DNA of 64,000 nt, taken from the NCBI GenBank assembly GCA_949358305.1, contig CASHSZ010000016.1, forward strand, positions 1 through 64,000, written 5' to 3'. The notes under the pieces were generated by a model. That model did no database searches. It saw nothing but the letters and a program-made list of their open reading frames with translations, and was not told the DNA's origin. Below, one piece after another: positions 1 to 64,000 of the stretch. The translations under genes were made by a program, and so were the position numbers. This DNA is from Strigamia acuminata (Eukaryota > Arthropoda > Chilopoda > Geophilomorpha > Linotaeniidae). Numbering within the stretch: the first letter of the stretch is position 1; every line of letters begins with the position of its first letter.

Positions 1-443
1 GGGAAAATCAATATCTGAAAAGTGTCGACGTAGACGCGCGCGGTAGATTCACTCACCAACATGTCGTTCCATTGGTTTAACATCCCCAGCATCCGGAGTA
101 AGTGGGTCTTGATGTCGGGATCGTCCCAATACTAAAAAAAAATAAAAAATAAAAAAAATATATACATAAATAAATAAATAAAAATAAAAATAAAAATAAA
201 AATATATATACTTGTTCCGCCTGAACCTGAGCCCGTATCGTAAAGAGCAGGATAGTAAGCGAATGGATGGAGAACCGCATGCTCCCGTCGCGAAAGATTT
301 TCATTTCGTGGCTAGCGTCCCAATAGTTGGGATCGTTGTTGGGTTCGCTGCCCCCTTCCGCAACGGGAACCACCCTCGATCGCAACACCCGTTCCTCTTC
401 CTGCGCATCGCCTCGTTGAAAAGATGATGAACGTGACGCCGAA

Positions 444-655
444 TCACCGGTCGTTGTCGTCGTCGTCGTCGTCGTCGTTGTCTCCGACGCGCTCTCCCTC
501 TCCCTCTCCCATCCCCGGTGCCCATGCAGTGCGATATCTGTGTTTGACCAACCAGTGGTCCTCTAGTCGGTCAACCACAGGCCTCGCAATGCAGAATGGG
601 CACCGTTTCAGGGCCTTGTGCATTTTTTTCAACTTCTAGGAAACAGAGGAAAAAA

Positions 656-686
<31 letters not shown>

Positions 687-1711
687 AACGAATCGACTAA
701 TTGATTAAATACCCACCGGCAACAGGAGATCGGGTCTACGCGAATAGTCCCGCAGATGCTTCCTAACTCTCTTGGAGATTTCATCCTCGCGCTTAACTGC
801 GTCTAGGTGGTGATGTTGGCGCCAATGGCGGTACGCGTCCTCGCTAAAACGCCCGTATTTCGACACCCCTAAGGTACGCGGGAGAGGAAAGGAAAAAAAA
901 AAAATAAAAAAAAAAATAAAAATTAGACAAAAAATAAACAAACAAATAAACAAATGTATGTTTCTCATTACCGGTTGTTTGGCGCACAGAGCACAATAGA
1001 ACGACTTCCCGCCCTCTGTCCGGAGTTTTTCTCCCTTCTTTCCTTTCCCTCCACCCTGGCGTCGTTGCCGTGTTGGCACCGCCCCCGTCTCCCACCTCCC
1101 CACCTTCCGGAGCACCCATTCCTGAAATTCTCCGAACCGTCGATCCAACTCCATCGAAAAGTTGGACGGAAGGTTGGACGGAAGCCCACTCGGTCCTGCC
1201 CTGCCAGACGGCACCACCGAGCCCTGGGATGCAGATGCCTTTCGTATCTGAAAGAAATGGAAGGAACGATTGAACAAACGATCAAAGACAAATAGACCAG
1301 ACAGGTTACCTTTTCCGTCGACCGCCGCGTGACTCGAGTCTCCGACCTTTTCGACGCGGGTTCCCATGACGGTGATGCGGGCCGCTTCGACGCGGATCTT
1401 CGCGGCTTGGCGATGACACGCGCCAGTTGCTGTTCTTGCGGCGGCGGGGGGGCGATGGGCGCAGATGGTGGCACGGGTGAAACACGGCGTCGACATAACC
1501 GGGCACGGCGCCGACACGACAGGACGTGGCATTGGTGTGAGGATCGGCAATTGCAGCCGTTCCAACCTCACGACGGGGCACATTAAAGGCATTTTGCCTA
1601 ATGTCGCCGTTGGTTGAAGTGGTGGCGACCGCGGCGGTGACAGGTCTGGTGACGACGGGACCGTCACAACGCTTGGCATCGTCAAGTGCAACCTGATGTG
1701 CTGGGCAACGA
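444..1711 (-). CDS. Two-zinc-finger protein gene Z1 (spliced; possibly frameshifted)
   Basis: Exons on the minus strand: 1711-1310 (acceptor TTCTCCAG; first usable ATG at 1679), 1247-972, 868-717 and 635-444 (stop). The 1247-972 exon ends in a CALC motif (SFYCALCAKQP), the next has HWRQHHH, and the last has CPFC with HWLVKH before an acidic Asp run, so two C2H2-like zinc fingers are split across exons. The N-terminal part is Pro/Ser/Arg-rich and probably disordered. The gene at 27.1-27.7 kb is a clear paralogue. The exon frame carrying CALC does not join either neighbour by GT-AG splicing without a one-base change, at the C7 run (1446-1452) and at the GGG after the acceptor near 868. The frame that splices cleanly loses the finger. 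This is either a decaying gene or a pair of homopolymer errors. Nucleic-acid or protein binding is inferred only from the finger pattern. Confidence 0.5.
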
Positions 1712-1977
1712 CTGGAGAAAAAAAAAAAATAAATAAATGAATAAACGAACAAACAGACGGGCAAATAAATATACGATATTGCACGTCGAATCCAAGTTTG
1801 TGCGCGGGTCGGATTCATACGATCAATCCGCTCAATGCGCGCGCGGCAAATTAAATTTGCAGGTTAAATTATAGTGCGCGCGCGGGAATTATTAATTTAC
1901 GTCAAATCAACGTGATCGCTTTTCAATTTCAAATTGGAACGCGATCACGTTGATTGTCAAAATAAAATGGTCAGTTA

Positions 1978-2757
1978 CTACGTTACCTCGAATACTTCCT
2001 TTTCCACCTTCTCAACGGTCTTCCGTTTCTTTTTCGCACCCCCTTTCCTCACACACGTCCTCTTCTTCGGTGCCGTCGCCGTCTCCTTCTCCTTTTCCTT
2101 CTCCTCCACTGCCTCTTCCACCGCCGTTTCCTTCCACGTCTCCTTCTCCTTTTCCAACTCCACCTCCATCTCCGGCCACACTATTCCCATCTCCTCCACT
2201 GTCTCTTCCACCACCGTCTCTTCCACCGCCTTCTCCTTTTCCACCTCCTTCCCCGACACAGTCTCTTCCACCGCCTTCTCCTTCTCCGTCCCCGACACAG
2301 TCTCTTCCACCGCCTTCTCCTTCTCCGTCTCCGACACAGTCTCTTCCACCGCCATCTCCTTTTCCACCTCCTTCCCCGACACAGTCTCTTCCACCGCCTT
2401 CTCCTTCTCCGTCTCCGACACAGTCTCTTCCACCGCCATCTCCTTTTCCACCTCCTTCCCCGACACAGTCTCTTCCGCCGCCCTCGCCTTCCCCACCTCC
2501 TCCACGATCTCATCCACAACCCCCCCCACAATCTCATCCGCCGTCCCATCCGTTTCTCTAAAAAAAAAAATAAATAAATAAATTGTGAGACGTTGCGTGC
2601 AAGACCCGAAGAGCGCGTGGAACTCACGTTTGTGGCAGGCTCGATGACCACACGGAATGCCCCGTGCTTTGGGATAGGTCCAAGGCACCGTCGTCGTTGG
2701 GTCCGTCCTGGTAAGAAACGAGTAAATATAATTACAAACGTGTGCATAATTAAAAAA

Positions 2758-2788
<31 letters not shown>

Positions 2789-4729
2789 AAATAAAAAAGG
2801 GGGCCAAAAAGACGCCCACAATTAAAATGACTAACTTGTAGTAAAAAAAAAGAAAAGGAAAAAATTAACCAATAAATGAATTAAATTTAAATAGACCCTG
2901 ACGTTAAATGTGTCGGTAAAGAGCACGCATTTGATGTGCGCGCCTAACTCGAGATGACGCGCGTTGGTTGGTCGTTTTCACATTTCGTCTGCGCCGATCG
3001 TGTCGGAAACATGAGAGTCAAGAACACTCTTGTAAACTCGACTTTGATTCTTTAGCCTACCGTTGCAGTTGCGGGTTCATGGTCCGGTGCCCCGGAAGAC
3101 GACGCGATGCATTGTGCGACTCGAAACAAGACGGTCGACATGACTTCGGACGCGGCCTGACAGGAAACAAACAAATGTGAATATTCAAACGGATTGAAAA
3201 GAAAAAGAAACAAAACAGAAAAAAAAATGCATATACTGTATACAGTATATCTGTGATTACTCTGCGGGTCTTTAATAGCGCGCGGGACCATTTATTTTTA
3301 AATAGCGCACGGGTGCGCTATTTACAGATAAACGGTATCCTCGATTTGTACACGTGTCTTCGGTGGGACAATTTTAGTTCACGAATAACGCGCGCGGGCC
3401 TCTGATCGTACACATGAGAAAATTTGTCCCCAGATAGCGTGTGGATGCACTATTTGGAGATATACGGTATATAATTTCTATTTTTCTAATTCTAATTCAC
3501 TCACCGTCCCTGCATCTCCAACGATGGCCTCCATTATTGCCCGCCTCTCTGTCAGCCTATCCACCCGCCTCTCCACCACCCTCTCCACCAGCCTTTCGTG
3601 GTACAACACCACCCTGGACTCGGAGGGTTGAGACTCGCTGAATTCCGTGTCTTGGGATTCCTCCAGCATCGGCTCTGTTGGTTGCGATTGCGAGTCGTCC
3701 AGAATCGACTCCACTGGACGTCGTCGAGATGTGTCCATTGTGGCCTGATTAAAAACGAGCAAATATAATAAATAAAAAAATAAAAATAAAAACAAAAAAA
3801 TAAAAATAAAAATAAAAAAATGAATAAAAATAGAAAAAGAAAAAGAAAAATCAATTAAAAGAAAAAAAAAAAGGGGGGGGGGGGGATGGGGGGGGGAGGG
3901 AAGGGAGCGGACACGTAAAACAAATCGAGACGCGGGGCGTCAAACGACAAAAAATTGGACGCGCGTGTTCGCGTATTTTCGCGCGCACAAACATGGGAGA
4001 ATGGGTCACAATTGCGTCGATCGCGCCAGAACCAGCAACGAAAGCTTATCCTCGCAAAATTAATTTTGATTATGGGCCAATTCTTTCACTCACCGCCGTC
4101 GACGCTTCCACAGTGACCAACCTCTCGTCCACGTGCGGTTCTGTGTCCTGGAACGATACGAATGTGTATGAATAAATCAGCGTTTAAAAAATAAATAAAT
4201 AAAATAAAATAAAACAAAGAAAGTTTAGAAAAATGGAAAATAGCGGGTCCGTACCCCGGACCGTGCCCATTTCCACGCGGATATTAGAATTTATTCCTAT
4301 CCCGACGTGGCCCCTCTCCACGGATCTCAGATTTAATTGTCGGAAGAAAAATTTGATCACTACTTTGCAATTGGCATTCGATGCTGTTAAATGGTTGGAG
4401 AATCGGGACCGTTTGTCATTGCTTAAAATTGGCACAGATAAGAGATCGCGCATAAATGGGACAAAAAAATTAAATTTAAAAAAATGAAATTTTTACACGT
4501 GATATGAATCAATTTTTAATGTCCGCGCGGAAATAAATAAATTATTTTCTATTTTTATTTCGCGAATTAGGCAGAAATATTTATTTATTTATGTGTTTGT
4601 TTATCTATTTTTCATCAATAATAATAATAATAATAATATTGTTAATCGTGAGACAATTTTTCCACTCACCGTCATCGTGGTTGCAACTTCGGTTGACCCC
4701 TCCTCGGTTTCTAATTTTTCATTTTCCAT
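1978..4729 (-). CDS. Acidic, Glu/Val/Lys-repeat protein, six coding exons, about 369 aa
   Basis: Coding exons: 4729-4670, 4147-4094, 3744-3505, 3156-3061, 2707-2628 and 2557-1978, giving 1,110 nt and 369 aa with a TAG stop. The first four junctions are phase 0 and the last is phase 2; each donor is GTGAGT or GTAGGC and each acceptor follows a T-rich tract. The start ATG (GGGAAGATGG) lies inside an exon with its acceptor at 4765, so a 5' untranslated exon is expected. The third exon encodes Ser/Glu-rich sequence and an Arg/Glu heptad-like segment (LVERVVERRVDRL). The last exon holds a tandem Glu-rich repeat built on EETVSGKEVEKEMAV and EETVSETEKEKAV, then a basic tail (PKKRT, KKKRK) that could be a nuclear signal. 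No family is recognised; charge pattern and length suggest a coiled-coil or disordered nuclear protein. Confidence 0.55.
2200..2480 (-). repeat. In-frame coding minisatellite of the acidic protein
   Basis: On the minus strand two alternating modules of 13 and 15 codons, both starting EETVS, are repeated about six times. The copies are nearly identical at DNA level, which indicates recent slippage or unequal exchange. Every unit keeps the reading frame. Confidence 0.75.
3870..3905 (+). repeat. Poly-G tract in an intron
   Basis: A run of 14 G followed by ATG and further G runs lies in the intron between 3745 and 4093 of the acidic-protein gene. It could form a quadruplex on the plus strand; the transcript of the minus-strand gene would be C-rich. 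Confidence 0.7.
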
Positions 4730-5166
4730 CTTCCCACCTTCCGTCTCTTTGTTTGCGTCGGATGTCTGTAAGGGAGAGAAAATAAAAAATAAAAATAAAA
4801 ATAAAAACATTTTTCGTTTGTGTCGGCATATTCCGCTCTAAACGCGCGATTTGAAAACGACCACAAATCCGTGCTCGACGACGGTGCGTGGCAACGAGTG
4901 GACCAATACGGTATACACGTGTGCATATATAAATCAATAAATAAAAAATGTATACATTCGTCTAATTTTAATAAACCTCGTTCGCCGTCGATCGGGTAAA
5001 AATCATCCACGTTACACCGCAAACGCTCACTCACGTACACTCCCGCGACCAAACACAAAAAATCCATGTGCGTTGTTCGACGACCACACGTGTGCACACG
5101 TACGACCACGGACGCGATTCATTGACAAAAATATCGCAAAAATTCGTAAAAGCCGCCCAAATTTAC

Positions 5167-5216
5167 CTGCGGAGACGCGACCGAGCATAAACTTCCCGCT
5201 TCCATTTCCAGTTCAT
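5167..5216 (-). other. Candidate first coding exon of 50 nt, gene not resolved
   Basis: An ATG at 5216 opens 16 codons (MNWKWKREVYARSRLR) and ends in AG followed by GTAAAT, that is, a 50-nt phase-2 exon. The genes at 18.6 kb and 24.0 kb begin with coding exons of exactly this length and phase. I could not find a downstream exon in the right phase, so this may be a fragment of that gene type or chance. Confidence 0.25.
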
Positions 5217-5640
5217 GTATGCTCGCTACCAGTTTGTTGACGCGACACCTGTTGGCGATTCCGCGAATGATTTTGATTCAAAGTCTCCGATTTACATCCG
5301 TTTTTAAGAGCTACGATGTTTTGGTTTTGGAGTCGGCTATGTGATCGTTTTTTAATTAAAAACGAAACAATTTTGGGTCAGACGATAATATTTTGGGCTC
5401 CGTTATAATTTCGAGCGCGCGATCGTGAGCGGGGTGCTGTGATGCCCACTTCACTCCAGTCGCGTTTAAACAAACCAACAAGTTCGGGTTTTTGTCCCCT
5501 TTACTTATTTGTTTATTTTGGAGTTTTTATCGTGGGTCAAAAACGTTGACCGGAGGCAACGCCACATGTGCAAAAGGGCAATAAAAGTACAAGTTTACTC
5601 GAATGGAGAGAACATTGCGTATATATAATATATATTATAT

Positions 5641-5773
5641 ATGTATTTATTTATTTATTTATTTATCTATTTATTCATTTATTTACTATCTACGCGCGGC
5701 CACGTAAATAAATTCAATGGGAACCCCGTGGAATCGTGTGTTGCATTCACGCCCAATAGATGGCGTTGTTTGT

Positions 5774-5821
<48 letters not shown>

Positions 5822-5828
5822 TCTATTT
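5641..5828. repeat. Two (TTTA)n microsatellites
   Basis: TTTA/TTTATC tracts at about 5641-5685 and 5769-5822 flank a 75-bp unique piece. A TATA-rich palindromic stretch (ATATATAATATATATTATATA) lies just before at 5620-5641. Confidence 0.85.
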
Positions 5829-5829
5829 T

Positions 5830-7300
5830 AATAATGCAGGTGTAACATCCGGTTGGTCCGGCGTGCGACGAGAGACTGGGCGGTGTTTAAGTTTGACTGT
5901 TTATTATCGACGAATAGAGTAAACAATAAGTAAATTCTTCAAAGACGAAGAACATCGGGAGAAGTGGGTAACACTAAAACTCGATTGAAACGGGCAAAAA
6001 ACGGTAGAGAGGCGCTAATAAATCCGTTTGAGTGACATCGGGTCGTGAAAACGACCTAACTAGCTTCGATTAACTGATAGGAACTAATGGACATTTATTC
6101 GAATCGATAGTCTAAACGGGCACAAACTGTCTAAAAGCGATGTTGACGGGAGCAGTTCGGGACGGGAATTGATAAAACCCGAAAACAGAGAAGATTCGCA
6201 ACGAAAGCAATGGCCGCCGTTGGAAACGACGAGAAATAAGCGTCAGCGGATGGAGACAAATAACATAACGCGAGACGTCTAAACCAAGCAGGAAGGTAAG
6301 AAGAACGTGCGAGCTTTGCTTTAAATTTTTGCAAACATTAGTATCTCCAGCAGAGATTCGACGGGCGCGTATAACCGTGCGGAGGAGTGAGTGAGCCGGG
6401 TCGCGCGAGTCGACAAACTAGGACGGAGCCCGGGAGGAAAAAAAGCCGCGAAAACAAGCACAACAGGTGAGTAAAATTCGGATGCCTGAGTTCAAATAAA
6501 TCCCGAGGAAATAAACTGAAGAGTGTACATTTTTTCTAGGACATTAGCGCGGGTCCATCGGGAAGAGAATAGGACGCACCACGGTCCTCTCACGATTATA
6601 TTGGAAATAGAAAGGGACAACGAGGACGCATTTGTCGACAACGAAGCGACAGAGAGTGGAAAATAGGAAAGGAAGGGCAATTAGATGAGTTCTTTTCACG
6701 TCACATACTTCTGACAGCGTATTAAAAACAGATCGTTCTCATTTTTGCAGGAAACACGATGTGCAGACGGTTTGCTACGTGTCATTCTCGGTTGCTCGCG
6801 ACAGATGTCACACGGAGTCCTCGCGTCGTTCTCGCGTGTTGACACACACACATACATACTCGCGCGCGCATACATATAAGGCCACTCGAATTGGTGTTAC
6901 GGAATCTGGAGGAAATTCAACGAATTTGCGTGCATCGTTTTTCGCACAACATTGCTGAAGGACCGTTCATCCATCGAAACTACCGGTGCATGTAGAAAAA
7001 AACTGATTTATGACTTTATTTCTATTTTTCATACAGGTTAACGATGTTAAACCGAGTGAAATAGTGCGGATCGAATCTTTTTAATACGAGTTGATTTATT
7101 TGGTTTGAACGAATTGAATTAATTTATCTTGAATTTCAGGTGGAAGAAAAACAAGTGACCGACTAGATATAAAATCGAGTGTTTCGCGACACCTGGAACG
7201 AAACGAGTTGTTGGATGGGTGAAATATAATCAGAAAATGTATAAATATTTGAATTTTAACCAGACGTTTTATGATTGCAGGATTTTGTTAAACTGATTGA
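5830..7300 (+). other. Possible spliced non-coding transcript
   Basis: No long ORF is present, but consensus splice sites are unusually dense on the plus strand. Donors are GAAG/GTAAGA at 6296 and CAACAG/GTGAGT at 6467. T-rich acceptors end just before 6540, 6751, 7037, 7140 and 7281. The last would place the small ORF at 7363-7578 in a terminal exon. The tract 6841-6890 is CA/CG-rich. It may be the 5' part of that gene or a non-coding RNA. Confidence 0.25.
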
Positions 7301-7362
7301 TTGATTGATTGATTGATTGATTAATTGCAACCTAGACGTGGCGTGTTGCCTCCTAGTGGACG

Positions 7363-7578
7363 ATGGTATCAGCTCCTGGTGCGTCAACGAGAAGGACGTG
7401 CAGTCTGTGTCTCCTCTACGACGACACCGAGTCTGGTCGCTCGAAATGCTCCGTTGCGATGCCGGGCAATGGGCCGCTCAGCACGTACACGCTCGTCGAC
7501 GGCGCGCGTCCCATCGCTGCGGACCCGGGGTGCTGCAAGGAGAAGACAGGCAGACGGATAGATGGAATTAATAATTAA
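7363..7578 (+). CDS. Small Cys-containing protein, 71 aa, hypothetical
   Basis: A complete ORF starts with an ATG and contains CSLCLLYDD, a later Cys and a CC pair near the end; the spacing hints at a metal-binding knuckle. It lies downstream of an acceptor (TGATTGCAG, exon from 7281) in a region with many splice sites, so it may be a terminal exon. AATAAA-like sequence occurs near 7711. No family is recognised, and two overlapping frames are also open here, which lowers confidence. Confidence 0.3.
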   Translation: MVSAPGASTRRTCSLCLLYDDTESGRSKCSVAMPGNGPLSTYTLVDGARPIAADPGCCKEKTGRRIDGINN

Positions 7579-7659
7579 ATTGAAAATTTGATTCAACTTT
7601 TGGGGTGACTAAAACTCAAAGACAAAGTTTGTAATTTACTCGCATCGAAAGATAAATTA

Positions 7660-10480
7660 GTTGTCGTTGTTGTTGTTGTTGTTGTTTTTTTTTTCAAAAT
7701 ACAATTTATTAATAAAATATTACACGATGATTGTTCCACATTGATTATTTGTTGATTATTTGTTTTACAATTACACTTTCAATTCTCGGTGAGCAGTTCT
7801 TTGCGTTCCGACGCGTCGCTATCGAGATTGATGTCGGGTCTCGTTCGATTGGCTGCGTTCAAATCAATCAAAACTGTGAACACAGGGCCAACGCAAATCG
7901 CGAAATCCACACGCCCATCAATCAACCACGGAGTTTAAATAAATGAATAAACAAATAATTTAATAAATGAACAATGCCGACACTGCGGAAGCATGTTTCC
8001 GAACGTTTCGGTGCCGACGCGCATTCGTGAGTAAAGCGCATGTCGACTTACCGGCGAGATCGCGTCACCCGTTAATAGTACGCGCGTTTGAACGCGGCCT
8101 AGTGCGCGACGAGGCGCGCAATGCGGGGTAGAAGAGCGGGCATCGTTTCCACCGCGTATTACGACATTTACGGGGGCGGGTCGCAGGGATAAATTAACAC
8201 GAGTCGAATCGAATCGAATCAACCCGACAGGAGCTTTTTTTGGAACAATTTGTCGGGGCTGCCGGCGCTCGTCCGTCGACACCAGCTGCCCCTATTTGCC
8301 GCGAATGCGACCCTTTGCACGACCCTTTGTACCGTGCAAACCGGCACTGGTTTGGCCGATGACAACACAGGATAGATTAAAAGTGATGAGACAAATCCAC
8401 CACCGGAACCCTCCGGATATCCGCGAGGACCCGGAACGGTCTGAAACCGTTTGTTTGTTTGTTTGTCTGTTTGTTTGTAAATCCATCGAACGTAGTGACG
8501 AAAACTCACTTCTCCTACGCTGGCGCGTCGAGTACAATGGGATGAAAATAAAATCGTAAACCAATAGAGGCGTTCGTGGCCTCGTTTCGCGCAACACTTG
8601 TCACCGATTTCTATTCTTTTATTTAACTCGACACGATCGTTTGCGCGCGGGATTTGACGCCCGTTCACGTGACCCGTAATCTGCGTCCTTTAATGGACGC
8701 CAAAAATGTTCGCCTGATGCGACGGTAGCGCGTTCTGGCGGCAATTTAGCGCAATGAAGCGCAATCACGGCGGACCAGAGAGAGAGAGAAAGAGAAATCG
8801 ACACGACTCGACGGGAACTTATTTTTGGAACAAATTTATTGGGGCTGCCGTCACCAGCTGCCCCGTATGCCCGTATGCCGATGCAATAGAGAAAACACTT
8901 TTTACAACGCATAAATGACATCTACTCCACCACGAACACCCCGAGGGTATTGAGACACAAAAAGGACGAAACAGGTCCGTTTAAGCGCTCAGCGCTTGAT
9001 GGCTCCTTGTTCGAAACAAGTGTGTCTGGTCTGGGTTTGAAAATGTCCGCAGAGTCGGTCGAATCCAACGACAACAACTGCGTCGCCGGGGATGGTGCGA
9101 GGCGTCCGGAAGCCAGTTCTAAAATGTAAAATGTAATTTATTTTCAATTTTTTTGTTGGGATCGACCCCAACGAAGATAATCTCATTAAACAATGGAGCA
9201 CGAACCGCGAAACTGATCCCATGGTCGGGAAATCGAACTCCAGTCGTCCGCCCATCGTCGATCGCCAGGTATCTTTAAGCGATAAACATGTCGCGCCTCG
9301 AGAGTTCGTGGATCTGATCTGATCTGACTTAATCTGACCTGGATCGAACCCGAATTTGAATCTTAATTTTACGTATTTTTTAGCGTTTCAACATTACGTC
9401 AGTTTCCTTTTATTAAACAATTATACTTTTAATTTTCGTCGATAGTTATTTGCATTCCGACGCGTTGCTATCGAATTTGACGTCGGGTCTCGGTCGACTG
9501 GCTGCGTTCAAGTCAGAATTGCGAACACGGGACCAATACACAGGCCGCCGTAACGCTAAAAATGAGTGGACCTTTCCGCAATTTGCACACCACGAGGTCT
9601 GAATAGATGAATTAATAAATAAGTAAACGAATAAACAAATAAATAAACAATGCCGACGCCGTAGAAACGTGTAGAAGCTTGTTTCTGGACGTTTCAGTGC
9701 CGGTGCGCATCCGTGAGTAAAGTGTGCGTCGATTTAGCGGCGTGATCGCGTCACCCTTAATTGTACGCGCGTTTAAATGCGATCTAATGCGCGATGAGGC
9801 GCGCAATACGGGGTAGAAGAGCGGGGCATTGTTTCCACCGCGTAGATCGCAGAGATAAATTAACACGATACGAATCGAATCGAATCAACTCGACAGGAGC
9901 TTTATTTGAAACAATGTGTCGGGGCTGCCGGCGCTCGTCGGCGCCAACTGCCCCTATTTGTCGCGAACGCGACCCTCCGACCATTCGCGTCTGGCCAGTG
10001 ACGACGCAGAATAAAACGAGCGCAATCAAACCGATGCCGCACACCGGAACCCTCCGGATATCCGCGAGGGCCCGGAACGCTCGCTCTGAGAATGTTCGCA
10101 AAGTCCGGTCGAGCGCAATCTCAAAAACTCGCGTCGATTACATGGTGCGAGACAACCGGAAAAGAAAAAAAAATATATAAAACGGCGGATTTTCCACAAA
10201 ATCTTTGTTCCAGTAGGTCGCTGCGAGGATAATCTAATTATTGGTCGGAACACAAATCGCGGAACCGACTCCAAGATCAGGAAATTAAACTTTGATCGTT
10301 TTCCCTATTATGCACATTTTTTGTTCCGAGTGGCAATGTCCGGTACGCGCGCGTACGTCCCCTCCCTCTTTCTACCCGGACACCGAGACCCGGTGGACGA
10401 TAGGTTGTGTGGACACTCGGATATTCGGGGTTCGGTCCTTTGCATTTATTCATAATGAAGACTCTTCTTACGTACAACTT
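7660..10480. repeat. Decayed dispersed-repeat block A (no gene)
   Basis: This stretch holds three copies of the GC-rich hairpin module (8231-8293, 8814-8871, 9896-9956) in larger repeat units. The units share recurring strings found again at 12-16, 21-24 and 28-32.7 kb, such as TCGATCGCCAGG, ATCCGCGAGGRCC and GTTGCGTTCAA. Two sub-blocks (about 7930-8460 and 9600-10090) are diverged copies of each other, both containing CGAATCGAATCAAC followed by the hairpin. A TTTG microsatellite lies at 8452-8480. No credible coding region is seen. Confidence 0.6.
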
Positions 10481-10769
10481 AGCGTTATTTTTTTTCCCGC
10501 GTGTATTGTTTGCCGTCGACATGTTTAAAGTGCGTGCCGACTCGATCAGCGACCAAATAAGCGGAGTTGTAAACCCACGCCAAATTGAACGACTGCGGAA
10601 ATATCGTCGCCAGTCCACGCATGCTCCACTTGATTACTTACTTACTCACCCACTCACTCGCTTTCTCTCGCTCTCACTCTCGCTCTCGCCCTCGCTCTCG
10701 TCGACACCACGTTGCAGTGAAGCACGAAGCTTCGTTTCAATTGTCGCCATTTTTAAATCGGGCTAGAGC

Positions 10770-11040
10770 CGGGCAAAGACAGTTTGCGTTTGCAGTTGCG
10801 TGTTTAGTTTCGTTTCGTTAAACGTGAGTGAGCGAGCGAGTGAACGAGCGAATGAGCCAAGTGTTTTGTGGTATCATTTGTCAATTATTCCCGCCCAATT
10901 ATGCACGTATTGTATCCGTAAGCGCGCGCGCAGAAAAAATTTGTTTGTTTGGTTATTGTTGCTAACAGAAAATGAAGCTCAATTTAATAACCCATTTGTT
11001 TTTTTTTTTTTTGTTTTTTTTTTTTTCTTTTTCTTTTGAT
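10770..11040 (+). promoter_or_regulatory. Probable 5' untranslated exon and first intron of the 11-kb gene
   Basis: A strong donor (TTAAAC/GTGAGTGAG) follows position 10823, and a T-rich tract with acceptor TTTTTCAG ends at 11069, five bases before the ATG. The transcription start is not visible. Confidence 0.35.
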
Positions 11041-11074
11041 TTTATCTATCGCGTTTTTTTCTTTTTCAGAGACC

Positions 11075-11757
11075 ATGATGACAGGAACATGGAAGGTGAA
11101 AGGGGAAGGGGAGACATCGTCCATCTCGGCGCCCGTTCTCCGTGCGACGCGGACTAGAACCACATCGCCGTCGTCGACTGCCGCTATCGCGTCGGTACCG
11201 CTCGATCCCGCTTTGTCCAAGCGTCCAGGCAGGCAGAAAAGGAGTAAACTGACGCTGATCAAGAGGGTACGCGCCACGTCTTGGGTTTTATTTATTTGCT
11301 TATTCTCTTTTTTTTTTTTCTCCCTTTCCCTTTCCAGTCGCGAAGAGAGACATCATTGCCGCCGCCGTCTTCACCTTCGGTGCTGCGGGAAGAGAGATTG
11401 GCAACAAGGGTCGAGGCGGTGATAACAGAAAAAATGGAGAATGTGGTGAAGAATGTGGTGAAGAATGTGGCGGAGAATGTGGCGGAGAATGTGGTGGAGA
11501 AGGTTATGGCGAAGCGAATGGAGAAGGTGTTGGCGGAGCAACTGGACAAAGTGGTTGCGGAGCGAATGGAGAAAGCGGCGAGATGGCGGGAAAAGAAGAC
11601 GAAGACGTTGTGCGTGTTGAAGTCGGTGGGGAAGAAGCTAGAGGCGGTGCAGGCGGAGGTGAAGGAAATGGAGATGGACATGGTGGACATGATGGAGGAG
11701 GAAGATGGCTGTGGTTACGAAGGACTCGATGATAACGGCGATGAAAAGGAGTGGTAG
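11075..11757 (+). CDS. Basic Ser/Thr-rich N-terminus plus coiled-coil protein, about 203 aa
   Basis: Exons 11075-11266 and 11338-11757 join in phase 0 across a 71-bp intron (GTACGC ... TTTCCAG). The first exon is Thr/Ser/Arg-rich and ends RQKRSKLTLIKR. The second begins SRRETSLPPPS and then has a heptad-like tract of VVKNVVKN, VAENVAEN and VVEKVMAKRMEKVL, followed by an acidic tail ending DEKEW. AATAAA follows at 11831. An acceptor at 11069 implies an upstream 5' exon. Two other genes (16.6 and 26.0 kb) share this layout: an N-terminal basic exon, a short intron in phase 0, then a second exon opening with a TCG codon and an acidic helical region. Function unknown; the low-complexity helix argues for a structural or DNA-associated protein. 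Confidence 0.55.
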
Positions 11758-11879
11758 GGAGAAGGGGTGATGGGCCTTGAAGACGATGGTTACGATGTGA
11801 CCGACAGTGACCACAACCAAGATTCTATCAAATAAATAGATAAATAAATTGACAAGTGTACTCATAATTGTTGTATAGA

Positions 11880-13860
11880 TTCCTTCGATCGAATAAACAT
11901 TGTTTTAATATAGTTGTCACGGTTCATACTTTGGCGAAAGCATGTCTGGCGATGGCAAGGGGCGCACGAGTGGCTACTCGCATGCCGTCCCCTGGGACAT
12001 GCAGACTCGCTCTCGGACCTCAGGACTCATATTGTCGCCTGGCTCGCGTAGACAGCGTAGACAGCGATGGGGCAAGAAGTCTGGGAGATAGATAAAGTTA
12101 AAATCTGAAACTGCAAATTTTTCACAAAACAATTTGTTTCAATCGGTCCCAACGACGATAATCTAATTAACAGTTGGAGCGCAAACCACGAAACCGATTC
12201 GACGATTGTGGGATTAAACTTTCATTGTCTTCCATGGGTATTTTTTATTCCACAGGGTGTCCCACGCGCGCGTGTCTACTCCTTTCTCTTTTCTTCGTCC
12301 GGGGACCCATTTCCAATCGAACTTTTTTTTTGTCCGGCGCCCAAAAGCCCGGACAGATCCACGAAATCCGCAGCAAAATCACGAGCTTGGGGTCGGCGTA
12401 TAGGTCGCACAGCATCTCCCGAGGATTAAATATATAAACAATTAAACTAGTGTTTTTGCACAATTATTTGGAACAAACAATCGCTATAACCAAACAATAC
12501 CAACGCTGTGGAAGCGTACGGGAGCGCGTATCTGAACATCCCGGCACCAATGTACCACCATGAACGCGACACCCTTAACGATACGTGCGTTTAAATGTGA
12601 CCCAATGCGCGATAAGACACGTGACGCATCATTTTCACCACGTATTGTGACATTTACGAAATTTACGGTATTTACGGGATGAGTGAAGGAATCTAATCAA
12701 CTCGATCTTATTTTGGAACAAGTTATTGGGGGCTGCCAATGCTGGCTGCCCGTATTCTGCGTGGCGAGAAGATAGGACCCCGTCCTTTTTGCGCGCCAAT
12801 ACCCTCGGAATGTTTGTGGTGGAGTGGTCCCTACTCTGAAGTAAGCGTGTCTGGTCTCGATCGACCTAGAGGCGCTTGCAAATCCACCGAACGCAATGAC
12901 ACAAACTCACGTCGAAAGCGATGGCGCGAGACGCCGGAAAGACAAAATTAAAATATGAAACGACGGATATTTTGCAAAACTCTTATTCTAGTCGGTCACT
13001 GCGAAGGTAATCTTAGTGACGACCGAAGTACGGGGGTAGATTTTATTCTGTTTTGTGTCTGTCTGGTACCGATCACCCACCCATCACCCACCCATCTCCG
13101 ATCATCGGGCACCTATGAGCGATAAACGCTCCCCTCCACGCTTGGCATGTCGCGCCTCGACAGTTCGCGGATCGAACCTGAATTCGAATCCGAATTTTGC
13201 GTTCTCTTTATCGTTTCAACGTTACGAGGGTTTCTTTTTATCAAAAACAATTACATTTTCAATTCTCGTCGGTAATTAACTGCGTTCCGGGCACTTTGCG
13301 GACGTTTATCCACGTTGACAAACATCATCGTCGACGCCCAATTCGAAAACCCGTGTCACACTCACCCGCATCGCATCACGCGCGTCATCGCGTGTAGGAA
13401 CGCGCGTATCGAAAACAACGTTGTGGGAGCTTGGATTTATTTTGGAACAATTTGTCGGGGCTGTCGGCGCGCATCGGTCGCCAACTGCCCCGTGTTCTCC
13501 GACGAACCCACTTTGGAGTGTTTTTTGACGAACCAGGGAGTGTTCGTGGCGGAGCAGAACAACCGTATCAAATCGATTCAGGAAATTGTGACCGAAACCC
13601 TCGGATCTCCATGATGGCTCGAAGCGAACGAATTCAAAGTGTCTGCAAACTCGTCGAACGCGATTATACAAACTCACATCGTCTACGATGGTGCAACGTG
13701 TACTGCGAGTTGAAATTAAAATGGTAAACCGATCGGGGCGTTCGCGATCTTCGACTCAGACGGCACCCAATTCGATAATCTAATTAATCGTTGGGGCACT
13801 CGTCGTGGAATTAGTTCCACTGTCGATAAATCGATTTATATATTTCAAGGATTTTTATTT
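11880..13860. repeat. Dispersed-repeat block B (no gene)
   Basis: Repeat units like those in block A, with hairpin modules at 12707-12754 and 13432-13491. The strings AAACGACGGATATTTT and TCGATCGCCAGG-like motifs recur. The piece 13565-13855 is repeated almost exactly at 15436-15724. No gene is supported. Confidence 0.6.
13565..13855. repeat. Copy 1 of a 290-bp near-identical duplication
   Basis: From AAATCGATTCAGG through TATATATTTCAAGGA this segment matches 15436-15724 with only a few substitutions, at an offset of about 1,871 bp. The retropepsin-like gene lies between the two copies. Confidence 0.85.
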
Positions 13861-14008
13861 AACTCCGCGCGAGCGCCTGTGTGATGTAATTTCTCACAAC
13901 CGCCACGCCATCTGACGTAACCCGTGTCTCATTTGCATCCAAATCAAGTTCAGACACGATACAAGACTGTTTTCCGCGTCTCGTTGGCGTTCCTCGCAAC
14001 ATTGAACC

Positions 14009-14555
14009 ATGTTCCAGGTAATTCCAGAAACAGATACGAATTGTTTCGTATAATTTTTAATCTAAAACTTCTCTTATTCAGCCGAAACCGCTTGAACCCA
14101 CGAACGAACATCCCTTGCTCAAGGTGAAGATAGGGAATCTCGCGCGTAATGCCCTGGTAATCGAGTGGTCGCGCTTCTGCGCCATCGACGAACGTTTATT
14201 CGAAGAAACGGGCTACCCTCGGGACAGTATCCGCGAACTAGACGACGACGACGACGATAGACACCGGTACCTAAAAAACATCGTTGGTGACCATTTCCAA
14301 ATAATTGGACAGATCAAGATGAACGTCGAGTGGGTGAATCGAGGCACCGAAACCAACTTCATCGTCGTGACGAAAGAAAGAACTCTCGTCTTGGGGATGC
14401 GTTTCCTTTGGGACTCGAATATGTCTTGCGCGCGGTTTGATCGATTCTTCAAAGACCGTAAACTTGGCGTCACCATCCCATTCGAGTATGGATTTGTTCC
14501 ATGGACAAATTTGTACTTTGTCGAATATCCAGATAAAATGTACAAGTGTCAATAA
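14009..14555 (+). CDS. Retropepsin-like protein without the catalytic motif, about 160 aa
   Basis: Exon 14009-14017 (Met-Phe-Gln) and exon 14082-14555 join in phase 0 across a 64-bp intron (GTAATT ... TTATTCAG). The fold signature of retroviral-type aspartic proteases is visible in order: LLKVKIGNLARNALVIEWS, CAIDERLFEE, then IIGQIKMNVEW, TNFIVV and finally TLVLGMRFLWDSN, matching the family's closing ILGxxFL element. The expected catalytic Asp-Thr/Ser-Gly after the hydrophobic strand is replaced by Ile-Glu-Trp, so the protein cannot be an ordinary protease. An Asp run (DDDDDD) sits in the middle. AATAAA overlaps the stop codon. The intron and intact frame argue for a domesticated gene rather than a dead element. 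The assignment to the family is by eye and needs a profile search. Confidence 0.5.
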
Positions 14556-14699
14556 ATGGCAATCCTATGTGTGAATGGGGTAAAAAATGTGGGAAAAAAA
14601 TGTTATACAAATAAATAACTGTCGTTTTCGCGTAACTTTTTCGGCGTTATTCCACCATATAATCGTCGCTTCAATGTATCGTTGTTTCATCGTTTCGTT

Positions 14700-15960
14700 T
14701 TATTCCGTTTTATTTGTTTATTTGTTTTTATTTTTATTTTTATTTATTTATTTATTTTATTTTATTTTTTTTTTTTTTTTATAACATTCTGCAAACTGTA
14801 AAAACTGTAAAAACTTTAAATATAGATATTTCAGTGAACAGCGAGTTTGTTTTTATTTTAGACTAGATGGGATACCTGGGTCGAAACGAATTAGGTCGAA
14901 ACGGGATTTCGACTTTAGTCATTTCGACCTTAGTATGGAATCCCGGGTGCTCATAGTATTCGAAAATTAAGTAAAGTAAAGTAAAGTTTAGTCATCTTCT
15001 TTGGATATTTTTTTTACTCCGTTTGGCGTCTTGCGCGCGCGCTTGTTTGCTCCCTTCTCCCTTCTCCGCCTCGAATTTCGTCCCCGGTCGGTCGTTTTCA
15101 CCCGACACCCAAAAGTCCAATCCCGACGAACGGATCCACGAATTCCGTCGTGAAATCGCGAACACGTCGTCAACGCACAGGCCACGCGCGTATCACGAGG
15201 AACAAATAAATAAACAATTAAATGGGTGTTTTTGCACAATTATTTGAAATAAACACGCTTTATAGGTGTGTCTGTCTGTGGGCTTATTTTGGAACAAGTT
15301 GTTGGGGCTGCCGACACTCGTCGGTGCCAGCTGCCCCGCATTCACCGTAGGTGAGGCGCTCGTTGCCGCAATGGTCGCCGCAATGGTCGCCGGAATGTTC
15401 GTGGTGGAGCAGAACACCCGTGGGTGGGAAATACCGTTTCAAATCGATTCAGGAAATTTCGACCGAAACCCTCGGATCTCCATGATGGCTCGAAGCGAAC
15501 GAATTCAAAGTGTATGCAAACTCGTCGAACGCGATTATACAAACTCGCATCGTCTACGATGGTGCAACGTGTACTGCGAGTTGAAATTAAAATGGTAAAC
15601 CGATCGGGGCGTTCGCGATCTTCGACTCAGACGGCACCCAATTCGATAATCTAATTAATCGTTGGGGCACTCGTCGTGGAATTAGTTCCACTGTCGATAA
15701 ATCGATTTATATATTTCAAGGACTTTTATTCAACTCCGCTCGAGCGTTTGTGCGCAGGACTTTGTACCTGGTCACGTGGCCTGTAATGTAATTTCCCAGA
15801 ACCGCCACGCCACCCGACGTAAGCCGTGCCCTTCGATGGACGCCAAAGTGTCCATTCGATGCGGATTTTTGCGTTTCCCGCGTTAAAAGGTGTCCTATAA
15901 ATTCCGAAACCAAGTTAATCTTGATTTACTTGTCTACGTGGATCTCCCCATATATTTTGT
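14700..15960. repeat. Dispersed-repeat block C (no gene)
   Basis: Begins with a (TTTTA)n/(TTTA)n tract at 14700-14780, then repeat units with one hairpin module at 15281-15340 and the second copy of the 290-bp duplication at 15436-15724. A run of GTAAA repeats lies at 14969-14987. No coding region is credible. Confidence 0.6.
15436..15724. repeat. Copy 2 of the 290-bp duplication
   Basis: Near-identical to 13565-13855. The flanking sequence differs on both sides, with the hairpin module 96 bp upstream here and about 75 bp upstream in copy 1, so the duplicated block probably includes a diverged larger unit. Confidence 0.85.
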
Positions 15961-16224
15961 TTTCCAATTTCAATGTGGGAAAGTTTGTCGGTTGCAATTT
16001 TTCTCGCGCGCACGGCAATCACGAAAAAATCTCCGACGGTAACGCACTCTGACGGTAATTGTTTTAAATTAAAAAAAAAAAAAATTAGATAGATAGATAG
16101 ATAGATAGATAGGATAAAAATTAAAACAAAATAAAGAAGGGTTGAATTTCTCGGACCATCATCATTGTCGCCCAGCAGTCAGTCAGTCTCTTTCTTTCCT
16201 TTTTTCTGCACAAAGCAAACGTAA

Positions 16225-16307
16225 GATCGCGGAAGCGAGACTCGAACCCAGAGTCCACGGCTCCATGCGGCAGGTAGTCCTGCCCACTCGACCACTCTGG
16301 GTCGATT
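16225..16307 (-). repeat. tRNA-derived SINE head (A and B boxes)
   Basis: On the minus strand an A box (TGGTCGAGTGG, 16294-16284) and a B box (GGTTCGAGTC, 16248-16239) are correctly spaced, with a GGCAGG/CCTGCC hairpin between them. The acceptor and T stems do not pair properly, so this is a tRNA-like SINE promoter rather than a working tRNA gene. A GATA microsatellite lies at 16088-16111. A related but more degraded copy is at 25090-25165. Confidence 0.5.
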
Positions 16308-16616
16308 ATAAATTGTGCTAAAATATAGAAAAGAAGAGAAACAGATAAATAAATAAAATAAATAAAATAAAGACGTATATTTAATCACCCGATGAGATGT
16401 TTTTTTTACAATGAGAAACAAAATATACGCAATATAAACAAACAATACGAGACAATGAGATGGGGGATTGTTGTTTTTATCCCATAAGAGTTGTGTCACA
16501 TCTTTGACAATTGAAAAAAAAAAAAAAATAAATGAATAAATAAAATTAAAAACAAAAACAAAAACTAAATCAATCAAACAAACAAACAAACGAGAGTGGG
16601 AATAAACCGTCTCCTC

Positions 16617-17208
16617 TTATAATTCCATCGAAAGATCGGAACCACCAATTGCCTCTTCAGCGCCTTCGTCATCATCGTCGTCAACGACATCCTCTATCCA
16701 ACCCATCGTTCCCTCCATCGCCTTCCACCATTTTTCCTCTGCTTCTTCAAATGTTTTCTCAAATTCCTCCATCGTCGCCTTCACCATTTTCTTGAGTCTT
16801 TGTTCCGTCCTGTCTATCAACTCCTCAATTCTCTCCTCTAGTCCCTCCATCATTTTTTCGACCCTTTCCTCCGTCGCCGCCATTGTCGTCTCCTGGACCT
16901 TCGTCTGTCTTCGACCGAGCGACTGGAGAAAGAGAGAAAAGAACGAATAAAAATAAAAAAAAAAATAAAAAAAAAAAAAAGGTCAAATAAAAAAGACAAA
17001 AGAGTAAATATCGGAATGGGACACATACCCCCTTGATCTTCGTGGGATCATTAGTTTTTCGCTCGCGTGCATCATGCACGGAACTACTGGCGGCGCTCAA
17101 GTTTGGCGTGTGGCTCCACGCCTCCATGAAGTCGATGCGTTCCAAAAGGACGACGGGTGACAGGTGCGACTTTGTGGACGGCTTTTCTCCTCTCTTTCCT
17201 TTTTCCAT
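16617..17208 (-). CDS. Basic N-terminus plus acidic coiled-coil protein, about 161 aa
   Basis: Exons 17208-17029 and 16922-16617 join in phase 0 (AAGGGG/GTATGT ... CTTTCTCCAG/TCG). The first exon starts MEKGKRGEKPSTK and ends NDPTKIKG. The second runs SLGRRQTKVQETT, then a Glu/Lys/Met heptad region (EERVEKMMEGLEERIEELI) and a DDDDDE acidic segment before a stop at 16617. Intron position, phase, the Lys-Gly or Lys-Arg end of exon 1 and the opening serine match the genes at 11.1 kb and 26.0 kb. These shared features support a small gene family; no function can be assigned. Confidence 0.5.
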
Positions 17209-17369
17209 ATTTTCTTCGATGTGAAAAAAAAGATAAAAATTAAAATCGCAACAAAAAGAACCAAAACGTGGGACGTCGAATAAAACATCCGCGCACATAT
17301 TGTTCGCGCAAGTCTACGCGCGTACATGTACGTGTTGGACGTGGTACATTTGATGCCTACCGCGGAACA

Positions 17370-17498
17370 ATGCGAGAAAACACGAGAAAATACGAAGTTC
17401 TCGTATTTTCTCGGTTTTACTTCCATTTGGTTAATTCTTACCTTTGGTTTCAATACAATTTATCTTATTTCAGAAGTCTGCGAGACACATATAAAAAG

Positions 17499-17530
<32 letters not shown>

Positions 17531-17735
17531 GTTTATTTCTAATTAAATGAGAAAAATCTTATATATAGGCTTAACCCACCATGCAATAAGAAACAGACGA
17601 AAAAATCTTCTTTTTATTCGTGTCTTGTAGTTTTCTGAAATGAGATAAATTGCATTGAAACGTAACATAAGAATTAATCAAATGAAAGCAAAACCGAGAA
17701 AAAGTGAGAATCTTGTATTTTCTCGTTGTACGACA
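17370..17735. mobile_element. Foldback element (imperfect inverted repeat, about 130-160-bp arms)
   Basis: The left arm (about 17400-17510: CGGTTTTACTTCCATTTGG ... AAAAAGAAGATTT) is the reverse complement, with substitutions, of the right arm (about 17600-17730: AAAATCTTCTTTTTATTCG ... TATTTTCTCG). A T25-30 run and about 70 bp separate the arms. The outer end carries its own short palindrome, GAGAAAATACGA/TCGTATTTTCTC, at 17384-17414. The structure fits a MITE or foldback transposon; the ends and target duplication were not resolved. Confidence 0.5.
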
Positions 17736-17739
17736 AAGT

Positions 17740-18275
17740 CGGTTCGCGTTACACGAGTTTTTCAAAGTACCGTGGCCCTGGTACACGATACCGTCTCGGT
17801 TTTAAAACGGCACCGCGGTCCCGACGCTCACCTGCCGCAAAAAGCAATGCAGTCCAGGGCCGCGAACCGCGTGTAAAAACGCCAACTGACGAGTGTTTAC
17901 CGGGAAAATGGTTAATTTACCTCTAATCGTTCCACTTGTTCACTTGTTCACGACACGGGGTCCACACTACTGATGGCGAGCGCGCGAGTGATTCGACGCG
18001 GCATCTGGCGACAACCATGGAATCCCGCGCGTGATGCGACGTTGTTTGTTTATTTTTGTCTATTTTATTTATTTATTTGTTTATTTATATATTTATGTTT
18101 ATTTGTTTATTCATCTATTTGTTTCACGATGCTTTCAAATTTTTATTTTTTTGTAACTCCGCTCACCAAGCAGCGTCGTTATCGAAATCCGCCATACCTG
18201 ACCGCTGATTCCGCGCCGCCACGTGCTTCGCTGCTGAGCAAGTTGAAAGTATTTATGCCGTTTATCTATTTATCA

Positions 18276-18308
<33 letters not shown>

Positions 18309-18560
18309 CCAATCAACCAATTGACAACGACAACAATTGTTTCAACAATCCGACCATTCGTCCGCTTGTGTCTAAACGAGTGGAAGCGTGGAGAGGCGCG
18401 GAATTCGTCGCCATATTCTCGCTTGCCAGAAATGAAAAGAGAATAATTCGGTTTATCATTGTTTGATTGATCTGTGGTTTTATTCACCTTCCTTTCCTTT
18501 TCATTGATTGTGTTTTGCTGTTCAATTCTCGTTTGTATTTAATTTACGGTAATCTAATTT
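17740..18560. other. Non-coding stretch with microsatellites
   Basis: Contains (TTTA)n at 18052-18115, (TATC)n at 18266-18309 and scattered plausible splice sites. An ATG at 17973 opens 22 codons (MASARVIRRGIWRQPW...), but no phase-compatible next exon was found. An acceptor at 18571 implies that a 5' exon of the next gene lies in this stretch. Confidence 0.4.
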
Positions 18561-18571
18561 TTACATTTCAG

Positions 18572-19615
18572 ATGGAGAACGGAAAGAACGTCATCTGGGG
18601 TGAAGTGCGCCCGGGCACGAGGTGAGAGTGGTTGGTCGATCGATTGGTTTTATTTATTCGACACATTTTATTTTATTTCATTTTATTTTTATTTTATTTT
18701 TAAGGGGCCCATCGCGATTGTCGTTTGGGAAAAAGAACGTGAATAACCCCATCATTTGGGGTGAAATGCGCCCGGGCACGAGGTGAGAGTGGTTGGTCGA
18801 TCGATTGGTTTTATTTATTCGACACATTTTATTTTATTTCATTTTATTTTTATTTTATTTTTAAGGGGCCCATCGCGATTGTCGTTTGGGAAAAAGAACG
18901 TGAATAACCCCATCATTTGGGGTGAAATGCGCCCGGGCACAAGGTGAGAGTGATTGGTCGATCGATTGGTTTTATTTATTTGACACTTTTTATTTCATTC
19001 TATTTTATTTTTATTTTATTTTTAAGGGGTTCGTCGCGATCGCCACCTTCGACGAGGTCGCCGCAGACCATCTATGTGCGGCCCGGGGAATTTGGTAATA
19101 ACATATTCTTCGGGCCGAGGCGCTATGTGCCAGAGTGAGTAAAGCAATTTATGGTCGATTCGTCGGTCGCGATTTGATTAATCATTTTTTTTTTTTTCCA
19201 TAGTAACTTACCATGGTTGCCACCTATGCGTGCCAATAATTTCCAATGCAACAGGCGCCACGCGCGGGATCGCCCAACACCACCGACGCATGGGTGGTCG
19301 GATATCCCAAGATCCACCCGAAACTATGTGTTTCAATTCTGCACAACTTGCTACCAGTTTGGTGGTTGCAACCCGTTCGTCACCAGTTACCAGTCACCAG
19401 TCACCCGCGACCGCCACCAGTTCGTCGCGCTATATCTACCTGTCCAGTTAGTTAATTAATTATTCTTTTTATCATTCTTTTTTTTTTTTTTTGTTTGTTT
19501 GTTTGTTTGTTTGTTTGTTTGTTTGTTTGTTTGTTTGATATATATATATATACATATATTTTTTTTTCTTCCTCTTAGTGGGACATCGTTATCAAACGTA
19601 GCGCCATCGGCGTAA
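18572..19615 (+). CDS. Exon-repeat gene: Arg/Gly/Pro protein with duplicated 78-nt exons, about 197 aa
   Basis: Coding exons 18572-18621 (50 nt), 18705-18782 (78), 18866-18943 (78), 19027-19134 (108), 19204-19446 (243) and 19579-19615 (37), all joined in phase 2. Exon 1 ends VIWGEVRPGT. Exons 2 and 3 encode the same 26-residue block containing PSRLSFGKKN and IIWGEMRPGT. They lie in a 161-bp tandem duplication that includes the intron, and the three introns are 83 bp each. Exon 4 has VRPGEFGNNIFFGPRR and exon 5 a Cys motif (CTTCYQFGGC). Exon 5 could also read on to a stop at 19459, giving 189 aa. The final short exon is favoured because AATAAA is at 19662 and the 24-kb paralogue also ends in a tiny phase-2 exon. 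Family unknown. Confidence 0.6.
18622..18943 (+). repeat. 161-bp tandem duplication of intron plus exon
   Basis: 18622-18782 and 18783-18943 are almost identical, including the intron; the near-identity shows a recent event. A third, diverged intron copy (18944-19026) shows the array was longer or partly converted. Confidence 0.9.
19490..19560 (+). repeat. (GTTT)n and (TA)n microsatellite in the last intron
   Basis: Eleven GTTT units near 19493-19537, then TATATATATA, inside the proposed last intron (19447-19578). Confidence 0.8.
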
Positions 19616-19782
19616 TTTTTCATTTTTTATTGTATTTTGTTCGTTTGTGGTTTATAATTTAAATAAAAATTGAATTTGAGATAAGTGGCCACGATTGATT
19701 GGGTTTATTTGATCGCAAAAAAAAAAAAAATTTAATTCGAATGAATCTATCGGTGTTAAAAACGACACGACCGGTTTGTTAG

Positions 19783-20340
19783 TTAGCCGATTGGTGAACA
19801 ATTTGCGAAACACGCGCGACACGTGGGGGCGTATTTCTCGGCACCCCCTATCACCACGACGTCTTCTTCGCCCGACGTCCGCTTCGTGAACGCGGCTTCC
19901 CCTCGACACCGGTAGCACGTTGCCTTCAGCTTCACGATGTGCTCTGATTTCGGGAGCAAATCGCAGACTTGACCGAACGGGTTCAACTTGAAATCCCCAT
20001 CGAGGGCCGCGATTACCACAGTCTTTCCTTTCTCTGCCATTTCTTGACAGAATTGTACCAAGTCCTCGAAAAACTGGCCCTCGTCAATCCCGATAATCCC
20101 GAAATTTTCGGATTGTCTTCGGGCTTCCGCGAGGTTTTCGACGGCGCGCGCCGCTCTCGATTTTCCGTCACGAGCGACGATTTCTCCGGGAATGTGGCGG
20201 TTGTCGATTTTGGGCTTCAATAACAACGCTTCTTCTCCTTCTAGGCGCCTCAAGAGTTCAGTTGTTTTCCCTGCAAACATCGGGCCCACTATTAACTGGA
20301 TATTGCCTCGTGGTCGATCCTCGATGGCCGACGTCGACAT
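19783..20340 (-). CDS. Thymidine kinase, type II (TK1 family), 185 aa
   Basis: The enzyme phosphorylates deoxythymidine to dTMP in the salvage pathway. Motifs in order: P-loop GPMFAGKT (residues 19-26), the DEGQFF block (86-91), the Zn site CYRC (142-145) and CRAC (174-177), and the lasso segment around FTKRTSGEEDVVVIGG. All expected catalytic elements are intact. At 185 aa it lacks the C-terminal extension that carries the degradation signal in animal TK1 (about 234 aa in human), so it resembles the minimal viral or bacterial size. The coding part has no intron; an acceptor-like TAG at about 20355 may end a 5' untranslated intron. AATAAA on the minus strand lies at 19709-19704. It is convergent with the exon-repeat gene. 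A second, clearly different TK lies in the retroelement at 44 kb. Confidence 0.92.
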   Translation of the reverse strand: MSTSAIEDRPRGNIQLIVGPMFAGKTTELLRRLEGEEALLLKPKIDNRHIPGEIVARDGKSRAARAVENLAEARRQSENFGIIGIDEGQFFEDLVQFCQEMAEKGKTVVIAALDGDFKLNPFGQVCDLLPKSEHIVKLKATCYRCRGEAAFTKRTSGEEDVVVIGGAEKYAPTCRACFANCSPIG

Positions 20341-20369
20341 CTCGTCTTGTTGCGTCTACCATCGAGGAA

Positions 20370-21370
20370 AAAGAGAAAGAATTTAAACGAATAAATGAAA
20401 AACGAAAAACTGACAAAATCGTGAGTCCGACTGCAAAACTAAAATTGGATAGAGATCGAGAACAAAATGGCGGTGATAGTGGTGTAACCACGGGGATTCC
20501 CGCCCGTGCTCGCGCATCGACCCGTTCTGGTTCATTTAGTTAGTTGGTCGGTCGGTTTAATTGACGAGTCGGTCAAATTGTTGGAGATTCTTCCCCTTTT
20601 TCTATTTTGAAAATTGACTAGGTTTGCTTACCGTGCAAACGAAACTCGATATAGCGAATGAACCAATGCGTACAAGTGCGCGAAGCAAAGCGCGGTATGG
20701 TAGGAAAGCTTTAGCCCGTCGCTCGCTGCAAAGACGCGAGAATACGACGCGACACTCGGTGACACAAATTAGAAATTAAGAAAAAAAATAAATAAATAAA
20801 TAAAGAAATAAAAAAAAATAAAGAGAGGATTCTTTCCATTCTCTTCTTTACGTTTTCTCTTTTCCTCTCCATTTCTTTGCGCCCACCCGCGAGAGAAGCG
20901 CACATCAGTGCACCAACGCAAACGCGTCGCCTCTAATGGTACGCGCGTTTGAGCGCGCCCTAATGCGTGATAATGAACGCAACGTGGTCGAGAGGGGCGA
21001 CAATCAGAATTTAATGAAATGAATATTTTTTTTTTTTTTTTTTTTTCAGTTTGATTTGAGATTATTGAAATATTAAAATTTACAATTAAAATAGCACACA
21101 ATTCCAGACGCAATCACAATTGCGAACAATGATGGATTCTGGGATTAATTTAAAGTTTGCGTTAAATCGTAAATGCGCATGCGCAGATACCGCGCAGCGA
21201 GGTGCACAGGTATAATTTCCTCCGATGAATTTTACTTCGGATTTTACGGACAATTTCAATGTGGAAAATTTATTTATAGTCGTCAGTTATTTGGCAACAA
21301 TATTATTACATTTTTAATCAGCATTTTAATCATAACTTTTGTCAGTTGTGTAGCTTATTTTTGATTTGTT
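20370..21370. other. Non-coding stretch between the TK gene and repeat block D
   Basis: AT-rich stretches with AAATA microsatellite (20783-20822) and a T20 run (21027-21048). Two pieces (about 20880-21000) contain the GTACGCGCGTTTGA motif shared with repeat block A. No supported gene. Confidence 0.4.
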
Positions 21371-23420
21371 ATTGTGACTGACCAGAAGGCCAGTCTGAGA
21401 CCGAGAGGGGCGTGCAAAAGGGACACCTATCGGCACTGGCGTCAGAAGAACTCGGGTACCGCGCCACTCGGTGGGTACTGTGCCGCTCGACCGAGCGACG
21501 ACGGCCCCTCGCTCTGCTCTCGGTCTGAAGGCTTTCGCAAAATGCAGCGGACGCGGTGATTAGAACTCGCGTCGACTCCGACGGGACGTCAACTCTGGAA
21601 GGTAAAATTAAAATATGAAACGGCGGATATTTTACGAAACTTTTGTTCCAGTCGGTTGCTACGAAGATAATCTCGTTAATCATTGGAATACGAACCGCGG
21701 AACCGGTTCCAAGATCCGAAATTTAAACTTTAATCGTCCGCTCGTTGTCGATCGCCAGGCACCTGTAAGTGATAAACGCGTCCTTTTCATTTTCTTGTCG
21801 CGTCTCGGGAGTTTGTGGATCTATAACCTGGCCTAATCTGACCTAATTCGAATCTGAGTTTGGATCTGAATTCTGCGTTTGCTTTATCGTTTCAACATTA
21901 TGAGAGTTTCCTTTTATTAAACAATTACATTTTCAATTCTCGTTGGTAGTTAATTGCGCCCTGGTGCGTTGCCATAAACACCGGACACTTTGTGGACATA
22001 TATCCACGTTGACGGACATCATTACCGACGCCCGCGCCAAAAACCCGTGTCGCGCTCACCCCCATCGCATCACGTGCATTATCGCGCGTCGTAGATCGCG
22101 AGCAAAGACACACTCATGTCCATATGTTGCTGAGAACTTTGCTCACGGTCGCGCGTCGACGTCGAAACGTGTCGAAACAAGCCGAAAAATGCAGGCAACC
22201 ACGCGCGCGTCATGGGGTTTAAATAAGCGAACGGATGTCGGTGCGGAAACTTATTTTCGGGACGAGTCGTTAGGGCTGCTGTCGTCGCCGCTCAACGGCC
22301 CCAACTGCTCCCATTCGCCGGTAGACCGAGCGAGAACGGGTGCGTTCTATTTCCGATTCATTTATTTATTATTTTGACCGACCCGAAGGCCAGTCTGAGA
22401 CCGAGAGGGGCGTGCAAATGTGACACATATAGGCACTGGCGCCAGAAGAACTCGGGTACCGCGCCACTCGGTGGGTACTGTGCCGCTCGACCGAGCGACG
22501 ACGGCCCCTCGCTCTGCTCTCGATATGAAGGCTTTCGCAAAATGCAGCGGACGCGGTGATTAGAACTCGCGTCGACTCCGACGGGACGTCAACTCTGGAA
22601 GATAAAATTAAAATATGAAACGGCGGATATTTTACGAAACTTTTGTTCCAGTCGGTTGCTACGAAGATAATCTCGTTAATCATTGGAATACGAACCGCGG
22701 AACCGGTTCCAAGATCCGAAATTTAAACTTTAATCGTCCGCTCGTTGTCGATCGCCAGGCACCTATAAGTGATAAACGCGTCCTTTTCATTTTCTTGTCG
22801 CGTCTCGGGAGTTTGTGGATCTATAACCTGGCCTAATCTGACCTAATTCGAATCTGAGTTTGGATCTGAATTCTGCGTTTGCTTTATCGTTTCAACATTA
22901 TGAGAGTTTCCTTTTATTAAACAATTATATTTTTAATTCTACTTGCTATTTAACTGCGTCCCGGTGCGTTGCCATAAGCACCGGACACCTTCGGACATTT
23001 ATCCACGTTGGTGAACATTATTATCGATGCCGGTGTCAAAAATCCATGTCGCGCTTACATACATCGCACCTCGCATATTATCGCGCGTGGGAATGCGTTC
23101 ACGCGTGTGCATGGCAAACAAAGACACGCTCATGCGAGCACATTGTCGAGGACTTCGCTCACGATCGCGCACTGACACCAGAACGTGTTGCATCAAAATA
23201 TTGAAATTTTCTACGACCAGATGCCGAATCTGTCATGTGCAAAGAGAGTGTGTGTAAACGAACGGACAAATAAATAAATAAATAAATAGATAAACCAAGT
23301 GTTTTTCATAACTGTTTGTTTGTTTGTACCGGCGGAACGTTGTGATGTCGATGTGAGAGTTTATTTTGGAAGAATTTGTTGGGACTGTCGACGCTCGTCG
23401 GTGCCAACTGCCCCGGCTGA
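21370..23420. repeat. Repeat block D with a 1,000-bp-offset tandem duplication
   Basis: 21370-21930 and 22370-22930 are nearly identical at an offset of exactly 1,000 bp; beyond about 21930/22930 the copies remain recognisable but clearly diverged. Each copy begins at a UUCG-type hairpin (21376-21402; 22376-22402). The 1,000-bp unit ends with a hairpin module (22248-22313; 23357-23414). Confidence 0.85.
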
Positions 23421-24032
23421 CCAACGACTGAACAATAGAGTGGTTGCGCAACCCGAATGCAGACTTTTGTGACCGAAACCCCCCGGATTTCCGCGAGGGC
23501 TCGAATCAGTCCCGGTTGGTCTGAAGGTGTTAGTAGATCCATCGGATGCAGTGACCGAAATTCAATGGGTGACGAACGACGATAGAGGGGGAGGATCGAA
23601 TTACTCCCCGGCAATCATCGTCGAAATGGAGAACCCAATTCGCTTATTCACTCGACAATTTGTGTCGTTTTACGAGCTTTATTGTTGATGTTTCGCGCGT
23701 GCACGTGTGTGTCTGTGTGTGGCATTTTACAACGGAGTGGCATCGACGTGTCCATTGGTTGACTCGAGTTCCAACCGTCCCCAACGCCTCGTAAAAATCG
23801 ACACCGATTTTATGACTTTGAACGACTTTATCGCTAACATTTCCATCTGGTTCCCCGTAACGACGTTTCGACCATTGCTCCCCCCACACTCCAATTCAAA
23901 ATTTAATAAGAAATTGTCAAACTTTTCAAATTCTATGATAAAAGTTGAGTGTTTTTATTGTTTACAAAATAAAAACGAAAAATAGAAAAATAAAATAAAA
24001 AAAGATTCACAATCGACTCGTCACATCGCCGA

Positions 24033-24734
24033 TTACGCGCCTGGTTGTGGGTCACTGAGGAAGAGATCAAATTGAATAAACTAAGTGAACAAACTGATGG
24101 ACGGGCGGACAAATTGAAACGTTGAACCGAATTAATTACCTCGACGCCGGACGCCCTGGCAACATCGGTTCGGTGGCCGCGAAACGCGCTAGCATCCTGG
24201 CGCGCCCGCGGGATTGACTTGAAAAATAGAAAATAAAATAAAATAAATATAAATAAATAAATCAATTCGAATCAAACCAACCAATCGGTGAAACAAAACG
24301 AAACAAAAACAAAAACAAAACGTTGAATCGAATTAACTCACATCGGCATCGGACGTCCCGGTCCCATCAACTGGGCGCCCGCGAAGCGAACAAACAGTAC
24401 GGAACGTCCGCGAGGATGGCTTAAAAAATAAATAAATAAATAAATAAATAAATAAATGAATAAATAAATCAAACGAGACGTTTGACCGAATTACATCGGT
24501 TCCGGAGTCGCGCGCTGGAATGGCGCAACCCGCATGATGGGTCGAATGTGACCGGGTTCGGTCCACTGCCACGATGACGACTGGGGCGGATCAATTGGCT
24601 GACAACTGAATAAACAAAGAAATAAAGAAATGAAGAAACGGATAAACGAACGATCGATCGAAACCGGTCGGTCGAATCTCTCACCTTGCATCATCGCCGT
24701 CGTTGTTGTGGTCGTTTTTCTCGTTTTTGTTCAT
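24033..24734 (-). CDS. Exon-repeat gene, paralogue of the 18.6-kb gene, about 112 aa
   Basis: Coding exons 24734-24685 (50 nt), 24605-24495 (111), 24419-24342 (78), 24217-24140 (78) and 24054-24033 (22), all in phase 2; donors GTGAGA, GTAATT, GTGAGT and GTAATT. The introns hold (TTTA)n tracts. The protein starts MNKNEKNDHNND. The two 78-nt exons encode related blocks (HPRGRSVLFVRFAGAQLMGP and QSRGRARMLARFAATEPML), each ending near PGRP. The 50-nt first exon, the 78-nt phase-2 exons and the tiny last exon match the 18.6-kb gene even though the protein sequence has diverged. AATAAA on the minus strand is at 23959-23954. An acceptor just before the ATG implies a 5' untranslated exon. Function unknown. 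Confidence 0.5.
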
Positions 24735-24759
24735 CGTCTGGAACATAGAAATTAAATTA

Positions 24760-25846
24760 AAGTCGAATGCAAAGGAAAATAAAATAACGGCTAAGAAAAA
24801 ATAAAAAATTTCAAGTCACGAGTCTGTCAAATGAGCGAGCGAGCGGTGCCCGACCGAACCAATGCAGGCGTTCGTGTTTGCACGCGCGTGTTAATTGATA
24901 CGTTGTCGAGAGAGGCGTAGAGGTAATCGAGGGTTGTTTTTTTTTTCAATTTGTCGATCGATTGACTGATAAATGTGACGGTAGAACGGTCAACTACTCA
25001 CTTTTTGGAAGATGGAAACACGACGTTGTCTGTCCCGCGCGTGATCACTATCGATGCATAGAGCGACACCAAGTGACATAATCCGGAAACATGGCGGCTG
25101 TCTGTCTCCATCCTCTCGGCACACGGTTCCACGCGGCGGGTATCTCCGTCCACTCGACCAATCGTCGTATTCGTTGTTATCCTTTTTCCTTTTTTTTTTT
25201 CTTTTTTTTTCTTTCTTTTTTTTTCTTTTTTTCTTTTTTAGGCGAGTAAATAAAACTGACTGAAATAAAAATTCCCATCCATCCACCCATTTCGTTTTGT
25301 TTTTTAACGTGACGATTCTGAGTAATTACGTCACACCGTGTACCCCAACCATTAATCAGATTATCACGATAGATGTCGCGTGAAATGAGATTGTGAACGC
25401 TTAAACTGGTCTATGGTTTAAATTCCATTCCGCGATGCACGGCGCGCCATCGTAAAGGCTTTTATTCAACTAGACACGAACGTTTAGCGTGTTGGATCAA
25501 ACGTCCGGTCACGCGACCTGTGATGTAATTACTCGGAACCACTGCGCAGCCCGGTGGAACTCGTGTCCTTTAATGGATACCAAAATGTTCGTCCGATGCG
25601 ATCACTTGACGTTTCCCGCGTTAAAAAGTGACCCAATAAATTCCGGAACCAGATTAATCATGTTTTATCTATCTATATGCGTCTAACCGTATATTTTGTT
25701 TTTTTTAATTTTAACGTGGAAAAGTTCGTTAATCATAATATTCGACACCTACATGTCAAACTTGGAAAATCCGCGGCGGTGGCGCATTCTGGCGACAATC
25801 CGCGAAACCCCGTGAATAGCTTGTTTTCGACTTGTCATTTTTATAA

Positions 25847-25879
<33 letters not shown>

Positions 25880-25970
25880 GTTATTATTATTATTATTATT
25901 ATTTAATTAGAAGTGTGACCCGTCACGTGTTACCACCGCCATTGTTATCACCGGGTGTCGTGTCGGTTCA
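24760..25970. other. Non-coding stretch with SINE remnant and microsatellites
   Basis: A degenerate tRNA-like head on the minus strand (A box 25160-25150, no B box) resembles the one at 16.2 kb. Pyrimidine tract at 25180-25240, TTA microsatellite at 25849-25903, and repeat fragments at 25440-25660 that share TTTAATGGA and CCCGCGTTAAAA strings with blocks A and C. No gene is supported. Confidence 0.45.
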
Positions 25971-25979
25971 TTCGTCAAA

Positions 25980-26933
25980 ATGGACGCACCATGCGCTTCG
26001 TCCACAGAGGTGAGTTGTTAAATCTCTGTCTATGAATTGTTATTTTGTCAATTGGCCGTATTCACATTTTGCGTGCACAAAACGCACGTATACGCCATGT
26101 TGCCCGCGTGAACATCTGAATTGTCGTTGTTTTCATCGCTAAACGAAACGATCAATTTGATGAATGTACAAATGAGTTTAATGAATTTTATAAAATTAAG
26201 CGAACGAGCGAGATTAACAAATAAATAAACAAATGGGTGTTTGTTTGGAGATAATTCATTTCGTACAACGCGCTATCAATCAATCAATTACCCGCTATAC
26301 GGTGAAACTGTAACGCTCCTCTCTCGTTCGTGTTTCGGTCTCCTTTCTCTCCTCCTCTCTTCGCGTTCGTATCTCAATTTAATTTATTTTAATTTAATTT
26401 AATTTAATTTATTTATTTATTTATTTCTCTCTTTACAGATGTCAATCATCGCCGGGAATGAGGCACCGACCCGACCACAGTCGCCGCAATCGCAACCATC
26501 GTCACCAAGAACGCCGCAGACGCCGAAGCGCCCTTTTGAGACGGGGAATACGACGCCAGTTAAAGGGGTATCCCGTTGAGATTCCTATTATTTATTCTTT
26601 TTTTCGTTTATTTTTTTTCCCCCTTTCCTTTTCCAGTCGTCCACCGCTTCCACTCCGCGTGCGCCGACGGGTAGGTTGAAGACGGTGGATCTTATACTTC
26701 GAAGAGTGACGAAGGAGGAGGAACGAGAGGAGGAGGAGCGAAAGAAGGGACGCAACAGAGACGATTCCATGTGGATCGAGACGCTCCCAGATGGAGATGT
26801 TCTTTTGTCGGGTTCAGTGGTGAGCGCGTTAGTCCGTGTGGGTGTGGTAAGAGTCATACCAGAAGAAAACGAAGGAGACGGTGACGAAGCTCAGAGAAAG
26901 AATCGAGAGTCTGGCAAAGAAGACGCGGGATAA
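25980..26933 (+). CDS. Ser/Pro-rich plus charged helical protein, about 151 aa
   Basis: Exons 25980-26009, 26439-26567 and 26637-26933 join in phase 0. The first encodes MDAPCASSTE. The second is Ser/Pro/Gln-rich (PQSPQSQPSSPRTPQTPK) and ends VKG. The third opens SSTASTPRAPTGR, then a highly charged stretch (EEEREEEERKKGRNRDD), a short hydrophobic segment (VVSALVRVGVVRVI) and an acidic end. AATAAA is at 26969. The last intron (69 bp, GTATCC ... TTTTCCAG/TCG) corresponds in phase and context to those in the genes at 11.1 and 16.6 kb. Translation could instead start at the ATG that opens exon 2, in the same frame. Confidence 0.55.
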
Positions 26934-27084
26934 GAAAAAATTGATCGTGTATTTGTAATAATGATAACAATAAAGATGATTAATGTGGATTTTTTTTTTT
27001 TTTTTTTTGTAAAAAAAAAATAAAAGCAAATGGGGAAGAGTCGGACAATGCAAATTATGAGAAAAAAATAAAATTAAATAAAAA

Positions 27085-27666
27085 CTAATGTTCATTGACG
27101 CCACCTCCATCATTTCCGGCGGGCGCTTGGTAATCGTGTGCCTCCGCCCAATGAGTGACGAGATCCCCGGGAGAGGGCGTCTCCGCACAAAACGGACAGC
27201 GTCGCCCGTTGAGTCGGTGCACTCGTTTCAACGCCTAAGAAGAAAGGGGAAAAAATAAAAATACGAATTAGTTAACTAGTGTGTGAGTGAAGAGGATAAT
27301 TGGACACTCACCGATGCCAGACAGACGGGCTCGCGCGAGAATTTTTTCAACAGCCCTCGGACGAAATCATTCGCGTCCTTGTGGATGTTGTGTCGCTGTC
27401 GCTGGTGGCGAAAGACGTCGACGCAGAAGAATCCGTCCGGTCCTGAGGCACGTGGGGCGGGGGGGGGGGGGGGAAGAAAAAGAAAAAAAAAAATTAAAAT
27501 AAAATTAAAAAATATTTATGTATATAAAATAAATAAAACATATGGAATAAAAGATATAAAATAATAAGTAAATAAATAAACGTTTCTTACTATCGGGGTG
27601 TTTATCATCGCATAGAGCGCAGGAGTATGACCTGCCGCCACCCTCCTCTTGTGGTGCTTCCGCCAT
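27085..27666 (-). CDS. Two-zinc-finger protein gene Z2, about 118 aa
   Basis: Exons 27666-27591 (76 nt), 27442-27312 (131) and 27234-27085 (150), phases 1 and 0, TAG stop. Finger 1 is split by the first intron: SYSCALCDDKHPD in exon 1 and FRHQRQRH in exon 2. Finger 2 lies in exon 3: RRCPFCAETPSPGDLVTHW followed by AEAHDY. Both fit C-x2-C ... H-x3/4-H with an unusual HW or HQ after the first His. It matches the last three exons of the gene at 0.4-1.7 kb and shows what the intact frame there should be. The first acceptor is preceded by a C14-15 run. Role unknown; nucleic-acid binding is an inference from the fingers. Confidence 0.6.
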
Positions 27667-27708
27667 TTTCCTTTTGTTTGTGAGACGAGTAAACAACTGA
27701 AAATAAAT

Positions 27709-27993
<285 letters not shown>

Positions 27994-28279
27994 CGTGGTC
28001 CATTGACCGAGAAATCACACAAAGCATCAAACTTACTTACCAACGAACACGAGGTGGCAGTGAGGATCAGACGGAAGATGAAACGCGCGCGTTTGATATA
28101 AGCTGCCGAACCAAAGTGTGTGTATGTCGTGAGCGGCTGATGTGACATCTGGTGGCAGTCCGAGAACGATTTAAGTTTGAACTATGGAGCGTCGGCAAAT
28201 GAACGGGTCTCTCTCGTTGGCAATCCTCGTTGTTCCGACGAATCCTGCTATCGCCGTCTTTGTGGTCCTCGTCACGGTC

Positions 28280-31200
28280 GTCGTTTTTATTTAACTCGAA
28301 ACGAACGTTAATACTAAGTTTCCAATGTGCGTAGACGCGCGTGATTCGCGCGTGATTTGCGCGTTTTCCACATGTGGTGCCCCCGTCACGCGTGAATACA
28401 AAACGTCGACCCAATAAATTCCGAAATTGGGCTAATCTTGTTTTATTCGCCCATGTGCGCTTACCCATATATTTTGTTTTTCAGTTTGTGGAAAAGTTCA
28501 TTGCCTGTGGTTTTCGGCGCGTACATGGCAAACGCGGGAAAATTTGCGGTGGTAGCGCGCTTTGGTGGCAATAAAAAAAAAAAACACCATAATGTTAAAA
28601 ATGGAAATCCCGTGCAGAAGCTTATTTTTGAACAAATTGTTTGGGGCTGCCGGTGCTTGTCGGCGCCAGCTGCCCCGTATTCTGTACAGAGAGACGTTCA
28701 AAAGAACATCTATTAACTCATACAGTAGAAAAACCACAGAAGTGAGTAAAACAATCGCGGAAAACCAAAACCCTCCGGATTTCCGCGAGGGCCAGGATTG
28801 GTCTGGATTACTGGAATCACTCTCGAAGCCCGTCGAATGCGTTGATGGAGATTCGCACCAACTACGACAGCGCGTGGCAACCGGAAGGTGAAATTAAAAT
28901 ATAAAACGGCGGATATTTTACAAAACTTTTGTATCGGTCGTTTGGTACAAAGATAATGTGATTAACTATTGGAATACGAACCGCGAAACCGATACCACGA
29001 TCCGAAATTTAAACTTTAATCGTCCACCCATTGTCGATCGCCAGACATCTATAAGCGATAGGTGCGCCCTTTTCATTTTCGTGTCGCTCCCCCAGAGTTT
29101 GTGGGTCTAACCTGACCTAATCTTACCCAATTCGAATCTGAATTTGAATCTAAATTTTGCGTTTTTATTATCGTTTCAATATTATACGAGTTTCTTTTTA
29201 TTAAACAATTACATTTTCAATTCTCGTTGGTAGTTAATTGCGCCCTGGTGCGTTGCCATAAACACCGGACACTTTGTGGACATATATCCACGTTGACGGA
29301 CATCAGCATCGCATCACACGCATTATCGCGCGCGCGAACGCGCTCGTGCGAGTATGTACGCCGTCGGGGACTTCGCTTCGCGGTCGCGCATCGACGTCGA
29401 AACATGCCGTATCGGTGTGCGGACGTTTTCTATGCCCACAACGAACCGAATCTGTCGGACGCGAGTAGAATGCGCGTCACGAGGTCTAGACTAACGGATG
29501 AGTGTCGATGTGGGAGCTTATTTTTGGGACGAGTCGTCGGGGTTGCCGCCGCCTTCGCCACCGCTCAACGAGCCCAACTGTCACTATTCGTCGGGATGGA
29601 TGCGTTTTGTTCCCGACTTATTTATCTATTTATTAATTTTTTTCTTTTTTTTTTGACCGGCCCGAAGGCCAGTCTGAGACCGAGAGGCAGGCGGGAGACG
29701 CGTATCGCCGTTGGATCCAACAGCATCATAGAGTGCAAAGAGTTAACCGCTGACCTCGAAAGGAAACTAGCAAACAAGCTGTACGATCGATTGGTCTAAA
29801 AAGGCTCACAAAACCCATCGAGTGCAGTGATATAAACTCGCGTCGACTACGTTGGTGCAGCGTGTATTGCGAGATGAAATTTAAATCGTAAACCAATTGA
29901 GACGTTCACGATCTTGTTTCACGCAACATCTACCACGAAAATCTAATTAATGACTGGATCACATGACACAAAATTAATTCTACGACCGGGAAATCGATTT
30001 CTATTTTTTAAAGACTTTTATTTAACTCGGCGCGAGATTCTACCTACAAACGATAAACGCATCCTTTTTATTTTCTTGTTGTCGTCTCGAGAGTCTGTGG
30101 ATCTACAACCTGGCCTAATCTGACCTAATTCAAATCTAAATTTGAATCTGAATTTTGCGTTTTCTTTATTGTTTCAACATTATACGAGTTTCCTTTTGTT
30201 AAACAATTATGTTTTGAATTTTCGTAAGTGGTTGGTTAATTGCGTCCCGGTGCGTTGCCATAAACACAAAGCACTCTGCGGACATTTATCCACGTTGCCG
30301 GACATTATTATCGACGCCCGCGTCGAAAGACCGTGTCGAGCTCATCGGCATCGCATCACACGCAATATCGCGCGCGCGAACGCGCTTGTGCGAGTATGTA
30401 CGTCGTCGGGGACTCGGCTTCGCGGTCGCGCATCGACGTCGAAACATGCCGTATCGGTGTGCGGATGTTTTCTATGCCCACAACGAACCGTATCTGTCGG
30501 ACGCGAGTAGAATGCACGTCAAGAGGTTTAGACTAACGGATGAGTGTCGATGTGGGAGCTTATTTTTGGGACGAGTCGTCGGGGTTGCCGCCGCCGTCGC
30601 CACCGCTCAACGAGCCCAACTGTCATTTATTTATTTATTTATTTATTAATTTTTTTTTTTTTTTTGACCGGCCCGAAGGCCAGTCTGAGACCGAGACCCG
30701 CCGACCGACCATTGGATGGTAGGCGAGTCGACCAACAGAAAATGGCGACGAACATTTCGGGAGGCGGAACCACACCAACGACCGACCGGCCAATTGGTAC
30801 TCAACAGGTACTCCGGTCTCGATCTGAAAAACGTCCGCAAAGTCTATCGGATGCGATGACCGGGACTCGCGTCGACTGCGACGGTACATGGTCCCCGGGA
30901 AATGATTTAAAAATGTAAAACGACGGTTGTTTTGTAAAACTTTTATTCGAATCTGTCGCGACGAAGATAAAATGATTAACGGTTGGAAGGCGAGCCGCGA
31001 AACCAGTTCTACGACGGGGGAATTAAAATTTTAACAGTCTTTCTTTTTCGGGTGATTTTTTTTACTCCGTACCGATCGCCACGTCAGACACGAGTAGGAT
31101 GCACGCGACCGCGCGCACGTTTAAACGAACGAACGAACGAACGGATGCCGACGCGGAAACTTATTTTCGGGGCGAGTCGTCGGGGCTGCCGCTGCCGCCG

Positions 31201-31841
31201 CCGTCGCTCAACGACCCCAACCGCATCTATTCGTCGGGACGGATACGTTCCATTTTCGGACTTATTTATTTATTTTTTTATTTATTATTTTGACCGGCCC
31301 GAAGGCCAGTCTGAGACCGTGGCGAAGCAAGGGTCCTTTTATATCGGATACCGCGCCGCTCGGCGGGTACTGTGCGCCGCTCGACCGAGCGGCGGGCCCG
31401 AGTCCCGAGTTCGATCTGAAAGTGTTGGCAAAACCCATCGAACGTGTTCGGGAAGACTCCCGTCCACAACGACGGCGCGAGACCCCCGGAAGATGAAAAT
31501 AAAATACGAAACGGCTCATTTTCTATAAAATTTTTATTCCAACGAATTACGACGAAGATAACCTAATTATCGGTTAAAGCACGGACCGCAAAGTCGGTGC
31601 CACGACCGGAGAATTAAAATTTTAATCGTCTTTCCTTTTTCGGGTGATTTTTTTTTACTCCGTACCGATCGCCACGTCAGACACGAGTAGGATGCACGCG
31701 ACCGCGCGCACGTTTAAACGAACGAACGAACGAACGGATGCCGACGCGGAAACTTATTTTCGGGGCGAGTCGTCGGGGCTGTCGTTGCTGCCGCCACCGC
31801 CGCCGCTCAGCGACCCCAGTTGCCCCAATTTTACGGCCAAT

Positions 31842-31884
<43 letters not shown>

Positions 31885-32747
31885 TTTTGACCGGCCCGAA
31901 GGCCAGTCTGAGAGACACGGGATGAACGCGCACAAATGCCACATCATCGACCGGACGCTGAAGCATCGACCGTTTACTCGGTCGAGGAAATTTTAAACTA
32001 TATAACCATCGACCGGTCAGTTGGGGAGGCGCGCCCGGTACTATACGAGACGGTCCGCCCCGATCTGAAAACGCTCGCCGAACCCGCAGAACGCGTTGGG
32101 TGAGACTCGCGTCGACTGCGACGACGCGAGACTCCCGGAAAGTGAAAATAAAATACGAAACGATTGATTTTCTGTAAAAATTTTATTATGACGAGTTGCG
32201 ACGAAGATAACCTAATTAATGACTGGAGCACACGGCGCGAAATTAATCCTATGATCGGGAAATGCATTTATATTTTTTAAAGACTCTGGTTTGACCAGGC
32301 ACGAACGTTTATGTACGAGATCCAACGTCCGATCACGTGACATGTGATATATTTCGCAAAACCACCACGCCGTTTCTCCAAATTAGGTTTTCACGAAACT
32401 CGATTCTATTTTTACCCACGTGGTCACGTGCCCTTCCCGATATCAAAATCGCGTTTTAGCGAAACCCGAAGTTTCGTTTTTAATCGGCTGTTTTTGTTGG
32501 ACACGAAGAAGCGTTATAGCGCGATCGCGCTAAGCGAGATTTGTAAAGTTGAGGATGCGTTACAACGCGTTTTCAAAAAACGGTTTGCCAAGAATGATAA
32601 AACACGCGCGATCGTGCGGATTGTACGAATAGGTGAAATCCGCAGAATCCGCCACGAGACTGCGAACAGGGGGTCAAGGTATAGGCCGCCGTAATGTTAA
32701 ATATAGGGTCCCTTTCGCACTCCGCGAAATCCGCATGCGCGCCATAG
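28280..32747. repeat. Repeat block E (no gene)
   Basis: Hairpin modules at 28617-28678, 29516-29582, 30557-30622, 31157-31224 and 31751-31825. UUCG-type hairpins at 29655-29690, 30665-30698, 31291-31318 and 31888-31914, preceded on the plus strand by T-rich or (TTTA)n runs. Duplicated pieces: about 29300-29590 with 30345-30625, and 31010-31260 with 31610-31840. The last part (32660-32740) resembles 9540-9600, then the satellite starts. Confidence 0.7.
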
Positions 32748-35700
32748 GGTTAAACACTATTTCAGAACATTCAGAGACATTGGTCTTGTGGTGTTTGTGC
32801 TAAGTCAACTGTGATGAGATCAAAAGTCTATTCTCCCAAATCATTGCTTGGATGTTGCTAAAACTTACATTGAAGCCGTCTACTAAGGTTTAAACACTAT
32901 TTCAGAACATTTAGAGACATTGGTCTTGTGGTGTTTGTGCTAAGTCAACTGTGATGAGATCAAAAGTCTATTCTCCCAAATCATTGCTTGGATGTTGCTA
33001 AAACTTACATTAAAGCTTTTTACTAAGGTTTAAACACTATTTCAAAACATTCAGAGACATTGGTCTTGTGATGTTTGTGCTAAGTCAACTGTGATGAGAT
33101 CAAAAGTCTATTCTCCTAAATCATTGCTTGGATGTTGCTAAAACTTACATTGAAGCCTTCTACTAAGGTTTAAACACTATTTCAGAACATTCAGAGACAT
33201 TGGTTTGTGGTGTTTGTGCTAAGTCAACTGTGATGTCAAATGAGATCAAAAGTTTATTCTTTCAAATTATTGCTTGGATGTTGCTAACACTTACATTGAA
33301 GCCTTCTACTAAGGTTTAAATACTATTTCTAAACATTCAGAGACATTGGTCTTGTGGTGTTTGTGCTAAGTCAACTGTGATGAGATCAAAAGTCTATTCT
33401 CCCAAATCATTGCTTGGATGTTGCTAAAACTTACATTGAAGCCTTCTACTAAGGTTTAAACACTATTTCAGAACATTCAGAGACATTGGTTTGTGGTGTT
33501 TGTGCTAAGTCAACTGTGATGTCAAATGAGATCAAAAGTTTATTCTTTCAAATTATTGCTTGGATGTTGCTAAAACTAACATTGAAGCCTTCTACTAAGG
33601 TTTAAACACTATTTCAGAACATTCAGAGACATTGGTCTTGTGGTGTTTGTGCTAAGTCAACTGTGATGAGATCAAAAGTCTATTTTCCCAAATCATTTCT
33701 TGGATGTTGCTAAAACTTACATTAAAGCTTTCTACTAAGGTTTAAACACTATTTCAGAACATTCAGAGACATTGGTCTTGTGATGTTTGTGCTAAGTCAA
33801 CTGTGATGAGATCAAAAGTCTATTCTCCCAAATCATTGCTTGGATGTTGCTAAAACTTACATTAAAGCTTTCTACTAAGGTTTAAACACTATTTCAAAAC
33901 ATTCAGAGACATTGGTCTTGTGATGTTTGTGCTAAGTCAACTGTGATGAGATCAAAAGTCTATTCTCCCAAATCATTGCTTGGATGTTGCTAAAACTTAC
34001 ATTAAAGCTTTCTACTAAGGTTTAAACACTATTTCAAAACATTCAGAGACATTGGTCTTGTGATGTTTGTGCTAAGTCAACTGTGATGAGATCAAAAGTC
34101 TATTCTCCCAAATCATTGCTTAGATGTTGCTAAAACTTACATTGAAGCCGTCTACTAAGGTTTAAACACTATTTCAGAACATTTAGAGACATTGGTCTTG
34201 TGATGTTTGTGCTAAGTCAACTGTGATGTCAAATGAGATCAAAAGTTTATTCTTTCAAATCATTGCTTGGATGTTGCTAAACTTACATTAAAGCCTTCTA
34301 CTAAGGTTTAAACACTATTTCAGAACATTCAGAGACATTGGTCTTGTGATGTTTGTGCTAAGTCAACTGTGATGAGATCAAAAGTCTATTCTCCAAAATT
34401 ATTGCTTAAATGTTGCTAAAACTTACATTGAAGCCTTCTACTAAGGTTTAAACACTATTTCAGAACATTCAGACACATTGGTCTTGTGGTGTTTGTGCTA
34501 AGTCAACTGTGATGTCAAATGGGATCAAAAGTTTATTCTTCCAAATCATTGCTTGGATGTTGCTAAAACTTACATTGAAGCCTTCTACTAAGGTTTAAAC
34601 ACTATTTCAGAACATTCAGAGACATTGGTCTTGTGGTGTTTGTGCTAAGTCAACTGTGATGAGATCAAAAGTCTATTCTCCCAAATCATTGCTTGGATGT
34701 TGCTAAAACTTACATTGAAGCCGTCTACTAAGGTTTAAACACTATTTCAGAACATTTAGAGACATTGGTCTTGTGGTGTTTGTGCTAAGTCAACTCTTGT
34801 GGTGTTTGTGCTAAGTCAACTGTGATGAGATCAAAAGTCTATTCTCCCAAATCATTGCTTGGATGTTGCTAAAACTTACATTAAAGCTTTTTACTAAGGT
34901 TTAAACACTATTTCAAAACATTCAGAGACATTGGTCTTGTGATGTTTGTGCTAAGTCAACTGTGATGAGATCAAAAGTCTATTCTCCTAAATCATTGCTT
35001 GGATGTTGCTAAAACTTACATTGAAGCCTTCTACTAAGGTTTAAACACTATTTCAGAACATTCAGAGACATTGGTTTGTGGTGTTTGTGCTAAGTCAACT
35101 GTGATGTCAAATGAGATCAAAAGTTTATTCTTTCAAATTATTGCTTGGATGTTGCTAAAACTTACATTGAAGCCTTCTACTAAGGTTTAAACACTATTTC
35201 TGAACATTCAGAGACATTGGTCTTGTGGTGTTTGTGCTAAGTCAACTGTGATGTCAAATGAGATCAAAAGTTTATTCTTTCAAATTATTGCTTGGATGTT
35301 GCTAAAACTTACATTGAAGCCTTCTACTAAGGTTTAAACACTATTTCAGAACATTCAGAGACATTGGTCTTGTGATGTTTGTGCTAAGTCAACTGTGATG
35401 AGATCAAAAGTCTATTCTCCCAAATCATTGCTTGGATGTTGCTAAAACTTACATTGAAGCCTTCTACTAAGGTTTAAACACTATTTCAGAACATTCAGAG
35501 ACATTGGTTTGTGGTGTTTGTGCTAAGTCAACTGTGATGTCAAATGAGATCAAAAGTTTATTCTTTCAAATCATTGCTTGGATGTTGCTAAAACTTACAT
35601 TAAAGCTTTCTACTAAGGTTTAAACACTATTTCAGATTATTTAGAGACATTGGTCTTGTGATGTTTGTGCTAAGTCAACTGTGATGAGATCAAAAGTCTA

Positions 35701-38700
35701 TTCTCCCAAATCATTGCTTGGATGTTGCTAAAACTTACATTAAAGCTTTCTACTAAGGTTTAAACACTATTTCAAAACATTCAGAGACATTGGTCTTGTG
35801 ATGTTTGTGCTAAGTCAACTGTGACGTCAAATGAGATCAAAAGTTTATTCTTTCAAATTATTGCTTGGATGTTGCTAAAACTTACATTGAAGCTTTCTAC
35901 TAAGGTTTAAACACTATTTCAGAACATTCAGAAACATTGGTCTTGTGATGTTTGTGCTAAGTCAACTGTGATGTCAAATGGGATCAAAAGTTTATTCTTC
36001 CAAATCATTGCTTGGATGTTGCTAAAACTTACATTGAAGCCTTCTACTAAGGTTTAAACACTATTTCAGAACATTCAGAGACATTGGTCTTGTGATGTTT
36101 GTGCTAAGTCAACTGTGATGTCAAATGAGATCAAAAGTTTATTCTTTCAAATCATTGCTTGGATGTTGCTAAAACTTACATTAAAGCTTTCTACTAAAGT
36201 TTAAACACTATTTCAGAACATTCAGAGACATTGGTCTTGTGGTGTTTGTGCTAAGTCAACTGTGATGAGATCAAAAGTCTATTCTCCCAAATCATTGCTT
36301 AGATGTTGCTAAAACTTACATTGAAGCCGTCTACTAAGGTTTAAACACTATTTCAAAACATTCAGAGACATTGGTCTTGTGATGTTTGTGCTAAGTCAAC
36401 TGTGATGAGATCAAAAGTCTATTCTCCCAAATCATTGCTTGGATGTTGCTAAAACTTACATTGAAGCCTTCTACTAAGGTTTAAACACTATTTCAGAACA
36501 TTCAGAGACATTGGTTTGTGGTGTTTGTGCTAAGTCAACTGTGATGTCAAATGAGATCAAAAGTTTATTCTTTCAAATTATTGCTTGGATGTTGCTAACA
36601 CTTACATTGAAGCCTTCTACTAAGGTTTAAATACTATTTCTAAACATTCAGAGACATTGGTCTTGTGGTGTTTGTGCTAAGTCAACTGTGATGAGATCAA
36701 AAGTCTATTCTCCCAAATCATTGCTTGGATGTTGCTAAAACTTACATTGAAGCCTTCTACTAAGGTTTAAACACTATTTCAGAACATTTAGAGACATTGG
36801 TCTTGTGATGTTTGTGCTAAGTCAACTGTGATGTCAAATGAGATCAAAAGTTTATTCTTTCAAATCATTGCTTGGATGTTGCTAAAACTTACATTAAAGC
36901 CTTCTACTAAGGTTTAAACACTATTTCAGAACATTCAGAGACATTGGTCTTGTGATGTTTGTGCTAAGTCAACTGTGATGAGATCAAAAGTCTATTCTCC
37001 AAAATTATTGCTTAAATGTTGCTAAAACTTACATTGAAGCCTTCTACTAAGGTTTAAACACTATTTCAGAACATTCAGACACATTGGTCTTGTGGTGTTT
37101 GTGCTAAGTCAACTGTGATGTCAAATGGGATCAAAAGTTTATTCTTCCAAATCATTGCTTGGATGTTGCTAAAACTTACATTGAAGCCTTCTACTAAGGT
37201 TTAAACACTATTTCAGAACATTCAGAGACATTGGTCTTGTGGTGTTTGTGCTAAGTCAACTGTGATGAGATCAAAAGTCTATTCTCCCAAATCATTGCTT
37301 GGATGTTGCTAAAACTTACATTGAAGCCGTCTACTAAGGTTTAAACACTATTTCAGAACATTTAGAGACATTGGTCTTGTGGTGTTTGTGCTAAGTCAAC
37401 TGTGATGAGATCAAAAGTCTATTCTCCCAAATCATTGCTTGGATGTTGCTAAAACTTACATTAAAGCTTTTTACTAAGGTTTAAACACTATTTCAAAACA
37501 TTCAGAGACATTGGTCTTGTGATGTTTGTGCTAAGTCAACTGTGATGAGATCAAAAGTCTATTCTCCTAAATCATTGCTTGGATGTTGCTAAAACTTACA
37601 TTGAAGCCTTCTACTAAGGTTTAAACACTATTTCAGAACATTTAGAGACATTGGTCTTGTGATGTTTGTGCTAAGTCAACTGTGATGTCAAATGAGATCA
37701 AAAGTTTATTCTTTCAAATTATTGCTTGGATGTTGCTAACACTTACATTGAAGCCTTCTACTAAGGTTTAAATACTATTTCTAAACATTCAGAGACATTG
37801 GTCTTGTGGTGTTTGTGCTAAGTCAACTGTGATGAGATCAAAAGTCTATTCTCCCAAATCATTGCTTGGATGTTGCTAAAACTTACATTGAAGCCTTCTA
37901 CTAAGGTTTAAACACTATTTCAGAACATTTAGAGACATTGGTCTTGTGATGTTTGTGCTAAGTCAACTGTGATGTCAAATGAGATCAAAAGTTTATTCTT
38001 TCAAATCATTGCTTGGATGTTGCTAAAACTTACATTAAAGCCTTCTACTAAGGTTTAAACACTATTTCAGAACATTCAGAGACATTGGTCTTGTGATGTT
38101 TGTGCTAAGTCAACTGTGATGAGATCAAAAGTCTATTCTCCAAAATTATTGCTTAAATGTTGCTAAAACTTACATTGAAGCCTTCTACTAAGGTTTAAAC
38201 ACTATTTCAGAACATTCAGACACATTGGTCTTGTGGTGTTTGTGCTAAGTCAACTGTGATGTCAAATGGGATCAAAAGTTTATTCTTCCAAATCATTGCT
38301 TGGATGTTGCTAAAACTTACATTGAAGCCTTCTACTAAGGTTTAAACACTATTTCAGAACATTCAGAGACATTGGTCTTGTGGTGTTTGTGCTAAGTCAA
38401 CTGTGATGAGATCAAAAGTCTATTCTCCCAAATCATTGCTTGGATGTTGCTAAAACTTACATTGAAGCCGTCTACTAAGGTTTAAACACTATTTCAGAAC
38501 ATTTAGAGACATTGGTCTTGTGGTGTTTGTGCTAAGTCAACTGTGATGAGATCAAAAGTCTATTCTCCCAAATCATTGCTTGGATGTTGCTAAAACTTAC
38601 ATTAAAGCTTTTTACTAAGGTTTAAACACTATTTCAAAACATTCAGAGACATTGGTCTTGTGATGTTTGTGCTAAGTCAACTGTGATGAGATCAAAAGTC

Positions 38701-41700
38701 TATTCTCCTAAATCATTGCTTGGATGTTGCTAAAACTTACATTGAAGCCTTCTACTAAGGTTTAAACACTATTTCAGAACATTCAGAGACATTGGTTTGT
38801 GGTGTTTGTGCTAAGTCAACTGTGATGTCAAATGAGATCAAAAGTTTATTCTTTCAAATTATTGCTTGGATGTTGCTAACACTTACATTGAAGCCTTCTA
38901 CTAAGGTTTAAATACTATTTCTAAACATTCAGAGACATTGGTCTTGTGGTGTTTGTGCTAAGTCAACTGTGATGAGATCAAAAGTCTATTCTCCCAAATC
39001 ATTGCTTGGATGTTGCTAAAACTTACATTGAAGCCTTCTACTAAGGTTTAAACACTATTTCAGAACATTCAGAGACATTGGTTTGTGGTGTTTGTGCTAA
39101 GTCAACTGTGATGTCAAATGAGATCAAAAGTTTATTCTTTCAAATTATTGCTTGGATGTTGCTAAAACTAACATTGAAGCCTTCTACTAAGGTTTAAACA
39201 CTATTTCAGAACATTCAGAGACATTGGTCTTGTGGTGTTTGTGCTAAGTCAACTGTGATGAGATCAAAAGTCTATTTTCCCAAATCATTTCTTGGATGTT
39301 GCTAAAACTTACATTAAAGCTTTCTACTAAGGTTTAAACACTATTTCAGAACATTCAGAGACATTGGTCTTGTGATGTTTGTGCTAAGTCAACTGTGATG
39401 AGATCAAAAGTCTATTCTCCCAAATCATTGCTTGGATGTTGCTAAAACTTACATTAAAGCTTTCTACTAAGGTTTAAACACTATTTCAAAACATTCAGAG
39501 ACATTGGTCTTGTGATGTTTGTGCTAAGTCAACTGTGATGAGATCAAAAGTCTATTCTCCCAAATCATTGCTTGGATGTTGCTAAAACTTACATTAAAGC
39601 TTTCTACTAAGGTTTAAACACTATTTCAAAACATTCAGAGACATTGGTCTTGTGATGTTTGTGCTAAGTCAACTGTGATGAGATCAAAAGTCTATTCTCC
39701 CAAATCATTGCTTAGATGTTGCTAAAACTTACATTGAAGCCGTCTACTAAGGTTTAAACACTATTTCAGAACATTTAGAGACATTGGTCTTGTGATGTTT
39801 GTGCTAAGTCAACTGTGATGTCAAATGAGATCAAAAGTTTATTCTTTCAAATCATTGCTTGGATGTTGCTAAACTTACATTAAAGCCTTCTACTAAGGTT
39901 TAAACACTATTTCAGAACATTCAGAGACATTGGTCTTGTGATGTTTGTGCTAAGTCAACTGTGATGAGATCAAAAGTCTATTCTCCAAAATTATTGCTTA
40001 AATGTTGCTAAAACTTACATTGAAGCCTTCTACTAAGGTTTAAACACTATTTCAGAACATTCAGACACATTGGTCTTGTGGTGTTTGTGCTAAGTCAACT
40101 GTGATGTCAAATGGGATCAAAAGTTTATTCTTCCAAATCATTGCTTGGATGTTGCTAAAACTTACATTGAAGCCTTCTACTAAGGTTTAAACACTATTTC
40201 AGAACATTCAGAGACATTGGTCTTGTGGTGTTTGTGCTAAGTCAACTGTGATGAGATCAAAAGTCTATTCTCCCAAATCATTGCTTGGATGTTGCTAAAA
40301 CTTACATTGAAGCCGTCTACTAAGGTTTAAACACTATTTCAGAACATTTAGAGACATTGGTCTTGTGGTGTTTGTGCTAAGTCAACTGTGATGAGATCAA
40401 AAGTCTATTCTCCCAAATCATTGCTTGGATGTTGCTAAAACTTACATTAAAGCTTTTTACTAAGGTTTAAACACTATTTCAAAACATTCAGAGACATTGG
40501 TCTTGTGATGTTTGTGCTAAGTCAACTGTGATGAGATCAAAAGTCTATTCTCCTAAATCATTGCTTGGATGTTGCTAAAACTTACATTGAAGCCTTCTAC
40601 TAAGGTTTAAACACTATTTCAGAACATTCAGAGACATTGGTTTGTGGTGTTTGTGCTAAGTCAACTGTGATGTCAAATGAGATCAAAAGTTTATTCTTTC
40701 AAATTATTGCTTGGATGTTGCTAAAACTTACATTGAAGCCTTCTACTAAGGTTTAAACACTATTTCTGAACATTCAGAGACATTGGTCTTGTGGTGTTTG
40801 TGCTAAGTCAACTGTGATGTCAAATGAGATCAAAAGTTTATTCTTTCAAATTATTGCTTGGATGTTGCTAAAACTTACATTGAAGCCTTCTACTAAGGTT
40901 TAAACACTATTTCAGAACATTCAGAGACATTGGTCTTGTGATGTTTGTGCTAAGTCAACTGTGATGAGATCAAAAGTCTATTCTCCCAAATCATTGCTTG
41001 GATGTTGCTAAAACTTACATTGAAGCCTTCTACTAAGGTTTAAACACTATTTCAGAACATTCAGAGACATTGGTTTGTGGTGTTTGTGCTAAGTCAACTG
41101 TGATGTCAAATGAGATCAAAAATTTATTCTTTCAAATTATTGCTTGGATGTTGCTAACACTTACATTGAAGCCTTCTACTAAGGTTTAAACACTATTTCA
41201 GAACATTCAGAGACATTGGTCTTGTGATGTTTGTGCTAAGTCAACTGTGATGTCAAATGAGATCAAAAGTTTATTCTTTCAAATCATTGCTTGGATGTTG
41301 CTAAAACTTACATTAAAGCCTTCTACTAAGGTTTAAACACTATTTCAGAACATTCAGAGACATTGGTCTTGTGATGTTTGTGCTAAGTCAACTGTGATGA
41401 GATCAAAAGTCTATTCTCCAAAATCATTGCTTGGATGTTGCTAAAACTTACATTAAAGCCTTCTACTAAGGTTTAAACACTATTTCAGAACATTCAGAGA
41501 CATTGGTTTGTGGTGTTTGTGCTAAGTCAACTGTGATGTCAAATGAGATCAAAAGTTTATTCTTTCAAATTATTGCTTGGATGTTGCTAAAACTTACATT
41601 GAAGCCTTCTACTAAGGTTTAAACACTATTTCTGAACATTCAGAGACATTGGTCTTGTGGTGTTTGTGCTAAGTCAACTGTGATGTCAAATGAGATCAAA

Positions 41701-42944
41701 AGTTTATTCTTTCAAATTATTGCTTGGATGTTGCTAAAACTTACATTGAAGCCTTCTACTAAGGTTTAAACACTATTTCAGAACATTCAGAGACATTGGT
41801 TTGTGGTGTTTGTGCTAAGTCAACTGTGATGTCAAATGAGATCAAAAGTTTATTCTTTCAAATTATTGCTTGGATGTTGCTAAAACTTACATTGAAGCCT
41901 TCTACTAAGGTTTAAACACTATTTCTGAACATTCAGAGACATTGGTCTTGTGGTGTTTGTGCTAAGTCAACTGTGATGTCAAATGAGATCAAAAGTTTAT
42001 TCTTTCAAATTATTGCTTGGATGTTGCTAAAACTAACATTGAAGCCTTCTACTAAGGTTTAAACACTATTTCAGAACATTCAGAGACATTGATCTTGTGG
42101 TGTTTGTGCTAAGTCAACTGTGATGAGATCAAAAGTCTATTCTCCCAAATCATTTCTTGGATGTTGCTAAAACTTACATTAAAGCTTTCTACTAAAGTTT
42201 AAACACTATTTCAGAACATTCAGAGACATTGGTCTTGTGATGTTTGTGCTAAGTCAACTGTGATGAGATCAAAAGTCTATTCTCCCAAATCATTGCTTGG
42301 ATGTTGCTAAAACTTACATTAAAGCTTTCTACTAAGGTTTAAACACTATTTCAAAACATTCAGAGACATTGGTCTTGTGATGTTTGTGCTAAGTCAACTG
42401 TGATGAGATCAAAAGTCTATTCTCCCAAATCATTGCTTGGATGTTGCTAAAACTTACATTGAAGCCTTCTACTAAGGTTTAAACACTATTTCAGAACATT
42501 CAGAGACATTGGTTTGTGGTGTTTGTGCTAAGTCAACTGTGACGTCAAATGAGATCAAAAATTTATTCTTTCAAATTATTGCTTGGATGTTGCTAACACT
42601 TACATTGAAGCCTTCTACTAAGGTTTAAACACTATTTCAGAACATTCAGACACATTGGTCTTGTGGTGTTTGTGCTAAGTCAACTGTGATGTCAAATGGG
42701 ATCAAAAGTTTATTCTTCCAAATCATTGCTTGGATGTTGCTAAAACTTACATTGAAGCCTTCTACTAAGGTTTAAACACTATTTCAGAACATTCAGAGAC
42801 ATTGGTCTTGTGGTGTTTGTGCTAAGTCAACTGTGATGAGATCAAAAGTCTATTCTCTCAAATCATTGCTTGGATGTTGCTAAAACTTACATTGAAGCCG
42901 TCTACTAAGGTTTAAACACTATTTCAGAACATTTAGAGACATTG
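32748..42944. repeat. Satellite array, left part (140/146-bp monomers)
   Basis: Roughly 70 head-to-tail monomers. The short form is 140 bp; the long form has an extra TCAAATG (and often lacks one C in GGTCTTG), giving 146-147 bp. Monomers carry TTTAAACACTATTTC, GCTAAGTCAACTGTGATG and GCTTGGATGTTGCTAA. Groups of monomers are repeated as larger units: about 32,880-35,580 recurs at about 38,470-41,180 (offset 5,592 bp), and a 1,141-bp offset is seen between 37,117 and 38,258. Monomers match closely, which points to recent homogenisation. Likely heterochromatin, perhaps pericentromeric. Confidence 0.97.
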
Positions 42945-42948
42945 GTCT
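42945..42948. other. Target-site duplication GTCT (left)
   Basis: The same four bases follow the element at 49112-49115; joining the flanks restores the satellite string TTGGTCTTGTGG. Confidence 0.9.
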
Positions 42949-43904
42949 TGTTGCAACTCGCCACTGCCGTGATGCGACGAGTTGTAACGCGATGGGGAAT
43001 TCTTGGCAAATTTCCCATAGGCCTATACTGAGAGGAGAAATGAGTTGACTTGAGTTTCTGCACTGGATCTTGTGGGGAGCTGCTCCAGGGAGTTTGGGGT
43101 TAAATCTCCCTACTCACACATGTTGGATGTTGAATAAAATAAACCTTTGTGTAGAAAAATCCAGATAATGCTTTTAATCATTTCAAAACATTAACATGGA
43201 GGCAAATTCAACTTAACTACATCTAATTCTTCATAACAAGAGTGTAACAACTTCATAACAACAACAATTCTATAGCAACAACAAATTCATGAGGCACCTA
43301 GTGACTAAATTCATAAATAACATAAGTTAAAGCTTGCATTGTGCCTCATAATAGAGATAAAATCAACTAAAATTAACAGAAATCATTGGAAAGAATTATA
43401 ACAAATAGAATAGGAATAAACTTAACTAAATATGCAAATAACGCATCTAAAGCAAGTCAAATACACTGTAAAAATGCATTAATTGCAATCCATTACAAAA
43501 TTAACAATTCCTTCTTTTCCAATGCACCTTTAAAGCAACTCAGATGCTTCAAACCCGTCATTCCGCCTTCACAACTGAACTGGGAACAGGACAAGACTTA
43601 GAAATAGGTAAACATAGCATGAAAACATTGGAAAACAAGACTAAAAATTCCTAAACCTTGACCTTGTCATTCTAAGAGATAAAATACCTAACAAACATTG
43701 TCTTTACTGAAAATTGGCACACAAAAAAGACATGTAAAATTCCTATTACAACAGAAAAAGATTAGATATTTGCTAAATAAATAATACAATTATAAGACCG
43801 AAATTAGTAACTCTTCTTTACATTTTCGAACACATAAAATCAAACTACTATCAAATTGACGAGCAGTTGTGGTCTCTCTTTCCTCCTTTCTGTTGCTCGA
43901 AACA
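42949..43904 (-). repeat. 3' LTR of the TK element
   Basis: 956 bp, starts TGTTTCGAGCAAC and ends GTTGCAACA on the minus strand. An ATTAAA polyadenylation variant lies about 240 bp before the LTR end. A CAACTCG/CGAGTTG hairpin sits at the outer end. Confidence 0.95.
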
Positions 43905-43997
43905 GAGATTGCCGCCGAAAAGAAAAGAAGGTGAAGAAGAACCTCTTAGCAATCTGAAAACTTCTCATCCACCTAGGATCAGCTCCCTAATGACTCC
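43905..43997 (-). other. Tail between stop codon and 3' LTR; no usual polypurine tract
   Basis: Read on the coding strand, the bases just before the LTR are pyrimidine-rich, then CGGCGGCAATCTC, where a polypurine primer would be expected. The unrelated element at 56.8-62.7 kb has the same arrangement (pyrimidine run, then GGCCGGCAACGC). Confidence 0.6.
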
Positions 43998-46985
43998 TTA
44001 AGGTAAGCGCAATTTTTTGCGGATCAAACTGGCCACCCATGGAGGTAATCTTCGATTCAAAATCGCTAAACTTAAATGTGCCGCTCCATTAATTAGCTTT
44101 CTCTTGACTTCTATAGAATTGATTGATTTCTGAAAACAGGTACGACACGTTGGCTTGTATCTCTCTTCTCCTCCCACAACCTGAACTTGCGTTTCACCCG
44201 ATATTCGTTTGGTGAACGACGCTTGGTTTCCACAAAAGTGGCATTTGGCATGAAGTTTGACAATAGTTTCCGCTAGTGGAATGAGATTAGATACTGCCTT
44301 GAATTCCTGTCTCTTAAAATCACCATTTAAAGCGGCAATTATTACATTCTTTCCTTCGTTCGCCATTTTGTCGGAAAACGAATCGATGTCTCCGAAAAAT
44401 TGCCCTTCGTCGATACCTATCGTCTTGACCGACTCCGCAATTTTCTTGATTTCCTGTAACGACGCGACCCGAACCGCTGGACGTCGTTGTCCGGTGTGGC
44501 TAACCATTTCATCTTTACTATATCTAACGTCTGTCAAATGCTTAACAAGCAGGCAAGAATTTTCTTCTTCATTTCGGATTACATTAAGTAAAGCAGTAGT
44601 TTTTCCAGAAAACATTGGGCCAATTACTAAATGTATATTTCCCGTGGCCTTTGTGACTGCATTTGATCTTCTGTGCGAATTGGTGAGTTTCTTGCGACTC
44701 CATTTCAATATCTTCCTCCATTTACTTAAACCCTTTTCTTCATCTTTTTTGAAATTTTTTGGAAATTCTCCTTTCTTTTCCGTAGACTCCAGTGTGTCAG
44801 GACTCTGAGAAATCGCCATCTTGCCCGACCTTATCCCTTTAAACGTCCGCTTTCCATCCATTTCCAATTCGATGGGGACGTCAGGATGCCGTACCTCCAG
44901 CTCGCTAGAGCGGCTCGCGGCAAAACGAGAAGCGATGACGCCTTTTGCTCGTACTCCACCCTTTTCGCTTTTCTCGTCGGGCATTGATGTGGAATTCGCC
45001 TGTCCAAACCCGCCTTTGTCCTTTTTTGAAGTGTTGAAAGTCATCTTCTTTCCAGAATCGATCGCCATACACGATACATCTCCCAGTGAGATATCGTCTT
45101 TGTAGATGGAAGGCTCTTTTGAGTTAATTTGTCCGTTTAAAATCCATCCAAAAACTGTTTTTATCATTCCTAATTCTGGACTAATTCTCTTCGTTCCCGC
45201 TTGAATTATTTTCCACCATGCTCCGCTTCCGATCAAGACATCTACCTCATCTGACACGGAGGGATGTGGTTCTGCCATCTCAAGATTAAACGACTTGATT
45301 TGTTGCAGCGTCTGGTGATCTACCACTCCCTTTATATTGGGAAGTGTGTCGGTATCAAGAGCAAATACAGACACTTTCTGCTTGTCGTGACGAGACTGCA
45401 ACTCGAATCTAAACACGTCATGACTTGTAGGAACTGGTTCCTTGTTCAGCAGACACTGGGTCATGGTGTGATACGTCTCAATCTTGTTTAGGTGTAATTT
45501 CTTTGCTAACCGCTTCGTAATATATGAACGATGACTACCCGGATCGAGTAATCCACGAACTGGGATTGTTTCGCCACTCTTTCGGACGAACAATGCTGTG
45601 AAAACCATTAGCTGGACGTCACTTGAGACCGACAACGAGACGTTGGCGGAGACGTTCTCTTCTTTGGTATCAGGTGGCTTTTCCGCATGACCTCTGTTAC
45701 AAATTGAAGAATGGTGTCGACCACCGCATGATCGGCAACAAAATTTTACAGGGCAGTTACCCACTGTATGGCTTGGTCTCAGGCAATTAAAGCATAGACG
45801 TTTTCGCTTAACGATGTCGTATTTCTCCGAAACTTCCAGATTTGCGTCGCAATTATTGTTGAAATGATCTCCTTCACAGAAGGCACAGATCAATTTCCGG
45901 ACTGGACCTGATTTTGGTTTGAATGATTCTTTCGTATTGGACCCGAATGACGTATTTTGCGCAACCGCGCAAGATGACATGGTCCCTCGTAATTCTTCTT
46001 TTTGCTCTCTAGTTGCTGGTTTCTCACTCTTCTTGGTGACTTTCTGACTGGTAAATACGCTATCGTCTGATAATTCTGCTACTCTGACTTCGCTTGCTAC
46101 AAATTCGAGAAATAAATTAACGTTTTCCACGTTTCTTTTGTAAATCCTATGAAATCGTCTTCCCAATTCCGGTGGAAACTTCCGCAATAATTCCGGGATT
46201 AGAAATAATCCAGTAGTCGTAACTGGGAACTTCAACTGTTCTAATGTTCGGAAAGCACCGGTGAGGGACGTCAATAGAGATTTTACTGGCTGGATTGGGT
46301 ACAAATCTTTAACTGCTTCGGCTTCACGAATTTTCCTCGCCAGAGCGTTCTTTTGGGCTACTTCTGACCCAAAAAGTCCTTCTAAACTGCTAAGTGCCAT
46401 TAAATACGAATCGTTAGTAAGTGGGTACGACTTAATCGCCACTTCAGCTTCCCCGATACAGCTTGATTTAAGATATTGAAGTTTTTCGACGTTCGATAAC
46501 TCGGCATCGGCGTCAACTGTGGTTGAAAACATATCCATGAAGCTCTTATACTCCATCGGATTCCCGTCGAATTTCTGCAGAGTCAACTTTGGAAGCTTTG
46601 TAGTCTTCCGTGATATGATTGAGGAGTTGTTCAGAAATCCAGAATTCATTAGCGTATTTCCGCCGGGATGTGCCCCAAACTTATCCTGCATCTGTTTTGA
46701 AAATTTCGTCCTTTGCTTAAGAAGATTGACCTTAGTCCTAATGTCTTCGAGACGTCTCAAACTAAGCAGGTAATCTGAACGTTCTATCTTGTCTTTAAAG
46801 ACAGCGAGCTCATCAATAAGGTCACTCAACTGCGCATCTATTGTTGCGTGGAGAGCTTCAAGCTCACCCCCGTCGAGAACGTTTGCAGATGTCGAGAGCA
46901 GATCCTCTGCTCCTTGGGCCTTGGCTTGCCATTGTGTTTCTTTCTCTTCCGCTGCTTCCGCGGTCAATCCAGCTGCAGTTGCCAT
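43998..46985 (-). CDS. Gag - zinc knuckles - partial protease - thymidine kinase fusion, 995 aa
   Basis: One uninterrupted frame. Residues about 40-100 are helical. 130-305 are the BEL/Pao Gag region (DUF1759-like: LPKLTLQKFDGNPMEYKSF). Three zinc knuckles follow: C367-C370-H374-C379, C398-C401-H406-C411 and a third at 416-429. 455-620 is the aspartic-protease-like region typical of BEL/Pao (DUF1758-like: GLLDPGSHRSYI, VDVLIGSGAWW, FGWILNGQI); the usual Asp-Ser/Thr-Gly reads Asp-Pro-Gly. A basic, Ser-rich linker spans 620-780. Residues 782-952 are a complete thymidine kinase: P-loop GPMFSGKT (789-796), DEGQFF (859-864), FTKRISGE and Zn cysteines CHFC (915-918) and CRTC (947-950). A 43-residue tail follows. 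Reverse transcriptase would normally follow the protease. The kinase is related to, but clearly different from, the one at 19.8 kb. Confidence 0.92.
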   Translation of the reverse strand: MATAAGLTAEAAEEKETQWQAKAQGAEDLLSTSANVLDGGELEALHATIDAQLSDLIDELAVFKDKIERSDYLLSLRRLEDIRTKVNLLKQRTKFSKQMQDKFGAHPGGNTLMNSGFLNNSSIISRKTTKLPKLTLQKFDGNPMEYKSFMDMFSTTVDADAELSNVEKLQYLKSSCIGEAEVAIKSYPLTNDSYLMALSSLEGLFGSEVAQKNALARKIREAEAVKDLYPIQPVKSLLTSLTGAFRTLEQLKFPVTTTGLFLIPELLRKFPPELGRRFHRIYKRNVENVNLFLEFVASEVRVAELSDDSVFTSQKVTKKSEKPATREQKEELRGTMSSCAVAQNTSFGSNTKESFKPKSGPVRKLICAFCEGDHFNNNCDANLEVSEKYDIVKRKRLCFNCLRPSHTVGNCPVKFCCRSCGGRHHSSICNRGHAEKPPDTKEENVSANVSLSVSSDVQLMVFTALFVRKSGETIPVRGLLDPGSHRSYITKRLAKKLHLNKIETYHTMTQCLLNKEPVPTSHDVFRFELQSRHDKQKVSVFALDTDTLPNIKGVVDHQTLQQIKSFNLEMAEPHPSVSDEVDVLIGSGAWWKIIQAGTKRISPELGMIKTVFGWILNGQINSKEPSIYKDDISLGDVSCMAIDSGKKMTFNTSKKDKGGFGQANSTSMPDEKSEKGGVRAKGVIASRFAASRSSELEVRHPDVPIELEMDGKRTFKGIRSGKMAISQSPDTLESTEKKGEFPKNFKKDEEKGLSKWRKILKWSRKKLTNSHRRSNAVTKATGNIHLVIGPMFSGKTTALLNVIRNEEENSCLLVKHLTDVRYSKDEMVSHTGQRRPAVRVASLQEIKKIAESVKTIGIDEGQFFGDIDSFSDKMANEGKNVIIAALNGDFKRQEFKAVSNLIPLAETIVKLHAKCHFCGNQASFTKRISGETQVQVVGGEERYKPTCRTCFQKSINSIEVKRKLINGAAHLSLAILNRRLPPWVASLIRKKLRLP

Positions 46986-48155
46986 TTATTCTCGAGAAAG
47001 AGAGAATGAGAATAAAAATTCTATTCAACAACTCAATCACTGCTAATTAAATCCCCACGAATATTCTCCGAACTTCACAGACTCTTACTTATACTTGCTT
47101 AACGTTAATTCAAATGCGGTGTGCAAATGAAAAACGACCTCGAAATAAAATGCTAAACTCAACTCCGAAATGCCACAGACAATCTGACTTGACACACTAT
47201 ACGTAATACACTGGGACGGAATTATTGACCGCACAAATAAACTTATCCGCATAAATATCTTGATAATTCCCCCAAAATGCACTTAGTTCGAAATTAATAA
47301 TTAATATCTAACCGCACAACCGAGATAAATAGTTATCTTTTACAATAACACTGCACAAAGGAGATAAATAGTTATATTTTACAATAACCCCGCACAAAGA
47401 GATAAATAGTTATATTTTACAATAACCCCGCACAAAAAGAGATAATAGCTATAGTTTATAATAGCGCTGCACAAAAGAGATAATTAGCTATCATATACAA
47501 TAGCTCCGCACTTAAGAGATAATAACTTGATGTTTAAAATTATTGACATAAAAAACCCCTTTTAAACTCCCCAAACACAGCTCGAAATTGGCAGAAACTT
47601 CCTTGAAAAATCAGATAAAGAATTAATTTAAATAAATATAATTCTTAAATTCTAACAGCAATTGAATTAAAATTAATCTTGTTCTTTTTTCAGCTGCAGA
47701 TGAACTTGAAGATTGACATTGCGTTGTGTTTCTCAAATTGTTGACCAGGAAATCGCTTGCTTGTCTCCTTATGTTGACCGCCACAGTAGAAGGACTCCGA
47801 ACTCGTTACACTTGACATAAAATCCACTGACGAATCAACTCCCTGACGACTGCGAAGGATGACACAGCACAAACACACTTCTGTCGCAAATGGCGACAAT
47901 AATCCAGTAGAGAAAAATCGAAAAACGTGTTGTCACACACTTCATACCACGAAAATCGGCACCACACACTGCTTACTGCGAACTAGATGCCACACACTGC
48001 CTCACTGTGAAGTCGGGAACACACACGCAAATCACCGTGAAATCGACGTCACACACCTGGCTAAAAATGCAATGACGTGCACTGAAATCCACTGGAAGAA
48101 CTGGACGAAAATCCTGGTTGGCAACAACAAAATCCTTGGGTCACGGTACCAAAAA
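46986..48155 (-). other. 5' leader with primer-binding region and tandem repeats
   Basis: Directly after the 5' LTR the coding strand reads TTTTTGGTACCGTGACCC, the BEL/Pao-type primer-binding region starting TGG (48151-48138). Farther on are degenerate GTGTGTG-centred units (about 47,930-48,060) and five to six units of about 47 bp containing GAGATAAATAGTTAT (about 47,308-47,530). No ORF is convincing. Possible roles (packaging, dimer formation) are inference. Confidence 0.7.
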
Positions 48156-49111
48156 TGTTGCAACTCGCCACTGCCGTGATGCGACGAGTTGTAACGCGAT
48201 GGGGAATTCTTGGCAAATTTCCCATAGGCCTATACTGAGAGGAGAAATGAGTTGACTTGAGTTTCTGCACTGGATCTTGTGGGGAGCTGCTCCAGGGAGT
48301 TTGGGGTTAAATCTCCCTACTCACACATGTTGGATGTTGAATAAAATAAACCTTTGTGTAGAAAAATCCAGATAATGCTTTTAATCATTTCAAAACATTA
48401 ACATGGAGGCAAATTCAACTTAACTACATCTAATTCTTCATAACAAGAGTGTAACAACTTCATAACAACAACAATTCTATAGCAACAACAAATTCATGAG
48501 GCACCTAGTGACTAAATTCATAAATAACATAAGTTAAAGCTTGCATTGTGCCTCATAATAGAGATAAAATCAACTAAAATTAACAGAAATCATTGGAAAG
48601 AATTATAACAAATAGAATAGGAATAAACTTAACTAAATATGCAAATAACGCATCTAAAGCAAGTCAAATACACTGTAAAAATGCATTAATTGCAATCCAT
48701 TACAAAATTAACAATTCCTTCTTTTCCAATGCACCTTTAAAGCAACTCAGATGCTTCAAACCCGTCATTCCGCCTTCACAACTGAACTGGGAACAGGACA
48801 AGACTTAGAAATAGGTAAACATAGCATGAAAACATTGGAAAACAAGACTAAAAATTCCTAAACCTTGACCTTGTCATTCTAAGAGATAAAATACCTAACA
48901 AACATTGTCTTTACTGAAAATTGGCACACAAAAAAGACATGTAAAATTCCTATTACAACAGAAAAAGATTAGATATTTGCTAAATAAATAATACAATTAT
49001 AAGACCGAAATTAGTAACTCTTCTTTACATTTTCGAACACATAAAATCAAACTACTATCAAATTGACGAGCAGTTGTGGTCTCTCTTTCCTCCTTTCTGT
49101 TGCTCGAAACA
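48156..49111 (-). repeat. 5' LTR of the TK element
   Basis: Same 956 bp as 42949-43904, without a visible difference. Promoter is presumed here; no clear TATA box was singled out. Confidence 0.95.
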
Positions 49112-52100
49112 GTCTTGTGGTGTTTGTGCTAAGTCAACTGTGATGAGATCAAAAGTCTATTCTCCCAAATCATTGCTTGGATGTTGCTAAAACTTACATT
49201 AAAGCTTTTTACTAAGGTTTAAACACTATTTCAAAACATTCAGAGACATTGGTCTTGTGATGTTTGTGCTAAGTCAACTGTGATGAGATCAAAAGTCTAT
49301 TCTCCTAAATCATTGCTTGGATGTTGCTAAAACTTACATTGAAGCCTTCTACTAAGGTTTAAACACTATTTCAGAACATTCAGAGACATTGGTTTGTGGT
49401 GTTTGTGCTAAGTCAACTGTGATGTCAAATGAGATCAAAAGTTTATTCTTTCAAATTATTGCTTGGATGTTGCTAACACTTACATTGAAGCCTTCTACTA
49501 AGGTTTAAACACTATTTCTAAACATTCAGAGACATTGGTCTTGTGGTGTTTGTGCTAAGTCAACTGTGATGAGATCAAAAGTCTATTCTCCCAAATCATT
49601 GCTTGGATGTTGCTAAAACTTACATTGAAGCCTTCTACTAAGGTTTAAACACTATTTCAGAACATTCAGAGACATTGGTTTGTGGTGTTTGTGCTAAGTC
49701 AACTGTGATGAGATCAAAAGTCTATTCTCCAAAATCATTGCTTGGATGTTGCTAACACTTACATTGAAGCCTTCTACTAAGGTTTAAACACTATTTCTAA
49801 ACATTCAGAGACATTGGTCTTGTGGTGTTTGTGCTAAGTCAACTGTGACGTCAAATGAGATCAAAAGTTTATTCTTTCAAATTATTGCTTGGATGTTGCT
49901 AAAACTTACAATGAAGCTTTCTACTAAGATTTAAACACTATTTCAGAACATTCAGAAACATTGGTCTTGTGATGTTTGTGCTAAGTCAACTGTGATGTCA
50001 AATGGGATCAAAAGTTTATTCTTCTAAATCATTGCTTGGATGTTGCTAAAACTTACATTGAAGCCTTCTACTAAGGTTTAAACACTATTTCAGAACATTC
50101 AGAGACATTGGTCTTGTGATGTTTGTGCTAAGTCAACTGTGATGTCAAATGAGATCAAAAGTTTATTCTTTCAAATCATTGCTTGGATGTTGCTAAAACT
50201 TACATTAAAGCTTTCTACTAAAGTTTAAACACTATTTCAGAACATTCAGAGACATTGGTCTTGTGGTGTTTGTGCTAAGTCAACTGTGATGAGATCAAAA
50301 GTCTATTCTCCCAAATCATTGCTTAGATGTTGCTAAAACTTACATTGAAGCCGTCTACTAAGGTTTAAACACTATTTCAGAACATTTAGAGACATTGGTC
50401 TTGTGGTGTTTGTGCTAGGTCAACTGTGATGAGATCAAAAGTCTATTTTCCCAAATCATTTCTTGGATGTTGCTAAAACTTACATTAAAGCTTTCTACTA
50501 AGGTTTAAACACTATTTCAAAACATTCAGAGACATTGGTCTTGTGATGTTTGTGCTAAGTCAACTGTGATGAGATCAAAAGTCTATTCTCCTAAATCATT
50601 GCTTGGATGTTGCTAAAACTTACATTAAAGCTTTCTACTAAGGTTTAAACACTATTTCAAAACATTCAGAGACATTGGTCTTGTGATGTTTGTGCTAAGT
50701 CAACTGTGATGAGATCAAAAGTCTATTCTCCCAAATCATTGCTTGGATGTTGCTAAAACTTACATTGAAGCCTTCTACTAAGGTTTAAACACTATTTCAG
50801 AACATTCAGAGACATTGGTTTGTGGTGTTTGTGCTAAGTCAACTGTGATGTCAAATGGGATCAAAAGTTTATTCTTCCAAATCATTGTTTGGATGTTGCT
50901 AAAACTTACATTGAAGCCTTCTACTAAGGTTTAAACACTATTTCAGAACATTCAGAGACATTGGTCTTGTGATGTTTGTGCTAAGTCAACTGTGATGTCA
51001 AATGAGATCAAAAGTTTATTCTTTCAAATTACTGCTTGGATGTTGCTAACACTTACATTGAAGCCTTCTACTAAGGTTTAAACACTATTTCTAAACATTC
51101 AGAGACATTGGTCTTGTGGTGTTTGTGCTAAGTCAACTGTGACGTCAAATGAGATCAAAAGTTTATTCTTTCAAATTATTGCTTGGATGTTGCTAAAACT
51201 TACATTGAAGCTTTCTACTAAGGTTTAAACACTATTTCAGAACATTCAGAGACATTGGTCTTGTGATGTTTGTGCTAAGTCAACTGTGATGAGATCAAAA
51301 GTCTATTCTCCAAAATCATTGCTTGGATGTTGCTAAAACTTACATTGAAGCCTTCTACTAAGGTTTAAACACTATTTCAGAACATTCAGACACATTGGTC
51401 TTGTGGTGTTTGTGCTAAGTCAACTGTGACGTCAAATGAGATCAAAAGTTTATTCTTTCAAATTATTGCTTGGATGTTGCTAAAACTTACATTGAAGCTT
51501 TCTACTAAGGTTTAAACACTATTTCAGAACATTCAGAAACATTGGTCTTGTGATGTCAACTGTGATGTCAAATGGGATCAAAAGTTTATTCTTCCAAATC
51601 ATTGCTTGGATGTTGCTAAAACTTACATTGAAGCCTTCTACTAAGGTTTAAACACTATTTCAGAACATTCAGAGACATTGGTCTTGTGATGTTTGTGCTA
51701 AGTCAACTGTGATGTCAAATGAGATCAAAAGTTTATTCTTTCAAATCATTGCTTGGATGTTGCTAAAACTTACATTAAAGCTTTCTACTAAAGTTTAAAC
51801 ACTATTTCAGAACATTCAGAGACATTGGTCTTGTGGTGTTTGTGCTAAGTCAACTGTGATGAGATCAAAAGTCTATTCTCCCAAATCATTGCTTAGATGT
51901 TGCTAAAACTTACATTGAAGCCGTCTACTAAGGTTTAAACACTATTTCAAAACATTCAGAGACATTGGTCTTGTGATGTTTGTGCTAAGTCAACTGTGAT
52001 GAGATCAAAAGTCTATTCTCCCAAATCATTGCTTGGATGTTGCTAAAACTTACATTGAAGCCTTCTACTAAGGTTTAAACACTATTTCAGAACATTCAGA

Positions 52101-55100
52101 GACATTGGTTTGTGGTGTTTGTGCTAAGTCAACTGTGATGTCAAATGAGATCAAAAGTTTATTCTTTAAAATTATTGCTTGGATGTTGCTAACACTTACA
52201 TTGAAGCCTTCTACTAAGGTTTAAATACTATTTCTAAACATTCAGAGACATTGGTCTTGTGGTGTTTGTGCTAAGTCAACTGTGATGAGATCAAAAGTCT
52301 ATTCTCCCAAATCATTGCTTGGATGTTGCTAAAACTTACATTGAAGCCTTCTACTAAGGTTTAAACACTATTTCAGAACATTCAGAGACATTGGTTTGTG
52401 GTGTTTGTGCTAAGTCAACTGTGATGTCAAATGAGATCAAAAGTTTATTCTTTCAAATTATTGCTTGGATGTTGCTAAAACTAACATTGAAGCCTTCTAC
52501 TAAGGTTTAAACACTATTTCAGAACATTCAGAGACATTGGTCTTGTGGTGTTTGTGCTAAGTCAACTGTGATGAGATCAAAAGTCTATTCTCCTAAATCA
52601 TTGCTTGGATGTTGCTAAAACTTACATTAAAGCTTTCTACTAAGGTTTAAACACTATTTCAAAACATTCAGAGACATTGGTCTTGTGATGTTTGTGCTAA
52701 GTCAACTGTGATGAGATCAAAAGTCTATTCTCCCAAATCATTGCTTGGATGTTGCTAAAACTTACATTGAAGCCTTCTACTAAGGTTTAAACACTATTTC
52801 AGAACATTCAGAGACATTGGTTTGTGGTGTTTGTGCTAAGTCAACTGTGATGTCAAATGGGATCAAAAGTTTATTCTTCCAAATCATTGTTTGGATGTTG
52901 CTAAAACTTACATTGAAGCCTTCTACTAAGGTTTAAACACTATTTCAGAACATTCAGAGACATTGGTCTTGTGATGTTTGTGCTAAGTCAACTGTGATGT
53001 CAAATGAGATCAAAAGTTTATTCTTTCAAATTACTGCTTGGATGTTGCTAACACTTACATTGAAGCCTTCTACTAAGGTTTAAACACTATTTCTAAACAT
53101 TCAGAGACATTGGTCTTGTGGTGTTTGTGCTAAGTCAACTGTGACGTCAAATGAGATCAAAAGTTTATTCTTTCAAATTATTGCTTGGATGTTGCTAAAA
53201 CTTACATTGAAGCTTTCTACTAAGGTTTAAACACTATTTCAGAACATTCAGAGACATTGGTCTTGTGATGTTTGTGCTAAGTCAACTGTGATGAGATCAA
53301 AAGTCTATTCTCCAAAATCATTGCTTGGATGTTGCTAAAACTTACATTGAAGCCTTCTACTAAGGTTTAAACACTATTTCAGAACATTCAGACACATTGG
53401 TCTTGTGGTGTTTGTGCTAAGTCAACTGTGACGTCAAATGAGATCAAAAGTTTATTCTTTCAAAATTATTGCTTGGATGTTGCTAAAACTTACATTGAAG
53501 CTTTCTACTAAGGTTTAAACACTATTTCAGAACATTCAGAAACATTGGTCTTGTGATGTTTGTGCTAAGTCAACTGTGATGTCAAATGGGATCAAAAGTT
53601 TATTCTTCCAAATCATTGCTTGGATGTTGCTAAAACTTACATTGAAGCCTTCTACTAAGGTTTAAACACTATTTCAGAACATTCAGAGACATTGGTCTTG
53701 TGATGTTTGTGCTAAGTCAACTGTGATGTCAAATGAGATCAAAAGTTTATTCTTTCAAATCATTGCTTGGATGTTGCTAAAACTTACATTAAAGCTTTCT
53801 ACTAAAGTTTAAACACTATTTCAGAACATTCAGAGACATTGGTCTTGTGGTGTTTGTGCTAAGTCAACTGTGATGAGATCAAAAGTCTATTCTCCCAAAT
53901 CATTGCTTAGATGTTGCTAAAACTTACATTGAAGCCGTCTACTAAGGTTTAAACACTATTTCAAAACATTCAGAGACATTGGTCTTGTGATGTTTGTGCT
54001 AAGTCAACTGTGATGAGATCAAAAGTCTATTCTCCCAAATCATTGCTTGGATGTTGCTAAAACTTACATTGAAGCCTTCTACTAAGGTTTAAACACTATT
54101 TCAGAACATTCAGAGACATTGGTTTGTGGTGTTTGTGCTAAGTCAACTGTGATGTCAAATGGGATCAAAAGTTTATTCTTCCAAATCATTGTTTGGATGT
54201 TGCTAAAACTTACATTGAAGCCTTCTACTAAGGTTTAAACACTATTTCAGAACATTCAGAGACATTGGTCTTGTGATGTTTGTGCTAAGTCAACTGTGAT
54301 GTCAAATGAGATCAAAAGTTTATTCTTTCAAATTACTGCTTGGATGTTGCTAACACTTACATTGAAGCCTTCTACTAAGGTTTAAACACTATTTCTAAAC
54401 ATTCAGAGACATTGGTCTTGTGGTGTTTGTGCTAAGTCAACTGTGACGTCAAATGAGATCAAAAGTTTATTCTTTCAAATTATTGCTTGGATGTTGCTAA
54501 AACTTACATTGAAGCTTTCTACTAAGGTTTAAACACTATTTCAGAACATTCAGAGACATTGGTCTTGTGATGTTTGTGCTAAGTCAACTGTGATGAGATC
54601 AAAAGTCTATTCTCCAAAATCATTGCTTGGATGTTGCTAAAACTTACATTGAAGCCTTCTACTAAGGTTTAAACACTATTTCAGAACATTCAGACACATT
54701 GGTCTTGTGGTGTTTGTGCTAAGTCAACTGTGACGTCAAATGAGATCAAAAGTTTATTCTTTCAAATTATTGCTTGGATGTTGCTAAAACTTACATTGAA
54801 GCTTTCTACTAAGGTTTAAACACTATTTCAGAACATTCAGAAACATTGGTCTTGTGATGTTTGTGCTAAGTCAACTGTGATGAGATCAAAAGTCTATTCT
54901 CCCAAATCATTGCTTGGATGTTGCTAAAACTTACATTGAAGCCTTCTACTAAGGTTTAAACACTATTTCAGAACATTCAGAGACATTGGTTTGTGGTGTT
55001 TGTGCTAAGTCAACTGTGATGTCAAATGGGATCAAAAGTTTATTCTTCCAAATCATTGTTTGGATGTTGCTAAAACTTACATTGAAGCCTTCTACTAAGG

Positions 55101-56744
55101 TTTAAACACTATTTCAGAACATTCAGAGACATTGGTCTTGTGATGTTTGTGCTAAGTCAACTGTGATGTCAAATGAGATCAAAAGTTTATTCTTTCAAAT
55201 TACTGCTTGGATGTTGCTAACACTTACATTGAAGCCTTCTACTAAGGTTTAAACACTATTTCTAAACATTCAGAGACATTGGTCTTGTGGTGTTTGTGCT
55301 AAGTCAACTGTGACGTCAAATGAGATCAAAAGTTTATTCTTTCAAATTATTGCTTGGATGTTGCTAAAACTTACATTGAAGCTTTCTACTAAGGTTTAAA
55401 CACTATTTCAGAACATTCAGAGACATTGGTCTTGTGATGTTTGTGCTAAGTCAACTGTGATGTCAAATGGGATCAAAAGTTTATTCTTCCAAATCATTGC
55501 TTGGATGTTGCTAAAACTTACATTGAAGCCTTCTACTAAGGTTTAAACACTATTTCAGAACATTCAGAGACATTGGTCTTGTGATGTTTGTGCTAAGTCA
55601 ACTGTGATGTCAAATGAGATCAAAAGTTTATTCTTTCAAATCATTGCTTGGATGTTGCTAAAACTTACATTAAAGCTTTCTACTAAAGTTTAAACACTAT
55701 TTCAGAACATTCAGAGACATTGGTCTTGTGGTGTTTGTGCTAAGTCAACTGTGATGAGATCAAAAGTCTATTCTCCCAAATCATTGCTTAGATGTTGCTA
55801 AAACTTACATTGAAGCCGTCTACTAAGGTTTAAACACTATTTCAAAACATTCAGAGACATTGGTCTTGTGATGTTTGTGCTAAGTCAACTGTGATGAGAT
55901 CAAAAGTCTATTCTCCCAAATCATTGCTTGGATGTTGCTAAAACTTACATTGAAGCCTTCTACTAAGGTTTAAACACTATTTCAGAACATTCAGAGACAT
56001 TGGTTTGTGGTGTTTGTGCTAAGTCAACTGTGATGTCAAATGAGATCAAAAGTTTATTCTTTCAAATTATTGCTTGGATGTTGCTAACACTTACATTGAA
56101 GCCTTCTACTAAGGTTTAAACACTATTTCTAAACATTCAGAGACATTGGTCTTGTGGTGTTTGTGCTAAGTCAACTGTGATGAGATCAAAAGTCTATTCT
56201 CCCAAATCATTGCTTGGATGTTGCTAAAACTTACATTGAAGCCTTCTACTAAGGTTTAAACACTATTTCAGAACATTCAGAGACATTGGTTTGTGGTGTT
56301 TGTGCTAAGTCAACTGTGATGTCAAATGAGATCAAAAGTTTATTCTTTCAAATCATTGCTTGGATGTTGCTAAAACTTACATTAAAGCTTTCTACTAAGG
56401 TTTAAACACTATTTCAGATTATTTAGAGACATTGGTCTTGTGATGTTTGTGCTAAGTCAACTGTGATGAGATCAAAAGTCTATTCTCCCAAATCATTGCT
56501 TGGATGTTGCTAAAACTTACATTAAAGCTTTCTACTAAGGTTTAAACACTATTTCAAAACATTCAGAGACATTGGTCTTGTGATGTTTGTGCTAAGTCAA
56601 CTGTGACGTCAAATGAGATCAAAAGTTTATTCTTTCAAATTATTGCTTGGATGTTGCTAAAACTTACATTGAAGCTTTCTACTAAGGTTTAAACACTATT
56701 TCAGAACATTCAGAAACATTGGTCTTGTGATGTTTGTGCTAAGT
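49112..56744. repeat. Satellite array, right part
   Basis: Continues the array in the same orientation for about 53 monomers, beginning with the target duplication. Higher-order groups differ from the left part: monomers with AAATTACTGCTTGG recur near 51,025, 53,030, 54,330 and 55,200. Many long monomers here carry TGACGTCA. One monomer near 51,550 has a 14-bp deletion. Confidence 0.97.
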
Positions 56745-56757
56745 TGTTTCGAGCAAC
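56745..56757 (+). mobile_element. First 13 bp of a second TK-element LTR (split)
   Basis: TGTTTCGAGCAAC is the start of the 956-bp LTR type. The rest of this LTR continues at 62721 after a 5,959-bp insertion; the last four bases (CAAC) are the target duplication of that insertion. The upstream flank is satellite. Confidence 0.9.
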
Positions 56758-57518
56758 TGTTTCTAGCAATGCTTTGTGGCCGTGTGGCACTCTAGAAGAC
56801 AACAGAAAAAGCTTATAACAAATAAACCTACTTACTAGAACTTGTGATGAGCTCCAAAAGAGATGATGCATTGCAGGAGAAATCCTGCTTGAAATCCCTG
56901 CAAAGTGGCCTAATAAGTGTCTGGAAGAACTCACCACTAATATGCCAAATAACACATAAACAAACCGAATTTAATGTAAAGTTAATATCTATCAAAAGTA
57001 CACAGAAAAGAGAGGAGAAAATTACATATCTTAACCCTAGAAATCTACATAACAGTCACAGTGTAGTTGCTGCGCAACCTACAACAATTAGAGCAACGAG
57101 TGGCAACAATCACTCGCAAGAGGCGAATTGTCCCTCTAGTGACAAAATGATAAAGCGTATACAAGAAAATACACAGTTTCAAGTATAAAATCATTACAAA
57201 AGGCACAAAACCGTAATACATTAAGCCAAAGTGTTTCAAATAAATGAACTAACTTAGGAACTAACAGCAGCGACTCTTTGGACGAATCCAAGCAGTAAAA
57301 CTCCAAAGAATCAAAGGAAAAATACAAGATTACCTTAAGAAAGACAGCTTAAATCAGGTAAAACATAACTCCCACGTCACAAACTACACGAAATTCATTT
57401 AACATTTAGCCAAAACTTAAGCTGCACTATTAACTAAACACAAACTTAAATAATTGATCAATTCAAGCAAATCCGCTATTGCGATAGCAAAAAATCCATG
57501 TTGCGCGTGCTCGCAACA
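56758..57518 (-). repeat. 3' LTR of the nested element (761 bp)
   Basis: Plus-strand ends TGTTTCTAGCAATG and GCTCGCAACA; matches 61956-62716. Confidence 0.95.
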
Positions 57519-60500
57519 GCGTTGCCGGCCAAAGAAGAAGGGAAGGCAAGGCAGAAAACTGTTGAAGGAATTCCCCATCAAAACCAAGAGCACGGAAAGA
57601 AAAAGTATCGAAGCCAAGCTTGACTTTGTGAAAGTCGCGAAGGCAAAACCATAGACACTAAAAGAAACTTAGAACACGAGAGAAGAAAGAGAAGGGCCGT
57701 GCCATGATGACCTAGTCCAGACACCAAGGGGCTACGGCGTCGCCAATAGACACGTGGCGCACACGCAAGAACCTTCAGAAAATCCGACTGAACGGGTTTT
57801 CTAACCAAAACGACGTGAGAACATTGCGGGAGCTTGTCCGAAAACTCAGTCTGTCAACCCGTAGACAGACGCTTAAACTAAACGGAAACTAAAAAAGGGA
57901 GAACAGAAATCCTTGTCAGAGAGGAAAGGCGCTGGTCCAAAACAATCGTCCAACCAAACACCGAGGTTAGAAGTCTCAGAACCGAAAACTAAACGTCGTC
58001 GAAAAAAGGAAAACTGTCACAAAAACTCTTGATCGAGCATGGCCTCGCAAGGAACATGACATACATGAAGACTAGAAGAAACTTGAAACGCAAAAAAGAA
58101 CAAACTTGAGACACGGCAGACTTCACCGCCTCGTTGTCCTCGAGCCAGCGCTCAAGTGGCAACGTGCCACGGAAACCTCCGTCCGCACGAAAACACGAGC
58201 TGCGAACTCAAACTTAATAAACTATTAAGGACGACCCTTTTCTAGAAAACAAGAAAAATGCAAAATAAGGGAATGAATGCGTTGACCCAGACCTATCGTC
58301 TGACCAACCACCCAGCATTCGTACGAAGAACTAGAAAATGCCGTCAAGACCTAGGCACCACTCTTTTGCAAAGAGTGACCAACTAACAACTTACCCAAAG
58401 CCATGACCACCTAGCTAACATGATCACGCCAGAAAGAGGAAAAAGAGAACGAGAAGGCATGAAGCTCAGGCAATGCGAACCATTCGCAGCAACTGCCACG
58501 CAAAGGCGTTGACCGCACCCTGACTTGACATGAACCCACGAAACCGCTAAGAGCAGAGAATAAAGAAAAAAGGAAAGACTTAGTCAGGTGACTGTGTAAA
58601 CCATCTGCGACCTCTTGTCCACAGCGACAAGGAAACACGCGCACGCTGACCCATCAACCACAACTTTATCTAACTAACAAGAGAAAAACGGTTCAATTAT
58701 CTAAACAGAACGAGCACGTTCCGTGCAAATAAATACCGGCTAAAACGTCAATATTATCACTAAAGCTATTGGCCAAGTATGGCCTCACAAAGGAAACTAG
58801 CAAACCGGAACTGTGAAAACCAGCAAGAATTCCAAAACACTAAACTTTCTGCTTTTTTTTTTCGAAGAGGGAACAAGTCCGTACCCAAATAATCAATCCA
58901 TTTCCTCCCCACGAGAAAAGAAAGGAAAGGGACCTGCTTCTTTTTGAAGATCAACAGGTGTCATATGATACTGAAAAACGTTGGAAGCAGTGCAACTGCA
59001 ACCAAATGAAGCGAAGCTACACTTCCTTCACGAAAACTAATCACGTCGTTGAAAAGAAATTAAAACCGGTGGCTTTCTTTCAACCGAGCTGCGCTTTACG
59101 AATGCGCCTTGAACAAAGAGGTACCCGATGGACATCGCGTCCGCACTCGGGCCACCGTGTAGCCTGTTGTGAGCAGACTACCACGAAGACTGAAACTTCT
59201 TTAACCGAGGGGGGAAATAGAAACTAGATCTAGTTAAAACCCCATGCTCCAATAAGGAGGCTACCGTATGAACGCTTGGCCCACCCCGAGTCGGAACCAA
59301 TATGATTGAACCGAGAAACGAGAGAAGAGGGAGGGTTGCTTGACGTCCCTGATTGCGAGGGGCGTCACACATAGACATGAGCACAAGGACTTGCCAGTTG
59401 CCAACCGCATTCCTGGAACCGGTAAGCAACTGCAAGTCGACAATTGACTCGCTCACACACCCATTGACGACATCTTCAATCAGCAAGCCGACTTCCGGAA
59501 ATCGCCACTCTACTGAAAGCACGTGTCGTCCAATGGCTAAAACGTGTTGCCGAGTGCCGGCGCCAAAAAGGCCGCACACACACGTCCTTCGACCCATCCT
59601 AGAGTGGGCTCCCTGCCTAGTGCATGTCTGCCTCACTGCAGAGCTAGGGATGAAAGACTAACAACAACTACTCAGTCGCGGGAAGCCAACGTAGAAATAG
59701 GGGCCGCCAAGAGGCGCAGGGACATTGTCTCGGACACGACATCTAACAGAGTATGGCAGTGCAAACCTGCCCTCTGAAACACATCGAATGGCAGTCCTTG
59801 CTGTGCACAGCAAGAACGACCATCCAAAACAAGTACCTATACCCTAACGCCACGCTAGCTAGCCACAACCCAAAAATAGCAAGCAAGCTATTTCCTAAAC
59901 GAATAAGCTAAAATGTCCAAATTCTAAGGTTGCCCCAAAGAATTAGAATAACTAAACTTCCTTTTTTTTTAAACGATAAAAGGCGAGACTAATCACTAAT
60001 GAAGACTCATGAAACGCTACGGACGTTTCCACGAAGAGACAGCGAAAATGCAGAACGTACATCACCAGCGGTAGACACTGGGTGTAGCGGTCAACAACAG
60101 AAACTGGACTTGCCCAGTGGGCGGTGCGGATCGGCTGCTCTAAACTTCCAGCACCGACAGAAGTCACACGCCTTTCTAAATCCAAACCCACTTGCAAACA
60201 AGTCGTAACACAATCTAACCGAACAGAAAATTTGACGGACAGATAAGAACCGACTGACCTCACGGGCCAGCGCTCGCTCAGCTTGACATGAGCAGCAAAA
60301 GAACGAATCTCGTTCTAAAAACAAGAAACGTTCTAAAAACACACGAATACAAACGGGTGTGCCCTCTCCCGAAGCGGAGAGGTGACCGACACCAGATCTC
60401 ACGAGGAAACTCGTGCAACACACGAAAGACATTGGACACAAAACGTAAAGACCAGAGGTCGTCCACATTCCAAACACAAGAGCAGGCTCACATGACGAGA

Positions 60501-61283
60501 AGAAGCTAGATCACTCAAGGACCCCCCTGACCGCCGCTCTGATAGGCGGGAAGGACGAGAAGAGGGAACTGGTTGGCCCACAATAGCTAGTAATTTAACT
60601 TTAGCGTAGGGCAGAAAGCTAAAAGCGGGAGTTAATCGACCCCAAGCTGACGACTAACTGGCCAACACCACTAAAAATCTGCAAATGTGACGACGCTCCT
60701 GTCAGTAAGCCTAAAAAAACTCTCAAAGAGTTTACACGTAACAAGGGAAAAACCCTGGGAAATTACAAGAACTCAAGACCAAAGAGCTTATTGTATAATA
60801 AGTTGGCGATTTCAAATTAAAAGGGAGTGGATTAAAGAAAATTCAAATACAACTAACTACCGTATGCACGGATTGGGCCGAAAATTCTCAATAAAACGTG
60901 TGCAAGCTACTTAAAAAACCGCAGGTCTAACTGTAGACAATTAAAGACAGGAACTCCCTAATTAATTTCCGACAAAAAAGCCAATAAATTCATATAAGCT
61001 ACTCTTTAGTATCTTTAACAAGAAACTCATGACATTAATACTAGAAAACGCATTCGAGGAGGACAAAAACAGAAGTTTAGAGTTTAAGGGGACTCCAAAC
61101 AAGGCGCAAATAGGCGTGGAAACTAGCTACACTTGCACAACGACGTATGCAGAAGCATGAAACAGAACTAACGCCCCAAAACTCCCAAAACAACCAGAAT
61201 ATCCCCCAAAAACCTTAAAATTAACATTTGATGAAAACGAGAAAATATAATCGACAAAAAAAACAAAATCTTCATTGCCGACT
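57519..61283. other. Interior of the nested element, no recognised gene
   Basis: Largest frames are 152 aa (59636-59178, minus) and 128 aa (60477-60091, minus), both without recognisable motifs and rich in frame overlap. On the coding strand the bases next to the 3' LTR are pyrimidine-rich, then GGCCGGCAACGC. Confidence 0.6.
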
Positions 61284-61892
61284 CTAGTACATTGCGTTGT
61301 GTTTAACTGGCGGTCGACTGACGCTTGAAGAGTGACTCTTCCAAACTCGGTGACCATTCTGTGTGCGCTGACGGCACGAATCTCTTTGCTGGATCGTCCA
61401 TTCTGCCTGAGAAAACTGGCTCTGCTGAAGACGAAACAACTCGACTGGAATCTTGACCGCGTCGCTTGTGAGACGGCGCACGTCTGTGTGGACACAGCCT
61501 CGTTCTGTACAACTAGCTGGGCACACGAAAACTCGGAAAATCTTTGCAAAACTCTCTTGACCGACGATCCCGATGTGATTGCTATCGACGATCAGACCAA
61601 TGGCGTCCCGCTTTATTAACGACACCAAACCACGTGCTGTGCTGACGACGCCGATGACGCACGGAACTGCCCAGCTCAAAACGTTGAGGCATCTGCATTC
61701 CGCCATGCAACGCACTCGCACTGGACTTACTGGATGTTCCTGAAACAAATATCGCCATTCTTTGTGGCGATTCCCGATGTGTGTGGCAGCCACACTTGCT
61801 GCGCTTGTGGCACACGACATGGTGGACGTAACACAGTCCACGCAACTCTTGATGCAATCGTTGATCTTGAAAATGGCGCCCGTTTCGGCCAT
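61284..61892 (-). CDS. First ORF after the nested element's leader, about 202 aa, unknown
   Basis: An ATG in good context (AAAATGGCC) 63 bp after the 5' LTR opens 202 codons beginning MAETGAIFKINDC. Position is where gag would start, but no zinc knuckle or capsid motif is seen. There are many Cys residues (IKSCVDCVTSTMSC) and one hydrophobic stretch (LNVLSWAVPCVIGVVS). It may be a remnant, a novel small protein, or chance. Confidence 0.3.
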   Translation of the reverse strand: MAETGAIFKINDCIKSCVDCVTSTMSCATSAASVAATHIGNRHKEWRYLFQEHPVSPVRVRCMAECRCLNVLSWAVPCVIGVVSTARGLVSLIKRDAIGLIVDSNHIGIVGQESFAKIFRVFVCPASCTERGCVHTDVRRLTSDAVKIPVELFRLQQSQFSQAEWTIQQRDSCRQRTQNGHRVWKSHSSSVSRPPVKHNAMY

Positions 61893-61955
61893 TTTCGAAC
61901 TCACGGCAACTACGCATCTGGTTTGCATCCTGGTCAAGCAAAACGGCACCAAAAA

Positions 61956-62716
61956 TGTTTCTAGCAATGCTTTGTGGCCGTGTGGCACTCTAGAAGACAA
62001 CAGAAAAAGCTTATAACAAATAAACCTACTTACTAGAACTTGTGATGAGCTCCAAAAGAGATGATGCATTGCAGGAGAAATCCTGCTTGAAATCCCTGCA
62101 AAGTGGCCTAATAAGTGTCTGGAAGAACTCACCACTAATATGCCAAATAACACATAAACAAACCGAATTTAATGTAAAGTTAATATCTATCAAAAGTACA
62201 CAGAAAAGAGAGGAGAAAATTACATATCTTAACCCTAGAAATCTACATAACAGTCACAGTGTAGTTGCTGCGCAACCTACAACAATTAGAGCAACGAGTG
62301 GCAACAATCACTCGCAAGAGGCGAATTGTCCCTCTAGTGACAAAATGATAAAGCGTATACAAGAAAATACACAGTTTCAAGTATAAAATCATTACAAAAG
62401 GCACAAAACCGTAATACATTAAGCCAAAGTGTTTCAAATAAATGAACTAACTTAGGAACTAACAGCAGCGACTCTTTGGACGAATCCAAGCAGTAAAACT
62501 CCAAAGAATCAAAGGAAAAATACAAGATTACCTTAAGAAAGACAGCTTAAATCAGGTAAAACATAACTCCCACGTCACAAACTACACGAAATTCATTTAA
62601 CATTTAGCCAAAACTTAAGCTGCACTATTAACTAAACACAAACTTAAATAATTGATCAATTCAAGCAAATCCGCTATTGCGATAGCAAAAAATCCATGTT
62701 GCGCGTGCTCGCAACA
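61956..62716 (-). repeat. 5' LTR of the nested element (761 bp)
   Basis: Matches 56758-57518 over its full length by eye. Confidence 0.95.
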
Positions 62717-64000
62717 CAACAGAAAGGAGGAAAGAGAGACCACAACTGCTCGTCAATTTGATAGTAGTTTGATTTTATGTGTTCGAAAATGTAAAGAAGA
62801 GTTACTAATTTCGGTCTTATAATTGTATTATTTATTTAGCAAATATCTAATCTTTTTCTGTTGTAATAGGAATTTTACATGTCTTTTTTTGTGTGCCAAT
62901 TTTCAGTAAAGACAATGTTTGTTAGGTATTTTATCTCTTAGAATGACAAGGTCAAGGTTTAGGAATTTTTAGTCTTGTTTTCCAATGTTTTCATGTTATG
63001 TTTACCTATTTCTAAGTCTTGTCCTGTTCCCAGTTCAGTTGTGAAGGCGGAATGACGGGTTTGAAGCATCTGAGTTGCTTTAAAGGTGCATTGGAAAAGA
63101 AGGAATTGTTAATTTTGTAATGGATTGCAATTAATGCATTTTTACAGTGTATTTGACTTGCTTTAGATGCGTTATTTGCATATTTAGTTAAGTTTATTCC
63201 TATTCTATTTGTTATAATTCTTTCCAATGATTTCTGTTAATTTTAGTTGATTTTATCTCTATTATGAGGCACAATGCAAGCTTTAACTTATGTTATTTAG
63301 AAATTTAGTCACTAGGTGCCTCATGAATTTGTTGTTGCTATAGAATTGTTGTTGTTATGAAGTTGTTACACTCTTGTTATGAAGAATTAGATGTAGTTAA
63401 GTTGAATTTGCCTCCATGTTAATGTTTTGAAATGATTAAAAGCATTATCTGGATTTTTCTACACAAAGGTTTATTTTATTCAACATCCAACATGTGTGAG
63501 TAGGGAGATTTAACCCCAAACTCCCTGGAGCAGCTCCCCACAAGATCCAGTGCAGAAACTCAAGTCAACTCATTTCTCCTCTCAGTATAGGCCTATGGGA
63601 AATTTGCCAAGAATTCCCCATCGCGTTACAACTCGTCGCATCACGGCAGTGGCGAGTTGCAACATTTTTGGTACCGTGACCCAAGGATTTTGTTGTTGCC
63701 AACCAGGATTTTCGTCCAGTTCTTCCAGTGGATTTCAGTGCACGTCATTGCATTTTTAGCCAGGTGTGTGACGTCGATTTCACGGTGATTTGCGTGTGTG
63801 TTCCCGACTTCACAGTGAGGCAGTGTGTGGCATCTAGTTCGCAGTAAGCAGTGTGTGGTGCCGATTTTCGTGGTGTGAAGTGTGTGACAACACGTTTTTC
63901 GATTTTTCTCTACTGGATTATTGTCGCCATTTGCGACAGAAGTGTGTTTGTGCTGTGTCATCCTTCGCAGTCGTCAGGGAGTTGATTCGTCAGTGGATTT
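62717..64000 (+). mobile_element. Second TK-element copy: rest of the 5' LTR and leader (runs off the window)
   Basis: After the CAAC target duplication the LTR continues from 62721 to 63664 (957 bp in total with the 13-bp start). The primer-binding region TTTTTGGTACCGTGACCC is at 63665-63682, followed by the same leader as in the first element. A few substitutions and one extra base distinguish its LTR from the first element. The gag-TK frame would lie beyond 64000. Confidence 0.92.

Follow-up and report, generated by a model that had tools for sequence, protein, structure and literature searches.

How does an LTR retrotransposon come to carry a thymidine kinase (TK) at the place of its polymerase, and how could such an element move? 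The question is raised by an element, here called Gag-TK, which lies on the minus strand at 42949-49111 of the window (the whole 64-kb stretch that was analysed, C27:1-64000, from a genome of 237.5 Mb in 157 contigs).

A Gag-protease frame with a thymidine kinase at the Pol position

The features of the element and of its surroundings are as follows.

42945..42948, no strand: target site duplication GTCT, left (flank comparison)
42949..43904, minus: 3′ LTR, 956 bp, matching the 5′ LTR at 100% identity
43569..43606, minus: 38-bp LTR block in the 3′ LTR (48776-48813 in the 5′ LTR), with 87% identity in the LTR of the candidate helper
43905..43931, minus: polypurine/3′ box CTTCTTTTCGGCGGCAATCTC (element sense), adjoining the 3′ LTR
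43998..46985, minus: single ORF of 995 aa, Gag-protease-linker-TK (ORF list and Pfam)
44133..44642, minus: type II TK domain, aa 782-951 (Pfam, structure-database match, alignment)
44643..45062, minus: fast-evolving linker, aa 642-781, starting where gag-pol homology stops
45126..45551, minus: DUF1758 protease-like region, aa 479-620, with a DPGSHRSY/F motif (Pfam and alignment)
45699..45887, minus: three zinc knuckles, aa 367-429 (motif scan)
46137..46571, minus: BEL Gag domain DUF1759, aa 139-283 (Pfam)
46986..48133, minus: leader of about 1.15 kb, with a 39-bp repeat array inside at 47312-47522
48134..48151, minus: primer-binding site (PBS) TGGTACCGTGACCCAAGG (motif and genome-wide pattern counts)
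48156..49111, minus: 5′ LTR, 956 bp, with TG...CA ends, matching the 3′ LTR at 100% identity
49112..49115, no strand: target site duplication GTCT, right (flank comparison)
62717..64000, plus: LTR and leader of a second Gag-TK copy, which leaves the window

A first-pass annotation had described one frame running from a BEL/Pao Gag through zinc knuckles and a protease-like region into a type II TK, between identical LTRs with a target duplication, and both parts of this description are borne out. Two of the three Pfam profiles that it proposed to search score above their cut-offs: DUF1759 (E 3.6e-15, 56.7 bits against 25.4; 64 bits in a second lineage, B) and the TK profile PF00265 (185 bits, E 1.4e-54, all 176 profile positions). 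The third, DUF1758, stays slightly below (E 3e-4, 20.9 bits against 22), and this profile gave no match in two other copies of the element, L010 and L012. The protease region can be aligned with that of gag-pol BEL elements, with DPGSHRSY retained, and the DPGSHRS motif is common to Gag-TK and the aligned BEL proteins of the genome (L049, L056, L057 and L027). Zinc knuckles start at aa 367, 398 and 417, and the protease motif LLDPGS at aa 479.

The kinase of the window ORF has a P-loop (GPMFSGKT, aa 789), DEGQFF (aa 859) and the zinc pairs CHFC (aa 915) and CRTC (aa 947). The window copy, L002, L010 and L012 all retain the P-loop, DEGQFF, the four zinc cysteines and the tyrosine of GG..[RK]Y; we take these conserved TK residues to have catalytic roles and the tyrosine to lie in the lasso region. 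The FTKR motif reads FSRR in lineage B, and a variable, basic C-terminal tail of about 44 aa follows the kinase. Among solved structures the closest is human TK1 (E 2.9e-45), followed by poxvirus and trypanosomatid TKs and, last, bacterial ones. A structure model made from an alignment is of low confidence (pLDDT 59; 35 for a single-sequence model), and its best PDB match by Foldseek is 1w4r (E 1.7e-9) with TM scores of 0.39/0.48, below 0.5. Judged by domain and motifs, this is a complete type II thymidine kinase that appears intact.

Families of RT, RNase H and integrase have no match in the 995-aa ORF at E 1. At the same threshold it lacks the Peptidase_A17 region, which the BEL gag-pol elements of this genome have. 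Homology to gag-pol elements stops at about aa 641, shortly before the stretch that enters RT in those elements. What follows in Gag-TK is a linker, about 140 aa long, and behind it the TK, which therefore sits at the Pol position, as the claim of a kinase in place of pol had implied. Gag-TK is a Pol-less BEL/Pao derivative and not an autonomous BEL element.

The window copy is embedded in a 140/147-bp satellite (32746-56744). The second copy has its TK end broken by other DNA, beyond the window. We found no Rfam match within the 64 kb, and no Pfam match in the eight other ORFs of the window or in the 434-aa ORF of L013. A scan for telomere patterns yielded short interstitial runs and nothing longer.

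Copies, lineages and selection

A genome search with the TK gave 205 candidates, of which 150 were scored and assigned to classes by frame length (verified at the loci that were fetched, frame length alone elsewhere). The fusion class holds 92 of them; 40 are in frames of 190 aa, 13 in frames mostly of 216-269 aa (two inflated by N and one truncated by a contig end) and 5 in frames of 221 or 239 aa. Within the fusion class, the frame is 995-1013 aa long for 84 of the 92 matches and shorter for seven, and the last one contains a stop. With 92 of 150 scored matches in this class, and 84 of these in full frames, the fusion did not arise by chance. Two longer TK frames on C130 (1118 and 1999 aa) are artefacts of N runs. 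The remaining three classes (40, 13 and 5 of the scored matches) represent other kinds of dispersed repeat, also with intact TKs.

The Gag search (query aa 1-480; 89 scored of 1209 candidates) revealed two lineages: 43 matches are 92-100% identical to the window (lineage A) and 46 are 57-58% identical (lineage B). Frames are of 995-1013 aa for 81 of the 89, shorter for 8, and above 1013 aa for none; a TK match follows within 3.2 kb downstream for 82. The PBS TGGTACCGTGACCCAAGG, searched as a pattern with one N, has 71 exact sites in the genome (none for the reversed-pattern control), and 60 of them are paired with a Gag-TK match. We rejected an assembly chimera on account of the 84 full-frame TK matches, which lie on many contigs, and of these 60 TK-paired primer sites.

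Full-length copies also have target duplications of their own. For example, L010, which belongs to lineage B, has identical LTRs of 1358 bp and the duplication TCAAC. For nine further LTR pairs we compared the outer flanks: perfect duplications of 4-5 bp flank eight of them, and the ninth is part of a tandem LTR-internal-LTR array. An inverted duplication accounts for two of the eight, which are a single site, and four share one satellite position, which leaves at least four independent insertion sites (GATT, GGAC, GTTGC and ACTG) in addition to GTCT in the window and TCAAC in L010. The shared satellite positions and duplicated flanks show that segmental duplication of the satellite and tandem arrays contributes to the copy number. 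Gag-TK is thus a family of elements with two lineages and one diverged mosaic copy. Its intact LTRs, PBS and polypurine box accompany the missing Pol, and the identical LTRs of the window copy and of L010 mark recent insertions.

The kinase is under purifying selection. Two outcomes that the first-pass annotation had named as refuting, a dN/dS near 1 across copies and the lack of any other copy with an intact TK, are thus contradicted by the data. From Nei-Gojobori counts, with Fisher tests on the same counts, the TK has a dN/dS of 0.12 between the window and L002, a single mosaic copy (dS 1.0, p 6e-22), and of 0.14 between L010 and L012 (p 5e-6), both far below 1. In the comparison with L002 the Gag part (145 codons) and the protease have values of 0.07 and 0.08. 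The linker gives 0.44 in this pair and 0.63 in L010-L012, the latter consistent with 1 (p 0.2), and for the short C-terminal tail the values are 0.32 and 1.14, respectively. Between the window and L010 or L012, synonymous sites are saturated in Gag, protease and TK, and no ratio was obtained.

At the protein level, the window and L012 are 58% identical in Gag, 59% in the protease and 56% in the TK. Across lineages TK identity is 55-56%, with catalytic and zinc residues retained. In an unrooted tree of the TKs found in the genome, those of the fusion class group in one clade (support 0.998). Given this single clade and the matching divergence of the three domains, the TK appears to have been captured once, anciently, in an ancestor of both lineages, and selection on it to persist. 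A pattern search of viral contigs, which covers near relatives, found no close relative of the TK.

The adjacent stretches L049 and L002 are apparently a single copy with a nested BEL element. Its 5′ Gag is 98% like that of the window and its 3′ part has diverged, which makes it a mosaic. Between L010 and L012 the TK differs more than Gag. We infer that such mosaic copies are compatible with template switching among co-packaged RNAs.

A candidate helper for reverse transcription and integration

Because Gag-TK has neither RT nor integrase, it needs those of a relative. The first-pass annotation had placed both in an autonomous element with the same 956-bp LTR; the dependence stands, but no such element is among the 40 LTR matches scored of 101 candidates, and the likely helper has different LTRs. 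Likewise, no gag-pol element with a close Gag is among the 89 scored of the 1209 Gag candidates.

We also looked at the 11 exact PBS sites that are not paired with a Gag-TK match. One is the second copy in the window, and three (C8:6960865, C8:7129170 and C8:7215127) are outside the fetched set; at the seven that were fetched, no gag-pol belongs to the Gag-TK PBS. Five of these loci (L049, L050, L052, L053 and L055) have interrupted or shortened Gag-TK coding parts, and two (L051 and L054) have leader ends only. The one gag-pol frame at these seven loci, in L049, was rejected as an autonomous sibling, as it is a nested element with a different PBS. When two mismatches are allowed there are 230 PBS sites (control 5), of which the first 100 were listed; one of these loci, L058, has no Gag and was rejected as a helper.

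A related primer site, TTTTTGGTACCGTGANNCCAGGATTT, differs from the PBS of the window solely at the NN and A/G positions. Allowing up to one mismatch gives 164 sites (control 0), Gag-TK sites among them, and 96 exact ones were listed. No listed Gag-TK kinase match lies 2.5-4.7 kb downstream of any of the 96, and the two that were opened (L057 and L056) are both BEL gag-pol starts. L057 has DUF1759 in a gag-pol frame and a Gag-protease 39% identical to that of the window, and reads on in frame (by coordinates) into L060, where Peptidase_A17 (143 bits), DUF5641 and H2C2 are above their cut-offs and RVT_1 and rve are sub-threshold. L056, with a Gag-protease 38% identical to that of the window, is broken after the protease.

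Cross-mobilisation by one RT and integrase predicts a common primer site, common LTR tips and a common genomic niche, and these are points in which this gag-pol family resembles Gag-TK. The LTRs of L057/L060 start with TGTTGCGAGCAA, a tip similar to that of the Gag-TK LTR, and the box preceding their 3′ LTR is similar to the Gag-TK polypurine box. The L057/L060 LTR matches the LTR of lineage A over 38 bp (87% identity, E 1.4e-8) and that of lineage B over 26 bp (88% identity, E 1.3e-4), with the 38-bp block partially retained in lineage B; outside these short blocks, the helper and Gag-TK LTRs are unalignable. The left flank of L057/L060, the one flank within reach, is the satellite of Gag-TK at 81-95% identity. 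Of the 83 exact helper-type sites on large contigs, 81 have a Gag-TK match no more than 500 kb away; the zone so defined makes up 15.3 of 194.7 Mb (contigs of known size). For other BEL elements, 2 of 145 Peptidase_A17 matches fall within this distance; these belong to the 150 best of 1068 candidates, a choice weighted to other BEL families. Circumstantial as it is, this evidence leads us to infer that the co-resident BEL gag-pol family, with a Gag-protease 38-39% identical, is the likely helper that would mobilise Gag-TK in trans.

A possible role for the kinase and comparison with known systems

Taken together, Gag-TK is probably a non-autonomous Pol-less BEL/Pao element that makes its own Gag particle, receives RT and integrase in trans from a helper and has a kinase that aids dTTP supply. 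Transcription would start in the LTR, and Gag-protease-TK would be translated as one chain. The Gag-TK particle would then assemble with the kinase in or on it, one kinase entering with every Gag-TK chain, and the Gag-Pol of the helper would be co-packaged. Within such a particle a tRNA would prime reverse transcription at the PBS, the TK would turn thymidine into dTMP close to the RT, aiding dTTP supply, and the helper integrase would insert the Gag-TK DNA with a 4-5-bp stagger. Cellular TK1 is low in non-dividing cells, and a TK under LTR control could therefore matter there.

A kinase that feeds reverse transcription is a plausible reading. We put forward more tentatively, as a possibility somewhat short of even, that Pol was traded for a nucleotide-supply enzyme, so that kinase-loaded particles feed thymidylate to a borrowed RT in precursor-poor cells, to the benefit of the parasite and perhaps of its helper. 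As part of this tentative reading, the intact TKs of the three other kinds of repeat suggest thymidylate supply as a common currency of the selfish elements in this genome.

The TK might instead work for the host cell, for example in germ-line thymidine salvage, and simply ride on a retroelement. Three other kinds of dispersed repeat have intact TKs (40, 13 and 5 of the 150 scored matches), and the domain may therefore be retained for a reason unrelated to reverse transcription; however, a gene that benefits the host would have no need of a fusion to Gag. The copies that we examined have their TK joined in frame to Gag-protease, where Pol would be, and Gag and TK codiverge; a host function is therefore unlikely. 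Rather less probable still is that the domain is a structural or regulatory part of the particle (in oligomerisation, nucleotide sensing or RNA binding) whose catalysis is irrelevant. Type II TKs are known as tetramers, the fusion partner of the domain is a protein that assembles, and the basic tail is variable, but oligomerisation alone would need none of the catalytic and zinc residues that the lineages retain at 55-56% identity. Finally, an assembly artefact, or one functionless chance fusion amplified with the satellite, is very improbable: many copies do lie in satellite, some with common flanks, and copy number is partly segmental duplication, but there are at least four further independent target duplications beyond the window and L010, two lineages with different LTRs and a low dN/dS in the TK.

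In resting cells reverse transcription is limited by the supply of precursors, the dUTP side of which some retroviruses and retroelements handle by carrying a dUTPase, the fold of which is unrelated to that of TK. With a strongly selected TK in place of a polymerase, one can test directly whether retroelements evolve to feed their own polymerase. Gag-TK and its helper would also be a pair of retrotransposons, parasite and helper, to which the parasite may bring an enzyme of its own.

With BEL/Pao LTR retrotransposons, Gag-TK shares the DUF1759 Gag, three zinc knuckles and DUF1758-like protease region in a single ORF, the TG...CA LTR ends, the tRNA primer site and the 4-5-bp target duplications, and its Gag-protease is 36-39% identical to those of the gag-pol BEL elements of the genome. 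Unlike them, it has a linker and a TK instead of RT, RNase H and integrase. Its kinase has the full domain and the active-site motifs of human TK1 and vaccinia TK, but is fused to a retroelement Gag-protease and has the additional C-terminal tail. In the open-licence literature, by titles and listings and with Repbase entries outside the scope, we found no precedent for a thymidine kinase in an LTR element; a putative horizontal transfer of a thymidine kinase is listed for a nematode, not in a mobile element in the part of the source available (PMC7593179).

The plant TR-GAG elements, which are non-autonomous and keep gag, have their own Gag and LTRs and no Pol, as Gag-TK does, for which mobilisation in trans would likewise apply. 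They are defined in plants and, unlike for Gag-TK, the accessible part of their description does not mention an added metabolic enzyme. Such enzymes are found in LTR elements of bdelloids: according to the portions available of one report, Juno, Vesta and TelKA have a dUTPase that lies after the protease and before RT, and additional ORFs of the GDSL and DEDDy kinds also occur (PMC5408684). As far as the same portions go, the dUTPase elements of bdelloids and of certain retroviruses are like Gag-TK in having a thymidine-nucleotide enzyme behind the protease in the polyprotein. They keep RT and integrase, however, which Gag-TK lacks, and where their dUTPase removes dUTP, the TK would make dTMP (PMC5408684).

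Second Gag-TK copy and neighbouring retroelement ORFs

Gag-TK, the Pol-less BEL/Pao element that combines Gag-protease and a type II thymidine kinase (TK) in one ORF, has a second copy:

62717-64000 of the window and L048, strand opposite to the first copy: second Gag-TK copy

At the end of its TK this copy passes into DNA starting TGTTGCTAGCAACA, a start that resembles the tips of LTR B (lineage B, 1358 bp) and those of the L049 BEL element.

Other retroelement ORFs are found near Gag-TK copies elsewhere in the genome. Adjoining a cut copy, we found a copia-type polyprotein (L053:1898-4939, minus strand) with a methyl-CpG-binding domain (PF01429, E 2e-10) placed between integrase and RT. Near a copy containing a stop, a separate ORF of 566 aa encodes BEL Gag (DUF1759; L027:788-2485, plus strand).

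LTR block and satellite setting

The LTRs of lineage A, of lineage B and of the candidate helper, a BEL gag-pol family, cannot be aligned apart from one retained block, a candidate promoter or packaging signal. Many such elements are housed in a satellite, and two contigs (C5 and C13) carry tandem LTR-internal-LTR arrays, as the LTR spacing shows.

43569-43606 and 48776-48813: block retained in LTR A, LTR B and the helper LTR
32746-56744: satellite array, 140/147-bp units

Further TK classes

The window also contains an intact TK separate from Gag-TK:

19783-20340, minus strand: TK of 185-190 aa, inside a dispersed repeat
14748-23563: this dispersed repeat, matching L026

The repeat and L026 are 99.7% identical across 8.8 kb; a Pfam search with two further ORFs of the repeat gave no match. 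With assignment by frame length, 40 of the 150 scored TK matches (205 candidates) fall in this 190-aa class, 13 in a third class (L017-L025) and 5 in a fourth (L013-L016).

Third-class units, which have one module in common with the 190-aa class, reach 9.4 kb; two of them (L019 and L020) are 99% identical, and runs of N adjoin some units. Fourth-class frames measure 221 or 239 aa and lie in repeats, those of L013 and L014 being 99% identical across 5.6 kb. For this class the top-scoring solved structure is the Leishmania TK.
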